In this document: positions 1 through 64,000 of the stretch, piece by piece
How positions within the stretch are numbered: position 1 is the first letter of the stretch
How the letters are laid out: each line of letters starts with the position of its first letter
Source: Pseudoxanthomonas gei
GTDB lineage: Bacteria > Pseudomonadota > Gammaproteobacteria > Xanthomonadales > Xanthomonadaceae
Reading direction: 5' to 3'
DNA: 64,000 nt
Assembly: GCF_010119615.1 (NCBI RefSeq)
Contig: NZ_QOVG01000007.1
Span: 124,001 to 188,000, forward strand
Notes under the pieces: generated by a model
Databases searched by the model: none
What the model saw: the letters and a program-made list of their open reading frames with translations, nothing else
What the model was told of the DNA's origin: nothing
Program-made: the position numbers and the translations under genes

Positions 1-1712
1 TTGCCCAGAATGGCGCCGCATTTACCCTGACCCCGGCCTGCCTGGCCGCCAGTGGCGGCGGCGCGCTTTGCGCACAGGCCAACTGGCCGAAACAAGGGCT
101 GCAGCTGCATGCCGACGCGTTGCCGCTGACCCTGGTGCAACCGTGGCTGCCGCCGGCCAATGGACGCCCGCTGACCCTGCGCGGGGCGATCAAGCTGGAT
201 GCGTTCGTCAAGCCGGCCGGCAAGGCCTGGCTGGGCGAAGTGCACCTGTCCTCGCTGGAGGGCGGGCTGAAGCTGGGAACCAACGCGCGTGGCGAGATCG
301 TGCGCTACGACAACTTCACCCTGGACGCCGAGTTCAACCCGCAGACCATCAAGGGACGCCTGGGCACCGGCTTCAAGGGTGACGGCTATGTCGATGCCAC
401 CATCGCCACCGGCTGGGACAGCTTCGCGCCGCTGAAGGGCGACATCTATTTCAACAATTCGCGGCTGTTCTGGCTGGAGCTGTTCTCGCCCGACCTGGTG
501 CGCCCGACCGGTGACCTGCGCGGGCATGTCGGCCTGGCCGGCACGCGTGGCACCCCGGCGCTGACGGGCGACGCGCAGCTGACCCAGTTCAAGGGCGAAC
601 TGCCTTCGCTGGGCATCACCCTGACCGACGGCACGGTCAATCTGAATGCGCAGGCCGATGGCAGCGCCACCATCAACGGCACGCTGAAGTCGGTGTCTTC
701 CACCGGCGGCACCGCCAACGGCGGCACCCTGGCCGTGGACGGCACCCTGGACTGGAAAGTGGAAGGCGCGCCGCTGCAGTTCAACGTGCGCGGTCAGGAT
801 TTCCTGATCGCCGATACCGCCGACCTGCATGCGGTGGCCTCACCGAACCTGCGCGTGGCCTTTGCCAACAACACCATCCAGGTGCGTGGCGAAGTGGTGG
901 TGCCGGAAGCGACCATCGACGTGGAAAAACTCGATGACGGCGTGTCGGTGTCCGAGGATGTGGTGGTGCTGGACCCGGTGGATCCCGAACGCGTGCCCGG
1001 CTCGCGGCTGGACCTGGACATGGCCATCACCCTGGGCGATGCGGTGCAATTGAACGGCTACGGGCTGGACGGCAAGCTGGCCGGAACCCTCAACGTGCGT
1101 TCGCGCGTGGGCCGCGAGATGGTGGCGACCGGGCGCCTGGACGTGGATGGACGCTACACCGCCTACGGGCAGAAGCTGCTGATCACCCGCGGCGAGCTGC
1201 TCTGGAGCAATACCGTGGTTTCCGACCCGCGCATCAACATCCGCGCCGAGCGTGAAGTGGTCAGCGCCGGCGTCACCGCCGGCATCGATGTCAGCGGGCG
1301 CGCCAGCAGTCCCAAGGCCACCATCTGGTCGAACCCGGCCATGGAAGAATCGGCGGCGCTGGCCTACCTGGTGCTCGGTCGCTCGCTCAACACCGCCAGC
1401 ACCGATGAAAGCCAGAAGATCAACGCGGCCTCGTCGGCCCTGACCGCCGGTGCGGGCCTGCTGGCCTCGCAGCTCGGCGCGAAGATCGGCCTAGACGATG
1501 CCGGCGTGCTCGAATCGCGCACGCTGGGGGGCTCGGTATTCGGCGTGGGCAAGTACCTGTCGCCGAAACTCTACGTGAGCTACGGCGTGTCGATGGTCGG
1601 CAGCGGTTCTGCGCTGACCCTGAAATACCTGCTGCGCAAGGGCTTCGACGTGGAGATCGAATCGAGCACGGTGGAAACGCGTGGCTCGGTGAACTGGCGC
1701 AAGGAAAAATAA
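1..1712 (+). CDS. tamB: Translocation and assembly module subunit TamB, C-terminal part
   Basis: The frame is open from base 3, so the gene begins before the window; 569 residues of the C-terminal part are visible. TamB is an inner-membrane-anchored, periplasm-spanning protein that works with the outer-membrane protein TamA in outer-membrane protein assembly and probably lipid transport. The visible part is a run of short beta strands rich in Gly, Asp and Asn, as expected for the bridge-like repeat. It ends in the conserved DUF490 module with NPAMEESAALAYLVLGRSL near residue 440 and a final KYLSPKLYVSYG strand set. TamA would be expected just upstream, outside the window. The family assignment is firm; the N-terminus cannot be judged. 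Confidence 0.93.
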   Translation, partial: AQNGAAFTLTPACLAASGGGALCAQANWPKQGLQLHADALPLTLVQPWLPPANGRPLTLRGAIKLDAFVKPAGKAWLGEVHLSSLEGGLKLGTNARGEIVRYDNFTLDAEFNPQTIKGRLGTGFKGDGYVDATIATGWDSFAPLKGDIYFNNSRLFWLELFSPDLVRPTGDLRGHVGLAGTRGTPALTGDAQLTQFKGELPSLGITLTDGTVNLNAQADGSATINGTLKSVSSTGGTANGGTLAVDGTLDWKVEGAPLQFNVRGQDFLIADTADLHAVASPNLRVAFANNTIQVRGEVVVPEATIDVEKLDDGVSVSEDVVVLDPVDPERVPGSRLDLDMAITLGDAVQLNGYGLDGKLAGTLNVRSRVGREMVATGRLDVDGRYTAYGQKLLITRGELLWSNTVVSDPRINIRAEREVVSAGVTAGIDVSGRASSPKATIWSNPAMEESAALAYLVLGRSLNTASTDESQKINAASSALTAGAGLLASQLGAKIGLDDAGVLESRTLGGSVFGVGKYLSPKLYVSYGVSMVGSGSALTLKYLLRKGFDVEIESSTVETRGSVNWRKEK

Positions 1713-1783
1713 GCGGCGACGGGCGGGGGCAAGGTTTCTTCAACAAGCCAATTCATGCGCGAGTCGCGAAACCTCGCGATGGA

Positions 1784-3109
1784 TCATTGCAGCGAGCCAG
1801 GCAAGGCTTGCGGGCGCGTTGCAGCCGCGGCGGCCGCAACGCGCGCACCACGCAAGACCGGCTTGCCCTCCACCACATCGGTCCACACCACGTAGCCGAC
1901 GCCCTTGAGAACGACCATCTGCGGAAATCCGGTAGCGCGTCCGCGCCCCTGCAGGCGGGCAATGCGCACGCGCTGGAGTTCCTTGCCCAGGTCGGCGCGA
2001 TAACGCGCCAGCCACAGCGACTGCCCCGCCGCATCCTCGCGCGTCCAGTTAACCCAGGCCTCGCCTGCGGTGGCAGCAACGCCGACCCGTCCCTGCACCG
2101 GCATGCCGCTGTCCAGTTCCAGCGGCGCGGTGAACGAGTCGCCTGCGTCGGAGGAATGCGCCAGCCTCACCTTTGGCACCTCGCCTGCGGCGGTGTACCA
2201 CGCCACCCATGCGTCGTTGCCCCGGGCCGCGAGCGCCGGACCGTTGACCGGACAGGCCGGCATTTTCCAGCGATCGTCGTGGACCTTGCGCGGCAGGCTC
2301 CAAGCGCCGCTGTCGAAGCGGGTGCCGACGATGTCGCGGATTTCATCGCCGTCGCGGTCGCGATAGGCCAGCAACGGGCCACGCGCGGTGATGGCCGCGG
2401 CGGTCTGGCAGCAATCGCAGGTGCGTGGATCGAGTTCGGTTTCCGCCGACTTTTCCAGCGCCGCGTCGAAGTGCGCCACGCGCAGCGTCATCGCCCCGCC
2501 GCCCTGTCCATCATGCGCCCCGTGTTCGCCTGCAGCCGTGCTACGACCGTCCAGCCAGGCGATGCCGAGGGTGTCGCGTGATTGCGACCACAGGGAAACG
2601 AAACCATGTTCGGTCGGCGTGCCATCGCCGTTGACGGTGACCGGCTGCGACCACGTGGTGCCGCCATCGCCCGACCGCGACAGCACCACGTCATAGGCGT
2701 ACTTGGCGCTGGCCGATTGCCGCAACCATTGCGCCCACAGCGCGCCGTCAGCGGTAGCCAGCACATGTGGCGTATCGGCCCAGTTGACGAACCAGTCCTG
2801 GCCGCGCGCGATCACCTGCGGCGCGCTCCAGGCGTTGTCGTTGAAGGCGGCGAACTTCAGCGCATGGCCACCAGTCTTGCCGGCCTCGATCCACGACAGC
2901 AGCAGGCGGCCATCGACGCCCGTCACCGCCGGAGCGAGCACCAGGTCGGGTTGCGCGGCAGTGGCGACGACAGGAAGCGCCCAGTCACTCACCACATACG
3001 CTGCTTCGGCCGCCGCCGTGGCGGTCGCCGAAGCGGTGGCCGGCGGTGTCGATGCGGGCTGGCTGCAGGCGGCCAGAATCAATATGAACAACAGTGGGAA
3101 TGGGCGCAT
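1784..3109 (-). CDS. Predicted lipoprotein with BNR/sialidase-like repeats
   Basis: A 441-residue protein that starts with a lipoprotein signal (hydrophobic run then LAAC, cysteine 15), so it should be anchored to a membrane facing the periplasm. The rest is a beta-propeller-like sequence with Asp-box (BNR) motifs such as SGDGGTTW (146-153) and SSDAGDSF further on, spaced by Trp-rich strands. A DPRTCDCCQT cluster at 227-236 carries three cysteines and is typical of a family of unknown exo-alpha-sialidase-like proteins in this lineage. No sialidase active-site set (Arg triad, Tyr/Glu pair) could be verified, so enzyme activity is not claimed. It faces tamB tail to tail. A GAGG-type ribosome site precedes the ATG. 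Confidence 0.75.
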   Translation of the reverse strand: MRPFPLLFILILAACSQPASTPPATASATATAAAEAAYVVSDWALPVVATAAQPDLVLAPAVTGVDGRLLLSWIEAGKTGGHALKFAAFNDNAWSAPQVIARGQDWFVNWADTPHVLATADGALWAQWLRQSASAKYAYDVVLSRSGDGGTTWSQPVTVNGDGTPTEHGFVSLWSQSRDTLGIAWLDGRSTAAGEHGAHDGQGGGAMTLRVAHFDAALEKSAETELDPRTCDCCQTAAAITARGPLLAYRDRDGDEIRDIVGTRFDSGAWSLPRKVHDDRWKMPACPVNGPALAARGNDAWVAWYTAAGEVPKVRLAHSSDAGDSFTAPLELDSGMPVQGRVGVAATAGEAWVNWTREDAAGQSLWLARYRADLGKELQRVRIARLQGRGRATGFPQMVVLKGVGYVVWTDVVEGKPVLRGARVAAAAAATRPQALPGSLQ

Positions 3110-3199
3110 GGCCTCAGGATAACGCCAGTTGTCAACGCCTTACATCGCGCCACCGACATTGCCACAATCCTGATCCGATTCCCCGATTTTTGAATAAGC

Positions 3200-5551
3200 A
3201 TGCAGCACGACAAACAACTCGCCCAGCAGATCGCCCGCACCATCGCCGAAGAGATCGGCGCGCAGACCGCGCAGGCGCTGGCTGCGATCGCGCTGCTGGA
3301 CGAAGGCGCCAGCGTTCCCTTCATCGCGCGCTATCGCAAGGAAGTGACCGGCGGCCTGGATGACATCCAGCTGCGCAACCTGGAAACGCGCTTGACCTAC
3401 CTGCGCGAACTGGAAGACCGCCGCGCCACCGTGCTCGCGAGCATCGAAGAACAAGGCAAGCTGACCGATGCACTGCGCGCCGATATCGAGGCGGCGGACA
3501 GCAAGGCGCGGCTGGAGGACCTCTATCTCCCCTACAAGCCCAAGCGCCGCACCCGCGCGCAGATCGCGCGCGAAGCAGGACTGGAGCCGCTGGCCGACGG
3601 CCTGCTGGCTGACCCGTCGCAGATGCCGGAGCTGTTTGCGGCGGATTTCGTCGATGTCGACAAGGGTATTGCCGACACCAAGGCGGCACTGGACGGCGCG
3701 CGCGCCATCCTGATGGAACGCTGGGGCGAGGATCCGGCGCTGGTCGGCGAGTTGCGCAGCTGGCTCGGCGAGGTGGGCGTGATCCGCGCCCGCGTCGCCG
3801 AAGGCAAGCAGGAGGCGGGCGCCAAATACCGCGACTATTTCGAACACAGCGAGCTGCTGGCGCGAATTCCCTCGCATCGCCTGCTGGCCCTGTTCCGCGC
3901 GCGCAAGGAAGAGGTCCTGTACCTGGACCTGGATCCGGGCAAGGACGCCGAAGCCGGGCATCTGTACGGCGACGGCCGCGTGGCCCTGCATGGCGGTGTC
4001 AGCGACCAGGGCCGCGCCGCCGACCGCTGGCTGCTGGACAGCGCGCGCATGACCTGGCGCGCCAAGTTGCACCTGCACCTGCTGCTGGATCTTTTCAGCC
4101 AGGCGCGCGAGAAGGCCGAGGCCGAAGCCATCGCCATCTTCGGCGACAACCTCAAGGACCTGCTGCTGGCTGCACCGGCCGGCGCACGCACGGTGATGGG
4201 ACTGGACCCGGGCATCCGCACCGGCGTGAAAGTGGTGGTGGTCGATCGCACCGGCAAGCTGGTGGCCAGCGACACCATCTATCCACACGAGCCACGCAAA
4301 CAGTGGGACCAGTCGCTGCACGCGCTGGGCAAGCTGTGCACGCAGCACGCGGTGGAACTGATCGCCATCGGCAACGGCACCGCCTCGCGCGAGACCGACA
4401 AGCTCGCCGGCGAAGTGATTGCCAGGCATCCGGAACTCAAGCTGCAGAAGATCGTGGTCAGCGAAGCCGGCGCCTCGGTGTACTCGGCCTCGGAGCTGGC
4501 CTCGAAGGAATTCCCGGACCTGGACGTCAGCCTGCGCGGCGCGGTGTCGATCGCGCGGCGATTGCAGGACCCGCTGGCCGAACTGGTGAAGATCGAGCCC
4601 AAGGCGATTGGCGTGGGCCAGTACCAGCACGACGTGGACCCGTACCGCATGGCGCGCGCCCTGGATGCGCGGGTGGAAGACTGCGTGAATGCCGTCGGCG
4701 TGCACGTGAACAATGCCTCGGCCGCACTGCTTGCGCGCGTTTCCGGACTGTCCGCCTCGGTGGCCGAGAACATCGTCCTGCACCGCGACCAGCACGGCCC
4801 GTTCAAGCGACGCAGGGAATTGCTGAAAGTGCCGCGCCTGGGCGAGAAGACCTTCGAGCAATGCGCCGGCTTCCTGCGCATCGCCGATGGCGACGAACCG
4901 CTGGATGGGTCTTCGGTGCACCCGGAGGCCTACCCGGTGGTCGCGCGCATCGTCCAGGACAGCGGTCGCGCGGTGAACCAGCTGATCGGCGACAGCGGCT
5001 TCCTGCGTGGATTGAAGGCGGAGTCCTTCACCGACGAGAAGTTCGGTGTGCCGACCGTGCGCGACATCCTCAAGGAGCTGGAAAAGCCCGGCCGCGACCC
5101 GCGCCCCGAGTTCAAGGCGGCGCGCTTCGCCGAAGGTGTCGAAGAACTCAAGCACCTCAAGGTCGGCATGATCCTGGAGGGCGTGGTGACCAACGTGGCC
5201 GCGTTCGGCGCCTTCGTCGACATCGGCGTGCACCAGGACGGTCTGGTCCATATCTCGGCGCTGTCGGACACCTACGTGAAAGACCCGCGCGACGTGGTCA
5301 AGGCAGGCGACATCGTCAAGGTGCGCGTGCTGGAAATCGATATCCCGCGCAAGCGCATCGCCTTGACGCGACGGCTGGAGGATGTGCCGGTGGTCAAGCC
5401 TGTCCGCAGTGAATCGCGCGACCCCGATCCCGCCCGCGGCAGCAGCAGGCCACCCCGACCCGGCAAGGCGGCACCTGTTGTGGCAAAAGCCGGGCCACCG
5501 GCAAACAACGCGTTGGCCGCTGCCTTCGCCCGCGCTAAACAATCGTCCTGA
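3200..5551 (+). CDS. tex: Tex family RNA-binding transcription accessory protein
   Basis: 783 residues, the usual length of Tex. Order of parts: N-terminal helical Tex domain (1-190), central helical region, YqgF/RNase H-like fold starting at [19 protein letters not shown] (about 332), helix-hairpin-helix segment (about 510-560), and an S1 RNA-binding domain at about 653-725 ([23 protein letters not shown]). The last 55 residues are a Pro/Arg/Ala-rich tail. Tex binds nucleic acid and acts in transcription under stress; in pathogens it affects toxin gene expression. It stands alone between the divergent BNR lipoprotein gene and mnmG, and a 26-bp inverted REP pair follows the stop. Confidence 0.95.
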
Positions 5552-5590
5552 CGTTTGGCGCGCCAGACAACCAGGCGCGCATCAGCTCTT

Positions 5591-5663
5591 GTAGGAGCGA
5601 CGCGAGTCGCGAAGCTCCCATCGCCTGGGAGGTAGCCAGCTTCGCGACTCGCGTCGCTCCTAC
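5591..5663. repeat. REP pair, perfect 26-bp inverted arms
   Basis: Arms at 5591-5616 and 5638-5663 are exact reverse complements beginning GTAGGAGCGACGCGAGTCGC, separated by 21 bases. It lies between the convergent ends of tex and mnmG, where a cruciform or hairpin could act as a transcription barrier. The same family recurs near 34.9-35.5, 45.9 and (as a related variant) 25.0 and 58.3 kb. Confidence 0.9.
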
Positions 5664-5695
5664 GAAATCCGGAATCCGGAATCCGGAATCGGGGA

Positions 5696-7585
<1,890 letters not shown>

Positions 7586-7645
7586 GGGCCTATTTTGGCA
7601 CCGCCGCGGCCGGCGGCCTAATCCGGGGCGAGCCGGCGGGAAAGA

Positions 7646-7662
7646 TTGGCACGGTTTCTGCG
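7646..7662 (+). promoter_or_regulatory. Sigma-54 (-24/-12) promoter candidate
   Basis: TTGGCACGGTTTCTGCG has GG (7648-7649) and GC (7660-7661) separated by exactly ten bases, the diagnostic RpoN spacing. The -24 half TTGGCACG is a full match to the consensus; the -12 half is CTGCG instead of TTGCT. It points away from mnmG. The expected start site is about 7672-7674, followed by a structured segment and a strong terminator. Activator sites were not identified; they would fall inside the 5' end of mnmG. Confidence 0.7.
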
Positions 7663-7672
7663 GTATCCCTTC

Positions 7673-7791
7673 TGCACCCGTCGTGGCAAGCGACCAGGGG
7701 CGCAGGCTGGTAATTGGAACAGGGGCCAGCCATGTGCACTGCGGGGGAGCGCCGGGGCCGATAGTCGGGGGACTATCGGCCCCATTTTTTT
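7673..7791 (+). ncRNA. Candidate RpoN-dependent small RNA, about 119 nt
   Basis: No protein-coding frame is supported here, yet the strand has a sigma-54 promoter 12 bases upstream and a Rho-independent terminator at the end. The intervening sequence folds well by eye. Outer stem TGCAC (7673-7677) pairs with GTGCA (7734-7738) and encloses two hairpins: GTCG/CGAC (7680-7683 with 7691-7694) and GGCTGG/CCAGCC (7705-7710 with 7726-7731). A G-rich linker (CGGGGGAG) then leads to the terminator hairpin. Several unpaired GGGG tracts could be interaction sites. I do not recognise the family. It resembles in concept the RpoN-dependent CrcZ or NrsZ RNAs of Pseudomonas, but no homology is claimed. Confidence 0.6.
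7754..7791 (+). terminator. Rho-independent terminator of the candidate small RNA
   Basis: A perfect 13-bp stem (7754-7766 with 7771-7783), loop GGGG, then A and seven T. It works only on the plus strand, although no plus-strand protein gene precedes it. Confidence 0.85.
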
Positions 7792-7814
7792 GCCCGGCCC
7801 TCGGCCATCCACGA

Positions 7815-7843
7815 AAAAGCCCGGCATTGCCGGGCTTTTGTTT
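7815..7843. terminator. Bidirectional terminator
   Basis: An 11-bp perfect stem (7815-7825 with 7829-7839) with GC-rich core GCCCGGC, flanked by A on one side and T on the other. On the minus strand it is well placed to end transcription of the Tyr-rich lipoprotein gene. On the plus strand it backs up the small-RNA terminator. Confidence 0.75.
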
Positions 7844-7996
7844 GAGTGCCGACGTCCGGCGGGGCCGGAACAGGGGGGATCCAGATTTCCCCACCGGACG
7901 TCGACATAGAGGCTTGTCATTCCAATTCACGTCAAAAAGCGACGCTACCGGTCAATGACAAGTCAGCCTGCGACGTAACGGCGTGCAAAGCAACGA

Positions 7997-8554
7997 TCAG
8001 GGCTCCTGGGTCCGCACCCGGTCACGGTTTTGGGACCCGGGCTCGGGCGTCGACCGCTGCGGTGGTGGGCGGGAGCGCTCGCCCCGCTGCGGCGCCGGCC
8101 GGGGGATCTGCGGCGACGCCTCGCCACGTTCCGGACCCACCTGCGACCGGGGGTTGTTGATGGGTACAGGCCCGCCGCCGGGCTGAAGCCGTCCCTCGCC
8201 ACCGCGCGGGCGGTCGCCCAAGGGGTTGCGCCACGGTGGAGGCTTGCCATCGTTCTCGTGGTCCGGTCGCGGCGGGCGCGGGTGATGGGGGCGCGGCGGA
8301 TAGTACGGGTAGCCGCCGTAGCCGTAGTAATACGGGTTGTAAAAGGAGGGGCCGTAGTAGCTGCGATAGCCGTAATTGCCGTAGAGATACGAGGGATAGC
8401 CGTAGCCGTCGTAGTACGGGCCATAACCGGTTCCGGTGCTGGCGCGACCGGAGTAGTAACCGCCTGGCGAATTGCCACCGACATAGTCGTAGGTGGCGCA
8501 GCCGCCCAGGGCGGATGCAGCCATTAGGGTGACGAGCAAACGCAGCTTCTTCAT
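7997..8554 (-). CDS. Tyr/Gly/Pro-rich predicted lipoprotein
   Basis: 185 residues from the ATG at 8554, chosen because MKKLRLLVTLMAASALGGC is a lipoprotein signal (lipobox LGGC, Cys19) with an AGGGG ribosome site upstream; a start ten codons earlier is less likely. Residues 30-90 are extremely rich in Tyr and Gly (repeats like YGYPSYLYGNYGYRSYYG), followed by a Pro/Arg-rich, probably disordered tail to the end. No enzyme motif is visible. Tyr/Gly-rich low-complexity lipoproteins in this family are usually unassigned envelope proteins. It is divergent from the PLP enzyme gene and ends at a bidirectional terminator. Function unknown. Confidence 0.7.
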   Translation of the reverse strand: MKKLRLLVTLMAASALGGCATYDYVGGNSPGGYYSGRASTGTGYGPYYDGYGYPSYLYGNYGYRSYYGPSFYNPYYYGYGGYPYYPPRPHHPRPPRPDHENDGKPPPWRNPLGDRPRGGEGRLQPGGGPVPINNPRSQVGPERGEASPQIPRPAPQRGERSRPPPQRSTPEPGSQNRDRVRTQEP

Positions 8555-8703
8555 GGTGGCGCCCCTGTAACGGATACCGAGCATCGTCCCGCTGCATTGA
8601 ATATGTGCTTAATTCTTCCGGCAGGCCCGGTGGCGGCATCGCAGCCCGCGCCCTGTCGTCAGGAACGCGCGGCAAGTGCGGGCCGATACGTTAATCTTCG
8701 GAG

Positions 8704-9666
8704 ATGTCCTTGTTGCCCCAGCCTGACCTTGCAGACGTCCTGTCCGCCGCTGCACGCATCGCGCCCCACGCCTATGTCACACCCGTCTTGAGCTCGCGCT
8801 CCCTGGATGCGCTGGCCGGGGCGACGCTTCATTTCAAGGCCGAACACCTGCAGCGCACGGGAGCCTTCAAGTTCCGGGGCGCCTGCAACGCGGTGTGGTC
8901 GCTCACCGACGAGGCGGCCCGGGCCGGGGTGGTCACCCATTCTTCGGGCAACCACGGCGCGGCCCTGGCGCTCGCCGCGAGGACCCGCGGCATCGCCTGC
9001 CACGTGGTGGTGCCGGACGGCGCGGTGGCCGCGAAAATCAGCTCCATTGGCCGTTATGGCGGCAAGGTGCATGCCTGCGCACCCGGCATGGCCGCTCGCG
9101 AGGCAGGCTGTGACGCGGTCCAGCGCGAAACCGGCGCGGTCCTGGTCCACCCCTATACCGATCCGCACGTGATCGCAGGCCAGGGTACGGCGGCGCTGGA
9201 ACTGCTCAACGCCGTCGACCGCCTGGACGTCATGGTGGTCCCGGTGGGCGGCGGCGGCCTGGCGGCGGGCACGGCCATCACCGTGGCCGCACTCGCGCCA
9301 CGCTGCAGGGTGGTGCTGGCCGAACCCGAAGGGGCCGCCGATACGGCACGCTCGCTGGCCGCTGGCGAACGACGCATCGACTTCATTGCGGACACGATCT
9401 GTGATGGCTTGCGCGGGACCCTTGGCGAGCCGAACTTCGCCCTGCTGCGGCACTACCAGGTCGGAGTGATCCCGGTGCCGGACGCAGGCACGCTGGCGGC
9501 CATGCGCCTGCTGTGGCAAACCACCAAGCAGCTGGTCGAACCCTCCTCGGCAATCGCCCTGGCCGCGATCCTGCAGGCACCGGCACGCTTTGCCGGACTG
9601 CGGGTCGGCGTTCTGCTGTCCGGCGGCAACCTGGACCTGGATGCCCTGCCATGGGACGCGGCATGA
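8704..9666 (+). CDS. PLP-dependent serine/threonine dehydratase or serine racemase-like enzyme
   Basis: 320 residues of fold-type II PLP enzyme. The Schiff-base lysine sits in TGAFKFRGA (about 54-62), the substrate loop in SSGNHGAALA (about 82-91) and the phosphate-binding loop in VGGGGLAAG (about 181-189). This set is shared by catabolic threonine dehydratase, serine dehydratase and serine racemase, all near this length. There is no C-terminal ACT-like domain, so it is not the biosynthetic IlvA. The substrate (L-Thr, L-Ser or hydroxyaspartate) cannot be told from sequence. Its stop overlaps the start of the next gene by four bases (ATGA), which implies translational coupling. Confidence 0.85.
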   Translation: MSLLPQPDLADVLSAAARIAPHAYVTPVLSSRSLDALAGATLHFKAEHLQRTGAFKFRGACNAVWSLTDEAARAGVVTHSSGNHGAALALAARTRGIACHVVVPDGAVAAKISSIGRYGGKVHACAPGMAAREAGCDAVQRETGAVLVHPYTDPHVIAGQGTAALELLNAVDRLDVMVVPVGGGGLAAGTAITVAALAPRCRVVLAEPEGAADTARSLAAGERRIDFIADTICDGLRGTLGEPNFALLRHYQVGVIPVPDAGTLAAMRLLWQTTKQLVEPSSAIALAAILQAPARFAGLRVGVLLSGGNLDLDALPWDAA

Positions 9667-10277
9667 GCACGCGCGGCAGGCGCAAGGCACGGCCCGGGCT
9701 GTTCGGATGGGCCTGGCGGCTGTTGCTGCTAGTGCTGGTGTGGCTGGTCGGCGTGGCCACTTATATCGTCTGGGTGGGCCAGCGCGACCAGGCGGCGCCT
9801 GCCGACGTGATCATCGTGCTGGGTGCGGCCGCCTATGACCGCAACCCGTCGCCGGTGTTCAAGGAACGCATCCGCCATGGCATCGCGCTGTACCAGCGCG
9901 GCCTGGCCGGCCACCTGCTTTTCACTGGTGGTTTCGGCAACGGCGCACGCTATGCCGAATCGCAGGTCGCACGCAGCTATGCGTTGAAGCAGGGCGTGCC
10001 GGCACAGGCGATCCTCATCGAGACCCGCTCACGGACCACCCGGCAGAACCTGCAGCAGGCCAAGGCGCTGATGCAGGCCAATGGCTACCGGCGCGCGCTG
10101 ATCGTCAGCGACCCGTTGCACATGGCACGGGCCCTGCGGCTGGCGCGTGGGCTGGGGATCGATGCGCTGGGCTCGTCCACGCCCACCAGTCGCTTCCGCA
10201 GTTTCGACACGCGCAAGCGCTTCCTGCTGCAGGAGGTGTACTTCTTCCACCGCGATTTCTTCGTCGAGTCGAAATAG
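9663..10277 (+). CDS. YdcF/ElyC family membrane protein (DUF218)
   Basis: 204 residues from the ATG at 9663, which shares ATGA with the stop of the preceding gene. One membrane segment (about 14-34, LLLLVLVWLVGVATYIVWV) follows a basic N-terminus. The DUF218 core follows, with DVIIVLGAAAYDRNPSPVF, LLFTGGFG, ETRSRTTRQNLQQAK and VSDPLHMARA. The family includes ElyC and SanA, which act in envelope homeostasis, and YdcF, which binds SAM. The role of this member is unknown. Coupling to the dehydratase gene suggests co-expression but gives no clear functional link. Confidence 0.85.
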   Translation: MSTRGRRKARPGLFGWAWRLLLLVLVWLVGVATYIVWVGQRDQAAPADVIIVLGAAAYDRNPSPVFKERIRHGIALYQRGLAGHLLFTGGFGNGARYAESQVARSYALKQGVPAQAILIETRSRTTRQNLQQAKALMQANGYRRALIVSDPLHMARALRLARGLGIDALGSSTPTSRFRSFDTRKRFLLQEVYFFHRDFFVESK

Positions 10278-10399
10278 TCGTAAAGCGCTACAACAGCTGT
10301 ATTGTTTACCGCCCGCTGCATCGATGCGGGCAGCCTGTAACCTGCCGCGCTCCCAGCGCTATCATCACCTGCTCAGTACGCTGACACGGGAGCCCGCCC

Positions 10400-10939
10400 A
10401 TGAAGATCGATGGCAACCGAAAACAGGACCGCGCCACCGAACTGGTGCTGACTTACTACGCCGCCTTCAACCAGGGCGACTGGGACGGCATGCTGGCGTT
10501 GATGGCCGACGATGTCGTGCATGACCTCAACCAGGGAAGCCGCGAGGTGGGGCGCGAACGGTTCGCTTCCTTCCTTGCACGCATGCAGGCGAGCTACCGC
10601 GAACAGCTGCGCGACATCGTGGTCATGGCCACCCTCGACGGCGACCGTGCCGCGGCCGAATACGTGGTGCACGGCGAGTACCTCCGCACCGACGCAGGAC
10701 TGCCGCCCGCCAGTGGCCAGCGCTACGTACTGCCGGGAGGCGCGTTCTTCCAGGTCCGCGACGACCGCATCGCCCGGGTCAGCAATTACTACAACCTGCA
10801 GGACTGGCTGGCGCAGGTGGGTGGCTGTGACGAACAGGGCTCGACCGCTGCATTTGCATCGGGCGATGGCGCCCGGGGCCAGCCCCTCGGCGGTGATGGT
10901 GCCGCCGCGCTCAGCCCCCGCGGCGACGGATCGGAATAG
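10400..10939 (+). CDS. NTF2-like / SnoaL-like domain protein
   Basis: 179 residues. The first 140 form a cone-shaped NTF2-like fold (VLTYYAAFNQGDWDGMLALMADDVVHDLNQG, later GAFFQVRDDRIARVSNYYN), the class that includes ketosteroid isomerase and SnoaL cyclases. These proteins bind small hydrophobic ligands or act as isomerases and hydrolases; no catalytic Asp pair was assigned. The last 35 residues are Gly/Ala-rich and run 29 bases into the convergent bioC gene, so the tail may be a poorly conserved read-through. The ATG at 10400 is preceded by GGGAG. Confidence 0.8.
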   Translation: MKIDGNRKQDRATELVLTYYAAFNQGDWDGMLALMADDVVHDLNQGSREVGRERFASFLARMQASYREQLRDIVVMATLDGDRAAAEYVVHGEYLRTDAGLPPASGQRYVLPGGAFFQVRDDRIARVSNYYNLQDWLAQVGGCDEQGSTAAFASGDGARGQPLGGDGAAALSPRGDGSE

Positions 10940-11795
10940 CCGACAGCGGTACCGCGGCGACCTCGTGGCCATCCTCGCGGATGGGCGCGCCCGGCGCCGG
11001 TGCCCAGGCGTGGGCATAGATCACTTCCCAGGTACTCGGCAATTTTCCGTCTTCATGGCGGAAGGCTTCGTAGGCCGCGCTGGCGGCGGCGAAACGCGAG
11101 CGTCCGGTCAGCGTGTGCCGGCGTGACTGCAGCGCATTGGTCGCGCCCATCGCACGCAGTTCCCGCATCAGCGCCGGCAGGTCGGCATAGGTCAGGGTGA
11201 AGCGGTCGCGGTCCACCACCGGATCGCGGAAGCCCGACATCAGCAGCGCATCGCCGAACTGGGCGATGGGCGGGAAGCGGCTGACATGCGGCACGGCATC
11301 GGCCTGGGCAAAGGCATCGCGTAGCTCGATCAGGGTTTCCGGGCCGAAGGTGGAACACAGCAGCAGGCCGCCGGGCTTGAGCACGCGGCGGAAGCCGGCG
11401 AACACCGCGGGCAGGTCTTCCACCCATTGCAGGCACAGGTTGGTGAACAGCACATCGACGCTGTTGTCGGCCAGCGGCAGGGCCCGCGCATCGGCACAGA
11501 CCCGGGCGAACGGCTTCCACCAGCCGGCCTGCTTGCGGGCCTGCCGCAGCATCGGCAGGGCCAGGTCCAGGGCAATCACCTGCGCGCGCGGCCAGCGCTT
11601 GCGCATCGCTGCGGCCGCATGGGCCGGACCGCTGCCGACGTCGAGCACGACCTCCGGCACGCGTTCGCCCAGGTACTCGAGTGATTCCAGCAGGCGCTGC
11701 TCCACTTCATGCTGCAAGGCAGCCGCGGCGTCATAACTGGAGGCCGAACGCGAGAAGGCGCGGCGGATCTGGCGGTGGTCGAACGGGGTATTCAT
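10911..11795 (-). CDS. bioC: Malonyl-[acyl-carrier protein] O-methyltransferase BioC
   Basis: 294 residues. Class I SAM methyltransferase motifs are clear: VLDVGSGPAHAA (motif I), IALDLALPML (motif II), LPLADNSVDVLFTNLCLQWV (motif IV region) and VLKPGGLLLCSTFGP. The N-terminal RRAFSRSASSYD is typical of BioC. It methylates the free carboxyl of malonyl-ACP so that fatty-acid synthesis can build the pimeloyl chain of biotin; BioH, encoded upstream in the same cluster, later removes the methyl ester. It is the last gene of the minus-strand order bioB-bioF-bioH-bioC, 94 bases after bioH. Confidence 0.94.
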   Translation of the reverse strand: MNTPFDHRQIRRAFSRSASSYDAAAALQHEVEQRLLESLEYLGERVPEVVLDVGSGPAHAAAAMRKRWPRAQVIALDLALPMLRQARKQAGWWKPFARVCADARALPLADNSVDVLFTNLCLQWVEDLPAVFAGFRRVLKPGGLLLCSTFGPETLIELRDAFAQADAVPHVSRFPPIAQFGDALLMSGFRDPVVDRDRFTLTYADLPALMRELRAMGATNALQSRRHTLTGRSRFAAASAAYEAFRHEDGKLPSTWEVIYAHAWAPAPGAPIREDGHEVAAVPLSAIPIRRRGG

Positions 11796-11889
11796 GGCGA
11801 TAGATGTTGCTGGGGGCTCAGGAGCGAGACGAGTCGCGACTCGATCACGATGGAAGGTTGCCGGTTGGCCGTTCTTTGCGGTTCGCGAC

Positions 11890-12666
11890 CTACGTCACTG
11901 CCACCGCTTCGGCAAGGAAGTCGCGCACTGCCTCGGCGACCTGGTCGGCGTGGCCCAGGAAGGGCGCATGCCCACCGCCGGCAATGTCCAGATGGCGGCC
12001 GTGCGCGGTCATGCCCGCCGCATCGCGCAGCGCCGCTGCCGGAACCAGGCGATCACGATGGCCGGAGATCCACAGGCTGGGAACAGCCAGCTCCGGCAAC
12101 ACTGCACGCAAGTCGCTCTGCTCCAGCAGCGACAGCCCCTGCTGCAAGGCCTGCGGCGAAGGTTCGCCACGCGCGTGAAGGGTTTCCTTCAGGGTCCGCA
12201 GCTCGGCCCGGGCATGGTCGGAACCCATCGTGTCCAGCGCCAGGAAGCGCTCCAGCGTGCCGCGATAGTCCTGCTGCAGGTCACGCCCGAACTGGGCGAA
12301 CACGGACGCTTCCACCGCATGTGGCCAGGCCGGCGCGCGCACGAAGCGCGGGGTAGCGGCAATCAGTGCCAGGGCACGGACCCGGGGGGAGACGGCGGCG
12401 GCGTGCAGCGCGAACAGCCCGCCCAGCGACCAGCCCAGCCACGCCGCCGCGGGCGTCCGCGCCAGGATTTCGGGAACGCAGGCCTCCAGGGTCAGCGGCA
12501 GCGCGCTGTCGCGGCTGTGGCCATGGCCGGGAAGATCGACCAGGTGCAATTCATGCGCGCCGGACAGGCGATCGACCAGCGGTGCGAACACCCCGCCGTG
12601 CAGGCCCCACCCGTGCACCAGGACCAGCGGTGGGCCGTCGCCCACGACCTCGATGTGCAGGCTCAC
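11890..12666 (-). CDS. bioH: Pimeloyl-[acyl-carrier protein] methyl ester esterase BioH
   Basis: 258 residues from a GTG at 12666 (MSLHIEVVGDGPPLVLVHGWG), four bases after the bioF stop; family members start at this point. An ATG 12 codons earlier would overlap bioF and add a poor N-terminus. Alpha/beta hydrolase: oxyanion region HGWG, nucleophile elbow GWSLGG, Asp in WISGHRDRLVP, and catalytic His in IAGGGHAPFLGHAD. It hydrolyses pimeloyl-ACP methyl ester to end chain building for biotin. It sits between bioF and bioC in one transcription unit. Confidence 0.92.
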   Translation of the reverse strand: MSLHIEVVGDGPPLVLVHGWGLHGGVFAPLVDRLSGAHELHLVDLPGHGHSRDSALPLTLEACVPEILARTPAAAWLGWSLGGLFALHAAAVSPRVRALALIAATPRFVRAPAWPHAVEASVFAQFGRDLQQDYRGTLERFLALDTMGSDHARAELRTLKETLHARGEPSPQALQQGLSLLEQSDLRAVLPELAVPSLWISGHRDRLVPAAALRDAAGMTAHGRHLDIAGGGHAPFLGHADQVAEAVRDFLAEAVAVT

Positions 12667-12670
12667 CGGC

Positions 12671-13870
12671 TCAGGCCGCGCCGCGTACGCGCTGCATGGC
12701 ATCGCGCGAGCGCGCCAGCGCCTCGACCAGCGCGTCCACTTCGGCGGCCAGGTGCAAGGCCGACAGCGTCACCCGCAGGCGGGCCTTGCCTTCGGGCACC
12801 GAGGGCGGGCGGATGGCAGGCACCAGGTAACCGGCGCTCTCCATCGCCGCGGCCATGGCCACCGCGCTGGCATCGTCGCCGCACAGGATGGGCTGGATGG
12901 GCGAATCGGATTCGATCGCGGCCAGGCCGTGGCGCTGCACGCCATTGCGGAAGCGCGCGATCAGGCCCAGCAGTTTCTCGCGGCGCCACTGGTCGCGACG
13001 CGCGTGCCGGGCCGCGACCAGTGCCGCGGCGGCCTGCGCCGGCGGCAGGGCGGTGGTGTAGATGTAGGGACGTGCGGTTTCGGACAGGTGCTGGATCAGC
13101 GCCTCGTCGCCGACCACCACCGCGCCATAGCCACCCAGCGCCTTGCCCAGGGTGACCAGCTGCAGCGGCACTTCGGCCACGCCGAGGTTGGCTTCGGCCA
13201 CGCTGCCGCGGCCTTCGGGCCCGCGCACGCCCACGCCATGGGCGTCGTCCACGTACAGCAGCGCCTGCTGCATGCGGGCGACCAGGCTCAGTGCGCGCAA
13301 CGGGGCGACATCGCCATCCATGCTGAAGACGCCGTCGGTGGCCAGCATGGCGGCACCCTCGGGGGCGTTCTTGAGCTGGCGCAGCGCGCCTTCGGCATCG
13401 CCATGCGGGTAGCGGCGCAGCTTGCAGCCGGCCATCAGGGAGGCATCCAGCAGGCTGGCGTGGTTGAGGCGGTCCTGCACGCAGACATCGCCGTCTTCCT
13501 GCAGCAGCGCCTGCTGCACGGCCAGGTTGGCGAGGAAGCCGCTGCCGAACAACAGCGCGCGCGGATAGCCCAGCCACTCGGCGATTTCCCGCTCCAGTGC
13601 CTCATGCGCGGCATGGTGGCCGCTGACCAGGTGCGAGGCGCCGGCGCCGGCGCCATCGCGCGAGGCCGCATCCTGCAAGGCGCTGACCACTTCGAACTGC
13701 TGCGACAACCCCAGGTAGTCGTTGCTGCAGAACTCGGTCAGCCAGCGTCCTTCCACTTCCACCCGCACGCCATCGCGGCGGGTGATGGTGCGACGCACGC
13801 GTACGCGCCCCTGGGCAATGCGCAGCTTGCGCAGGGCATGGACGCGGTCGTGCAGGTCGGGACGTGGCAT
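12671..13870 (-). CDS. bioF: 8-amino-7-oxononanoate synthase BioF
   Basis: 399 residues, the usual size. An alpha-oxoamine synthase: [11 protein letters not shown] near the N-terminus, the PLP-ring Asp/His set in [12 protein letters not shown], and the PLP lysine in [10 protein letters not shown]. It condenses pimeloyl-ACP with L-alanine, giving 8-amino-7-oxononanoate and CO2. The gene follows bioB by 45 bases and precedes bioH by four, so all are expected to be co-transcribed. The next two enzymes of the pathway (BioA and BioD) are not encoded in this window. Confidence 0.96.
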
Positions 13871-13915
13871 GGCGGCGTGGTCTTCCGTGGTCGATGGGAA
13901 CTGCGGCGCGCAGGC

Positions 13916-14968
13916 TCAGGCGGCGCGTTCGCAGGCCGCAGTTTCCACGATATCGGCATGCACCGTGCCGCTTTCCACCTGCACGGCCATGGGCCGCAGG
14001 CCCAGCCGCGCGAACAGGGCCTGGTCGCGTTCGACGTCCGGATTGCCGGTAGTCAGCAGCTTCTCTCCATGGAAGATCGAGTTGGCGCCGGCGGCGAAAC
14101 ACAGCGCCTGCAGCTCGTCGCTCATCGATTCGCGGCCGGCCGACAGCCTGACCATCGAGCGCGGCATGGTGAGGCGGGCAATGGCAATCGTGCGCACGAA
14201 CTCGAACGGGTCCAGCTCGGCGGTCCCATGCAGCGGCGTGCCTTCGACCTGCACCAGGCGGTTGATCGGCACCGAATCCGGATGCGCGGGCAGGTTGGCC
14301 AGCGCCAGCAGCAGGCCGGCGCGCTGGGCCCGCGATTCGCCCATGCCGACGATGCCGCCGCAGCAGGTCTTCATGCCGGCGTCGCGCACGTGGCCCAGGG
14401 TGTCCAGGCGGTCCTGGTAGTCGCGGGTGTGGATGATCTCGCCGTAGTAGTCCGGCGCGGTGTCCAGGTTGTGGTTGTAGTAATCCAGCCCCGCCGATTT
14501 CAGCGCATCGGCCTGCGGCGCGCTGAGCATGCCCAGGGTGGCGCAGGTTTCCAGCCCCAGCGCCTTTACTTCGCGAATCATGGCCGCGACCTTGGGGATG
14601 TCGCGGTCCTTGGGCGAACGCCAGGCCGCGCCCATGCAGAAGCGCGAGGCGCCGGCGGCCTTGGCCTGGCGGGCCTTCTCCAGCACCGCTTCGGTGCTCA
14701 TCAGCTTCTGTGCGTCCACGCCGGTGTGGTAGCGCTGGGCCTGCGGGCAATAGGCGCAGTCTTCCGGGCAGCCGCCGGTCTTGACCGACAACAAGGTGGA
14801 AACCTGGACTTCGGCCGGGTCGAAGTGCTGGCGGTGCACGCTGGCGGCGCGATGCAGCAGCTCCGGAAACGGCAGCTCGAACAGGGCCAGCAGTTCAACC
14901 TGTTGCCAGTCATGGCGAAGCGCGCCGGGTACAGACACGGTGGCAGCAGGGGTGGCGGATACGGACAT
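13916..14968 (-). CDS. bioB: Biotin synthase BioB
   Basis: 350 residues. A radical SAM enzyme with the Cx3Cx2C cluster motif in [12 protein letters not shown]. The second [2Fe-2S] cluster ligands lie in CMGAAW and the YYNHNLDT and SVPINRL blocks. It inserts sulfur into dethiobiotin. It is the first gene of the minus-strand biotin cluster and is divergent from comF across 61 bases, which must hold both promoters. No BirA-type operator could be recognised by eye. Confidence 0.97.
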
Positions 14969-15029
14969 CGGGGGCTCGCGGCGTTAAAGTCCGGGCAGTC
15001 TGGAAACCGGAAGCGAGGCTGTCAACCGC

Positions 15030-15734
15030 ATGGATGCGTTGCAAGTTGACGGGTGGCTGCGCAAGGCCGCCCGCGTGGTGTTTGCGCCGCGCTGCCTGTT
15101 GTGCGGCGAGCCCGGCCTTGATCGACGCGACCTGTGCGCGGCCTGCGTCGCTGCCTTGCCGTGGAACCACAGTGCCTGCCTGCGCTGCGCGCTGCCATTG
15201 CCGGTTCCGGGAACCTGCGGGGCCTGCCTGCAGAAGCCGCCGGCGATGACCGAAACCCATGCGGTCTTCGTCTACGGGTTTCCGCTCGACCGGTTGGTGC
15301 CGCGCCTGAAGTTCCACCATGACCTGGCCGCCGGACGCCTGCTGTCGGAGCTGATGGCCACAGGCCTGGCCGCCGTCACCCTGCCGACCGCGGTGGTGCC
15401 GGTGCCCCTGCACGCCTCGCGCCTGCGCCGGCGGGGCTACGACCAGGCCCTGGAACTGGCCAGGCCGCTGGCCCGCACGCTGCAGCTTCCCCTGTTGCCC
15501 GACCTGCTGGTGCGGGCGCGGGCCACCGCAGCGCAATCGGAACTCGATGCCGGCGCGCGCCAGCGCAACCTGCGGCGTGCTTTCGCCGTCGGCACCAATG
15601 CGGAGTTACCGGCGCACGTGGCCCTGGTCGATGACGTGATGACCACCGGCGCCACCCTGCAGGCCGCGGCCAGCACGCTGCGGCGGGCCGGGGTGGCGCG
15701 TGTGGATGCCTGGGTGTGCGCACGCGTGCCGTAA
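15030..15734 (+). CDS. comF: ComF family phosphoribosyltransferase-like protein
   Basis: 234 residues. An N-terminal zinc-finger-like segment has four CxxC-type pairs (CLLCGEPG, CAAC, CLRC, CGAC). A type I phosphoribosyltransferase fold follows, with the PRPP loop VALVDDVMTTGAT near 200-212. ComF proteins are needed for DNA uptake in natural transformation and interact with replication and recombination factors; no catalytic activity is established. It stands alone, divergent from bioB. The start ATG at 15030 follows a weak ribosome site. Confidence 0.9.
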   Translation: MDALQVDGWLRKAARVVFAPRCLLCGEPGLDRRDLCAACVAALPWNHSACLRCALPLPVPGTCGACLQKPPAMTETHAVFVYGFPLDRLVPRLKFHHDLAAGRLLSELMATGLAAVTLPTAVVPVPLHASRLRRRGYDQALELARPLARTLQLPLLPDLLVRARATAAQSELDAGARQRNLRRAFAVGTNAELPAHVALVDDVMTTGATLQAAASTLRRAGVARVDAWVCARVP

Positions 15735-15784
15735 GTGGGCGGTGCAGGTGCCGTGGAACAAGGGAAAAACGGCTTCCCGCGCTG

Positions 15785-16222
15785 CTAACGCGGCGGGAAA
15801 TACGGATCCGATCGATACCGCGGATCCAGTGTGCGGTCATCGAAACCGGGACCATCGCCCTGCTCGACGCGGATCTGCAGGTTGAGGTTCCGGGGCTTAT
15901 CGCCGTCGCCTAAGGGCTTGCTGACGTTGACCTCGGCGGCGTTGTAATGCGAGGTGCCATACCCCTTGCTGTGGCCGATGCCGGTGGCGACGCTGCCCCA
16001 GACCCTGGCCCTGCCGTCGTCGGCGCCCCGCTCATGACCATCGTCGCGGCGGGCAGGCGTGCCGCTGGTGTCGCCGTAGTAGGTGCCGGGCGGATCCGCC
16101 AAAGCCGGCTCGGCCGCGTAGAAGGCAGGTTCCGGGATGCGCAGGTCCAGCGCCTCGGCCGTCTGCGCGATTGCCGAGCCTGCGCAGAGCAGGCCGCTGA
16201 ATGCCACAACCATTCGTTTCAT
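15785..16222 (-). CDS. Small secreted protein of unknown function
   Basis: 145 residues from the ATG at 16222, chosen because MKRMVVAFSGLLCAGSAIAQ is a standard signal peptide; the upstream extension is intergenic. The mature part is polar, with TYYGDTSGTPARRDDGHERG, then a strand-like region (RVWGSVATGIGHSKGYGTSHYNAAEVNVSKPL, NLNLQIRVEQGDG) and a C-terminus RYRSDPYFPPR. It lacks enzyme motifs. The alternating pattern in the second half suggests a short beta barrel or beta sandwich, but this is inference. Likely periplasmic or outer-membrane associated. Confidence 0.65.
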   Translation of the reverse strand: MKRMVVAFSGLLCAGSAIAQTAEALDLRIPEPAFYAAEPALADPPGTYYGDTSGTPARRDDGHERGADDGRARVWGSVATGIGHSKGYGTSHYNAAEVNVSKPLGDGDKPRNLNLQIRVEQGDGPGFDDRTLDPRYRSDPYFPPR

Positions 16223-16337
16223 CGGACGCCCGCGCGCAAGGAAAGCCGATCCACCATAGTTGCCGGGGTTTGAACGCGCGCTGCACCCGGCCCGGCCGCG
16301 GCGCGTGCGGCGACCGTGCACCGAGGCCGGCCGCGCA

Positions 16338-17231
16338 TCAGCCCCTCAACGCAAAGTGGAGTGCGATGCCGGCGAACACCACCGCGCCCATCCAGTTGTT
16401 GTGCAGGAACGCGCGCAGGCAGGCATCGCGTTCGCGATGGCGGGCGACGTGGAATTCCCAGGCCACCAGCACCATCGCCACGCCCAGTGCGCCCCAGTAG
16501 TACAGGCCCAGCTGCGCCTGCCGGCCCACCATCCACAACGCCGCGAACACCAGCGCGTACAGCACGCCCTGGGCGACCAGGTCCAGGTCGCCGAACAGGA
16601 TGGCCGTGGACTTGGAGCCGGCGCGGATGTCATCGTCGCGGTCGACCATGGCATACCAGGTGTCGTAGGCGGTCGCCCACAGGATATTGGCCGCATAGAG
16701 GACCCACGCCACCGGCGGCACGCTGCCCTGCACCGCCGCGAAGGCCATCGGAATGCCCCAGCCGAAGGCCAGGCCCAGGTAGACCTGCGGCAGGTAGGTG
16801 TAGCGCTTGAGGTAGGGATAGCTGGCGGCCAGGAACAGGCCGACGATGCTCAGGTACACGGTCAGCCGGTTCAGGGTCAGCACCAGCGCGAAGGCGGCGA
16901 GCATCAGCACCGCGAACACCAGCAGGGCCTCGCGTCCCGACACCGCACCCGTCGCCAACGGCCGTCCACGCGTGCGCTCCACCTGCGGGTCCAGCCAGCG
17001 ATCGGCGTAGTCGTTGATCACGCAGCCGGCCGAACGGGTCAGCCACACGCCGGCGGTGAAGACGAACAGCGTCCCCCATGGCGGGATGCCCTGGCTGGCG
17101 ATCCACAGTGCCCACCAGGTCGGCCACAACAGCAGCAGCACGCCGATCGGGCGGTCGCCACGCACCAGTTTCCAGTATTGACCCAGCCGTTCGCGCCAGT
17201 GCGGCGCTGATTGAAAGCGTTCGTAACCCAT
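16338..17231 (-). CDS. ubiA: 4-hydroxybenzoate octaprenyltransferase UbiA
   Basis: 297 residues of mostly membrane helices (8-9 segments). Both Asp-rich prenyl-diphosphate/Mg2+ motifs are present: [19 protein letters not shown] and [20 protein letters not shown]. It prenylates 4-hydroxybenzoate in the inner membrane, the first membrane step of ubiquinone synthesis. Chorismate lyase UbiC is not adjacent. The gene is divergent from the tRNA-Arg gene. Confidence 0.95.
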
Positions 17232-17305
17232 GCCGCCAGCCTAGCAGGCCACTTGCCGCGTTAAAAAGACGATGGCGCGGTTTGCCGGTAGAATGCGCGT
17301 CCCGT

Positions 17306-17382
17306 GCGCCCGTAGCTCAGCCGGATAGAGTAGTGGCTTCCGAAGCCATTGGTCGGGGGTTCGAATCCCTCCGGGCGCACCA
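17306..17382 (+). tRNA. tRNA-Arg (anticodon CCG)
   Basis: 77 nt including an encoded CCA. The acceptor arms GCGCCCG and CGGGCGC pair fully. The anticodon arm is GTGGC-TTCCGAA-GCCAT with anticodon CCG, reading CGG. The T arm GGGGG-TTCGAAT-CCCTC is canonical. A TAGAAT -10-like box lies at 17289-17294. Confidence 0.97.
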
Positions 17383-17414
17383 CAAGACTTCGGCTACATG
17401 ATTTCGCACACATG

Positions 17415-17445
17415 ACAACGGCGCCCCTGGGCGCCGTTGTTGTTT
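17415..17445 (+). terminator. Terminator of tRNA-Arg
   Basis: A stem of up to 12 bp (17415-17426 with 17429-17440, GGCGCC core) followed by TGTTT, 32 bases after the tRNA. It may also serve the convergent nuclease gene in the other direction, where A/T tracts are weaker. Confidence 0.7.
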
Positions 17446-17484
17446 CCGCTTGCGCGGTGGCCAGCCTGCGGGCCAGCCACACCG

Positions 17485-19206
17485 TTACAGGTCGAAACCC
17501 AGCAGCATCGGGTCATGGTCCGAGCTGCGCCACGGACCGGCGCCGTCGCTGCCGGCGTAGCCTTCGCTTTCGGGCTCGTCGGCGTTGCTGTGCCATTCGG
17601 CCGCGCCGCGCAAGCGCCGGGCCAGTGCCGGGCTGAGCAGCGCATGGTCCAGGCGGCCGAGCATGCCGCCATAGAGATAGCTGTACGGCTGGGCGACCTT
17701 GGCCACGGCGAAGGCATCCTTCCAGCCACGCTCGCGCAAGGTCCGAACCGGGTCTTCCATGGCGTAGGCGTTGTAGTCGCCCACCACCAGGGTCTTGTCG
17801 CTGCGCTGGCCGGTGGGGTCGGTCTTCAGCCATGCATCCAGGCGCCGGGCCGAGTCCACCCGCAAGGCATTCCAGCAGCCCTGCCCGTCGCGTTGGTCGG
17901 CATCGGCGCCGGTCGCTTCGGAACATCCCTTCGACTTGAAGTGGTTGGCCACCACCACGAACACCGGGCCGCCCTTGCCCCGACGGAAGGCCTGCGCCAG
18001 CGGCACCCGGCTGCGCGCGCCGAACGGCCCGCCCTCCAGCACCGCCGGCTGCCCTACCGGCATGACCCGGCCGGCGCGATAGACCAGGCCGACCCGGATC
18101 TCGTCGCTGCCCGGACCTTGCCGTGCATCGATGAAGCGCCAGTCACCGCCGTCGGCGTTCAGCGCGTCCACGAACTGGGCCAGGCTGGACTGCGGGCCGT
18201 AGCCGTCGTTTTCCAGCTCCATCAGCGCGGCCACGTCGGCATTGAGTGCCTTCAGCGTGGCCACCAGTTTGTCGGTCTGCGCCTTCAGTTGCGCCGGCGT
18301 GCGGGCGCCACGCAGGTTGGGGAAGCCACCGCCCCTGCCGTCGCCATTGAACAGGTTCTCCATGTTGAAGACCGCCACCCGCAGCTTGCCGGCGACTTTC
18401 GGCGCGGCCGGACGCGTGGCGGGCTTCAGTTCAAGCGGCGCGGTCAGCTGCAGGCGATAGCTGCCGTGGCGCTGGTCGACGATGCCCTGGGCGCCACTGG
18501 CGCTGCTGCCGCTGCGCGGCACGCCGGCGGGCAGATAGGAGAACGCGGGCGGATCGCGACGGTTGCTGGCGTCATCCAGCAACAGCCGGCGGCGCGCGTT
18601 GAAGGTCTCGACCTCGCGCAGGCGGTCACTGCCCGGCACGGCGATTTCGCTCGGGGTCCACAGGCGCCCGCCGAAGCTGGCGCTGGTTTCGGCATAGCGC
18701 GTGTCGCTGCCATTGAGGCTCAGCGGCGCATCGATCACCACCCGCATGCCTTCGAATATTTCCCAGCGTTCCGGCGGTCCGGTCAGCACGGTGGGCAGGG
18801 GCGCGGGCAGCGCCACCTTGTCGATGCGGTCCGCCTGCAGGGTGGTCAGGGTGCCGGCCTTGCCGTCGCCGGCATCTTCGAACACGCGCCCCTGCACGCG
18901 CACCGCGTCGCCGGCCCGGAGCCTGGTCTTCAGCGTCCTGGCCGGTATCACGAACAGCGCGTCGGAGGTCCCGGCATCGCCATCGCCGCCATCCTGCAGG
19001 AAGAACCCGCCCAGGCCCTCGATGAACTGGCCGGTCACCACGCCCTGCACGATCGCCTGCTGGCCTTCCAGCGGACTGCGGTCGCCACGTCCCTGCGCGC
19101 GCCCGATCGGAATCACGCTGCGCTTGACCGCCGCGTGGGTGGAAGCAGCGCCACAGGCGCAGAGCAGCCCCAGCACGACCGAAACGTGGAAACGGGATAC
19201 GGGCAT
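17485..19206 (-). CDS. ExeM/NucH family extracellular endonuclease
   Basis: 573 residues with a signal peptide (about 1-25). Residues 30-190 form an OB-fold-like YhcR domain (VQGVVTGQFIEGLGGFFLQD, VRVQGRVFEDAG). The C-terminal half is an endonuclease/exonuclease/phosphatase domain: VAVFNMENLFNGDG, LMELENDG, VVVANHFKSKG, VVGDYNAYAMEDP and the final SSDHDPMLLGFDL, together the full catalytic set. Relatives such as Shewanella ExeM degrade extracellular DNA in biofilms and for phosphate supply. Some carry a C-terminal sorting helix; this one ends directly after the catalytic domain, so it is probably released. Confidence 0.9.
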   Translation of the reverse strand: MPVSRFHVSVVLGLLCACGAASTHAAVKRSVIPIGRAQGRGDRSPLEGQQAIVQGVVTGQFIEGLGGFFLQDGGDGDAGTSDALFVIPARTLKTRLRAGDAVRVQGRVFEDAGDGKAGTLTTLQADRIDKVALPAPLPTVLTGPPERWEIFEGMRVVIDAPLSLNGSDTRYAETSASFGGRLWTPSEIAVPGSDRLREVETFNARRRLLLDDASNRRDPPAFSYLPAGVPRSGSSASGAQGIVDQRHGSYRLQLTAPLELKPATRPAAPKVAGKLRVAVFNMENLFNGDGRGGGFPNLRGARTPAQLKAQTDKLVATLKALNADVAALMELENDGYGPQSSLAQFVDALNADGGDWRFIDARQGPGSDEIRVGLVYRAGRVMPVGQPAVLEGGPFGARSRVPLAQAFRRGKGGPVFVVVANHFKSKGCSEATGADADQRDGQGCWNALRVDSARRLDAWLKTDPTGQRSDKTLVVGDYNAYAMEDPVRTLRERGWKDAFAVAKVAQPYSYLYGGMLGRLDHALLSPALARRLRGAAEWHSNADEPESEGYAGSDGAGPWRSSDHDPMLLGFDL

Positions 19207-19306
19207 GCACGACTCCAGGATAGGCAGCGATCCGCGCGGAACGCATCGGGCTGCAATGAAAAACGCCGCCCGGAGGCGGCGTCGCGCGCTTCGGCGAGGC
19301 CGAAGC

Positions 19307-19825
19307 TTACTTCACGTTGGCGAGCATCCAGTCAACGGTGGCGTGGATCTGTTCGTCGGTCAGCGCCGGGTTGCCGCCCTTGGCCGGCATGATGCCGCCG
19401 TCCGGGCCGGCGAAGCCCTCGATGGCGTGCTTGTACAGGGTGTCCTTGCCCTTGGCCGCGCGCGCGCCGAAGCCGGCGGCGGTCAGCATCGGCGCCTTGC
19501 CGACGCCATTGGTGTGGCAGGCGCCACACAGGTTCTGGTAGATCACCGCGCCATCGGTGGTGCCGCCGTAGGCGACCTGCGCCGATGCGGCCGCCAGTGC
19601 GCTGGCCTTGGCCGAGGCCTGTGCCGCCGCCCCGGTGGCGCCGGCGTAGACGGCGCCGGTAGGCGCGATGCGCGCCTCGGTCTTGCGCGCGGCAACCGGC
19701 GAGACTTCCGGCGGAATGGTGCCGTGCAGGTAGAAGGCACCGGCGATCAGGCCCAGGGTCACCAGCATCAGGAAGCCGATGACCATGGAGAAATGTTTCA
19801 GGAATTCAAGGTCGTAGTTACGCAC
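19307..19825 (-). CDS. Cytochrome c5 family protein, membrane-anchored
   Basis: 172 residues from a GTG at 19825, chosen because AGGTGG lies seven bases upstream and family members begin MRNYDLEFLKHFS. One N-terminal membrane helix (about 10-32) is followed by an Ala-rich linker, then a c-type heme site CGACH with the distal Met in GGIMPAKGGNP. The pattern matches the c5 class of electron carriers to cytochrome oxidases, acting on the periplasmic face. It is downstream of zwf-pgl in the same direction, but a 146-base gap suggests separate transcription. Confidence 0.88.
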   Translation of the reverse strand: MRNYDLEFLKHFSMVIGFLMLVTLGLIAGAFYLHGTIPPEVSPVAARKTEARIAPTGAVYAGATGAAAQASAKASALAAASAQVAYGGTTDGAVIYQNLCGACHTNGVGKAPMLTAAGFGARAAKGKDTLYKHAIEGFAGPDGGIMPAKGGNPALTDEQIHATVDWMLANVK

Positions 19826-19971
19826 ATTCCACCTTTGGCAGCACGGCCGGGGCCGTGCTTGGCTACGAAGAACAGGGATCCCGGCGCTGCCGCATGCGGT
19901 GTCGAGGGACGGATCCGGGCGCATGCGCCGCAGACAAGGCCACCATTATAAGCAGGGCGGGCGTGGATGCC

Positions 19972-20694
19972 TCAAGCCGTCCAGTAAATGCGCAGCGGCG
20001 AGCCGGTTCGCGCCAGCACCGAATGAACCGGATAGGCCAGGCCCGCGGCCTCGCCCGACAGCGCCTGGCGCAGCACTTCACGCTTGGCCGCCCCTTCGAT
20101 GTGCAGGTACAGGTGGCGGGCGGCCAGGATCGGCGGCAGGGTCAGGGTCAGGCGCGGTTCGCCGGCACCGGCGGCGCGCATCGGCAGCACCAGCTGCGTC
20201 CCGGCCGGGTCCAGGGCTTCGGCCAGGCGGTCGCCGCCGGCAAAGAACGAGGCCGTGTGGCCGTCCTCGCCCATGCCCAGGACCAGCGCGTCGAACGGCA
20301 GGGGCAGGCCCTGCAGGGCGCGCTCGATCTCGGGCAAGGCTTCCTCGGGCCCGGCGGCGGGGCGGTACAGCGGCACGAACCGGGCCAGCGCGGCCGGTCC
20401 GTCCAGCAGGTGCGCTTTCAACAGGGCGGCATTGGAACGCGGACTGGATTCGGGCACCCAGCGCTCGTCGACCAGGGTCACCACCACGCGCGACCAGTCC
20501 AGCGGCTGCACCCCCAGCGCTTCCAGGAACGCCCGCGGGGTGGTGCCACCGGACAGGGCGACACTGGCGAAGTCGCGTTCCAGCAGCGCGCCGCGAAGGT
20601 CGGCGGCGACCGCAGCGGCCAAGGCCCCGGCCAGCGCCAGGCGATCGGCGAAGTCGTGCAGGGCGACGGGGGAGGAGGATTCGGATGCTGTCAT
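19972..20694 (-). CDS. pgl: 6-phosphogluconolactonase
   Basis: 240 residues, the DevB/SOL type. Motifs: VALSGGTTPRAFLEAL, VDERWVPESSPRSN, and LGMGEDGHTASFF holding the catalytic His. It hydrolyses 6-phosphogluconolactone made by the zwf product encoded 72 bases upstream on the same strand. The pair feeds the Entner-Doudoroff and pentose phosphate routes. Confidence 0.95.
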   Translation of the reverse strand: MTASESSSPVALHDFADRLALAGALAAAVAADLRGALLERDFASVALSGGTTPRAFLEALGVQPLDWSRVVVTLVDERWVPESSPRSNAALLKAHLLDGPAALARFVPLYRPAAGPEEALPEIERALQGLPLPFDALVLGMGEDGHTASFFAGGDRLAEALDPAGTQLVLPMRAAGAGEPRLTLTLPPILAARHLYLHIEGAAKREVLRQALSGEAAGLAYPVHSVLARTGSPLRIYWTA

Positions 20695-20766
20695 TTAGGT
20701 TGCCCCGAACGGGATGGAGGAGCGGGCATTGCAGGCCGGCTCCGGAACATGGAAACGGTGGACGCG

Positions 20767-22260
<1,494 letters not shown>

Positions 22261-22298
22261 GTCAGGTCTCTTGCAGGCGCAGTGGTCGGAACAGGGAA

Positions 22299-22316
22299 AA
22301 TACCACCGAAATACCA
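22299..22316 (-). promoter_or_regulatory. Predicted GntR/UTRA operator, zwf side
   Basis: On the minus strand: TGGTATTTCGGTGGTATT, two TGGTAT half-sites 11 bp apart. It is the mirror image of the site at 22371-22389 and lies in the zwf upstream region. GGTAT/GGTCT half-sites are typical of HutC-type GntR regulators. Confidence 0.6.
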
Positions 22317-22370
22317 TGCTCGCCATCAACCGCTATGGCTGGCGGCAATTGTCGGCCGTGCTTGCGTAAG

Positions 22371-22389
22371 TGGTATTTCATTGGTACTT
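22371..22389 (+). promoter_or_regulatory. Predicted GntR/UTRA operator, regulator side
   Basis: TGGTATTTCATTGGTACTT, two half-sites 11 bp apart, eight bases before the regulator ATG. Together with the mirror copy 54 bases away it suggests one regulator controls zwf-pgl and itself. The closeness to the start codon suggests repression. Confidence 0.6.
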
Positions 22390-22396
22390 TCCCGAC

Positions 22397-23146
22397 ATGA
22401 CCTCTCCACTCTCCCTTGAATACCAGCGCCTGGGTGCCGTCGACACCACCCGCACTCTGGCCTATGTGCGCCTGCGCAAGGCGGTGCAGAACCTGATCGA
22501 AAGCGGGGTGCTGCAGCCCGGCCAGGCCCTGCCCAGCGAGCGCGACCTGTGCACGCAATTGTCGCTGTCCCGGGTCACGGTACGCCGCGCGCTGTCCGGC
22601 CTGGTCGAGGCGGGCCTGCTGACCCAGCGCCACGGCGCAGGCAGTTTCGTGGCCGAGCGCATCCAGCGCTCGTTCTCGCGCCTGACCAGCTTCACCGACG
22701 ACCTGCGCGAGCGCGGGCTCAATCCGCGTTCGGAGTTCTTCGACCGCAGCGTGGGCGAAGTGACCCCGGACGAGGCCATGGCCCTGAACCTGTCCCCCGG
22801 CAGCGGCGTGGTCCGCATCCACCGCGTCCGCTATGGCGGCGACTCGCCGCTGGCGGTCGAGCGCACCCTGGTGCCGCATGCGCTGCTGCCGGATCCGCTC
22901 AGCGTGGTCGATTCCCTGTACGAGGCGCTGCAGCCCCACGGCAACCGCCCGGTGCGCGCCCTGCAGCACCTGCGCGCGGTGGCCCTGGATGCGGAAACCG
23001 CGCGGCTGCTGCACCTGCCGGCCGGCAGCCCGGGGCTGCTGATCGAACGGCGCGCCTTCCTCGGCGACGGCCGGGTGGTGGAATCGACCCGCTCGTTCTA
23101 TCGCGGCGACGCCTACGATTTCGTGGCCGAACTGCACAGCGACTAG
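22397..23146 (+). CDS. GntR family transcriptional regulator with UTRA domain
   Basis: 249 residues from the ATG at 22397 (MTSPLSLEYQRLG); an in-frame GTG at 22370 would translate the operator. The N-terminal winged helix is LQPGQALPSERDLCTQLSLSRVTVRRALSGLVEAGLLTQRHGAGSFV (about 45-92). The rest is a HutC-type UTRA ligand domain (SFTDDLRERGLNPRSEF, RVRYGGDSPLAVERTLVP, ESTRSFYRGDAYDF). UTRA regulators sense small ligands, often sugar phosphates or amino sugars. Divergence from zwf-pgl implies a sugar phosphate effector, which is inference. No Shine-Dalgarno is visible. Confidence 0.88.
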   Translation: MTSPLSLEYQRLGAVDTTRTLAYVRLRKAVQNLIESGVLQPGQALPSERDLCTQLSLSRVTVRRALSGLVEAGLLTQRHGAGSFVAERIQRSFSRLTSFTDDLRERGLNPRSEFFDRSVGEVTPDEAMALNLSPGSGVVRIHRVRYGGDSPLAVERTLVPHALLPDPLSVVDSLYEALQPHGNRPVRALQHLRAVALDAETARLLHLPAGSPGLLIERRAFLGDGRVVESTRSFYRGDAYDFVAELHSD

Positions 23147-23195
23147 GCCGGCGGCGCTCGCAGGGCGTGCAGGGCGCCGGCGTTATCATCCCGGC

Positions 23196-23900
23196 ATGAC
23201 CTCCCCTCTTCCGCCCGCCCCGGTTTCACCGGCTGCACCCGCCGCGGCCGCTTTCCCGACCGCCTCGGCCACCCTCACCCTGTCCGGCCCGGCCGGCGCC
23301 CTGGAAGTGGCGGTCGACCGGCCCGACGCCGAAGTAGCGCCCTTACCGCTGACCGTGGTGCTCTGCCACCCGCTGTCCACCGAAGGCGGCAGCCTCAACA
23401 ACAAGGTGGTGACCATGGCCGCGCGCAGCCTGCGCGAGCTGGGCGCCAATACCGTGCGCTTCAATTTCCGCGGAGTCGGCGGCTCCGAAGGCAGCTTCGA
23501 CCAGGGCAATGGCGAACAACTCGACCTGCTGGCAGTGGTCGCCTGGGTACGGCAGCAGCGGCCCGATGACGACCTGTGGCTGGCCGGCTTCAGTTTCGGC
23601 GCCTACGTGTCGCTGCGGGCCAGCGACACCGTGCAGCCGGATGCGCTGATTTCCATCGCGCCGCCGGCCGGCCGCTGGGACTTCGACAGCATCGTCACCC
23701 CTACCTGCCCGTGGCTGGTGATCCAGGGCGACACCGACGAGATCGTCGACCCGCAAGCCGTCTATGCCTGGATCGACACGCTCAAGCGCAAACCCGAACT
23801 GGTGCGCATGCCCGACACCAGCCATTTCTTCCATCGCAAGCTGATCGACCTGCGCGGCGCGCTGCAGCACGGCGTCCGGCCCTGGTTGCCGCTCGCGTGA
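23196..23900 (+). CDS. Alpha/beta hydrolase (COG2945 type)
   Basis: 234 residues. After a Pro/Ala-rich N-terminus, the fold shows VVLCHPLSTEGGSLNNKVV, FNFRGVGGSEGSFD, nucleophile elbow LAGFSFGAYVS, QGDTDEIVDPQ (acid) and DTSHFFHRKL (His). The family covers small esterase-like hydrolases of unknown substrate. The stop overlaps the GTG start of zapE by three bases, so the two genes are coupled. Confidence 0.85.
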   Translation: MTSPLPPAPVSPAAPAAAAFPTASATLTLSGPAGALEVAVDRPDAEVAPLPLTVVLCHPLSTEGGSLNNKVVTMAARSLRELGANTVRFNFRGVGGSEGSFDQGNGEQLDLLAVVAWVRQQRPDDDLWLAGFSFGAYVSLRASDTVQPDALISIAPPAGRWDFDSIVTPTCPWLVIQGDTDEIVDPQAVYAWIDTLKRKPELVRMPDTSHFFHRKLIDLRGALQHGVRPWLPLA

Positions 23901-24997
23901 GTGCCACCGCAGGCCAGCCCACGCCCTCGCAGGCCTATGCGCAGGGCGCGGAACGCGGCGAGTGGCAGGACGACCCGGCCCAGCATGCGGCGCTGGCCGA
24001 ACTGGACCGCATCCACGCGGCGTTGCTGGACGCCAGCGACGTGGGCTGGCGGGAAAGGCTTTCCTTCTGGAAGAAACCCGGACCGGTGCGCGGCCTGTAT
24101 CTGTGGGGCGGGGTGGGACGCGGCAAGACCTTCCTGGTCGACCTGTTCTACGACGGCCTGCCGATCCAGCAGAAGTACCGCACCCACTTCCACCGCTTCA
24201 TGCGCGGCGTGCACGAACTCCTGCGCGAGCACGCCGGCCAGAGCGACCCGCTGGCCAGGATCGTGGAGGACTGGCGCGATGAGCTGCGCGTGCTGGTGCT
24301 GGACGAATTCTTCGTCACCGACATCGGCGATGCCATGCTGCTGGGGCGGCTGCTGGAAAAAATGTTCGCAGAGGGCGTGACCCTGGTGACCACCTCCAAC
24401 ACCGCACCCGAAAACCTCTACCTGCACGGCCTGCAGCGCGAGAGCTTCGTACCGGCCATCGCCCTGCTGCAGCAGTATTGCGTTCCGCTGCATGCCGGCG
24501 GCGAGGAAGACTACCGGCTGCGCGCGCTGACCCGCTCGCCGGTGTATCGCACGCCGCTGGACGGCCAATCCGATGCCTGGCTGGGCGAACGCTGGCATGA
24601 GCTCAGCGGCCTGGCGGAAAAACGCGGCAACATCGAGATCGAATCGCGCCGCATCCCGGTGCGCGCGCGCGGCAAGAGCATCGTCTGGTTCGATTTCGCT
24701 GCCCTGTGCGAGGGTCCGCGCGGCACCAGCGATTACATCGAAGTGGCGCGCGAGTTCAACACCGTGCTGCTGGGCGGAATTCCCGCTTTCGACCGCAACA
24801 ACGAGGACGCCGCGCGGCGTTTCGTCAACCTGGTCGACGAGCTGTACGACCGCCACGTCAACCTGGTGTGCACCGCCGCCAACGAAGCCACCACGCTGTA
24901 TTCCGGCGCGCGCCTGCAGGGCGCCTTCGAGCGCACCTCCTCGCGCCTGATCGAGATGCAGAGCGCGGACTACCTGGCCTCGCAGCACAAGGCCTGA
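23897..24997 (+). CDS. zapE: Cell division protein ZapE (AFG1-like ATPase)
   Basis: 366 residues from a GTG at 23897 whose last two bases belong to the TGA of the previous gene. Walker A GGVGRGKTFL (71-80), Walker B LVLDEFFVTD (about 134), sensor-like TSNTAPENLY. The final block TSDYIEVAREFNTVLLGGIP and LVDELYDRHVNLV are AFG1 signatures. ZapE is a P-loop ATPase that associates with the Z-ring late in division in E. coli, and it influences ubiquinone synthesis. Length matches the E. coli protein (375). Confidence 0.93.
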   Translation: MSATAGQPTPSQAYAQGAERGEWQDDPAQHAALAELDRIHAALLDASDVGWRERLSFWKKPGPVRGLYLWGGVGRGKTFLVDLFYDGLPIQQKYRTHFHRFMRGVHELLREHAGQSDPLARIVEDWRDELRVLVLDEFFVTDIGDAMLLGRLLEKMFAEGVTLVTTSNTAPENLYLHGLQRESFVPAIALLQQYCVPLHAGGEEDYRLRALTRSPVYRTPLDGQSDAWLGERWHELSGLAEKRGNIEIESRRIPVRARGKSIVWFDFAALCEGPRGTSDYIEVAREFNTVLLGGIPAFDRNNEDAARRFVNLVDELYDRHVNLVCTAANEATTLYSGARLQGAFERTSSRLIEMQSADYLASQHKA

Positions 24998-25014
24998 GCG
25001 TGCCCTGACGGAAC

Positions 25015-25042
25015 GCAGGAGCGGGCCTTGCCCGCGGCGTTC
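25015..25042. repeat. Single REP-like palindrome, GGAGCGGGCC variant
   Basis: GCAGGAGCGGGCCTTGCCCG with inner GCGGGC/GCCCGC pairing, in the gap between the convergent zapE and RNB genes. A near copy occurs at 58323-58348. Confidence 0.6.
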
Positions 25043-25090
25043 CTCTTCTTCGCTGCAGGTCCTAGCAAGGAAAACCTTGGGAGCCTGCAA

Positions 25091-26527
25091 TCACTCCGCG
25101 AGTTCAAACCGGATCCTGCGCGTAGCCGGATCCGCTTCGACCAGACGCACCCTGACCTGTTCGCCCAGCGGCAACGCATGGGTGGCATCGACACGCGCCA
25201 GGATCGCCGGCTCGCGCAGCATCACCTCGCCCTGCCGAGGCTCTTTCCTGTCGATCTCGACGATCGCGCCTTCGAAGACCTCGCCGACCCGCGAAGCCAG
25301 CGCCGCTGCTTCGGCCAGATCGAGGACCGCGTTCTCATAGCGGCTGGCGCGGCGCGCGGATTCCTGCATGGTCGCCGGCAATGCGGGCAGCGCGTCCAGC
25401 ACCCATTGCGGCACCGGCGTGCCGCCGCACAGGGCAAGGCAGGTCTCGCCGGTGTAGCGATCGACCAGTCGCCGCAGCGGCGCGGTGACGTGGGTGTATT
25501 GCGCGGCAAGCGCCGAATGCTGCGAGTGTTCCGGCACCGCGCCGTCGAAAGCCACGTAACCGGCGCCGCGCAGCACTGAGGTGCATGCGGTCATCATCGC
25601 CACGTCGCGCGGATTGGCCGGATCCAGCGAACGGATGAAATCCGGGTAGTTGCGCGATTGCGGCCAGTCGACGCCCAGCGCTCGCGCCGTGCGATGCAGC
25701 CGCGCCAGATCGCGCGGGTCGGCGTCGGGCAGGGTGCGCAGCAGGCCGACGCCGTGCTCCACCATGAGATGTGCGGCGGCCATGCCGGTGAGCAGGGAAA
25801 TCTGCTCGTTCCAGTCCTCGACCGGATGACGCGCGCGGAACTCCAGCGTCCAGCGGCCTTCCTCCACGCGGACCTCCTGCTCCGGCAGTGGCAGGCTGAC
25901 TCCGCCGCGACGTTGTTCGCGCTGCTTGCGCAGCGTGCCGATCTCGCGCAGCACCGCCCACATCGGTCCGGCCGTGCCGGCATCTATCTGCCGCTGCACG
26001 CCGGCGTAGTCGAGCTTGGCCCGGCTCCTGATCCGCGCACGGCGCACGTCGACCGCGACGCCCTCGCCGCTGGCGTCCAGCTCGATGGTCCACAGCAGCG
26101 CCGGCCTCACCTGGTCCGGCAACAGCGAGGCCGCGTCCTCCGACAGGATCCTGGGATGCAGCGGCACCTTGGCGTCGGCGCCATACAGGGTTTCGCCGCG
26201 GCGATGCGCTTCGAGGTCGATCGCATCGCCAGCAGCGACGAATGCGGCGACATCGGCGATCGCGTAGTGCACGCGATAACCCTGGCCACTGCGCTCGACG
26301 AACATGGCCTGGTCCAGGTCCATCGCATCGGGGGGATCGATGGTGACGAACTCGATGCCGGTGCGGTCCTCGTCCGGCCAGCGCGGGTTGGCCGCAGCGA
26401 CAACGGCCGCCTGCTCGACTTCCGGCGGAAACTCCGATGGCAGGCCGAGCTCACGCTGCAGCCCGGCCATGCCGCTGGCCAGCGCCGCTTGCTGGGTCGG
26501 CAGGTGCAGCCGGCGTGTCGTGGTCAT
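25091..26527 (-). CDS. RNB-domain exoribonuclease
   Basis: 478 residues from the ATG at 26527; the upstream open frame crosses the intergenic region and riboswitch and is not coding. The RNB catalytic core starts at FVTIDPPDAMDLDQAM (60-75). Three of the four active-site Asp are present (D64, D70, D72) but the fourth is Gln73, as in a short RNase II subfamily known also from actinobacteria. IADVAAFVAAGDAIDLEA, LHPRILSEDAASLLPDQVRPAL and THVTAPLRRLVDRY follow. The protein is shorter than RNase II or RNase R (644-813), and N-terminal cold-shock domains are absent. An S1-like strand set may end the protein. Expected activity: 3'-5' RNA degradation. Confidence 0.85.
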   Translation of the reverse strand: MTTTRRLHLPTQQAALASGMAGLQRELGLPSEFPPEVEQAAVVAAANPRWPDEDRTGIEFVTIDPPDAMDLDQAMFVERSGQGYRVHYAIADVAAFVAAGDAIDLEAHRRGETLYGADAKVPLHPRILSEDAASLLPDQVRPALLWTIELDASGEGVAVDVRRARIRSRAKLDYAGVQRQIDAGTAGPMWAVLREIGTLRKQREQRRGGVSLPLPEQEVRVEEGRWTLEFRARHPVEDWNEQISLLTGMAAAHLMVEHGVGLLRTLPDADPRDLARLHRTARALGVDWPQSRNYPDFIRSLDPANPRDVAMMTACTSVLRGAGYVAFDGAVPEHSQHSALAAQYTHVTAPLRRLVDRYTGETCLALCGGTPVPQWVLDALPALPATMQESARRASRYENAVLDLAEAAALASRVGEVFEGAIVEIDRKEPRQGEVMLREPAILARVDATHALPLGEQVRVRLVEADPATRRIRFELAE

Positions 26528-26729
26528 CGATGCGTCCCGCTCCTGGTTGTCCTCGATTCTAGTCGGGCGGTCCGGTTTCGCTGTCGCGGTCCGGCAAGAC
26601 CTCCGCAGACTGGAGCCGCATTCCGGTTCCACGGCCAGGGTCCGCGCGCACGCTGGCGTGAAACCAGAAAGGCCGGCGCAGGCCTTGGAATCAGAATCTG
26701 GGACAGCCGCGCTATTTCCATATGTAGCG

Positions 26730-26758
26730 TTGACGTATCCAGCCGACCCCATTATGTT
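26730..26758 (+). promoter_or_regulatory. Sigma-70 promoter of the nrd operon
   Basis: TTGACG (26730-26735), 17 bases, TATGTT (26753-26758). It lies just before the cobalamin riboswitch, with the expected start near 26765. It is the best sigma-70 match seen in the window. Confidence 0.7.
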
Positions 26759-26767
26759 GTGGTCGTC

Positions 26768-26943
26768 GGTTCTGTTGGCTCGCATCAACGGATGAAAAGG
26801 GAAGCCGGTTCGAATCCGGCACTGCCCCGCAGCGGTATGTGGAAACGAACCCGTCATTGGCACTGAGGCATCGACCTTGGGAAGCGACGGGCTAGGAGGA
26901 AGGCACAGGCCTTTCGCGTCCACGAGTCCGAAGACCTGCCGAC
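26768..26943 (+). ncRNA. Adenosylcobalamin (B12) riboswitch
   Basis: Conserved cobalamin-aptamer elements occur in the right order. GGGAAGCCGGTTCGAATCCG with CTGCCCCGCAGCGGTA is at 26798-26837, GGCACTG at 26859-26865, GGGAAGCGACGGGCTAGGAGG near 26879-26899, and the closing GTCCGAAGACCTGCC at 26926-26940. It sits in the 5' leader of nrdA. The leader continues for 186 bases to the start codon with a GC-rich hairpin (CCGCGCG at 26946-26952 pairing with 26961-26967). No U-tract follows, so control is more likely at translation initiation or by Rho. B12 binding is expected to lower expression of this B12-independent reductase. Confidence 0.93.
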
Positions 26944-27128
26944 AGCCGCGCGAAGCACACCGCGCGGTGCCGGCCGCGGAATCTCCGGGGGGAGAAAGGC
27001 TGGTGACGCACTGCATGGCGACGATTGTCGCGGTGCCTGCGACGCCGTCTTCCCATCCTGCGATTGCACGAGGCCTGCGCTGCCTGCGAGGGACGGGCCG
27101 CTGCGTGCATCACGATGGGAGACACCCT

Positions 27129-29558
27129 TTGACCCACAACGACGATTCACTCGCCGCGGCAACTGACGACACCTCTTTTCTGCTTACCCCGCCGCCCACC
27201 GCCACCGCGATGAGCGTGACCAAGCGCAATGGCCGCCAGGAGCCGGTCGACCTCAACAAGATCGTGCGCGCGGTGCAGCGCAACTGCGAGGGCCTGCACG
27301 CCATCGACCCGATGCGCGTGGCCACGCGCACCATCTCCGGCCTGTACGACGGCGCCACCACGCGCGAGCTGGATGAACTCTCCATCCGCACCGCCGCGCT
27401 GCTGACCGCCGAGGAACCCGAATACAGCCGCCTGGCCGCGCGCCTGCTGGCCGACACCATTGGCAAGGAAGTCACCGGCCAGGAAATCCACGCCTTCTCG
27501 CAATCGATCCAGCGTGGCCACGAGGTCGGCCTGATCAACGACCGCCTGCTCGAGTTCGTGCAGACCAACGCGCGCAAGTTGAACGATGCGCTGGATGGAT
27601 CGCTGGACCGGCGCTTCGACTACTTCGGCCTGCGCACGCTGTACGACCGCTACCTGCTGCGCCACCCGCATACGCGCAAGGTCATCGAAACCCCGCAGCA
27701 GTTCTTCCTGCGCATCGCCTGCGCGCTGAGCGAGGACGTGCCCGAAGCGCTGGCGCTGTACCGGCGCATGGGCAACCTGGACTACCTGCCCAGCTCGCCG
27801 ACCCTGTTCAATGCCGGCACCACCCATGAGCAGTTGTCGAGCTGCTTCCTGCTCGACTCGCCCCTGGATTCGCTGGAGTCGATCTACCAGAAGTACGGCG
27901 ACATCGCCCAGCTCTCGAAATTCAGCGGTGGCATCGGCGTCAGCTTCACCCGCGTGCGTTCGCGCGGCTCGCTGATCAGGTCGACCAACGGCCATTCCAA
28001 CGGCATCGTGCCGTGGCTGAAGACGCTGGATTCCTCGGTGGCGGCGGTCAACCAGGGCGGCAAGCGCAAGGGCGCGGCCTGCGTGTACCTGGAGCCCTGG
28101 CACGCGGACGTGGAGGAATTCCTGGAGCTGCGCGACAACACCGGCGACGATGCACGGCGCACGCACAACCTCAACCTGGCGAACTGGATTCCCGATCTTT
28201 TCATGCAGCGCGTGGAGGCCGACGCCGACTGGTCGTTGTTCGATCCGCGCGTGGTGCCGGAATTCACCGACCTGTTCGGCGCCGATTTCGAGCGCGCCTA
28301 CGCGCAGGCCGAACTGCAGGGCAAGGCGCTGAAGTCGATCAAGGCCAGGGAGCTGTACGGCCGGATGATGCGCACCCTGGCCCAGACCGGCAACGGCTGG
28401 ATGACCTTCAAGGACAAGTGCAACCGCGCCAGCAACCAGACCGCCAAGGCCGGCAACGTCATCCACCTCTCCAACCTGTGCACCGAGATCCTGGAAGTCA
28501 CTTCCGATGGCGAGACCGCGGTGTGCAACCTGGGTTCGATCAACCTCAGCCACCACCTGGAGGAGAGCCTCGACGACAGAACTCCGGCATTCGATTTCGA
28601 CAAGCTCGCCGAGACCGTGCGCCTGGCCGTGCGCCAGCTGGACCGGGTGATCGACCTGAATTTCTATCCGATCGAAACCGCGCGCCGCGGCAACCTGCGC
28701 TGGCGCCCGGTCGGGCTGGGCGTGATGGGACTGCAGGACGTGTTCTTCAAGCTGCGCCTGCCGTTCGACAGCGCAGGTGCGCGCGCCCTGTCGGCCAGGA
28801 TCGCCGAGGCCATCTACTACCACGCGCTGGAAACCTCGGTGGAGCTGGCCGAGGAACGCGGCCGCCATCCTTCGTTCGCCGATACGCGCGCAGCCAGCGG
28901 CGAGTTGCAGTTCGACGCCTGGGGCGTGGTGCCCGGCGACGGCGATCGCTGGGAAACCCTGCGCGAACGCATCAAGGAAAGCGGCCTGCGCAACTCGCTG
29001 CTGATCGCCATCGCCCCCACCGCCACCATCGCGTCCATCGCCGGCTGCTACGAATGCGTGGAACCGCAGACCAGCAACCTGTTCAAGCGCGAGACCCTGT
29101 CGGGCGACTTCCTGCAGGTCAACCGCTACCTGGTTGTCGAACTGAAGAAGCTGGGCCTGTGGACGCCGGAAGTGCGCGACGAGATCAAGCAGGCCGAGGG
29201 TTCGATCCAGAACATCGCCCGCATTCCGCAGGCCCTGCGCGAGATCTACCGCACCACCTGGGAAGTGCCGATGCGTTCGCTGATCGACATGGCCGCCGGC
29301 CGCGGCGCCTTCATCGACCAGTCCGCTTCGCTCAACCTTTTCATGGAGAGCCCGAGCATCGGCGCCATGTCGTCCATGTACATGTACGCCTGGAAGCAGG
29401 GCATCAAGACCACCTATTACCTGCGCTCGCGGCCGGCGACCAGGATCGCCAAGACCACGCTGGGCAATGCGGCGGCCGAAGCGCCGCCGACGTACACGCC
29501 GGTCGAAGCGGTGAGCTGCTCGCTGGAGAATCCGGAGAGCTGCGAGGCCTGCCAATAA
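27129..29558 (+). CDS. nrdA: Class Ia ribonucleoside-diphosphate reductase alpha subunit
   Basis: 809 residues from a TTG at 27129, chosen for the GGGAGA ribosome site six bases upstream; the frame stays open to 26877 but that DNA is riboswitch leader. An ATP-cone lies at about 28-115 (MSVTKRNGR). Active-site parts are present: QLSSCFLLDSPLDS (first redox Cys), NLCTEI (Asn, radical Cys, Glu), TAVCNLGSINLS (second redox Cys), and TTYYLRSRP with the radical-transfer Tyr pair. The C-terminus SCEACQ carries the swinging Cys pair. It reduces ribonucleoside diphosphates with NrdB. Gene order is nrdA, a small KTSC-like gene, nrdB. Confidence 0.96.
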   Translation: MTHNDDSLAAATDDTSFLLTPPPTATAMSVTKRNGRQEPVDLNKIVRAVQRNCEGLHAIDPMRVATRTISGLYDGATTRELDELSIRTAALLTAEEPEYSRLAARLLADTIGKEVTGQEIHAFSQSIQRGHEVGLINDRLLEFVQTNARKLNDALDGSLDRRFDYFGLRTLYDRYLLRHPHTRKVIETPQQFFLRIACALSEDVPEALALYRRMGNLDYLPSSPTLFNAGTTHEQLSSCFLLDSPLDSLESIYQKYGDIAQLSKFSGGIGVSFTRVRSRGSLIRSTNGHSNGIVPWLKTLDSSVAAVNQGGKRKGAACVYLEPWHADVEEFLELRDNTGDDARRTHNLNLANWIPDLFMQRVEADADWSLFDPRVVPEFTDLFGADFERAYAQAELQGKALKSIKARELYGRMMRTLAQTGNGWMTFKDKCNRASNQTAKAGNVIHLSNLCTEILEVTSDGETAVCNLGSINLSHHLEESLDDRTPAFDFDKLAETVRLAVRQLDRVIDLNFYPIETARRGNLRWRPVGLGVMGLQDVFFKLRLPFDSAGARALSARIAEAIYYHALETSVELAEERGRHPSFADTRAASGELQFDAWGVVPGDGDRWETLRERIKESGLRNSLLIAIAPTATIASIAGCYECVEPQTSNLFKRETLSGDFLQVNRYLVVELKKLGLWTPEVRDEIKQAEGSIQNIARIPQALREIYRTTWEVPMRSLIDMAAGRGAFIDQSASLNLFMESPSIGAMSSMYMYAWKQGIKTTYYLRSRPATRIAKTTLGNAAAEAPPTYTPVEAVSCSLENPESCEACQ

Positions 29559-29577
29559 CCTGCAACGGGAGGCGGTG

Positions 29578-29799
29578 ATGGAACGCTACGGAAACCTGGC
29601 GGGCGATTCGGGCGTGGTGGCCTATGCCATCACCGCCCGGTCGATCCTGGTGAAGTTCGCCGGCTCCGACCGCCTCTACGAATACAGCCATGCCAGCGCC
29701 GGCAAGGCCCACGTGGAAACCATGAAGCGGCTGGCCCAGGCCGGCCGCGGACTCAGTACCTACATCTCCCGACACGTCGCCGACGATTACGTCCGCTAA
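29578..29799 (+). CDS. Small KTSC-like domain protein in the nrd operon
   Basis: 73 residues from the ATG at 29578, with GGGAGG five bases upstream; a GTG directly before it is too close to that site. The pattern VVAYAITARSILVKFAGSDRLYEY followed by LAQAGRGLSTYISRHVADDY resembles the KTSC fold (short beta sheet, YxY strand, A.S.G...I motif). KTSC domains are found alone or with nucleic-acid enzymes; function unknown. It lies 19 bases after nrdA and 11 before nrdB, so it is certainly co-expressed with the reductase and may be a subunit-specific accessory factor (inference). Confidence 0.75.
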   Translation: MERYGNLAGDSGVVAYAITARSILVKFAGSDRLYEYSHASAGKAHVETMKRLAQAGRGLSTYISRHVADDYVR

Positions 29800-29810
29800 C
29801 TGGAACCTGC

Positions 29811-30830
29811 ATGACCCACGCACCCCGGCAACTGTTGCTCGACCCCGGCTTCGAACTGACCCTGCGCCCGATGCGCTACCCGCAGTTCTACGAGATGTAC
29901 CGCGACGCCATCCGCAACACCTGGACGGTGGAGGAAGTGGATTTCGCGCTGGACACCAGCGACCTGCAGAACAAGTTCGGCCCGGCCGAGCGGCACCTGG
30001 TCGAACGCCTGATCGCGTTCTTCGCCACCGGCGATTCGATCGTTTCCAACAACTTGGTGCTGAACCTGTACCAGCACATCAATGCGCCCGAGGCGCGCAT
30101 GTACCTGTCGCGGCAGCTGTACGAGGAAGCGCTGCACGTGCAGTTCTACCTGACCCTGCTGGACACCTACCTGCCCGACCCCAACGAGCGCGCCAAGGCT
30201 TTCGCCGCGGTGGAGAACATCCCGTCCATCAGGCGCAAGGCCGAGTTCTGTTTCAAGTGGATCGATTCATTGCAGGGCATCCAGCGCATCGAGACGCGCG
30301 AGCAGCGTCGCCAGTTCCTGCTCAACCTGGTCTGCTTCGCCGGCTGCATCGAGGGCCTGTTCTTCTTCGGCGCGTTCGCCTACGTGTACTACCTGCGTTC
30401 GCGCGGCCTGCTGCACGGGCTGGCCAGCGGCACCAACTGGGTGTTCCGCGACGAAAGCGCGCACATGGCCTTCGCCTTCGAAGTCATACGCACCGCGCGC
30501 GAGGAGGAGCCCGACCTGTTCGACGATGACCTCAAGGCCCAAGTCGTGCAGATGATGACCGAGGCGGTGGACTGTGAAGTCGCCTTCGCCGAGGACACCC
30601 TGAGCGGCGGCGTGGCCGGACTGTCGATCCGCGACATGCGCCAGTACCTGGAATACTGCGCCGACCAGCGCATGGCCCAGCTGGGCATGCCGAAGCATTT
30701 CGGCAGCAGCAATCCCTTCCCCTTCATGGATCTGCAGGACGTGCAGGAACTGACCAACTTCTTCGAGCGTCGCGTGTCGGCCTACCAGGTCGGCGTGCAG
30801 GGCGAGGTCGGCTTCGACCACGCGTTCTGA
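29811..30830 (+). CDS. nrdB: Class Ia ribonucleoside-diphosphate reductase beta subunit
   Basis: 339 residues. Ferritin-like fold with metal ligands D75 (ATGDSIVS), E106 and H109 (YEEALHVQFY), then CIEGLFF and RDESAHMAF. Tyr113 is in the radical position (four after the His), so this is a Tyr-radical class Ia protein and not the Mn/Fe class Ic type. It supplies the radical to NrdA. It is the third gene of the riboswitch-controlled operon. The C-terminal tail GVQGEVGFDHAF should dock on NrdA. Confidence 0.96.
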   Translation: MTHAPRQLLLDPGFELTLRPMRYPQFYEMYRDAIRNTWTVEEVDFALDTSDLQNKFGPAERHLVERLIAFFATGDSIVSNNLVLNLYQHINAPEARMYLSRQLYEEALHVQFYLTLLDTYLPDPNERAKAFAAVENIPSIRRKAEFCFKWIDSLQGIQRIETREQRRQFLLNLVCFAGCIEGLFFFGAFAYVYYLRSRGLLHGLASGTNWVFRDESAHMAFAFEVIRTAREEEPDLFDDDLKAQVVQMMTEAVDCEVAFAEDTLSGGVAGLSIRDMRQYLEYCADQRMAQLGMPKHFGSSNPFPFMDLQDVQELTNFFERRVSAYQVGVQGEVGFDHAF

Positions 30831-31000
30831 TCTGCCTGCGCCGGTCTTGGGGCGCAGTCATGGTCCATCACGGTGGAGGCAAGGAAGCAGGTCGCGCCGG
30901 GCGCGACTGCCGGTCGATTGGCAGCGGATGTAGCGGTCCGTTATGGTGGGGCAGGGGCGACGCCAGGCACCGGTCCGGTGCCGTCGACAGGGGGAACACC

Positions 31001-32551
31001 ATGCACCGTCTTGCCTGGCTGGCGCTGGTCGCCGGCAGTCTGATTTCCGTGGGCGCGAAGGCACAGACCGCGACCACCGCGCCGCAGGGATTCGGCTTCT
31101 GCACGGTGACCGACAGCAGCAGCGCGCAGGCCAGGATCTGGGCCTCGCCGGTGTTCGCGCTGACCCATGCGTCCAGCGACCCGGCCGGCTTCCAGCGCAG
31201 CCAGGAGCTGGCCGGCGAGTTCCTGGCCCACGTGACCAGCCTGGGGGGAACGGGCAGCAAGAGCTGCGTGGTGCTGGCCACCCGGGAGGAAGCGGCGGCC
31301 TTTCGCGAGGAACAGCGTGCGACGTGGAACGAGCGCCTGTACTTCATCAAGATCGGCGACTGGCGTGAGGTGGCGTGGCAGCCCGCGGCCTGGTCGCCGG
31401 CCGCGGCCGCCGCCGCGCCTGCGGAGCTGATCCGCTACTTCTACTGCTACCAGGTCGACACCGACGTACTGCCCAGCCGCAGCCATACCGTGGCAACGAC
31501 CGTGTTCGCGCGCACCCTGCCTGGTGGCGATCCGATGGCCGGTTACGACATGGCCGCCCGCTACACCTTGCAGTTCAAGCAGCAGGTGCGCGCGCACGGT
31601 TTGCCGGAAAACGGCGATTGCGCACCCTACGACACCCGGGCCGAAGCCGAGTACCAGCAGCAGCAGATCCGCAAGCACTTCAAGGGCTTCAACATGAAGT
31701 TCGACGAGGTCGCATGGACGCCGAGCGAGGCTGCGATTGTCCCCGCTGCGGCGACGCCGGCCACGCCGGCACCGGCTCCATCGCCCCAGGCCGCCTCGCC
31801 GGCAAAGGGCATCGGCGTACGGATAAGCGCCGTCAATGCCGAACTTGCCCAGGCCCTCGGCCTGTCCTCCACGCAAGGTGCGTGGGTGGTGGAAGTCGCT
31901 GACGGCAGCGCAGCGATGAAGGCGGGTCTGAAGCCGATGGACGTACTGGTGGAAATCGCCGGCCAGGCGGTCAACGCTTACGGGGACGTAACTGCAATCG
32001 TGGGCCGCTTGCGTCCCGGTTTCGAGGCGCCCCTGCGCGTCTGGCGCCAACGCCGGATGCAGGATCTCACGCTGACCATTCCCGGGATGGTGCCCGCGCC
32101 AACCGCGACGACGATCCCGGCCTTGCCTGTTCCGGCGCTCCCTGCGGCTCCCGCGATTGCCGCGACCACTACCGACGCCGGCCGCTATTGCACGGCGTTC
32201 GTGACGCGCTCGAAGGAGCAGCTGCTGCTGCGCGTGCCGGTCTGGCAGGTTCCCGCCAGCCAGGCCAGCCAGGCAGCGATGGGCGACTCGGTGTCGCGCC
32301 TGATCGCCGCGGTGATCCAGGCCCATCCCGCCAAGTGGACGGCCTTCCCGCCGGTCACCTGCCACGACAATTCCGGCGTGTTCGCCGGCGAGACCTTCTG
32401 CTTCAGCAACACTTACAAGCACTTCGGCGGTGCACAGATGGCGGCGCAGTTCTGCAATTCCTCGAAGGAAGCCATCGACAATCGCTGGGCCGACATGGTC
32501 AAGGCCGATGGCGGCAACGCGCGCCTCTTTCCGTGGCCCGCTGCACCCTGA
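31001..32551 (+). CDS. Secreted PDZ protein with a threefold repeated domain of unknown function
   Basis: 516 residues from the ATG at 31001, with AGGGGGAA before it and a signal peptide (MHRLAWLALVAGSLISVGAKAQ). By eye it has three copies of a roughly 95-residue unit. Copy A is at about 28-125 (starts GFCTVTD, ends REVAWQP). Copy B is at about 143-240 (YFYCYQVDTD to DEVAWTP). Copy C is at about 400-505 (RYCTAFVTRS to DMVKA). Each begins [YF]C, has a second Cys mid-unit, and ends in a basic/aromatic strand. A PDZ domain lies between B and C (GVRISAVNAELAQALGL, GLKPMDVLVEIAGQAVN). No protease domain is present. Likely a periplasmic binding or scaffold protein; not recognised further. Confidence 0.7.
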   Translation: MHRLAWLALVAGSLISVGAKAQTATTAPQGFGFCTVTDSSSAQARIWASPVFALTHASSDPAGFQRSQELAGEFLAHVTSLGGTGSKSCVVLATREEAAAFREEQRATWNERLYFIKIGDWREVAWQPAAWSPAAAAAAPAELIRYFYCYQVDTDVLPSRSHTVATTVFARTLPGGDPMAGYDMAARYTLQFKQQVRAHGLPENGDCAPYDTRAEAEYQQQQIRKHFKGFNMKFDEVAWTPSEAAIVPAAATPATPAPAPSPQAASPAKGIGVRISAVNAELAQALGLSSTQGAWVVEVADGSAAMKAGLKPMDVLVEIAGQAVNAYGDVTAIVGRLRPGFEAPLRVWRQRRMQDLTLTIPGMVPAPTATTIPALPVPALPAAPAIAATTTDAGRYCTAFVTRSKEQLLLRVPVWQVPASQASQAAMGDSVSRLIAAVIQAHPAKWTAFPPVTCHDNSGVFAGETFCFSNTYKHFGGAQMAAQFCNSSKEAIDNRWADMVKADGGNARLFPWPAAP

Positions 32552-32647
32552 GCCGGCCAGACTCGACACGAGGGCGGCCGTTCGATCCGCCTCTTGCATC
32601 GGCCCACGAAACTTGATGCCCGCGCCGTAAACCTATCCAATGCAGCG

Positions 32648-33916
32648 ATGCCCTTCCGCCCCGCGCTTTCATCGTCCGAACGCCGTCGTTTTCTTGCTGC
32701 CGGCGCAGTAGCGGGCTTGTCCGGCCTGGCGCCGGTTGCCGCATGGGCCGACACCTGCGGCACCCGACTGGTTTCGTGGATTCCTCCGGATGAATTCCTC
32801 GAGCGCCTGCCACGGCTCATGGAAGCCTTCGCCGTGCCCGGCCTGGGCATCGCCGTGGTTGAAGACGGTGACGTCGTGTGGAGCCGGCCCTTTGGCGTGA
32901 CCCATGCGCTCACCCGCACGCCGGTGGACGCACGCACGGTGTTCGAGGACGCGTCGCTGAGCAAGCCGGTGTTCGCCTACCTGGTGTTGCAACTGGTCGA
33001 CCAGGGAGCGATCGATCTCGATGTTCCGCTGGTGCGCTACCGGCGCCCGGATTACCTGGCCGATCATCCGTGGATCGAGATGATCACCGCGCGCGACGTG
33101 TTGCGCCATTCCACCGGCCTGCCCAACTGGCGCAAGTCGCCGGCGACGGAGAAGCTGGTGCCGATGGTCCAGCCGGGCACGCGCATCGATTATTCCGGCG
33201 AAGCCATTTTCTGGTTGCAGCTGGTGGTGGAGACGATCACCGGCCAGAGCCTGGACGAAGCGATGCAGGCGCATCTCTTCGGCCCGGCCGGGATGAAGGA
33301 CAGCAGCTACACCTGGAATGCGGAACTGGCGGGGCGTTCGGTGTACGGACATCGCGCCCACGACAAGCAGGAAAGCGGCATGCCGCCGCAGATGTTCCGC
33401 GAGCAATGGAGCATCGCCGGACAGGTGGCGGAACGCCGGGGCAAACCCTTGTCCGCATGGAAGTACGAAGATGCCGCGCGCGCGTTGCCCGAAGTGATGG
33501 CGCTGGCGCCGCCGGGACTGGTGACCTGGCCGGGCGACATCGTCGCCAACGCCGCGGCCAGCCTGCGTACCACGGTGCAGGATTACGCGACCTTCATGAC
33601 CCTGGTGATGGCGCGCCGGCAGCGCGCTTCCTGGGAACTCACCGAAGCCACGCGGCAGGCGATGCTCACTCCGCAGATCAAGGTGCCCGGGCGCTGGACC
33701 GAGAAGGGCCTGGGCTGGAACATGGAAGCGACCGCGGACGGGCCGGTGTTCTACCACTCGGGCAGCAACGGCGACATCTTCAAGAATTTCGCGGTCGGCC
33801 ATGCGCAACGGCGGCGCGGCATCGTGGTCTTGACCAACGGCGGCAGCGGATCCTTCGTCCACCAGCGTATCGTGCGGGCAGCGACGGGATACGACCTGCT
33901 GTCCTACGACCTCTGA
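32648..33916 (+). CDS. Serine hydrolase, beta-lactamase/class C family, Tat-exported
   Basis: 422 residues from the ATG at 32648, which gives a Tat-like signal (SERRRFLAAGAVAGLSG). The penicillin-binding fold has SxxK as SLSK (about 101-104), the Tyr motif IDYSGEA in place of YxN, and HSG as YHSGSNG near the C-terminus. This is typical of class C beta-lactamase-like esterases and peptidases of unknown substrate. It is unlikely to be a resistance enzyme on sequence alone. It follows the PDZ protein by 96 bases; co-transcription is possible. A palindromic repeat follows the stop. Confidence 0.85.
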   Translation: MPFRPALSSSERRRFLAAGAVAGLSGLAPVAAWADTCGTRLVSWIPPDEFLERLPRLMEAFAVPGLGIAVVEDGDVVWSRPFGVTHALTRTPVDARTVFEDASLSKPVFAYLVLQLVDQGAIDLDVPLVRYRRPDYLADHPWIEMITARDVLRHSTGLPNWRKSPATEKLVPMVQPGTRIDYSGEAIFWLQLVVETITGQSLDEAMQAHLFGPAGMKDSSYTWNAELAGRSVYGHRAHDKQESGMPPQMFREQWSIAGQVAERRGKPLSAWKYEDAARALPEVMALAPPGLVTWPGDIVANAAASLRTTVQDYATFMTLVMARRQRASWELTEATRQAMLTPQIKVPGRWTEKGLGWNMEATADGPVFYHSGSNGDIFKNFAVGHAQRRRGIVVLTNGGSGSFVHQRIVRAATGYDLLSYDL

Positions 33917-33933
33917 CCGCGCGCTCCTGCTCA

Positions 33934-33998
33934 TGTGGGAGGGGCTTCAGCCCCGACGGCCCTTCGCCAAGAGCGTCGGGGCTGAAGCCCCTCGCACA
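33934..33998. repeat. Palindromic repeat, GGGGCTTCAGCCCC family
   Basis: 24-nt inverted arms (33934-33957, 33975-33998) beginning TGTGGGAGGGGCTTCAGCCC. Each arm itself contains the palindrome GGGGCTTCAGCCCC. It lies between the serine hydrolase and purU genes. Confidence 0.85.
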
Positions 33999-34061
33999 TT
34001 GTCAGCACCGGGCAAGCCCGGCCCCTGCTAATTGGCGCGGGGGAACGGCTAGTATCGCCGC

Positions 34062-34913
34062 ATGCGCCCCGCCTACATCCTCACCCTGTCCTGCCCCGAC
34101 CGCACCGGCATCGTCTACCGGGTGACCGGGCTGCTGTACGAGCTGGGCTGCAACATCCTGGACGCCCAGCAATTCGGCGACGAGGAAACCCGGCGCTTTT
34201 TCCTGCGCGTGCACTTCGAATTGCCGTCGCTGGGCGAGACCGACCTGCTGCAGGAAGGACTGGCAGGGCTGGCCGAGACTTTCCGCATGGAGTGGCAGGT
34301 CCACGATGCGCGCCGGCGCGCGCGCCTGCTGGTGCTGGTCAGCCGCCAGGGCCACTGCCTCAACGACCTGCTGTTCCGCGCGCACAGCGGGCAACTGCCG
34401 GTCGATATCGCCGGCATCGTTTCCAACCATGATGATTTCGCGGCGCTGGCCGCGTCCTATGCCGTGCCCTTCCACCATCTGCCAGTGACTGCGACGACAA
34501 GGCCGGCCCAGGAACAACGGATCCGCGAGCTGCTGGAAAGCGAACGCATCGACCTGGTGGTGCTGGCGCGTTACATGCAGATCCTGTCACCGGCCCTGTG
34601 CGAGACGCTGGCTGGCCGGGCCATCAACATCCACCACAGCTTCCTGCCCAGCTTCAAGGGCGCCAAGCCCTATCACCAGGCCCACCAGCGCGGGGTCAAG
34701 ATCATCGGCGCCACCGCCCACTACGTCACCGGCGACCTCGACGAAGGCCCGATCATCGAGCAGGACGTGGCGCGCGTGGACCACGCCATGACCCCGAAGG
34801 AACTGGTGCGGGTCGGCAGCGACACCGAATCGCAGGTGCTGGCGCGCGCGGTCCGGCGGCACGTGGAGCACCGCATCCTCTTGAACGGCCACCGCACGGT
34901 GGTGTTCCGCTGA
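34062..34913 (+). CDS. purU: Formyltetrahydrofolate deformylase PurU
   Basis: 283 residues. An N-terminal ACT domain (YILTLSCPDRTGIVYRVTG) is followed by a formyltransferase-fold hydrolase with catalytic Asn/His in INIHHSFLPSFKG and Asp in YVTGDLDEGPIIEQD. It hydrolyses 10-formyl-THF to THF and formate and balances one-carbon pools with glycine and methionine. Length equals the E. coli protein (280). It is monocistronic here, bounded by repeats on both sides. Confidence 0.95.
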   Translation: MRPAYILTLSCPDRTGIVYRVTGLLYELGCNILDAQQFGDEETRRFFLRVHFELPSLGETDLLQEGLAGLAETFRMEWQVHDARRRARLLVLVSRQGHCLNDLLFRAHSGQLPVDIAGIVSNHDDFAALAASYAVPFHHLPVTATTRPAQEQRIRELLESERIDLVVLARYMQILSPALCETLAGRAINIHHSFLPSFKGAKPYHQAHQRGVKIIGATAHYVTGDLDEGPIIEQDVARVDHAMTPKELVRVGSDTESQVLARAVRRHVEHRILLNGHRTVVFR

Positions 34914-34947
34914 CCTCGTCGCCGGGGGCGAAGGCGGCCTGGCTTTT

Positions 34948-35587
34948 GTAGCAGCGACGCAAATCGCGAACCACGCAGCGTGTGATTGCCGATTGGTAGG
35001 AGGCCCATGATTTCCTGGCTTCGCGACTCGCGTCGCTCCTACGACCCTTGCCAGTCGCCCATGCCGGCGCGTCTTGAAGCGCGTCGAAAGGCAACCGCGC
35101 AAGCACGGCCCCATGGACGAATCCGCGGCCCCGCCTTTTGTAGGAGCGACGCAAGTCGCGAAGCACGCAGCGTGTGATTGCCGATTGGTAGGAGGCCCAT
35201 GATTTCCTGGCTTCGCGACTCGCGTCGCTCCTACAACGCTTGCCAGGCGATCACGCCGGCGTTGCTTGAACTGCGTCGAAAGGCAACCGCGCAAGCAAGG
35301 CCCCATGGACGAATCCGCGGCCCCGCCTTTTGTAGGAGCGACGCAAGTCGCGAAGCACGCAGCGTGTGATTGCCGGTTGGTAGGAGGCCCATGATTTCCT
35401 GGCTTCGCGACTCGCGTCGCTCCTACAACGCTTGCCAGGCGATCACGCCGGCGTTGCTTGAACTGCGTCGAAAGGCAACCGCGCAAGCACGGCCCCATGG
35501 ACGAATCCGCGGCCCCTTTCGTAGGAGCGACGCAAGTCGCGAAGCACGCGGCGCATGATTGCCAATCGGGTCCGATGCTACGACCCT
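34948..35587. repeat. 192-bp tandem repeat array carrying REP pairs
   Basis: Units start at 34948, 35140 and 35332 (period exactly 192), then a 189-bp step to a partial unit at 35521-35587. Each unit holds a REP arm starting GTAGGAGCGACGCAAGTCGC, about 50 bases of spacer, the inverted arm ending GTCGCTCCTAC, and a conserved 100-bp segment containing CCCCATGGACGAATCCGCGG. The first unit is the most diverged. Because 192 is a multiple of three, long open frames run through on both strands; they are not considered genes. Confidence 0.93.
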
Positions 35588-35592
35588 GGTTG

Positions 35593-36936
35593 CTACAAGG
35601 CTGGCCTGGCCGTGCGCTTGAAGACAGTGACGGCCAGATAGACCAGCACCAGCCCACCCAGGGCCACGCCGATCGCCAGCCATTCCTTGGCGGTCAGCGT
35701 GGTCACGATCAACACCATGGCGACGGCCGCGATCAGCGGCACCAGCGGGCCGCCCCACAGCACGAACGGCGCATCACCGCGTTCGCGCAGGTTGCGGCGC
35801 TGCGCGCGCCAGGCCGCGACGCTGACCAGGGCATAGACCAGGCACACGGCACCGCCCGAGATCAACGCCAGCGTGTCGAAGGTGCCGCCCAGGGCCAGCA
35901 GCCAGGCCAGGCCGGCATGCGTGGCCAGGGCCAGCAGCGGCACGCGATGGCGGGCGCTGACCCGGGCGTAGTGATGCGGCAGGTAACCGTCGCGTCCCAA
36001 GGCGAACAGCAGGCGCGAGGAACCCAGCAGGTTGCCAAGCAGGAAGCCGGCCATGGAAATGCAGGCGGTCACCAGCAGCACCGTGCGCCCCGCCGACCAC
36101 AGCACGCCCGCAGTATCGGCCAGCGGCACGCCGCTGCCGGCCAACGCCGGACCCAGCAAGCCCTGGCTTACGACCTGCAGGCCCAGGTACAGCAGCACCA
36201 CCAGCAGGATCGCCACCATGGTCGCGCGGGGCACGCTGCGCGAAGGGTCGCGGACTTCACCGGAAGGCACCAGCGCCGTTTCCATGCCCGAGTAGGCGAA
36301 CATCACCAGCACCATGCCGGTGCCCAGCGCGGCCCATGACGGCACGTCGCCGGGCGAGAAGCTCACCAGCGTCCAGTCGACGAAGAACAGGCCGATGCCC
36401 ACCAGCAGGAACAGCGGCGTCAGCTTCAATCCCGCCAGCAGGGTGATCGCGCGCGCGCCGAGCTTCACACCGAAGGCATTCAGCACGTACAGCAGCAGGT
36501 ACAGCGCCGTGAGCAATCCGGCGCGCGGCCCGGGCTGGGAAAACCACGGCACCAGGTTGGCCATCTGCACCGCAAAGGCCGCCGCCACGCCGGCGCTGGA
36601 AGCCACGTTGCTGATCCACATCAGCGCCCCGGCCAGGAAGCCGGCGAAATTGCCGAAGGTGGCGCGCAGATAGCTGTACGGCCCGCCGGTGGCGATGGCG
36701 CGGCTGCCGATCGCCGCAAAGCACAGCGCCACCGGGATGATGGCCAACGCCCCGGCCACCAGCGCCAGTGGCGCGGCACTGCCGACCTGGCCCGACAACG
36801 CGGCCGGCATGCGGAAGATGCCACCGCCGACGATGACGTTCATCACCGCCGCGGCCAGCGCGAACGAGCCCACCGCGCGGATCAGCGCCGCATCGCCTTC
36901 CAGTGGCTTGGGGGTAGGGTCGGTCTGCGTTGCCAT
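35593..36936 (-). CDS. APC family amino acid permease
   Basis: 447 residues from the ATG at 36936 ([11 protein letters not shown]); the upstream extension is intergenic. About 12 membrane helices. The helix-1 break [12 protein letters not shown] is the APC substrate/Na site, with [18 protein letters not shown] and [22 protein letters not shown] as further family blocks. Substrate not predictable; an amino acid or polyamine is expected. It is divergent from the aldo-keto reductase and ends at the 192-bp array. Confidence 0.88.
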
Positions 36937-37065
36937 GGGGTGTTCCCGGAGTATTCGCCGAAGCGTCGCACGCCATCGCGGACAATGCGAGCGCCCGGAT
37001 GGAATGAGCACATGGCCGCAACGCGCGCCGCGTTAGCCTGGCCTCCCCCACACAGGAGCAGCCCG

Positions 37066-38061
37066 ATGCAGATGCGACGACTGGGTTCCAACGGCCCGCA
37101 GGTGTCCGCCCTCGGCCTGGGCTGCATGGGCATGAGCGCCTTCTATGGCGGGCGCAGCGACGACGCCGACGCGGTCGCGGTGATCCACCGCGCGCTCGAC
37201 CTCGGCGTGACCCTGCTGGACACCGCCGACATGTACGGCCCGCACACCAACGAAGTGCTGGTCGGCAAGGCCATCGCCGATCGCCGCGCGCAGGTCTTCC
37301 TTGCCACCAAGTTCGGCATCCGCCTGGATCCAGGCGATCCCACCGCGCGCGGTATCGATGGCAGCCCTGCCTATGCCGCCGCTGCCTGCGAAGGCAGCCT
37401 GCAGCGACTGGGCGTGGAGCACATCGATCTGTACTACCAGCATCGCGTCGATCCCGGCGTGCCCATCGAAGACACCGTGGGTGCGATGTCGCGCCTGGTG
37501 GAACAGGGCAAGGTGCGCTTCCTGGGCCTGTCCGAAGCCGCGCCGGACACCGTGCGTCGCGCCCATGCCGTGCATCCCATCACCGCATTGCAGAGCGAGT
37601 ATTCATTGTGGTCGCGCGAGCCGGAGAGCAACGGCTCGCTGGCCGTGTGCCGCGAACTGGGCATCGGCTTCGTGCCCTACTCGCCGCTGGGGCGCGGCTT
37701 CCTCACCGGCGCGATCAGGTCGGTGGAGGATTTCGAGGCCGACGACTATCGCCGCACCTCGCCGCGATTCCAGGGCGACAACTTCGCCCGCAACCTGGCC
37801 CTGGTCGAGCAGGTGCACGCGCTGGCGCGCGAGAAGGGCGTGAGCGCCGGGCAGCTCGCGCTGGCCTGGGTGCTGGCGCAGGGCGATGACCTGGTGCCGA
37901 TACCCGGCACCAAGCGCAGGCAGTACCTGGAAGAGAACCTGGGCGCGCTGGACGTGTCACTGGACCGGGACGAACTGGCGCGCATCGATGCGATCTTCCC
38001 CCTGGACGCGGCCGCCGGCACGCGCTATCCCGCCGCGGGCATGGGCGCGCTGCAGCGTTGA
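37066..38061 (+). CDS. Aldo/keto reductase
   Basis: 331 residues from the ATG at 37066, preceded by AGGAG. A TIM-barrel oxidoreductase with the tetrad in LLDTADMYG (Asp, Tyr), FLATKFG (Lys) and DLYYQHRVD (His). NADPH binding is in [14 protein letters not shown]. It is closest in style to AKR13-type reductases ([28 protein letters not shown]). Physiological substrate unknown. It is followed by the first M20 amidohydrolase gene 49 bases on, possibly the same transcript. Confidence 0.9.
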
Positions 38062-38110
38062 ATCGCGACGCCGGGTTAGCATCGCGGCCACTGCCCACCG
38101 AGTGCCGCTG

Positions 38111-39442
38111 ATGAAGCATGGTTTCCTGCTGTCGATCGCCCTTGCCGCCATCTCCTGCGCACTTGCGCCCGCCAACGCGCTCGCCGCCGATGCCGCGCAG
38201 GCATTGCAGGCGCTGCAGCCGAAGATGGTCGAGTGGCGACGCGACCTGCACCAGCATCCCGAACTGGGCACGCATGAGGTGCGCACTGCAAAGCTGGTGG
38301 CCGACCAGCTGCGCGCCCTGGGGCTGCAGCCGCGGACCGGGATTGCCGGCACCGGCGTGGTCGCCATCCTCAAGGGCGGCAGGCCCGGTCCACGCATTGC
38401 CATCCGCGCGGACATGGACGCGCTGCCGGTCACCGAACAGACCGGCCTGCCGTTCGCATCGAAGGTCACCGGCACCTATCGCGGCCAACCGGTCGGGGTG
38501 ATGCATGCCTGCGGCCACGATGCACACGTGGCGATGCTGCTGGGCGTGGCCTCGGCGCTGGTGGCGATGCGTGATGGGTTGCCGGGCGAGGTGATGTTCG
38601 TGTTCCAGCCGGCCGAGGAAGGCCCCGCCAACGCGGGCGAGGAATTCGGCGCCGCGCTGATGTTGAAGCAGGGCCTCTTCAGCGACTTCAAGCCCGACGC
38701 CGTGTTCGGCCTGCATGTATGGGCGGGGCTGCCGGTGGGCCAGGTCGGCACCCGCAGCGGTGCGCTGATGGCCAGCGCCGACGAGTGGACGCTGACCGTG
38801 CGCGGCAAACAGACCCACGGTTCGCGGCCGTGGGACGGAGTGGACCCGATCACCATCGGCGCGCAGATTTTGCTGGGCACCCAGTCGATCATCGCCCGCC
38901 AGGTGAATATCGCGGCCACCCCGGTAGTGCTGACCGCTGGCCAGTTCCAGAGCGGCGTGCGCTTCAACATCATCCCCGACGAAGCCAAACTGGTGGGCAC
39001 GTTGCGCACCTTCGATCCGCTTGTGCGCCAGGACGTCATCGACCGCTTCCGGCGTACCGCCGAGGACTTCGCCCATGCCGGTGGCGGCAGCGCCGAGCTG
39101 CAGGTGGTGAACAATGCGCCGGCCACGGTCAACGACCCGGCGCTGGCGCAACGCGCACGGGGGTCGCTGGAAACCGCAGTGGGCGCGGGTAACGTGGTGG
39201 AGATGCCGCTGGTCACCGTGGCCGAGGATTTCTCGCAGTACGCCACGGTCGCACCGACGTTCTTCTTCTTCGTCGGCTCTACCGCCACCGGTATCGATCC
39301 GGCCAGTGCACCGATCAACCATTCGCCGCAGTTCCTGCTCGACGAGCATGCACTGCAGATCGGCAGCCGGGCGATGCTGCAGGTGGCACTGGATTACCTG
39401 GAGCAGCCGCCGGGTTGGACGTGGGGCGCAGGTAGCGACTGA
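38111..39442 (+). CDS. Exported M20 family amidohydrolase, copy 1
   Basis: 443 residues with a signal peptide (MKHGFLLSIALAAISCALAPANALA). M20D fold: [28 protein letters not shown] (metal Cys/His/His), FQPAEEGPAN (Glu pair), FGLHVWAGLPVG, a dimer lid (about 200-310), and INHSPQFLLDE near the end. The family includes IAA-amino acid and hippurate hydrolases that cleave N-acyl amino acids. Export implies use of acylated amino acids or peptides outside the cytoplasm. It is a paralogue of the gene at 40369. Confidence 0.9.
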   Translation: MKHGFLLSIALAAISCALAPANALAADAAQALQALQPKMVEWRRDLHQHPELGTHEVRTAKLVADQLRALGLQPRTGIAGTGVVAILKGGRPGPRIAIRADMDALPVTEQTGLPFASKVTGTYRGQPVGVMHACGHDAHVAMLLGVASALVAMRDGLPGEVMFVFQPAEEGPANAGEEFGAALMLKQGLFSDFKPDAVFGLHVWAGLPVGQVGTRSGALMASADEWTLTVRGKQTHGSRPWDGVDPITIGAQILLGTQSIIARQVNIAATPVVLTAGQFQSGVRFNIIPDEAKLVGTLRTFDPLVRQDVIDRFRRTAEDFAHAGGGSAELQVVNNAPATVNDPALAQRARGSLETAVGAGNVVEMPLVTVAEDFSQYATVAPTFFFFVGSTATGIDPASAPINHSPQFLLDEHALQIGSRAMLQVALDYLEQPPGWTWGAGSD

Positions 39443-39450
39443 CGGCGCTG

Positions 39451-40236
39451 CTAGAACCCCAGCCACAGTCGCAGCGGATGCGCCGGGTCGGCCAGCAGGC
39501 GGATCGCCAGCACCACCGAAACCGTCACCAGCAACGGCTTGATCACGCGAACGCCCTGCTTCATCGCAAAACGCGAGCCCAGGTGCGCGCCGACGAACTG
39601 CCCCGCGCCCATCACCAGCCCGACCTTCCACAGCACCGCGCCAAAGGCCAGGAACACCGCGAAGGCGCCGACGTTGGAACCGAAGTTGAGGAACTTGGTG
39701 TGGGCGGTGGCCTTGAGCACGCCATAGCCGGCCAGGCCGATGAAGCCCAGCATCAGGAACGACCCGGTGCCGGGACCGAACACGCCATCGTAGAAACCGA
39801 TCACCGGCACGAAGGTCAGCGCAAAGGCCGTGGTGGACAGGCGCCGGTGCCGATCCAGGTGTCCGGCGTCGGGCTTGAAGCCGAAATACACGGCGATGCC
39901 GATCAGCAGGAACGGCAGCACGGCCTTCAGTGCGTCACCCGGCACCACCGTGGCCAGCAGGGCGCCCAGTGCGGCGCCGGCCGCAGCCGTCAACGCCATC
40001 GGCCACTGGCTGCGCAGGTCGACGTGGCCGTGCCGCGCGTAGGCCAGGCTGGCCGAGCCCGAACCGAACAACGACTGCAGCTTGTTGGTGCCCAGCACCT
40101 GCAGCGGCGGAATGCCGGCCAGCAGCATCGCCGGAATGGTCAGCATGCCGCCGCCCCCGGCGATGGCATCGATGAAGCCCGCCAGCAGCGCGGCTGCGAA
40201 CAGGAACAGCAGGATCAACAGGCCAGGGTCTTCCAA
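39451..40236 (-). CDS. TauE/SafE (TSUP) family membrane transporter
   Basis: 261 residues, about eight membrane helices in two halves. Family motifs GFIDAIAGGGGMLTIPAML in the first half and FYDGVFGPGTGSFLMLGFIG in the second. TSUP proteins export or import sulfite, sulfonates or other organic anions; this member is not resolved. It lies between the two M20 genes in the opposite direction. Confidence 0.9.
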   Translation of the reverse strand: MEDPGLLILLFLFAAALLAGFIDAIAGGGGMLTIPAMLLAGIPPLQVLGTNKLQSLFGSGSASLAYARHGHVDLRSQWPMALTAAAGAALGALLATVVPGDALKAVLPFLLIGIAVYFGFKPDAGHLDRHRRLSTTAFALTFVPVIGFYDGVFGPGTGSFLMLGFIGLAGYGVLKATAHTKFLNFGSNVGAFAVFLAFGAVLWKVGLVMGAGQFVGAHLGSRFAMKQGVRVIKPLLVTVSVVLAIRLLADPAHPLRLWLGF

Positions 40237-40368
40237 GGGATCATCCGGTGGCGGTGACGGGACAGCGCGCCCGATCGCGCACCGAATGCAGGTCCGATGT
40301 TAGCCGATGCCCCGCTACGCCAAGCCCGGGCGCGGGTTAGCATCGGGCCATCCCATTGGAGTACCTCG

Positions 40369-41703
40369 ATGCCCTTGCCGTCCGGAATGCTGTCCGTCCG
40401 TATCCTCCCGCTGATCGCCGCGCTGGCCATTGCCTCCCACGCCAACGCGCAGGAAACACCGTCGCAGCGCAGCGAGGTCACGGCCGCGGCGCAACGGCTG
40501 GACGCGAAGATCACCGCCTGGCGACGCGACTTCCACGCCCATCCCGAATTGTCCAACCGCGAGGAGCGCACCTCCGCCAAGGTGGTCGAACACCTGCGCG
40601 CGCTGGGCCTGGAGCCGGTCACGATGGCCCGCCATGGCGTGGTCGCGATCATCACCGGCGGCAAGCCGGGGCCGAAGATCGCCTTGCGTGCCGACATGGA
40701 CGCATTGCCGGTCACCGAGCAGACCGGCCTGCCGTTCGCCTCCAAGGCCACTTCGACTTATCGCGGCGAGAACGTCGGGGTCATGCACGCCTGCGGCCAC
40801 GACGCCCATACCGGCATCCTCATGGGCGTGGCCGAGGCGCTGGTGGCGATGAAGGATGAACTGCCAGGTTCGGTGATGCTGATCTTCCAGCCGGCCGAGG
40901 AAGGCGCACCGCCGCCGGAAGAAGGCGGCGCCGCGCTGATGCTGAAGGAAGGACTGTTCAAGGACTTCAAGCCCGAAGCGGTGTTCGGGCTGCATGTGTT
41001 CTCCAGCGTGCAGGCCGGACAGATCGCGGTGCGCGGCGGGCCGCTGATGGCGGCCTCGGACCGCTTCGCGATCAAGGTCAGCGGGCGCCAGACCCATGGC
41101 TCCGCCCCGTGGAACGGCATCGACCCGATCGTGGCCGCGGCCGACCTGATCGGCACCGCGCAGACCATCGTCAGCCGCCGCACCAACATCGCCCGGTTGC
41201 CGGCGGTGGTCACCTTCGGCGCCATCAAGGGCGGCATCCGCTACAACATCATTCCCGACGACGTGGAAATGGTCGGCACCATCCGCACCTTCGACCCGGC
41301 CATGCGCCAGCAGGTATTCGCCGACCTGCGCAACGTGGCCGCGCACACCGCCGCCGCCCACGGCGCCACCGCGCAGACCGACATCTACGAAAACGACGGC
41401 AATCCTCCGACCGTCAACGATCCGGCCCTGACCGCCAGGATGCTGCCCAGCCTGCAGGCCGTGGTCGGCAAGGACAATGTGTACGAGCCACCGCTGCAGA
41501 TGGGCTCGGAGGATTTCTCGCTGTATGCGCTGGAAGTACCGTCGCTGTTCTTCTTCGTCGGTTCGACCGGCAAGGGCATCGACCCGGCGACCGCGCCCAG
41601 CAACCACTCGCCCAAGTTCCTGCTGGACGAGTCGTCGCTGGACATCGGTTTCCGTTCGCTGCTGCAGGTCACCCTGGACTACCTGCACGGCGCAGCGCCG
41701 TAG
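40369..41703 (+). CDS. Exported M20 family amidohydrolase, copy 2
   Basis: 444 residues from the ATG at 40369, with GGAG eight bases upstream. Signal peptide [19 protein letters not shown] then ASHANAQ. The same motif set as copy 1: [55 protein letters not shown] and [11 protein letters not shown]. The two copies align along their length and clearly arose by duplication. Copy 2 has an extra PPPEEG insertion after the Glu pair. Probable substrate: N-acylated amino acids or peptides. Confidence 0.9.
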
Positions 41704-41838
41704 GGCGGGCCCCGGCCCGCCATTGCCATGCCGAATGCCGCCTCGGCAGGTGGCGAAGCGAACCAACCAGGCCAAGCGGTTTCGTTTTGTTGGCGTCGGT
41801 GGCGACCGATGGCAATGGTGGGCCAGGGCCCACCCTAC
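41699..41838. repeat. Inverted repeat, GGGCCC family
   Basis: Left arm 41699-41729 (GTAGGGCGGGCCCCGGCCCG) and right arm 41809-41838 (TGGTGGGCCAGGGCCCACCC) are near-complementary and enclose 80 bases. It fills the gap between the second M20 gene and queF. Confidence 0.8.
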
Positions 41839-41873
41839 GAATCCCTAACCTGCGCGCCGCTAAAATATGGCGC

Positions 41874-42689
41874 ATGAATACTGTCGAAGACTCCAGCCTG
41901 GGCCACGAAGTCGCCTATCCCTCGCACTACGACGCCGGCCTGCTGTTCCCGATCCCCCGCGCCGCCGGCCGCGCCGAGATCGGCCTGCTCGACACTGCGC
42001 TGCCCTTCATCGGCCACGACCGTTGGCATGCCTACGAGATCAGCTGGCTGGACGCGCGCGGCAAGCCCTGCGTGGCCACCGCCACTTTCGCGGTGCCGTG
42101 CACGTCGCCGAACCTGATCGAATCCAAGTCTCTCAAGCTGTACCTCAACTCGTTGAACGCCGAGCGCTTCAACAGCGACGAGGCACTGCGCGAGCGCATC
42201 GCCCTGGACCTGTCGGTACGCGCCGGCGCCGATGTCGCAGTCGCATTCGGGTTGCCGGAGATGGAGCGCATCGAAGGCGGCGAAACCATCGATGCCCAGG
42301 ACCTGGAGATCGATGACTACGGCCCGCCCAATCCCGAGTACCTGTCCTCCGACAGCGCGCACATCGCCGAAGAGGCGCTGGTCTCGCACCTGCTGAAGTC
42401 CAATTGCCCGGTGACCGGCCAACCCGACTGGGCCAGCCTGGTGCTGGCCTACCGCGGCCCACGCATCGAACGTGCCGGCCTGCTGCGCTACCTGGTCAGC
42501 TTCCGCGACCATGCCGGCTTCCACGAGCAATGCGTGGAACGCATCTTCCGCGACGTGCTCGAGTACTGCCGCCCGCAATCGCTTTCGGTGGAAGCGCGCT
42601 ACACGCGGCGCGGCGGACTGGACATCAATCCCTGGCGCGCGACACCCGGCAGTGACGTGCCCGAAGCGGTGCGGGAACTGCGCCAGTAA
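41874..42689 (+). CDS. queF: NADPH-dependent 7-cyano-7-deazaguanine reductase QueF (long form)
   Basis: 271 residues, the bimodular T-fold type like E. coli QueF (282). The thioimide-forming Cys178 and Asp185 are in [13 protein letters not shown]. The substrate Glu lies in [13 protein letters not shown] or the preceding FHEQCVERI block. It reduces preQ0 to preQ1 in queuosine synthesis. Start ATG at 41874 ([20 protein letters not shown]); the frame continues upstream through the repeat but without coding character. Confidence 0.95.
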
Positions 42690-42798
42690 AGCCGGTGACG
42701 GGCCCGGTTCCCTCTTCACCGGGACGGCATGAATTCTTAACACCCCCTGTGTAGATTGTGGTTCCCAGAACACCAACTCCCTTCGGGAGGAGCCACGC

Positions 42799-43098
42799 AT
42801 GAGCACCGAAAAGAAAGCCGATTTTTCAGATGTAAGCGCCAAGGTCGACAGCACCGAGCAGAAGGCGGCGGATTTCTCTGACGTCACTGCCAGGGTCGAC
42901 AGCACCGAGGAAGTGATCGGCGAGCGCACCTATACGATCGAGAAGGGCGACACGCTGTCCAAGATCGCCAAGGAACAGCTGGGCCACGCCAGTGCGTGGA
43001 AGCAGATCTTCGAAGCCAACCGCGATGTCCTGGATGATCCGGACCGCATTTTCCCGGGCCAGGTGATCAAGTTGCCCCCGGCCGATACCAGCGCCTGA
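42799..43098 (+). CDS. Small LysM-domain protein
   Basis: 99 residues. The N-terminus is a direct repeat: ADFSDVSAKVDSTEQ then ADFSDVTARVDSTEE. A single LysM domain follows (about 44-94): RTYTIEKGDTLSKIAKEQLG to IFPGQVIKLPP. No signal peptide is seen, which resembles the cytoplasmic/periplasmic YgaU (Kbp) type, though the BON domain of that protein is missing. GGGAGGAG precedes the start, and the same bases can form a 5-bp hairpin CTCCC-TTC-GGGAG that might limit ribosome access. Confidence 0.85.
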   Translation: MSTEKKADFSDVSAKVDSTEQKAADFSDVTARVDSTEEVIGERTYTIEKGDTLSKIAKEQLGHASAWKQIFEANRDVLDDPDRIFPGQVIKLPPADTSA

Positions 43099-43148
43099 CC
43101 GCATCGGTCAACCGTTCAAATCCCCAATACTTTTCAAGGATCGACACC

Positions 43149-43631
43149 ATGAAGCTCAATCGCATTTCCTACGCCCTGATCGTCGCCCTGGCCGGCACCG
43201 TAGCGCTGGCCGGCTGCAAGAAGAAGGAAGAAGCCGTGGTCACGCCGCCCGTGGTGACCGAGCCCGCACCGGCCCCGGCGCCGATGGAACCGGCCCCGGC
43301 CCCGGTCACCGCCACCAGCGTTTCCGTGGGCAACACCGTAGGCGCCGACAAGTCGGTCGCAGGCGTTTCGACCTTCGCCGCCCAGGACAAGATCATCGTT
43401 TCGGTGAAGACCGACGCGGCCACCGCGGCCAATGCGGCCATCGACGCCAAGCTGACCTACCAGGACGGCCAGGTGGCCGGCCAGCAGACCGCCAACGTCA
43501 AGGCCGAGGACGCAGGCACCACCAACATCACCTTCACCAAGGCCACCCCGTGGCCGACCGGCAAGTACAAGGTCGACGTCACCGTCAACGGCCAGCCCGC
43601 CGGCATGACCCAGGAAATCGAAGTCAAGTGA
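43149..43631 (+). CDS. Predicted lipoprotein of unknown function
   Basis: 160 residues. Lipobox LAGC at 20-23, then charged KKKEE and a Pro/Ala-rich linker (TEPAPAPAPMEPAPAP). The C-terminal 100 residues look like an Ig-like beta sandwich (DKIIVSVKTDAATAANAAIDAKLTY, TTNITFTKATPWPTGKYKVDVTVNG). Probably membrane-anchored in the periplasm. It lies 50 bases after the LysM gene; both could be one transcript ending at the hairpin at 43633-43672. Confidence 0.75.
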   Translation: MKLNRISYALIVALAGTVALAGCKKKEEAVVTPPVVTEPAPAPAPMEPAPAPVTATSVSVGNTVGADKSVAGVSTFAAQDKIIVSVKTDAATAANAAIDAKLTYQDGQVAGQQTANVKAEDAGTTNITFTKATPWPTGKYKVDVTVNGQPAGMTQEIEVK

Positions 43632-43632
43632 C

Positions 43633-43672
43633 CCAAGCGCGCCCGCGCTAGCGCGGGCCTTTGCGCTTGGGT
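43633..43672. terminator. Long hairpin after the lipoprotein gene
   Basis: Outer stem CCCAAGCGC / GCGCTTGGG (43633-43641, 43664-43672) and inner stem GCCCGCGCT / AGCGCGGGC (43643-43651, 43652-43660). No T-tract, so a Rho-independent role is uncertain. Confidence 0.5.
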
Positions 43673-43770
43673 CATCCCCGCGAAGGCGGGGATCCACGGA
43701 CTTTGATCTTGGGTCATCCCCGCGAAGAGCTTGCCCTCGAGTGCTGTAGTCGGGGGCGGGGATCCAGCTC
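43671..43770. repeat. Two copies of the GTCATCCCCGCGAAGGCGGG repeat
   Basis: Copy 1 is intact (43672-43697). Copy 2 starts at 43714 but is split: 29 unrelated bases (near 43728-43756) interrupt it before GCGGGGATCCA resumes. No gene is seen in 43632-43887. Confidence 0.75.
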
Positions 43771-43887
43771 TTGATTTCAGCACGGTACCAAGCAAGGGCG
43801 CGGAGCAATCCGCGCCCTTTCTACTTCAGATCGCGTTGGGGGAAACGTGGCCTCTGCCTTCGGCTCATTTGATCGCCTGCCACGCCC

Positions 43888-44370
43888 ATGACAGCGCCAG
43901 CCTGCTGTGCGTCCATCGCCAGGAAGCCCACTGCGCCCCATCGCGTCGCCCAGGTCATGGGCGGATTGCTGCTGGTCGTGGCCGGTGGCATGCAGGCGCA
44001 GGAAGACGCCCGCACGCCCGAGGCCGACGGCGTTCCCACGCTGGAGCGGGTGCAGGCCGAGCTGCCCGATGAAGAGGCCATCGACCTGTACCGATTCCAG
44101 AATCCTGTCGTCGTGGCGCCCAGCCGTTTCGCCGAAGCCTACAAGCCGGGCCCTTCGCTGGAGGAAATCTCGCTGGAGCATGGCGGACTGATCAACTACG
44201 GCATCAACCTGGGACTGCAAAAAACCTGGTGGGGTGTCAAGCGCATCACCGGTATGCGTCCACAGACCCAGACAGCGGTGGCGCGCGCATCGCCTCTGGA
44301 CGAGGCGCAACTGCAACGCGCGGCGTCGCGTTGCGAGACCCGTTCCAACGACTGCGCTTCCGGCCAATGA
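43888..44370 (+). CDS. Predicted secreted protein of unknown function
   Basis: 160 residues from 43888. A start at 43957 (MGGLLLVVAGGMQAQ) is also possible. The longer form has basic residues (RKPTAPHRVAQ) before the hydrophobic run and so makes a better signal peptide. The mature part is acidic then mixed: EADGVPTLERVQAELPDEEAIDLYRFQNPVVV, LEHGGLINYGINLGLQKTWWGVKRITG. No motif recognised. The conserved-looking NPVVVAPSRFAEAYKPG block suggests a real family. It lies upstream of icd in the same direction with a 145-base gap. Confidence 0.6.
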   Translation: MTAPACCASIARKPTAPHRVAQVMGGLLLVVAGGMQAQEDARTPEADGVPTLERVQAELPDEEAIDLYRFQNPVVVAPSRFAEAYKPGPSLEEISLEHGGLINYGINLGLQKTWWGVKRITGMRPQTQTAVARASPLDEAQLQRAASRCETRSNDCASGQ

Positions 44371-44515
44371 AGCGCGTCGGCGGGCAGGCTGAAGACATCC
44401 CCGGACCCGCTTACCGCGCTGTCCAGCACCTTTGCCCTGCAGGTGCTTAGCGGCGACAATGGTTGTCCAGCCGTGTTTTCCGCGGCGACTTCCCCCGCAA
44501 ATCCAGGAGTAATCC

Positions 44516-45844
<1,329 letters not shown>

Positions 45845-45862
45845 CGGCCCCCCGCGAGATGG

Positions 45863-45890
45863 AAAAAGCCCGGCTTGTCCGGGCTTTTTT
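45863..45890 (+). terminator. Rho-independent terminator of icd
   Basis: Stem AAAGCCCGG (45865-45873) with CCGGGCTTT (45879-45887), loop CTTGT, ending in six T. Confidence 0.9.
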
Positions 45891-45936
45891 CTGCCTGGTG
45901 TTTTTGCAGGTGCGATGTTTCCTGCAGCAGCAACGT

Positions 45937-46028
45937 GTAGGAGCGACGCAAGTCGCGAAGCTGACACCCTCTCCGCTGAGCAATGGATGCTGACAGGTTC
46001 ACTGCTTCGCGACCTGCGTCGCTCCTAC
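45937..46028. repeat. REP pair between icd and the LysR locus
   Basis: Arms GTAGGAGCGACGCAAGTCGC (45937 onward) and its near reverse complement ending GCGTCGCTCCTAC (46028), about 40 bases apart. Same family as at 5591 and 34948. Confidence 0.9.
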
Positions 46029-46046
46029 ATCCGCGCGCTGAACCAG

Positions 46047-46218
46047 CCCCCTCCCTTTTGCGCAGCAAAGGGGAGGGTTGGGGAGGGGTGCCTTTGGCGC
46101 GGTAGTGAAATGGGGCGAGCTGCTTCTTGCATTGGTGCGGTTGGGGATTCCAGTCACGCCGATCTACCCCGCCAACAGCACCCCTCCCCAACCCTCCCCT
46201 GCTGCGCAAGGGAGGGGG
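46047..46218. repeat. MITE-like inverted repeat
   Basis: Arms of about 45 and 41 nt (46047-46091, 46178-46218) with CCCTCCCTTTTGCGCAGCAA on one side and its imperfect complement on the other. The 86-base centre has no coding frame. With the neighbouring REP pair it fills most of the gene-free stretch 45845-46340. Confidence 0.85.
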
Positions 46219-46340
46219 CCGTTTCGCGAACCACTGAACCTGCCAGACCATCCTGCCTCTACGAAGAACTCACCAGGTTCAGCACTCGCGTCGCTCTATA
46301 TCAGCGGCGGTGAAGCCCACCAAGACCCTGGACACTGCGC

Positions 46341-46943
46341 TCAACAAGCCAGGCACTCCACGCTGCGGATGTTCTCCGCCGCCAGCAACGCGTAATCCTC
46401 CGGCTGCGGCCGCACGGTGACCGCCGGCAGGTCGACGATCCTGATCGAAGACGGCGCTGCCGCCACCGCAGGCTGCGCGCTGACGGCAGGCAGCTCGACC
46501 ACGCTCGCCGTCGGCGTGGGGCCGAATGCCCAGGCCGTGGCCGCCACCAACAGCAGCAGCGCGATGGCCTGCAGCAGGTGCCGGGTGCGGGCGGAACCCG
46601 ACGCGTGCGTCGCTGCGACATGGCTGCCGTTGTTTCCCACAGGGTGCAGGGCACCCGCATGGGCAGCGCGGGCGGCTTCGGCGCCGGTCTGCGGAAACGC
46701 CTCTTCGCTGTCGTCGTTGTGGCCGGCCGTCATCGGCCGCCCGCCCAGGAACAGAAGGTCTTCGTAGAGACTGAAACCCTTGCGTGGGTGCCGCGCCGTG
46801 CGCCGGCGCGACGGCCGTGGGGCCGGACGACGGCCGCCCAGGTCCAATGCCGCCGGAGTGGCGATATTGCCTTCGATGAACATCATTCCGCGGCTGATGG
46901 CGCCCATTTCCCGCCACCATGAGTTGTAGGTGCTGGTCTTCAT
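46341..46943 (-). CDS. Hypothetical single-pass membrane protein
   Basis: 200 residues from the ATG at 46943, with GAGGAG six bases upstream. N-terminus MKTSTYNSWWREMGAISRGM, then an Arg/Pro-rich stretch and EDLLFLGGRPMTAGHNDDSEE. A membrane helix lies at about 124-143 (LLQAIALLLLVAATAWAFG), and a short periplasmic tail ends IRSVECLAC with a CxxC pair. The layout (cytoplasmic N-domain, one helix, short outer tail) recalls anti-sigma-factor-like proteins, but no ZAS motif is present. It is divergent from a LysR regulator, its probable controller. Confidence 0.6.
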   Translation of the reverse strand: MKTSTYNSWWREMGAISRGMMFIEGNIATPAALDLGGRRPAPRPSRRRTARHPRKGFSLYEDLLFLGGRPMTAGHNDDSEEAFPQTGAEAARAAHAGALHPVGNNGSHVAATHASGSARTRHLLQAIALLLLVAATAWAFGPTPTASVVELPAVSAQPAVAAAPSSIRIVDLPAVTVRPQPEDYALLAAENIRSVECLAC

Positions 46944-46999
46944 GATGATCTCCTCGCCGGCCCATCCGGCTTGAATGGCAGACAAGTTAGGACCATCCT

Positions 47000-47017
47000 T
47001 TGCGCTGAAAAAGCGAA
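47000..47017. promoter_or_regulatory. Possible LysR-type binding site
   Basis: TTGCGCTGAAAAAGCGAA has imperfect dyad symmetry and a T-N11-A core, in the 105-bp region between the divergent membrane-protein gene and the LysR gene. Confidence 0.4.
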
Positions 47018-47048
47018 ACTTCCGCAAGCCAGACTTGAGGAAAATCGA

Positions 47049-47924
47049 ATGAGCCGCCCGCCACTCGACCAGCTGGATGCGTTCGTGATCGCCGCGCGCC
47101 TGGGCAACCTGACCCGCGCCGCCGAGGCCATGCATCTCACGGTCAGCGCCTTGAGCCACCGCATGCGCCTGCTCGAACAGCGCGTCGGCCATCCGCTGTT
47201 GGCGCGTGGTCCCCGCGGCGTGGCGCTGACCCCGCAGGGACAGCGGCTGTACGACGCGGTGGCCGAACCCATCGACGCCATCGAGCACGCCCTGCGCCGC
47301 CTGGGCGCGCGCACCGACAACCTGCTGACCCTCAGCCTGATCCCGTCGATGGCCACGGCCTGGCTGGTGCCGCGCCTGCCCGGTTTCCTGGCCCGGCACC
47401 CCGAGTTGGGGTTGAGCCTGCAGGCCAGCACCCACGTGGTCGATTTCGAACGCGAGCCGGTCGATGCGGCCCTGCGCCTGGGCAGCGGCCAGTGGCCGGG
47501 AGTGAGGGCCGAATTCCTGTTCGACGAATGGATCACGCCGGTGGCCAGTCCGGATTTCATCGCCCGCCACGGCAAGCCGGCGCTGGCGGCGATTCCGTCG
47601 CTGCCGCTGCTGGGCGATCCGGCCGGGCGCTGGCGCGACTGGTTCGCCGCTTTCGGCGGGGCGGCGCCGGCACGCTACGCGGCACAGTTCGACGACACCG
47701 AAACCCTGCACCAGGCCGCCGCCCAGGGCCTGGGCATCGCGCTGGCCCGGCAAACGCTGGCCCAGCCGCTGATCGACAGCGGCCGCCTGGTGCTGCTGAC
47801 CCGCAAGCGGCTGAAGGCCGAGTTCGCCCACTACCTGGTATATCCGGAACGCAGCCTGCCCCTGCCAGGCTTCCAGACCCTGCGCGGCTGGCTGTTGGAG
47901 CAGGCCGGTGTAAACGCCAAATAG
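47049..47924 (+). CDS. LysR family transcriptional regulator (GcvA/AmpR-like)
   Basis: 291 residues from the ATG at 47049, preceded by GAGG. The winged HTH is at about 5-62 (LDQLDAFVIAARLGNLTRAAEAMHLTVSALSHRMRLLEQ). The effector domain begins about 90 (LTLSLIPSMATAWLVPRLPGF) and shows the GcvA/AmpR style (DAALRLGSGQWPG, FDDTETLHQAAAQGLGIAL). It is divergent from the unknown membrane protein, which is the expected target. Effector unknown. A 21-bp repeat array starts four bases after the stop. Confidence 0.9.
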   Translation: MSRPPLDQLDAFVIAARLGNLTRAAEAMHLTVSALSHRMRLLEQRVGHPLLARGPRGVALTPQGQRLYDAVAEPIDAIEHALRRLGARTDNLLTLSLIPSMATAWLVPRLPGFLARHPELGLSLQASTHVVDFEREPVDAALRLGSGQWPGVRAEFLFDEWITPVASPDFIARHGKPALAAIPSLPLLGDPAGRWRDWFAAFGGAAPARYAAQFDDTETLHQAAAQGLGIALARQTLAQPLIDSGRLVLLTRKRLKAEFAHYLVYPERSLPLPGFQTLRGWLLEQAGVNAK

Positions 47925-47927
47925 CGA

Positions 47928-48200
47928 TGCGGATGAGGCTTTTTTGTCTTCCGGAAAGCAAAAAAGCGATTCGGTTGATGAAATTTTGTCCAACGGAAGG
48001 CGAAAAGGCTGTTCCGGAGCAGCAATTTGCTGTTCCGGAATGACTATTTTGTCTTCCGGAATGACGATTCCGCTTTCCCGAACAGCGAATCGGGATTCCC
48101 GAAAGGCTTTTTTGCCCTCCGGAAAGCCAATTCGCTATTCCCGAATCACTTTTTTGCTTTCGGGAATGGCGTTGCGGGCTTCCGGGGGTCAGTGTCGGCC
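47928..48200. repeat. Phased 21-bp repeat array, about 13 units
   Basis: Thirteen consecutive 21-bp units with no gap, starting at 47928, 47949, 47970, 47991, 48012, 48033, 48054, 48075, 48096, 48117, 48138, 48159 and 48180. Consensus begins TTCCGGAA, or the variants TTCCCGAA and TTCGGGAA; all keep the TTC..GAA dyad. The second half is a variable A/T-rich block bounded by GC dinucleotides (for example AGCAATTTGCT). The outermost units are the most diverged. It lies between the convergent LysR and DUF membrane-protein genes. The period equals two turns of B-DNA. It is not a CRISPR: no distinct spacers. Confidence 0.9.
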
Positions 48201-48244
48201 AGCCCCGCTGTTCGCATGGGCTGGTGCCGGTCCCGGGACTGCGC

Positions 48245-48685
48245 CTAACGCAGGATCAGGCGCTTGCTGCCCCACCAGGCGTACAGGCAGAACAGGAAAA
48301 GCAGTACCGCGATGACCGTGCTGGTGATCGCCATCTGCTGACCCATGACGGCACCGCCATCGGTCAACACATAGGTGTGCAACAGGCTGACCAGGAAAGC
48401 CGCCAGCGACACGGCGAACACCGGCGCCGCCGCTCTTCGCCGCAGCAACAGCAGGACGGAGGCTGCAAAGGCGGCAAACACGCCCAGCGCCCACACGAAC
48501 ATCATCCACGCGGGCAACTGCTGGTAGTAGGCGATCTGTTCGGGCGTCATGCCGGCGCTGGCCATGTAGGCCGGCCCCTGAATCCTGCCCATGACGAAGT
48601 CGAACACGCCGATGGCATTGAACAGCACTGCAATTACGCCCACCACCCACAGGTGCCAGGGTGCCTTCTTCGTAGCGGTTTGCAT
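48245..48685 (-). CDS. Small four-helix inner-membrane protein
   Basis: 146 residues from the ATG at 48685, with AAGGGGAG upstream. Four hydrophobic helices: about 10-30 (LWVVGVIAVLFNAIGVFDF), 57-80 (WMMFVWALGVFAAFAASVLLL), 85-103 and 112-135 (AITSTVIAVLLFLFCLYAWW). The conserved-looking YMASAGMTPEQIAYYQQLPAWM loop lies between helices 1 and 2. The pattern is common in unassigned proteobacterial membrane proteins. Function unknown. Confidence 0.75.
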   Translation of the reverse strand: MQTATKKAPWHLWVVGVIAVLFNAIGVFDFVMGRIQGPAYMASAGMTPEQIAYYQQLPAWMMFVWALGVFAAFAASVLLLLRRRAAAPVFAVSLAAFLVSLLHTYVLTDGGAVMGQQMAITSTVIAVLLFLFCLYAWWGSKRLILR

Positions 48686-48794
48686 GGTGCTCCCCTTGGA
48701 TGGACGTTGATCGGTCGCGCCAGATAGTCCCGCTGCCACTCCGGCGCGTCAACTTCGTGTTGGCGTTCACTTGACGCCTGGTCGCTGCGGGATG

Positions 48795-48885
48795 GTGCGA
48801 CGAGAGTGAAAAGAGGGGTTGCGACAACTGAGGCCTGCCCTGCCTCCGGAACCATGCGGCGCAATGCCCTTCGGCTACGCCGCGA
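48795..48885 (+). pseudogene. RAYT 3'-end relic with palindrome, copy 1
   Basis: This stretch matches 49820-49911 along about 85 bases, including the codons around the transposase stop (GAGAGTGAAAAG, then GACAACTGAG) and the downstream CTGCCCTGCCTCC and GCGGCGCAATGCCC palindrome. Only the last dozen codons of the transposase remain. The rest of 48686-49005 has no recognised feature. Confidence 0.6.
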
Positions 48886-48929
48886 AAACGAGTCCCCTTG
48901 TGGGATTGGGCCCTACAGGGGCTAAGGCG

Positions 48930-49000
48930 TGCACTGGTCCCGCCCCGGTAATCGCCAGGCCGCTTCGCGTCCGGCTTGGTCGAATTTCCCGGCGTAATGA
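48930..49000 (-). other. Possible degenerate attC site after the acetyltransferase cassette
   Basis: On the minus strand, AATTCGACCAAGCCGGACGC followed by GAAGCGGCC resembles the L'' and central arm of integron attC sites, but clean RYYYAAC and GTTRRRY boxes are missing. It is placed where the attC of this cassette should be. Weak evidence. Confidence 0.3.
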
Positions 49001-49005
49001 CGGCG

Positions 49006-49599
49006 CTATCGCGGCCTGAACATGCACCAGATTGTGTCGTCCCCGATACTTCCGGAGCCGGATATCGTGAACCCGCTCTGCTCATAGAACTTCACGTTTG
49101 CCGGATTTGCTGTTTCCAGGTAAACGCCAGCAGACTCCTGGTCGTAGTCCGATAGCGCACAGAACGACCGCAGTAGCTGGGCTCCTATGCCTAGGCCATG
49201 CATGGCCGGGTGTACGCCGATCGCACCAAGGTAGTAGTGCGCTGCCTGTGGTTTATATGATTCGGCAATGCAGTCATAAACAGACATTCGCTCGTCAAAT
49301 CCAGGGATGGCCTTCGCCAGAGCTTCCCAGCTCTCAGAGACTTCAGAGGGCCATTCTGGTCGTGAGGTTGTGTATCCCATCGCCGCGCCGTGAACGGCAG
49401 ACGCGTCGCGTGACAGCAGTACAGGCATGCCGAGTACGACCCGCGCCTGCATGAGTAGCGAGAAAAAGTGTCTTAAGCGGTTTGGATATTCCTGGCCAGG
49501 CTGAAGCAGGAACCGTGTTATCGGATCGGCTGAAAATGCTGAAGTCAGGCAATCCACGGCCTGATCAATATCATGCGGCTGAGCTACCGAGACCTGCAT
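49006..49599 (-). CDS. GNAT family N-acetyltransferase (cassette gene)
   Basis: 197 residues from the ATG at 49599, which lies three bases after an attC-type GTCAGGC box; a GTG at 49611 would sit inside that box. GNAT fold: DIDQAVDCLTSAFSADPITRFLL at the N-terminus, acetyl-CoA loop LGAIGVHPAMHGLGIGAQLLRS (V-x2-x-x-GxGxG/A type) and LETANPANVKFYEQSGF. GC is visibly lower than in neighbours. Likely acylates a small amine; such genes are frequent cargo of gene cassettes. It is not one of the known aminoglycoside acetyltransferases as far as I can tell. Confidence 0.8.
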   Translation of the reverse strand: MQVSVAQPHDIDQAVDCLTSAFSADPITRFLLQPGQEYPNRLRHFFSLLMQARVVLGMPVLLSRDASAVHGAAMGYTTSRPEWPSEVSESWEALAKAIPGFDERMSVYDCIAESYKPQAAHYYLGAIGVHPAMHGLGIGAQLLRSFCALSDYDQESAGVYLETANPANVKFYEQSGFTISGSGSIGDDTIWCMFRPR

Positions 49600-49601
49600 G
49601 A

Positions 49602-49660
49602 CGCCTGACACCTGAATTATGCCGACGCGCTGCGCACTGCGCGCTGGTGGGTCGGCTATT
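49602..49660 (-). other. Partial attC site
   Basis: On the minus strand the right half is intact (CATAATTCAGGTGTCAGGC, R' GTCAGGC at 49608-49602), and an inner stem GCCGAC/GTCGGC with a GCGCAGTGCGC centre is preserved. The left R'' box (expected RYYYAAC) is lost, probably through the RAYT insertion next to it. Confidence 0.55.
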
Positions 49661-49694
49661 GCGAAGAAACAACGACGCTATCCAAGTCAGATAA

Positions 49695-49858
49695 CGCCCG
49701 CACATGGATTACGTGTACTTCAACCCCGCGAAGCATGGCTTTGTCGATTGGTCGTGGATTGGCCGTATTACACCTTCCACCGATTGGTAGGACAAGGTGT
49801 ATATCCGGCAGATTGGGGTGAAAGCGTCGAGAGCGAAAAGCTGGGCTACGACGACTGA
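49695..49858 (+). pseudogene. REP-associated tyrosine transposase (RAYT) remnant, frameshifted
   Basis: Two adjacent frames encode the conserved C-terminal part of RAYT proteins. MDYVYFNPAKHGFV is at 49704-49745 in one frame. DWPYYTFHRLVGQGVYPADW to a stop at 49856-49858 is in the next. The catalytic HxH and Tyr portion is missing. Intact RAYTs (IS200-like) move REP palindromes such as those seen across this window. This relic cannot be active. Confidence 0.75.
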
Positions 49859-49884
49859 GACCTGCCCTGCCTCCCGAACTATGC

Positions 49885-49911
49885 GGCGCAATGCCCTCCG
49901 GTTATTGCGCC
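49885..49911. repeat. RAYT-adjacent REP hairpin
   Basis: Perfect 8-bp stem GGCGCAAT (49885-49892) / ATTGCGCC (49904-49911), 26 bases after the transposase stop. A degenerate copy is at 48853-48883. Confidence 0.7.
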
Positions 49912-49919
49912 CTACTGGG

Positions 49920-49975
49920 CTGCGGGCTCTACCTGCCAGCAGGAAACCCACCAGCAGTGCAAAAATTCTCTTCAT
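49920..49975 (-). pseudogene. Truncated cassette ORF with signal peptide
   Basis: The ATG at 49975 lies two bases after an attC GTTAGGC box. It encodes MKRIFALLVGFLLAGRA, a signal peptide start, before the frame runs antisense into the RAYT relic. The original cassette gene has been replaced beyond about residue 17. Confidence 0.55.
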
Positions 49976-49977
49976 GT

Positions 49978-50067
49978 GCCTAACACCTGAATTAACGCGG
50001 TCCGCCCACGCCAACTGTCGTATCAAAGCCGTAACGATGTTGGCTCAGCTTGAATGAATTGTTAAGT
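49978..50067 (-). other. attC recombination site
   Basis: 90 bp. Minus-strand reading: R'' ACTTAAC (50067-50061), L'' AATTCATTCAAGC, a long central region, then GTTAATTCAGGT and R' GTTAGGC (49984-49978). The L boxes match classical integron attC sites. It overlaps the stop of the preceding cassette gene. Confidence 0.82.
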
Positions 50068-50661
50068 CCAAGGTTGACCATACCCACGTGCCTTGGTTTG
50101 GATTTCGATGATTAGAGTGTCATTGCCGGTATAGCTTGCCAGCTCGCCCGCTGCTAGCAGTGCCAAAAGGCCGCTGATACGCAGCGCCCCAACGACTGTT
50201 TCAGTGAGATATGTGCCAGTGACGGCCTGCTGGGAGTGACGCGAGCGGACCTGGCGGATCCCGGTGTGAGTGTAATCATTCATCACCTTCCACGTGCCGG
50301 CCTGAAGCGAAGAAAGCGGCGTACCAGCTGAGCCAACAGCGGACTCCACTTGCTTCAGTAGGTCAGCGAATGGCAGATCCAATTTGCCTCTAGCGAACTT
50401 GTCGCGCTGGTCAGGCGTTGCGCAGTGCCGAAGCCATAGACCGCGCCCGATCGATTCGAATGCAACCCGCGTTAGAGCCAGCATGGAACCGTAAAGCGCC
50501 GAACTGGCGAGCAGCAACATTGACCCAACGTGCTCGAGAGTCATGTCAAAGCAGCCAATGCTCTGATAGTTAGAATCGTCCACAGGCAAGCCAACCTTCA
50601 GCCTTTCATCGAGCCATTGAAGGTGCTCGGATTGATACTGGAGTTCCTCGGAAACTTTCAT
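50062..50661 (-). CDS. Cassette-encoded protein of unknown function
   Basis: 199 residues, starting six bases after the R' box of one attC and ending inside the R'' box of the next, the exact layout of a gene cassette. Largely helical: EELQYQSEHLQWLDERL, a hydrophobic stretch GSMLLLASSALYGSMLALTRVAFESIGRGLWL (about 47-78), then DQRDKFARGKLDLPFADLLKQ and MNDYTHTGIRQVRSRHS. This resembles cassette-borne DUF proteins with a conserved Y-x-H pair. No function assigned. GC is lower than the flanks. Confidence 0.7.
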   Translation of the reverse strand: MKVSEELQYQSEHLQWLDERLKVGLPVDDSNYQSIGCFDMTLEHVGSMLLLASSALYGSMLALTRVAFESIGRGLWLRHCATPDQRDKFARGKLDLPFADLLKQVESAVGSAGTPLSSLQAGTWKVMNDYTHTGIRQVRSRHSQQAVTGTYLTETVVGALRISGLLALLAAGELASYTGNDTLIIEIQTKARGYGQPWT

Positions 50662-50666
50662 CTTGG

Positions 50667-50726
50667 GCCCAACGCCAGAATTAAGCGGAAGTGCGAAGCG
50701 GTTTCGGGTTGAATGAGTTGTTAGGC
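50667..50726 (-). other. attC recombination site
   Basis: 60 bp. Minus-strand reading: R'' GCCTAAC (50726-50720), L'' AACTCATTCAACC, short GC-rich centre, CGCTTAATTCTGGC and R' GTTGGGC (50673-50667). It begins five bases after the stop of the cassette gene at 50731. A textbook short attC. Confidence 0.88.
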
Positions 50727-50730
50727 CGAA

Positions 50731-51243
50731 TCACTGAGAAATGCTCTCATCTACTGTGACCTGCTTGCCGCCATGTGTGCTATCGCCATCTGTAACTGTG
50801 ATGCTCACTTTGTGCCCAGGAAACTCGAAATAGGTAGAGCGGAACTCTGTGCCGGGCACACGATTGATCTTTGTAGAAATGGAGGCCGATGAACCAGTAG
50901 CGGTTGTTGCGCTCTCGATTGCTGAGTAGAGCGCTTTTGCACCCTCATCTGCTCGGGCGGAGCCGTCGAAGCTACCCCAATTGCGCTGGACCCAGCTGAG
51001 GCGTCCGTTCTTGAAGGAAATGCCGCCAATTACATTTGCACTTGGCGCATTCTTATCCGAAAGAAAGAACATGTCTGGGCTTCCGGTGACTGGAATGACT
51101 CGGAAGCGGGCAGCCACCTCGGTCATAACAGAGGCCTGCGAAGTTCCAAGCTTGAAGAGCATGGGACCAACTGGAAGTTCCGCACCATTAGCGCTGCTCA
51201 AGAAGCCGAGTAAGCACAATGCAATTGCAATCAGTTTGCGCAC
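50731..51243 (-). CDS. Cassette-encoded secreted protein of unknown function
   Basis: 170 residues from a GTG at 51243, with AGGAG upstream. Signal peptide MRKLIAIALCLLGFLSSANG. The mature part shows PVGPMLFKLGTSQASVMTEVAARFRVIPV, a pattern (G.S...V...L...F) found in small secreted domains, then GISFKNGRLSWVQRNWG and a strand-rich C-terminus. It begins 13 bases after a GTTAGGC box and ends five bases before an attC. GC is clearly below that of core genes. Function unknown. Confidence 0.72.
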   Translation of the reverse strand: MRKLIAIALCLLGFLSSANGAELPVGPMLFKLGTSQASVMTEVAARFRVIPVTGSPDMFFLSDKNAPSANVIGGISFKNGRLSWVQRNWGSFDGSARADEGAKALYSAIESATTATGSSASISTKINRVPGTEFRSTYFEFPGHKVSITVTDGDSTHGGKQVTVDESISQ

Positions 51244-51256
51244 AAGTCTCCTTGCT

Positions 51257-51263
51257 GCCTAAC
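51257..51263 (-). other. Orphan GTTAGGC core site at the cluster edge
   Basis: GTTAGGC on the minus strand, placed like the R' box before the first cassette, but without recognisable L boxes upstream. It may be a truncated attC or the remains of an attI. No integrase gene is present. The rest of the gap to aceK (51264-51562) shows nothing recognisable. Confidence 0.45.
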
Positions 51264-51562
51264 TCTAGGTGGACCCCAGTAATGAGGCGTATTGAATAGT
51301 CGCTTCCTGCGGCGCGATGGGTCAATGAGGTTTTTTCTCTGACCCTTCAGATGTTCAGCGGCCTGTCGGCGGACCGCTGTGTCGGCTACTCCCAGCCCTC
51401 GGCTTCCCGTAGCCTGCCCGACCCTGATGTCCGGTTCGGAGCTGCCATCGTCAACGCGCATGGCGGCTGACGACATGCGGCGAGCAGGCTCCGGTCCCGG
51501 GTGATCTGTTCCGGTGGCGGACGTGACATGCCGCTTCCTCGCAATGGCCTTACGATACCGCC

Positions 51563-53269
51563 ATGGAAAACGCCGACATCTATGCCACCGTCATCCGCGA
51601 TGCGTTCGAGGACTACCACGCGCGCTTTGCCGACATCAGCCGGCGGGCGCGGTTGCGGTTCGAGACCCGGGACTGGGCGGCGGCGCGCATCGATGCGGTG
51701 GAGCGCATCGAGCTGTATGACCAGTGCATCGCCGAATGCATGCTGCGGCTGGAGGCCACCCTGCAGGGCCGCGCCCACGACCATGCGCTGTGGTCGGCGA
51801 TCCGCGACAGCTACGAGCGCCTGATTGGCGGGCTGATCGACCGCGAACTGTTCAAGACTTTCTACAACACGCTGACGCGCCGGTTCTTCGCCACCCAGGG
51901 CGTGGACACCGCGGTGGAGTTCGTGGCCCTGGACATCGAGCCCACTGATGCCATCACCCATCCGGTCGAACGCCACAGCTATGCGGTCTCCGAGCTGCGG
52001 CCGGTCGACACTTTCACCCGGTTGCTTGGCGACTATCGCTTCGACGTGCCCTATGCGCACCGCACCCGTTGCGCCGCGGCGATAGTGATTCGCCTGCAGG
52101 ACGACCTGGCCCACTGGGGCGAGAATCCGGTGCGCTCGGTGGAACTGCTGGAAACCGTGTTCTACCGCGAGCGCCGCGCCTACCTGATCGGGCGCGTGTT
52201 CGGCGAGCACCGCTTCTCGCCGTTCGTGATCGCGCTGGTCAACGACGCCGGCGGCCTGCGCGTGGACGCGGTGCTGACCCATCGCGCCGACGTGGTGCAT
52301 CTCTTCAGTTATTCACGCAGCTATTTCCACGCCGACCTGGGCACGGTGGGCGATGCGGTGGTGTTCCTGCGCACGCTGCTGCCGGGCAAGCCCATCGACG
52401 AGATCTACACCGTGCTGGGGCGCGCCAAGCAGGGCAAGACCGAGCGCTTCCGTACCTTCTTCCGCCACTTCGCCACCGAGAAACAGGAACTGCTGACCCA
52501 GGCCGAGGGCGAGCGCGGCATGGTCATGGCGGTGTTCACCCTGCCCAGTTACCCGCTGGTGTTCAAGGTGATCCGCGACCGCTTCGCGTACCCGAAGGAA
52601 ATGAACCGCGCGCAGGTCGAGGCCAAGTACGCGCTGGTCTTCCTGCACGACCGCGTCGGCCGCCTGGTCGATGCCCAGCCCTACCGCTTCCTGCGCTTCC
52701 CGCGCGCGCGCTTTTCCGAAGGCCTGTTGCAGGAACTGCAGGAGACCTGCGCCAATGGCATCACCGAGGATGGCGACGACATCGTCGTGCACCTCTGCTA
52801 CGTGGAACGGCGCATGCGTCCGCTCAACCTGTACGTGCGCGAGCAGTCGCCGGAAGCGGCGCGGCTGGCGGCCATCGACTACGGCCAGGCGATCAAGGAC
52901 CTGGCCCGCAACAACATCTTCCCGGGCGACATGCTGCTGAAGAACTTCGGCGTGTCCGGGCACGGCCGCGCGGTGTTCTACGACTACGACGAGCTGTGCC
53001 TGATGACCGAATGCAACTTCCGCAGCATTCCGCAGCCGCGCCACCACGAGGAGGAAATGGAGGACGGCTGGTTCTATGCGGCGCCCAACGACATCTTCCC
53101 CGAACAGTTCCCCAAGTTCCTGGGACTGTCGCCGCCGTTGATGGCCGCGCTGAAATCCGCGCACGGCGAGATTTTCGATCCGGCCTGGTGGCGCGCCCTG
53201 CAGACGCAGCTGCGCGCGGGCGAATACCCGGACACGCCGCCCTATCCGGATGCGCTGCGCCTGGCCTGA
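51563..53269 (+). CDS. aceK: Isocitrate dehydrogenase kinase/phosphatase
   Basis: 568 residues, the normal AceK length (about 575). The N-terminal regulatory domain runs to about 310. The kinase-like domain follows, with the ATP lysine region [17 protein letters not shown] and the catalytic segment [39 protein letters not shown] and [19 protein letters not shown] are strongly conserved blocks. One active site phosphorylates and dephosphorylates Icd, steering isocitrate into the glyoxylate shunt. aceA and aceB are not in this window. The gene lies just outside the cassette cluster. Confidence 0.96.
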
Positions 53270-53335
53270 GCGGGCAACAGGGCCTTACCGGACTGCATGC
53301 TAGGCTCGCCGCACTTTCAACGCGGAGTCGCCTGC

Positions 53336-54196
53336 ATGAATCGTCTTTCCCTGTGCCTGGGTATCGCCATTGCCATTGCCTTTGCCGCCGCCGCGCCTGC
53401 GCAGGCGCAGAACGCGCCGGCGACCGGTTCCGGCGGACCTGTCGTTGCATCGCCGCTGGATGCGGTGATCCAGGGCAGCTGGCGCGAGCCGGCCAATGTC
53501 GCCCGCGATGGCTGGCGGCATCCGAAGGAAACGCTGTCTTTCTTCGGTATCGCGCCGAACCAGACGGTGATCGAAATCACCCCGGGCGCCGGCTGGTACG
53601 CGGAAATCCTCGCGCCTTACCTGCGCGACAGCGGACACTACATCGCCGCCGTGGTCGACCCGGCCAGCGTGCCCGAAGGCCGCAGCCGCGATTACCAGCA
53701 GAAGAACAGGACCACGCTGGAGACCAGGTTTGCCGGCCTGTCCACGCAGTACGGCAAGGCCACTCTGGTGGGCTACGACCCGAAGGCACCGGCGTTTGGT
53801 CCAGCCGACTCGGCCGATCTGGTGCTGACGTTCCGCAACGTGCACAACTGGCGCATGTCCGGACAGGCCGAGGGCATGTTCAAGGGCTTCTTCAACGTGC
53901 TCAAGCCCGGCGGCGTGCTGGGTGTGGTCGAGCATCGGGCCAAGGCCGATGTGGCCGCCGACGACAAGAGCGGCTACGTGGGCGAGGCGCAGGTGATCGC
54001 GCTGGCCGAGGCGGCGGGCTTCAAGCTGCAGGAAAAAAGCGAGATCAACGCCAACCCGCGCGACACCAAGGACCATCCCAACGGCGTCTGGACGCTGCCG
54101 CCGGTCAACGACCACGAGGCCAAGGACGAGGCCAAGTACAAGGCCATTGGTGAGAGTGACCGGATGACGTTGCGGTTTATCAAGCCGGCGAAATGA
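53336..54196 (+). CDS. Periplasmic class I SAM-methyltransferase-like protein
   Basis: 286 residues from the ATG at 53336, with GGAG upstream. A clear signal peptide (MNRLSLCLGIAIAIAFAAAAPAQAQ) precedes a Rossmann methyltransferase: VIEITPGAGWYAEILAPYL (motif I), ADSADLVLTFRNVHNW (motif IV) and VLKPGGVLGVVEH (motif VI). The family is known from proteobacteria, usually with a signal peptide, and has no established substrate. SAM is cytoplasmic, so an exported methyltransferase fold is puzzling. It may bind another ligand. Confidence 0.82.
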   Translation: MNRLSLCLGIAIAIAFAAAAPAQAQNAPATGSGGPVVASPLDAVIQGSWREPANVARDGWRHPKETLSFFGIAPNQTVIEITPGAGWYAEILAPYLRDSGHYIAAVVDPASVPEGRSRDYQQKNRTTLETRFAGLSTQYGKATLVGYDPKAPAFGPADSADLVLTFRNVHNWRMSGQAEGMFKGFFNVLKPGGVLGVVEHRAKADVAADDKSGYVGEAQVIALAEAAGFKLQEKSEINANPRDTKDHPNGVWTLPPVNDHEAKDEAKYKAIGESDRMTLRFIKPAK

Positions 54197-54202
54197 GAGT
54201 TT

Positions 54203-54385
54203 CCTTCTCCCACCGGGAGAAGAGCCTGCCCCCGCGAAGGCGGGGGTGGCCCGCAGGGCCGGATGAGGGCATGGAATATCAGCTTGCAAGTAGCTTTCGT
54301 GGGGACTGAACCTCCTCGCCCTCATCCGGCGCTTTGCGCCACCCCCGCCTTCGCGGGGGCAGGCTCTTCTCCCAAAGGGAGAAGG
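54203..54385. repeat. 183-bp MITE-like element with 68-nt inverted arms
   Basis: Arms at 54203-54270 and 54318-54385, near-complementary, starting CCTTCTCCC...GGGAGAAG and including CCCGCGAAGGCGGGGG. The spacer is 47 bases. The right edge supplies the AGGGAGAAGGG ribosome site of rluE. A related arm lies inside hrpB at 57412-57450. Confidence 0.85.
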
Positions 54386-54395
54386 GAATAACGAA

Positions 54396-54935
54396 ATGCT
54401 CATCGCCTTCAACAAACCCTTCAACGTGCTCTGCCAGTTCACCGATCGCAGCCAGCCGGCGCGGCGGACGCTGGCGGAATTCGGCTTGCCCAAGGACGTG
54501 TACGCGGCCGGGCGCCTGGATTACGACAGCGAAGGGCTGTTGCTGCTGACCGATGACGGGATTCTTGCCAACCGCATCACCGACCCGCGCCACAAGCAGG
54601 CCAAGACCTACTGGGTGCAGGTGGAAGGTGCGGTGGACGAAGCGAAGCTGACGGCCTTGCGCCAGGGCGTGCGGTTGAACGACGGCATGACCCTGCCGGC
54701 GCAGGCCCGCGCCCTGCCGACCACTCCGGAACTGTGGCCGCGTGATCCACCGGTCCGCTATCGCAAGACCGTGCCCGATGCGTGGATCGAATTGACCATC
54801 AGCGAGGGCCGCAACCGCCAGGTGCGGCGGATGACCGCGGCCGTCGGCCTGCCGACGCTGCGACTGGTGCGAATGTCGATCGGAGCGCTGGAACTGGATG
54901 GGCTTGCGCCGGGCCAGTGGCGACGGCAGCAATGA
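54396..54935 (+). CDS. rluE: 23S rRNA pseudouridine synthase RluE-like
   Basis: 179 residues, RsuA/RluE family without the S4 domain. LIAFNKPFNVLCQFT at the N-terminus, catalytic Asp in AGRLDYDSEGLLLLTDDG, then ITDPRHKQAKTYWVQVEG and ISEGRNRQVRRMTAAVGLPTLRLVR. RluE modifies U2457 of 23S rRNA. RluF or RsuA would carry an S4 domain, so RluE is the best fit. Its Shine-Dalgarno comes from the adjoining repeat element. Confidence 0.9.
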   Translation: MLIAFNKPFNVLCQFTDRSQPARRTLAEFGLPKDVYAAGRLDYDSEGLLLLTDDGILANRITDPRHKQAKTYWVQVEGAVDEAKLTALRQGVRLNDGMTLPAQARALPTTPELWPRDPPVRYRKTVPDAWIELTISEGRNRQVRRMTAAVGLPTLRLVRMSIGALELDGLAPGQWRRQQ

Positions 54936-54938
54936 CAA

Positions 54939-55012
54939 CGCCCCATGGCGCGGGTTTCCGTGCAGGAGCGTTCAAGTCGACACCCTGCACGGAAGCCACC
55001 CCATGGGGCGCT
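54939..55012. repeat. Long imperfect hairpin between convergent genes
   Basis: CGCCCCATGG and TTTCCGTGCAGG on the left pair with CCTGCACGGAAGCC and CCCATGGGGCG on the right. Stem about 28 bp, loop about 20. No T-tract. It probably ends transcription of rluE and of the convergent gene at 55028. Confidence 0.65.
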
Positions 55013-55027
55013 GAAAGTTGAAGCGGA

Positions 55028-55420
55028 TCAGGCTTCGGCAGAAGGTGCCGTGGAAGTGGTCTTGCGCGCACGCGGTGCACGCTTGGCCGAGGCGGTGCTC
55101 TTGCGGGTCTTGCCGGTGCCGTTGACGCGCTTGGCTTCGATGCGACGCGAACGGCCTTCGATCGGCGCGTTGGCTTCGTCCTGCTTGCGCTTGCGGCGGG
55201 CCGCGTAGGCCAGCACGCCAACGCCCAGCGCCGCGGCAATGGCCACCACCGGGTTGCGACGCACCAGCTTGATCGCGACGCGACCGCCGGTCTTCATGGC
55301 GCCCATGGCAGCGCCGGTCTGCAACAGCTTGGTGGCACTGGGGCCAACGTGCGACAGGCTGGTGCCGGCCTGGCTGACCAGATCCATGACACGGTCGGTG
55401 ATGGGGGTGAGCTTGCTCAT
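55028..55420 (-). CDS. Small basic membrane-associated protein of unknown function
   Basis: 130 residues from the ATG at 55420 (MSKLTPITDRVMDLVSQAG); a start 17 codons earlier lacks support. A short amphipathic N-part is followed by one membrane segment (NPVVAIAAALGVGVLAYAA, about 59-77) and a long Lys/Arg-rich C-tail (RRKRKQDEANAP, TGKTRKSTASAKRAPRARK). The layout recalls small envelope-stress or DUF883-like proteins and also H1-like basic tails. No function assigned. The 227-bp gap upstream to hrpB shows nothing else. Confidence 0.65.
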   Translation of the reverse strand: MSKLTPITDRVMDLVSQAGTSLSHVGPSATKLLQTGAAMGAMKTGGRVAIKLVRRNPVVAIAAALGVGVLAYAARRKRKQDEANAPIEGRSRRIEAKRVNGTGKTRKSTASAKRAPRARKTTSTAPSAEA

Positions 55421-55647
55421 GCGGGTGGCTCCCTGGAATCGTGTAGAGGGGGGCAGTCTCCCCTTGCGCATGTTCAGGGCGTGTCAGCGCAGGCACTCAT
55501 TACCCACCGTGCGCTGAATGCGAGCGCCCAGGTAGTGCGTCGTTCTGGCGCGATGCGTCGCCGTCGCAGACCGCTCCGCAGGGAATCCACGGCGCTTGCG
55601 ATGCAACAACCGCCGCCGCGGCAGGCGATCTCGGGCAGCCACGCTTT

Positions 55648-58314
55648 CTAGGTACCACGAGGCTTGGCACGATGGGTCGCTGTTGCGGACCACGGATCAT
55701 CCGGCCACGGATGCCGCGGATAGCGCCCCTTCATTTCCTTTTTCACTTCCGGATAGGTGCGTTCCCAGAAACCGCGCAGGTCCTGGGTGACCTGCAGCGG
55801 TTTCCCACCCGGCGACAGCAGGTGCAGGGTCACCGGCACCCGTCCCTCGGCCAGGCGCGGTGTGTCGGCCAGGCCGAACAGCTCCTGCAGTTTCACCGCC
55901 AGCACCGGCGGCTGGCCGTGCGCGTATTCGATGCGGCGTTCCATGCCGGAGGGCACGCTGATGCGGGCGGGGGCCAGCTGGTCGATGCGCTGGCGCTGCG
56001 ACCAATCGATGCGCGACTTCAGTGCGTCGGACAATTCGTCTTCGCCGAGCGCGTCGAGTCGGGTCTTGCCGGCAAAGGCGGGGCGCAGCCAGTCGTCGAG
56101 CGCATCGACCAGCGCCTCATCGGAGAGATCGGGGAAGCCTGCTTCCGGCAACCACGCCTGCAGGCAACGCACGCGTTCGCGCCATTGCCGCAGCGACTCG
56201 CTCCACGGCAACACCTCCAGGCCGAGGTCGCGCACCGCCTCGGTCAGCGCGGCGGCGGCGTGCTGCGGATCGACGCGCCCGGCCGGTTTGCTCTCCAGCA
56301 CGATCTGGTCGAAACGGGTTTCGCGCTGCGCCGACAGCGCGCGCTTGCCGGCATCCCAGCGCACCGCATCCTGGCTGGAGAAGCGTTGCGGGAATTGCTG
56401 GCGCAGATAGTGCTCGTCGACCGGCGCGGCGCGCAGGACCAGCGCATCCCGGGCCTCGAAACGCAGCTCGGGTATCACGATCCAGGGTTCGCCGAAAATC
56501 GCGCTGTCGTCGAACAGTCGCGCCATGCGGCCGTTGGCCAACTGGTAGCGGCGCGGATCCAGCGGATGCTGGCGGGCGATGCGGTCGGGAAAGGCATGCG
56601 CCAGCAGATCGCCGAGGCGGTGCGCTTCAGGCTCGCGCGGCGGCGGCACCTCGACGCGCAGTCGGCGGCGCCACTGTCTGGCGGCGGCATCGATGGCCGC
56701 CAACCCCGAACGATGGGCATCAGCGGACATGCGGCCCTGGCGGAAGGCGGCCAGTGCACGCCAGCGCGCGGCCAGTGCATCGCCACCACTGCGGAGCGGA
56801 TCGCGCGCTTCCACCAGGGCGGCCAGGTCGCAGGCCAAGGCGCGCTCCTCCTCCCCGCGCGCGGACAGCAGCATCGCCGAAAGCCGTGGATGCGTGCCCA
56901 GGGCCAGCATGCGCTTGCCCAGCGGAGTGATGGCAAGCGTCGTGTCGAGCGCACCCAGTCGTTGCAGCAGGTCACGCGCGGCCGACAGCGCACCGGCCGG
57001 TGGCGGATCGACGAAGCGCAGGTCGTCGCTGCCCCAGCCGGCCAGCTCCAGCGCCAAGGCGGCCAGTTCGACCTGGGCGATCTCGGGCCGCCGTTGCGGT
57101 TCCAGCCGTTGCGATTGCGGCCACAGCCGCCAGGCCCAGCCTTCGGCGACGCGGCCGGCGCGGCCGGCGCGCTGGTCGGCCGAAGCCTGCGAGATGTTGA
57201 CCGTTTCCAGCCGCGAGAAACCGCTGTTGGGATCGTAGCGCGGCTCGCGCGCCTGGCCGCTGTCGATGACCACGCGCACCCCGGGCAGGGTGACGCTGGA
57301 TTCGGCGACGTTGGTGGCCAGCACCACGCGGCGGCGGCCGTGGGGGTCGGGTTGCAGGGCGGCGGATTGCTGTTCGATGGAAAGCTCACCGTGAAGGGGT
57401 AATACGACTACGCCGTTCCCTTCTCCCATTGGGAGAAGAGCCTGCCCCGGACTTGATCCGGGGTGGCCCGAAGCGTCGGACGCGCCGAAGGAAGCACCCT
57501 TGGGGTGTGAGGGTATGGCGGGGTCAGCGACGTCTGAACCACGATCGCCTCGCCGTACCCTCACCCCAACCCTCAGCCCCTGGAGGGGGCTTCGATTCCC
57601 GACGGGAGAGGGGCTTAGTGCCGCTTCGACTCGAGCGATCTCCCGCTGCCCCGGCAGGAACACCAGCACATCCCCCGGATGCTGCTGCAATGCCTCCTCC
57701 ACCGCGCGCCGCGTCTGCGACTCCAGCGATTCATCGCGCCGCGCGGGAAAGTGCGCGACCGTCACCGGATAGCTGCGTCCTGCGCTGCTCAACCGCGGCG
57801 CGTCCAGGAAACGCGCGAGGCGTTCGCCATCCAGGGTCGCCGACATCACCACGACGCGCAGATCCTCGCGCAGCTGCTGCACGTCCAGCGCCAGCGCCAG
57901 GCCCAGGTCCCCGGCCAGGTGGCGCTCGTGGAATTCATCGAACAGCAGCGCGCCCACGCCTTCAAGCAGAGGATCGTCCTGGAGCATGCGGGTGAGGATG
58001 CCCTCGGTGACCACCTCGATGCGCGTGCGGGCCGAGACCTTGTTCTCGAAGCGGATGCGGTATCCGACGGTCTCGCCGACCGCTTCGCCCAGCTGGCTGG
58101 CCATGAAGCCGGCGGCCGCGCGCGCGGCGACCCGTCGCGGTTCCAGCATCAGCAGCTTGTGGCCGGCCAGCCAGGGTTGGTCGAGCAGGGCCAGCGGCAC
58201 CTGCGTGGTCTTGCCGGCGCCGGGCGGCGCTTCCAGCACCAGCCGCGGATGGGTGGCCAGGCTGCGGCGGATGTCGGCCAGCAGTGCGGTGATGGGGAAT
58301 TGGGGCGCCGACAT
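55648..58314 (-). CDS. hrpB: ATP-dependent helicase HrpB with an in-frame repeat insertion
   Basis: 888 residues from the ATG at 58314. DEAH-type helicase: Walker A GAGKTT (32-37), DEFH (126-129), SATLDGE, then helicase C motifs (VLATNVAESSVTLPGVRVVIDSG, QRAGRAGRV) and the HrpB-specific C-terminal domain (LHLLSPGGKPLQVTQDLRGFW). Function in bacteria is poorly known; RNA remodelling is assumed. About 68 residues (234-301) between FLPGQREIARVEAAL and VVVLPLHGELSIEQQ have no counterpart expected in the family. They are encoded by repeat DNA (57412-57615). Usual length is about 820-840, consistent with an insertion. Confidence 0.92.
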   Translation of the reverse strand: MSAPQFPITALLADIRRSLATHPRLVLEAPPGAGKTTQVPLALLDQPWLAGHKLLMLEPRRVAARAAAGFMASQLGEAVGETVGYRIRFENKVSARTRIEVVTEGILTRMLQDDPLLEGVGALLFDEFHERHLAGDLGLALALDVQQLREDLRVVVMSATLDGERLARFLDAPRLSSAGRSYPVTVAHFPARRDESLESQTRRAVEEALQQHPGDVLVFLPGQREIARVEAALSPSPVGNRSPLQGLRVGVRVRRGDRGSDVADPAIPSHPKGASFGASDASGHPGSSPGQALLPMGEGNGVVVLPLHGELSIEQQSAALQPDPHGRRRVVLATNVAESSVTLPGVRVVIDSGQAREPRYDPNSGFSRLETVNISQASADQRAGRAGRVAEGWAWRLWPQSQRLEPQRRPEIAQVELAALALELAGWGSDDLRFVDPPPAGALSAARDLLQRLGALDTTLAITPLGKRMLALGTHPRLSAMLLSARGEEERALACDLAALVEARDPLRSGGDALAARWRALAAFRQGRMSADAHRSGLAAIDAAARQWRRRLRVEVPPPREPEAHRLGDLLAHAFPDRIARQHPLDPRRYQLANGRMARLFDDSAIFGEPWIVIPELRFEARDALVLRAAPVDEHYLRQQFPQRFSSQDAVRWDAGKRALSAQRETRFDQIVLESKPAGRVDPQHAAAALTEAVRDLGLEVLPWSESLRQWRERVRCLQAWLPEAGFPDLSDEALVDALDDWLRPAFAGKTRLDALGEDELSDALKSRIDWSQRQRIDQLAPARISVPSGMERRIEYAHGQPPVLAVKLQELFGLADTPRLAEGRVPVTLHLLSPGGKPLQVTQDLRGFWERTYPEVKKEMKGRYPRHPWPDDPWSATATHRAKPRGT
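57412..57615. repeat. Repeat element inserted in frame within hrpB
   Basis: Begins with CTTCTCCCATTGGGAGAAGA and GCCTGCCCC...GGGGTGGCCCG, matching the left arm of the element at 54203. It ends with a different motif set (ACCCTCACCCCAACCCTCAG, GGGAGAGGGGC). 204 bp is a multiple of three and it has no stop in the hrpB frame. Confidence 0.8.
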
Positions 58315-58322
58315 GCCTCCAT

Positions 58323-58348
58323 TGTAGGAGCGGGCCTGCCCGCGATGC
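58323..58348. repeat. Single REP-like palindrome
   Basis: TGTAGGAGCGGGCCTGCCCG then CGATGC, in the short region between the divergent hrpB and tatD genes. Same variant as at 25015. Confidence 0.65.
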
Positions 58349-58407
58349 TTTTCGCAGGACAAGGCGATCGCGGCAAGGCCGGTTCCTGCAACGCTTAAAC
58401 TGTGCGC

Positions 58408-59220
58408 ATGGATTTGATCGATATCGGCGCCAACCTCACCCACGACAGCTTCGACCACGACCGCGACGCAGTGCTGCAACGCGCGCGCGAAGCGGGCGTG
58501 GCGCAGCTGGTGGTCACCGGCGCCAGCCGCGAGCATTCGCCCAAGGCACTGGCATTGGCCCAGGCCCATCCCGGATTCCTGTTCGCCACCGCCGGTGTGC
58601 ACCCGCACCACGCGCTGGAATACACCGACGAATGCGACGCCGAGATGCGCGGCCTGCTGGCCCACCCCGAAGTGGTGGCGGTGGGCGAATGCGGGTTGGA
58701 TTACTTCCGCGACTTCTCGCCGCGTCCGGCCCAGCGCCGCGCCTTCGAACGCCAGCTGCAGATCGCGGTGGACCTGGCCGACAGTGGCACGCCCAAGCCG
58801 CTGTTCCTGCACCAGCGCGAGGCGCACGACGACCTGGTGGCGATGATGAAGGAGTTCGAGGGGCGCATCGGGCCGGCGGTGGTGCATTGCTTCACCGGCA
58901 CGCGCAAGGAACTGTTCGAGTGCCTGGACCGCGACTGGCATATCGGCATCACCGGCTGGCTGTGCGACGAGCGCCGCGGCCAGCACCTGCGCGAGCTGGT
59001 GCCGCATATCCCGGCCGAACGACTGATGATCGAGACCGACGCGCCCTACCTGCTGCCGCGCACGGTCAAGCCGCAGCCTTCGCACCGGCGCAACGAGCCG
59101 ATGTACCTGGCCCACATCGTCGAGGAACTGGCGCGCGACCGCGGCGAAAGCGTCGAGGAGTCCGCCCGCACCACCACGGCGACCGCGCGCGGATTTTTCC
59201 GGCTGCCGCTCGCGCCCTGA
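58408..59220 (+). CDS. tatD: TatD family metal-dependent deoxyribonuclease
   Basis: 270 residues from the ATG at 58408 (MDLIDIGANLTHDSF). It has the TatD-proper signature DIGANL in place of the DxHxH found in YcfH/YjjV. Further motifs: STAGVHPHH-like ATAGVHPHH, VGECGLDYFRDF, FLHQREAHDDL, HCFTGTRKEL, GITGWLCDERRG, and ETDAPYLLPRTVKPQPSHRRNEP. It is 3'-5' exonuclease-like with a role in DNA repair and fragmentation. E. coli TatD has HCRDAH where this has HQREAH. It stands alone, without tatABC. Confidence 0.93.
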   Translation: MDLIDIGANLTHDSFDHDRDAVLQRAREAGVAQLVVTGASREHSPKALALAQAHPGFLFATAGVHPHHALEYTDECDAEMRGLLAHPEVVAVGECGLDYFRDFSPRPAQRRAFERQLQIAVDLADSGTPKPLFLHQREAHDDLVAMMKEFEGRIGPAVVHCFTGTRKELFECLDRDWHIGITGWLCDERRGQHLRELVPHIPAERLMIETDAPYLLPRTVKPQPSHRRNEPMYLAHIVEELARDRGESVEESARTTTATARGFFRLPLAP

Positions 59221-59300
59221 ACACCGGCATCCCGTCACGACCTATTTATTGAACCTGTCAGTACAATCCGGGCCTCCCCTGCACCACCCACCGGATCTAC

Positions 59301-60404
59301 ATGACCCTGTCACGCGTTGCGCTCGCCCTGGCGGCCGGCCTGTCCCTGATGCTCGCCGCCTGCAGCAAGGAAGAAGAAGCCAAGGGTGCCGAGACGGCCG
59401 CTTCCTCACTGGCCGTGACCCTGGTCACCGCCGCCGCCCGCCCCATCGAGCGCAGCGTGATCGCCTCCGGGCCGGTCTCGGCCTATGAGGAAATGCAGCT
59501 GGGCGTGGAGATCAGCGGCGCGCGCGTGACCGCGCTGAATGTCGATGTCGGCCAGGCCGTGCGCCGCGGCCAGGTGCTGCTGCAGCTGGACCACCGCACC
59601 CTGGACAGCGAACTGGCCCAGGCCGCGGCCTCCCTGCGCGAAGCCGATGCCGCGGTAACCCTGGCCACGGCCAGCTACAACCGCGCCAGCCCGCTGGCCA
59701 GGGAACAGTTGATCAGCGCCAGCCAGCTGGACGAACTGCGCGCCAACCGCAGCCAGGCCGAAGCCCGCCGCAGCACCGCGCGCGCGCAGCGCGACGCGGC
59801 GCAGTTGCGCCGCGATTTCGCCGAGCTGAGGGCGCCGGCCGACGGCATCATTTCCAAGCGCCTGGTGCAGCCCGGCCAGGTGGTCTCGGCCGGTAGCGAG
59901 CTGCTGCGCCTGATCCGCGATGGCCGCCTGGAATGGCGCGCCGAACTGCCCGAAGCCGAACTGGCCCGCATTGCCCCGGGCGCGGTGGTGACCCTGCCGG
60001 CGGCCGACGGCGGCCGGGTCGAAGGGGTGATCCGCGCGGTCAGCCCCGGGGTGGACAGCGAGACCCGCACCGGCACCATCTACGCCGACCTGCCGCAACC
60101 GGGCACGCTGAAGATCGGCAGCTATGTCGAAGGCCGCATCTTCACCGGCGCCGGCGATGCCTTGATGGTGCCGGTGGCCTCGGTGGTGCAACGCGACGGC
60201 ATCGGCTACGTGTTCACCGTGGATGCGAACAAGGTCGCCCGGCGCGTGCGCGTGCAGACCGGCACCAGCAGCGAGGGCCATGTCGAGATCGTGCAGGGCC
60301 TGAAAGCCGGCGCCCGCATCGTCGAACAGGGCGCAGGCTTCCTGGGCGATGGTGATGTGGTCCGCGTGGTCGGGGCACCGGCCACCGCCAAGAGCGCGCC
60401 ATGA
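59301..60404 (+). CDS. RND efflux periplasmic adaptor (membrane fusion protein), lipoprotein
   Basis: 367 residues with lipobox LAAC (18-21). HlyD/AcrA plan: first beta strand and lipoyl half (VEISGARVTALNVDVGQAVRRGQVLLQL), coiled-coil hairpin of about 60 residues with Ala/Arg-rich heptads (SYNRASPLAREQLISASQLDELRANRS), second lipoyl half LRAPADGIISKRLVQPGQVVSAG, and the beta-barrel and membrane-proximal domain. It links the inner-membrane pump encoded next to an outer-membrane channel. The stop overlaps the pump start (ATGA). No outer-membrane channel or regulator gene lies within reach. Confidence 0.92.
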   Translation: MTLSRVALALAAGLSLMLAACSKEEEAKGAETAASSLAVTLVTAAARPIERSVIASGPVSAYEEMQLGVEISGARVTALNVDVGQAVRRGQVLLQLDHRTLDSELAQAAASLREADAAVTLATASYNRASPLAREQLISASQLDELRANRSQAEARRSTARAQRDAAQLRRDFAELRAPADGIISKRLVQPGQVVSAGSELLRLIRDGRLEWRAELPEAELARIAPGAVVTLPAADGGRVEGVIRAVSPGVDSETRTGTIYADLPQPGTLKIGSYVEGRIFTGAGDALMVPVASVVQRDGIGYVFTVDANKVARRVRVQTGTSSEGHVEIVQGLKAGARIVEQGAGFLGDGDVVRVVGAPATAKSAP

Positions 60405-63400
60405 ATTTCTCCGCCTGGGCGATCAACCGGCCGCTGCCGGCCATCATGGTGTTCGTGGTGCTGTGCGTGGCCGGGCTGTGGGGTTTCCACAAGCTGCCGG
60501 TGGCGCGCTTCCCCGATGTGGCCCTCCCGATGACCACGGTCACCATCAGCCAGCCGGGCGCCTCGCCCAGCCAGCTGGAGACCGAGGTCACCCGCCGGGT
60601 CGAGGATTCGGTGGCCACCATTCCCAACATCAAGCGCGTGGTGTCCTCGGTCAGCGAGGGCGTCAGCATGACCAGCATCGAGTTCGTCCTCGACACCGAC
60701 TTGGCCACCGCCCTGGACGACACCCGCGATGCGGTCACCCGCATCCGCACCGACCTGCCGCAGGACATCCAGGAACCGGTGGTGTCGAAGGTGGATATCG
60801 GCGGCTCGCTGATGACCTATGCGGTGTCGGCACCCGGGCTGTCGGCCGACGAACTGAGCTGGCTGGTCGACCGCCAGATCAGCAAGGCCATGTACGGCGT
60901 GCCCGGGGTGGCGGTGGTCAAGCGCGTGGGCGGCGTCGAGCGCCAGGTCCGCGTGGACCTGGACCCGAACGCGCTGCAGGCGCTCGGGGTCACCGCCGGC
61001 GATGTGTCCCAGCAACTGGCGCGCATCCAGGTCGAGCGCGCCGGCGGCAAGTCCGAACAGGACGGCAGCCAGCAGGTCATCCGCACCCTGGGCACGGTGG
61101 CCAGCGTGGATGCCCTGCGTGACTATTCCATCAGCCTGCCCGATGGCCGCGCCGTGCGCCTGTCGGCCGTGGCCCGGATCAGCGACGGCGCCGCCGATCC
61201 GACCCAGGTCGCGTTGCTGGATGGGAAGCCGGTGGTGGCGTTCTCGCTGTCGCGCACGCGCGGCTCCAGCGAGGTGGACGTGGCCGAAGGCGTGGAAGCG
61301 GCCCTGGCGACCTTGAAGGCCGAGCATCCCGGCGTGCAGTTCACCCTGGTCACCACGGTGATCGACGAGACCCTGCGTTCCTACGAATCGTCGATGACCA
61401 TGCTGTGGGAAGGCGCCCTGCTGGCGCTGCTGGTGGTCTGGCTGTTCCTGCGCGACTGGCGCGCCACCTGGGTCTCGGCCGTGGCCCTGCCGCTGTCGAT
61501 CATCCCGACCTTCGCGGTGATGCACCTGTTCGGCTTCAGCCTCAACATCATCACCCTGCTGGCGCTGAGCGTGGTGGTCGGCATCCTGGTCGACGATGCC
61601 ATCGTCGAGATCGAAAACATCGTCCGCCACCTGCGCATGGGCAAGCCGCCGCTGGAAGCCGCGCGCGATGCGGCCGCCGAGATCGGCACCGCGGTGATCG
61701 CCACCTCGCTGACCCTGGCCGCGGTGTTCGTGCCGGTGGCCTTCATGCCCGGCATCGCCGGCAAGTTCTTCCGCGAGTTCGGCTGGACCGCGGCGACGGC
61801 GGTGCTGTTCTCGCTGCTGGTGGCGCGCCTGCTGACCCCGATGATGGCCGCCTACGTACTCAAGGCGCAGCCCGAGACGCACAAGGAAACCAGGCTGATG
61901 ACCTGGTACCTGGGCTGGGTGGATGCCGCCCTGCGCCATCGCGCCCGCACCCTGTGGATCGCCACCGGCCTGTTCGTGGCCTCGCTGGCGATCGTGCCGC
62001 TGATCCCGACCACCTTCATCCCGTTCTCCGACCTGGGCCGCAGCAACCTCAGCCTGGAGCTGCCGCCCGGCACCACCCTGCAGCAGACCACCGCGCTGAG
62101 CGAGCAGGCGCGCGCGATGCTCGGCGACATGCCCGAGCTGGAGCAGGTCTACACCACCGTGGGCAGCGTGCTGGACCTGGGCGACCCGGGCAAGGCCGGC
62201 GTGGGCGAACCACGCAAGGCCACCCTGATCCTGGACTGGGGCAAGGCCGACGGCCGCGACCGTGACCAGAAAACCCTGGAGCGGGAGGCGCGCGCGAAGC
62301 TCGCGGCCCTGCCCGGCGTGCGCGTGAGTTACCTGAGCAGCGAACCGGGCGAACTGATGCAGCTGGTGCTGGCCGGCGACGACCCGCAGCGCCTGCAGGA
62401 AGCGGCCACCGCGCTGGATCGCGACCTGCGCACGATCAAGGGCCTGGGCAGCGTGACGTCCAGCGCGTCGCTGCTGCGGCCGGAGATCGTGATCACCCCC
62501 GATTCGGCGCGCGCCGCCGACCTGGGCGTAGCCACGGCCGACATTGCCGAGGCCGCGCGCATCGCCACCTCCGGCGACTACGTGCAGCGCCTGGCCAAGT
62601 TGAACCTGCCCGAACGGCAGATCCCGATCCGCGTCGGCTTCGCCGAATCCACGCTGTCGCAGCCCGCCCTGATCGGACAGTTGCGGGTGCGCGGCAAGAA
62701 CGGACCGGTGCCGCTGGCGGCGGTGGCCGACATCCGCGAAGGCAGCGGGCCCTCGCAGATCTCGCGCTACCAGCGCCAGCGCAACATCACCTTCAGCGCC
62801 GAGCTCAACGGCCGCCCGCTGGGCGATGTGATGCAGGAAGTGCAGGCGCTGCCGTCGCTGAAGACGCTGCCGGACGGGGTCAGCTTCCTGAATGCCGGCG
62901 ATGCGGAGGTGTTCGTGGAACTGTTCGTCGGCTTCGCCATCGCCATGGCTGCCGGCCTGGTCTGCATCTACATGGTGCTGCTGTTGCTGTTCAACCATGC
63001 GCTGATGCCGCTGACCATCCTCACCGCGGTGCCGCTGTGCGCCGGCGGCGCCTTCGGCGCGCTGCTGCTGACCCAGAACCTGTTGTCGCTGCCGGCACTG
63101 ATCGGCCTGCTGATGCTGATCGGCATCGCCAGCAAGAACTCCATCCTGCTGGTCGATTACGCGGTGATCGCCGAGGACGAACACGGCCTGAGCCAGCACG
63201 ACGCGCTGGTCGATGCCTGCCGCAAGCGCGCCCAGCCGGTGATCATGACCACCTTGGCGATGGGCGCGGGCATGCTGCCGATCGCGCTGGGCTGGGCCGG
63301 CGATTCCAGCTTCCGCGCGCCGATGGCCATCGCGGTGATCGGCGGGCTGATCACCTCGACCCTGCTCAGCCTGATCGTGATCCCGGCCGCCTTCACCGTG

Positions 63401-63463
63401 GTCGATGACCTGGGCACCTGGTTCGCCAACCGCTTCGGCAAGAAGCTGCCGGTGACCGCGTAA
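60401..63463 (+). CDS. RND family efflux permease
   Basis: 1020 residues with the RND plan: TM1 (IMVFVVLCVAGLWGF), periplasmic loop 1, TM2-6 (about 330-470), TM7, loop 2 and TM8-12. The proton-relay Asp pair is in TM4 (VVVGILVDDAIVEIENI, about 396-412), and TM10-11 carry LIGIASKNSILLVDYAV. FPDVALPMTTVTISQPGASP is typical of HAE-1/AcrB-like or of the related MexK/TriC group. Substrate range cannot be predicted. It is translationally coupled to the adaptor. Confidence 0.94.
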   Translation: MNFSAWAINRPLPAIMVFVVLCVAGLWGFHKLPVARFPDVALPMTTVTISQPGASPSQLETEVTRRVEDSVATIPNIKRVVSSVSEGVSMTSIEFVLDTDLATALDDTRDAVTRIRTDLPQDIQEPVVSKVDIGGSLMTYAVSAPGLSADELSWLVDRQISKAMYGVPGVAVVKRVGGVERQVRVDLDPNALQALGVTAGDVSQQLARIQVERAGGKSEQDGSQQVIRTLGTVASVDALRDYSISLPDGRAVRLSAVARISDGAADPTQVALLDGKPVVAFSLSRTRGSSEVDVAEGVEAALATLKAEHPGVQFTLVTTVIDETLRSYESSMTMLWEGALLALLVVWLFLRDWRATWVSAVALPLSIIPTFAVMHLFGFSLNIITLLALSVVVGILVDDAIVEIENIVRHLRMGKPPLEAARDAAAEIGTAVIATSLTLAAVFVPVAFMPGIAGKFFREFGWTAATAVLFSLLVARLLTPMMAAYVLKAQPETHKETRLMTWYLGWVDAALRHRARTLWIATGLFVASLAIVPLIPTTFIPFSDLGRSNLSLELPPGTTLQQTTALSEQARAMLGDMPELEQVYTTVGSVLDLGDPGKAGVGEPRKATLILDWGKADGRDRDQKTLEREARAKLAALPGVRVSYLSSEPGELMQLVLAGDDPQRLQEAATALDRDLRTIKGLGSVTSSASLLRPEIVITPDSARAADLGVATADIAEAARIATSGDYVQRLAKLNLPERQIPIRVGFAESTLSQPALIGQLRVRGKNGPVPLAAVADIREGSGPSQISRYQRQRNITFSAELNGRPLGDVMQEVQALPSLKTLPDGVSFLNAGDAEVFVELFVGFAIAMAAGLVCIYMVLLLLFNHALMPLTILTAVPLCAGGAFGALLLTQNLLSLPALIGLLMLIGIASKNSILLVDYAVIAEDEHGLSQHDALVDACRKRAQPVIMTTLAMGAGMLPIALGWAGDSSFRAPMAIAVIGGLITSTLLSLIVIPAAFTVVDDLGTWFANRFGKKLPVTA

Positions 63464-63493
63464 CCCGGCAAGCCCTGCGGCTGGCGCAAGCCT

Positions 63494-63811
63494 TCAACGC
63501 ACCGGCGCCTGCACGGCCAGGCCGGTGCTTGCCGGTTGCGATGGCCGCTGCACCACGACCCGGGTGATGCCCTGGCGGTTGCAGGCGCGGCGCACGTCTC
63601 CCATTACCCGCGCCCGGGTGGCGTAGACCTGGCTGAAATTGGCCTGGCCGGTCAGTTCGCCGACCTGGCGCTGGCTGGGCATCGCGGGCGCCTGGCAATC
63701 GAATACCAGTCCATTGGCGGTGAGGGTGGGCATGCCCGGGCCGGCTGCGGCCGCGGCGGCGGACAGCAGCAGGGTCAAACCCAATGTCGATTGCAGGATA
63801 TGGCGGTTCAT
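63494..63811 (-). CDS. Small secreted protein of unknown function
   Basis: 105 residues from the ATG at 63811, preceded by GGAG eight bases upstream. Signal peptide MNRHILQSTLGLTLLLSAAAAAAG. The mature protein of about 80 residues has two cysteines (VFDCQAPAMPSQ and RRACNRQG) that may form a disulfide, and a central helix with QVGELTGQANFSQVYATRARVMGDV. This is a recurrent pattern of small periplasmic proteins in this lineage. The remaining 63812-64000 shows no gene. Confidence 0.7.
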   Translation of the reverse strand: MNRHILQSTLGLTLLLSAAAAAAGPGMPTLTANGLVFDCQAPAMPSQRQVGELTGQANFSQVYATRARVMGDVRRACNRQGITRVVVQRPSQPASTGLAVQAPVR

Positions 63812-64000
63812 GGCGATTCTCCGTGCTCGCCGGCAATTCCGGCATGGCCAGCGTCGCGCCGCCGCGCCGGCCAAGCTTGAGGCCGGCGCTGGGAGCGTGG
63901 CGGGGAATCGCGGGAATGCTTGGGGAATGCTTGGGCCGCCGGCTGGACCGATCTTCGTGTACATAGGAAGTCCGTCCGTCGATACCGGCTGGTGGTGATG

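Follow-up and report, generated by a model that had tools for sequence, protein, structure and literature searches.

Dispersed arrays of 21-bp dyads in Xanthomonadaceae and a small gene linked to them: possible sites of cooperative protein binding

What is the run of 21-bp units that stands behind a LysR-family regulator gene in Pseudoxanthomonas gei, and what kind of protein, if any, would bind it? In the stretch of DNA analysed here (64,000 nucleotides of contig NZ_QOVG01000007.1, called the window), the array occupies positions 47,949-48,187 and comprises about 11 units, each made of a TTCSSGAA core and 13 bp with an A/T centre, including a palindrome, P. The array is assigned to no strand, and the same holds for P and for the module that marks its end. 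A preliminary description had reported a gapless array of 13 units with a period of 21 bp, and autocorrelation confirms that the repeat is real, since self-match reaches 0.485 at lag 21, 0.582 at lag 42 and 0.523 at lag 63, compared with a maximum of 0.32 +/- 0.02 over lags 3-63 among 500 dinucleotide shuffles. There are indeed zero indels, but the 42-bp period is stronger than the 21-bp period. The 64-kb window has 17 copies of TTCNNGAA where 6.6 would be expected, and seven of the 17 are inside the array. The TTC..GAA dyad, which had been regarded as kept throughout the 13 listed units, is full in seven of them; the units at 47,928 and 48,180 are partial, and those at 47,970 and 47,991 each form one half of P instead of a TTC..GAA dyad. 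P itself (47,970-47,998; 29 bp, consensus TTCCGTTG-NNNAAANTTTNNN-CAACGGAA) lies at the LysR-side end of the array in register with the 21-bp lattice and is off consensus at one of 22 scored positions. That end is marked by a module at 47,938-47,967, a T6/A6 inverted repeat GCTTTTTTGTCTTCC / GGAAAGCAAAAAAGC around a TTCCGGAA core, whose inverted repeat (I15) has 15-nt arms that are 87% complementary; modules resembling it were seen by eye at the ends of other arrays. Beyond the array follows a convergent gene (48,245-48,739, minus strand), hydrophobic by eye, that has no match in NCBIfam or Pfam. Rfam at the gathering threshold finds three families in the window and none at the array, namely the sRNA asX1 (7,675-7,789), a tRNA (17,306-17,379) and a cobalamin riboswitch (26,750-26,957); one further Rfam match is at chance level.

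The spacing of the units had been explained by two helical turns, which would put every dyad on the same DNA face. This argument is weakened in the window, where the A/T indicator has its power peak at exactly 7.0 bp (43.2) and is at noise (0.5) at 10.5 bp. Bending by A-tracts phased at 10.5 bp was rejected because of this noise level; among the arrays, L033 is the exception, with a power of 10.2 at 10.5 bp. The other explanation offered at the outset, a coding repeat giving a heptad-repeat peptide, started from forward frames that appeared largely open. Two of the six frames do run open through the window array, but none of the six is free of stops across all of 12 arrays, entropy does not differ between codon positions (1.08, 1.07 and 1.11 bits), so that the codon-position bias looked for is absent, and the two frames scanned against Pfam have no match. 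The probability of a coding repeat is thus practically negligible.

The LysR product had been named as a candidate binder. Its gene (47,049-47,924, plus strand; start set where relatives align) is GcvA-like, matches an NCBIfam subfamily with a score under the cut-off of that model, and has its stop 24 bp before the first full core. The genus yielded 28 such LysR loci for comparison, which are the one in the window, one cut by a contig end, two that could not be parsed and 24 others that were assessed. In these 24 orthologous loci the 280-450 bp that follow the stop codon hold no array, on which ground the LysR protein was dropped as binder; the LysR neighbour is probably incidental to the array. 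By eye, an aceK-like frame closely follows the LysR gene in 22 of the 24 loci, whereas in the window aceK starts at 51,563, so that the window carries about 3.6 kb extra compared with its relatives. This extra DNA (48,200-51,560) has a lower GC content (0.58-0.59) and contains minus-strand genes, among them those for a GNAT acetyltransferase and a DUF6988 protein, with motifs like GCCTAAC...AATTAA...GTTAGGC between the genes, which we take to resemble integron attC sites; it is possibly a cassette cluster. It also includes an 81-nt direct repeat, 85% identical (48,797-48,877 and 49,824-49,904). Elsewhere in the window, a tandem array at 34,943-35,563 has a 192-bp unit with TAGGAGCGACGCAAGTCGCGAAGC, a palindrome-like dispersed repeat. 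A similar copy lies at 5,590-5,665, and elements of about 76 bp related to it have many matches in genome G035.

Is the array confined to this locus? Among genomes of the genus the exact three-unit pattern was found in 3 of 38, and among those of the order in 6 of 397, the own genome being counted in both, and all six belong to one family, the Xanthomonadaceae. A family profile built from 31 three-unit windows matched 132 of 395 family genomes, with about 12 candidates scored per genome. Thirty profile loci inspected among the matches listed comprised nine arrays of the window's type (lattice arrays), 19 heptamer arrays of GGGAATC/GGGATTC and two that are neither; 40 further loci gave 14 lattice and 26 heptamer arrays. 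Since one site is common to both locus sets, the heptamer arrays total 44, and the split between the two types was made manually from lag values and sequence. A profile search in related genomes had been proposed in the preliminary description; in all, 32 lattice arrays were obtained from 12 Xanthomonadaceae genomes of eight genera, including a short one (L016) and one with another core (L183). Most of them were found by patterns or a profile that assume 21-bp core spacing, so their period is ascertained; the arrays of G191, found via P, and the array at the serA site of G003, found via synteny, are free of this assumption. The window's genome has seven arrays, that of the window and six further ones, in convergent, tandem and divergent settings. 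Gene prediction at 16 arrays placed 13 in intergenic DNA, and predicted frames overlap the other three, L012, L033 and L041. Dyad-symmetric arrays form a dispersed family, and the one in the window is a solo copy. A pattern scan of named genomes returned at least 112 stretches; among the 80 matches listed, three are from Xanthomonadaceae, and many of the stretches from outside the family have a 63-bp repeat. The array has no blastn match in plasmids and phages, and no description of 21-bp arrays was found in the literature as covered by open-licence papers.

The geometry of the family deviates from the strict 21-bp phasing first assumed. Across 14 arrays, 85 of 87 core-to-core steps between exact cores are multiples of 21, the others being one of 20 and one of 41 bp. 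Outside this set, the serA array of G003 has one 20-bp and one 22-bp step among six, and in array L212 of G462 seven of 18 steps are 20 bp, in addition to single steps of 60 and 80 bp. Thus out-of-phase indels in relatives, which had been named as evidence against the array as described, do occur in part, and phasing is not absolute because 20-bp steps exist, commonly in one genome. In the lattice array L248 (G462:C1:2,795,046-2,795,282), three steps of 21 bp and one of 20 bp make up a higher-order unit of 83 bp. For the seven arrays of the window's genome the mean self-match is 0.707 at lag 42, 0.606 at lag 21 and 0.310 at lag 7. The units vary throughout, with CG, CC and GG mixed at the core centres, and most of the 21 positions are biased, not the core alone; a CRISPR array, which has one fixed repeat and unrelated spacers, looks different.

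The units are symmetric as well. Compared with column permutation, unit dyad symmetry is significant (p <= 0.05) in 15 of 17 arrays, with a z of 5.2 in the window; the serA array of G003 (five units, p 0.53) and the array of G206 (p 0.061) did not pass. P-like sites (at most 6 of 22 positions off) occur in 11 of the 32 arrays and are absent from 117,744 bases of sequence obtained by shuffling each locus once, and in all eight arrays that combine a P-like site with a core cluster (window, L009, L012, L015, L281, L036, L245 and L219) the distance between the two is a multiple of 21. P is common to several genera, and P itself repeats at 42 bp in the two arrays of G191, whose discovery did not rely on a period. 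With at most one mismatch P was found in four of 395 family genomes, the match in G498 lying outside any array, and it has no match in viral contigs. The symmetry and the recurrence of the lattice across genera speak for the cooperative binding of a dimer that was suggested at the beginning, while the argument from two helical turns has become weaker. Judged from the DNA sequence, cooperative binding by a dimeric protein is the best reading of the arrays, with a probability of roughly 0.43; it is weakened because G462 tolerates many 20-bp steps and because two arrays (G003 serA and G206) fail the symmetry test.

The main alternative is a satellite derived from heptamers. GGGAATC heptamer repeats have been described in Xanthomonas (Rehm et al., 2015; PMC4692102), and as far as the available text of that paper goes, they and the lattice arrays are alike in being intergenic and dispersed within the same bacterial family, in a 7-bp alternation of A/T and G/C, and in a length and sequence that vary between related species. 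It is the 7-bp alternation peak that links the arrays to these xanthomonad repeats. The lattice would then be a functionless, higher-order form of GGGAATC heptamer repeats, arisen via slippage and copying between loci, with symmetry and period as by-products and the link to a gene (see below) due to descent. A/T power at 7.0 bp is 36.8-64.9 in the seven lattices of the window's genome and 43.6-57.3 in four heptamer arrays; three heptamer arrays are also present in the window's genome. Some heptamer arrays (L238, L239, L264, L265, L273 and L279) score lag 21 as high as lag 7, as would be expected of intermediates. A short run of the heptamer AATCCGG, akin to the GGGAATC repeats, lies in the window at 5,666-5,690. 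Measured by the features of GGGAATC/GGGNATC repeats, the window array has the 7-bp alternation but lacks tandem heptamer identity, as its self-match at lag 7 is 0.31 compared with 0.485 at lag 21. Dyad symmetry was detected in none of eight heptamer arrays (p 0.18-0.90), a test that has little power with seven columns, and in the arrays of G191 the 42-bp pitch is retained although power at 7 bp is small (0.6 and 6.5). Furthermore, the unit of 21/42 bp with dyad symmetry, the mixed G/C core, a linked gene and P, the last common to several genera, set the lattice arrays apart from the GGGAATC heptamers as the available text presents them. A functionless satellite is therefore considered unlikely.

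The linked gene came from an all-against-all comparison of flanking frames (about 1.5-2.2 kb inspected per array), by which one orthologous gene adjoins arrays in six genomes; two more such genomes appeared among the 40 further loci. Thus, a gene for a product of about 155 amino acids lies beside eight of the 32 lattice arrays, in eight of 12 genomes and six genera, but near none of the 44 heptamer arrays, for which 1.5-2.2 kb were seen on each side. It was not seen in the inspected array flanks of G003, G049, G206 and G338 and has no match within the 64-kb window. That one array in each of these eight genomes is tied to the same gene is a new observation. The array is always on the 3' side of the gene (8/8); in seven of the eight cases a terminator-like hairpin was seen by eye between gene and array, and in six (G000, G191, G316, G606, G520 and G541) the far end of the array has a T6 tract or P. 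A ribosome-binding site precedes the gene by eye, and the other members of the protein are 52-73% identical to that of G000. The protein family is not a recognised one: five members gave no Pfam or NCBIfam match at E values up to 1, PHROG yielded weak matches of unknown function only (E 0.26 and 0.52), and no recognised DNA-binding domain was found. Profile matches in the PDB (best E 0.0094) were judged to be chance. A single-sequence model is all-helical with a pLDDT of 49.6, too low to rely on. The protein has no tblastn match in plasmids and phages at E 0.01 (with relaxed settings a single plasmid match appeared, at E 3) and none in viral contigs at the cut-off applied, and its profile matches none of the 80 listed pattern stretches except L062, the Lysobacter sp. 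Root690 locus known beforehand. An ORF comparison of 16-kb regions in seven of the eight gene-linked genomes has the linked gene as the sole gene common across genera. An 80-aa gene labelled XAC0095 family by NCBIfam lies upstream of it in G541 and G606, and a similar frame occurs in G316, all three genomes being of one genus.

A gene next to one array and further arrays elsewhere could also mean a repeat family mobilised by this gene, with gene and array as the autonomous and solo arrays as the non-autonomous form. Besides the gene-linked array, solo arrays are present in six to seven of the eight genomes (G000, G191, G316, G383, G462, G541 and G606; none among those fetched from G520), some with the same end module, and the gene neighbourhoods differ between genera. 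Presence and absence at orthologous sites point in the same direction, as they do for a satellite: the sister genome G003 likewise carries an array of 21-bp period at the serA site, built from a different unit (lag-21 match 0.61), while G035, G045, G049 (Pseudoxanthomonas yeongjuensis) and G048 lack one there, and G003 has no array at two other orthologous sites. Orthologous sites gain and lose arrays readily. Against mobilisation, there is no match to a transposase family, the insertion boundaries at the serA site are unclean with no target duplication seen, and the only near-identical pair of modules compared, the two gene-array copies of Lysobacter, lies in the same wider locus. Mobilisation by the linked gene is distinctly unlikely, and the link of gene and array may go back to one ancestral locus kept by descent. 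At the serA site, where G000 carries its array, G035 (L186) and G045 (L187) have another short repeat-like element with the ends CCCCCTTT...AAAGGGGG.

Arrays of one genome resemble each other. For 28 of the 32 arrays from 11 genomes (L016, L183, L202 and L207 were left out), likeness is 0.443 within (45 pairs) versus 0.359 between genomes (333 pairs), with p = 0.0002 by label permutation, kinship and base composition being uncontrolled; within-genome likeness may come in part from either of them. The gene-linked array likewise resembles the arrays of its own genome (0.440 versus 0.360). By substitution class, transitions account for 33% inside arrays and 46% in flanks that include coding DNA.

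The symmetry could act in RNA or extruded DNA instead of as a protein site, with hairpins serving as a stabiliser or a bidirectional terminator. Compared with dinucleotide shuffles, folding is better on both strands (z -8.4 and -7.7), several real arrays out-fold column-shuffled ones with z down to -3.7 in the window, and the hairpin before the array in seven of the eight gene-linked cases resembles a terminator. In the flanks of the core dyads, pairing is slightly above that of shuffled sequence (59 dyads, total z 2.0; six of 13 positions with z 2.0-3.5), a weak positive covariation by which the half-sites are slightly less than fully independent. However, permutation of whole units leaves the folding energy as it is (seven arrays, both strands, z -1.2 to 1.9), covariation in 81 spacer dyads is absent or negative at the three centres (total z of -3.1, -1.2 and -0.9), and one array lies between divergent genes. 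Structured RNA or a cruciform is therefore highly unlikely.

Cooperative binding thus remains the preferred reading, and dispersed dyad arrays bound in this way, possibly by the product of the linked gene, are a possibility that we hold just short of even. A dimeric DNA-binding protein would bind neighbouring dyads cooperatively at the 21-bp pitch. Most economically it would be the product of the linked gene of about 155 codons, binding would perhaps nucleate at P, and the solo arrays would be further docking sites in the same chromosome. Against this reading count the ready gain and loss of arrays at their sites, the four genomes in whose array flanks the gene was not seen, the slight dependence between half-sites, and a protein in which no DNA-binding domain is recognised. 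Binding might serve chromosome organisation, insulation between genes or the spread of arrays. The gene beside one array, together with the likeness of arrays within a genome, makes a specific protein-DNA pairing directly testable.

Known systems share some of these traits. RAYT genes have their own repeat (REPIN) beside them and dispersed copies of the repeat elsewhere, and similarly the linked gene is beside an array in eight of 12 genomes with solo arrays elsewhere; but the linked gene has no match to a Y1-type transposase, and the arrays are long and phased, not short palindromes. ParB has parS sites and ParR has parC repeats, so that phased dyad or tandem sites beside the gene of a small protein, with further dispersed sites in the case of ParB, are comparable; with regard to the partition NTPase of ParABS and ParMRC, the ORF comparison of the 16-kb regions of seven genomes gave no neighbour gene that is common across genera, and the linked protein family is unrecognised. 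The TAACTGA repeats of Beggiatoaceae are dispersed intergenic tandem heptamers, mostly just before start codons (PMC4679880). They share the dispersed intergenic location with the lattice arrays, and the available text of that paper names neither a linked gene nor a dyad for them.

Tentatively, the Xanthomonadaceae may thus possess an undescribed protein-plus-DNA-array system, consisting of a small, probably helical protein family, its own 21/42-bp lattice and co-evolving docking arrays, which is possible rather than probable and may, for example, be a single-gene chromosome organiser. Repeats scattered through bacterial genomes tend to be dismissed as junk or as structural; here such repeats are tied to a gene. 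The lattice arrays also give a starting point for understanding the xanthomonad heptamer repeats between genes, the role of which is left open in the available text of Rehm et al. (PMC4692102).
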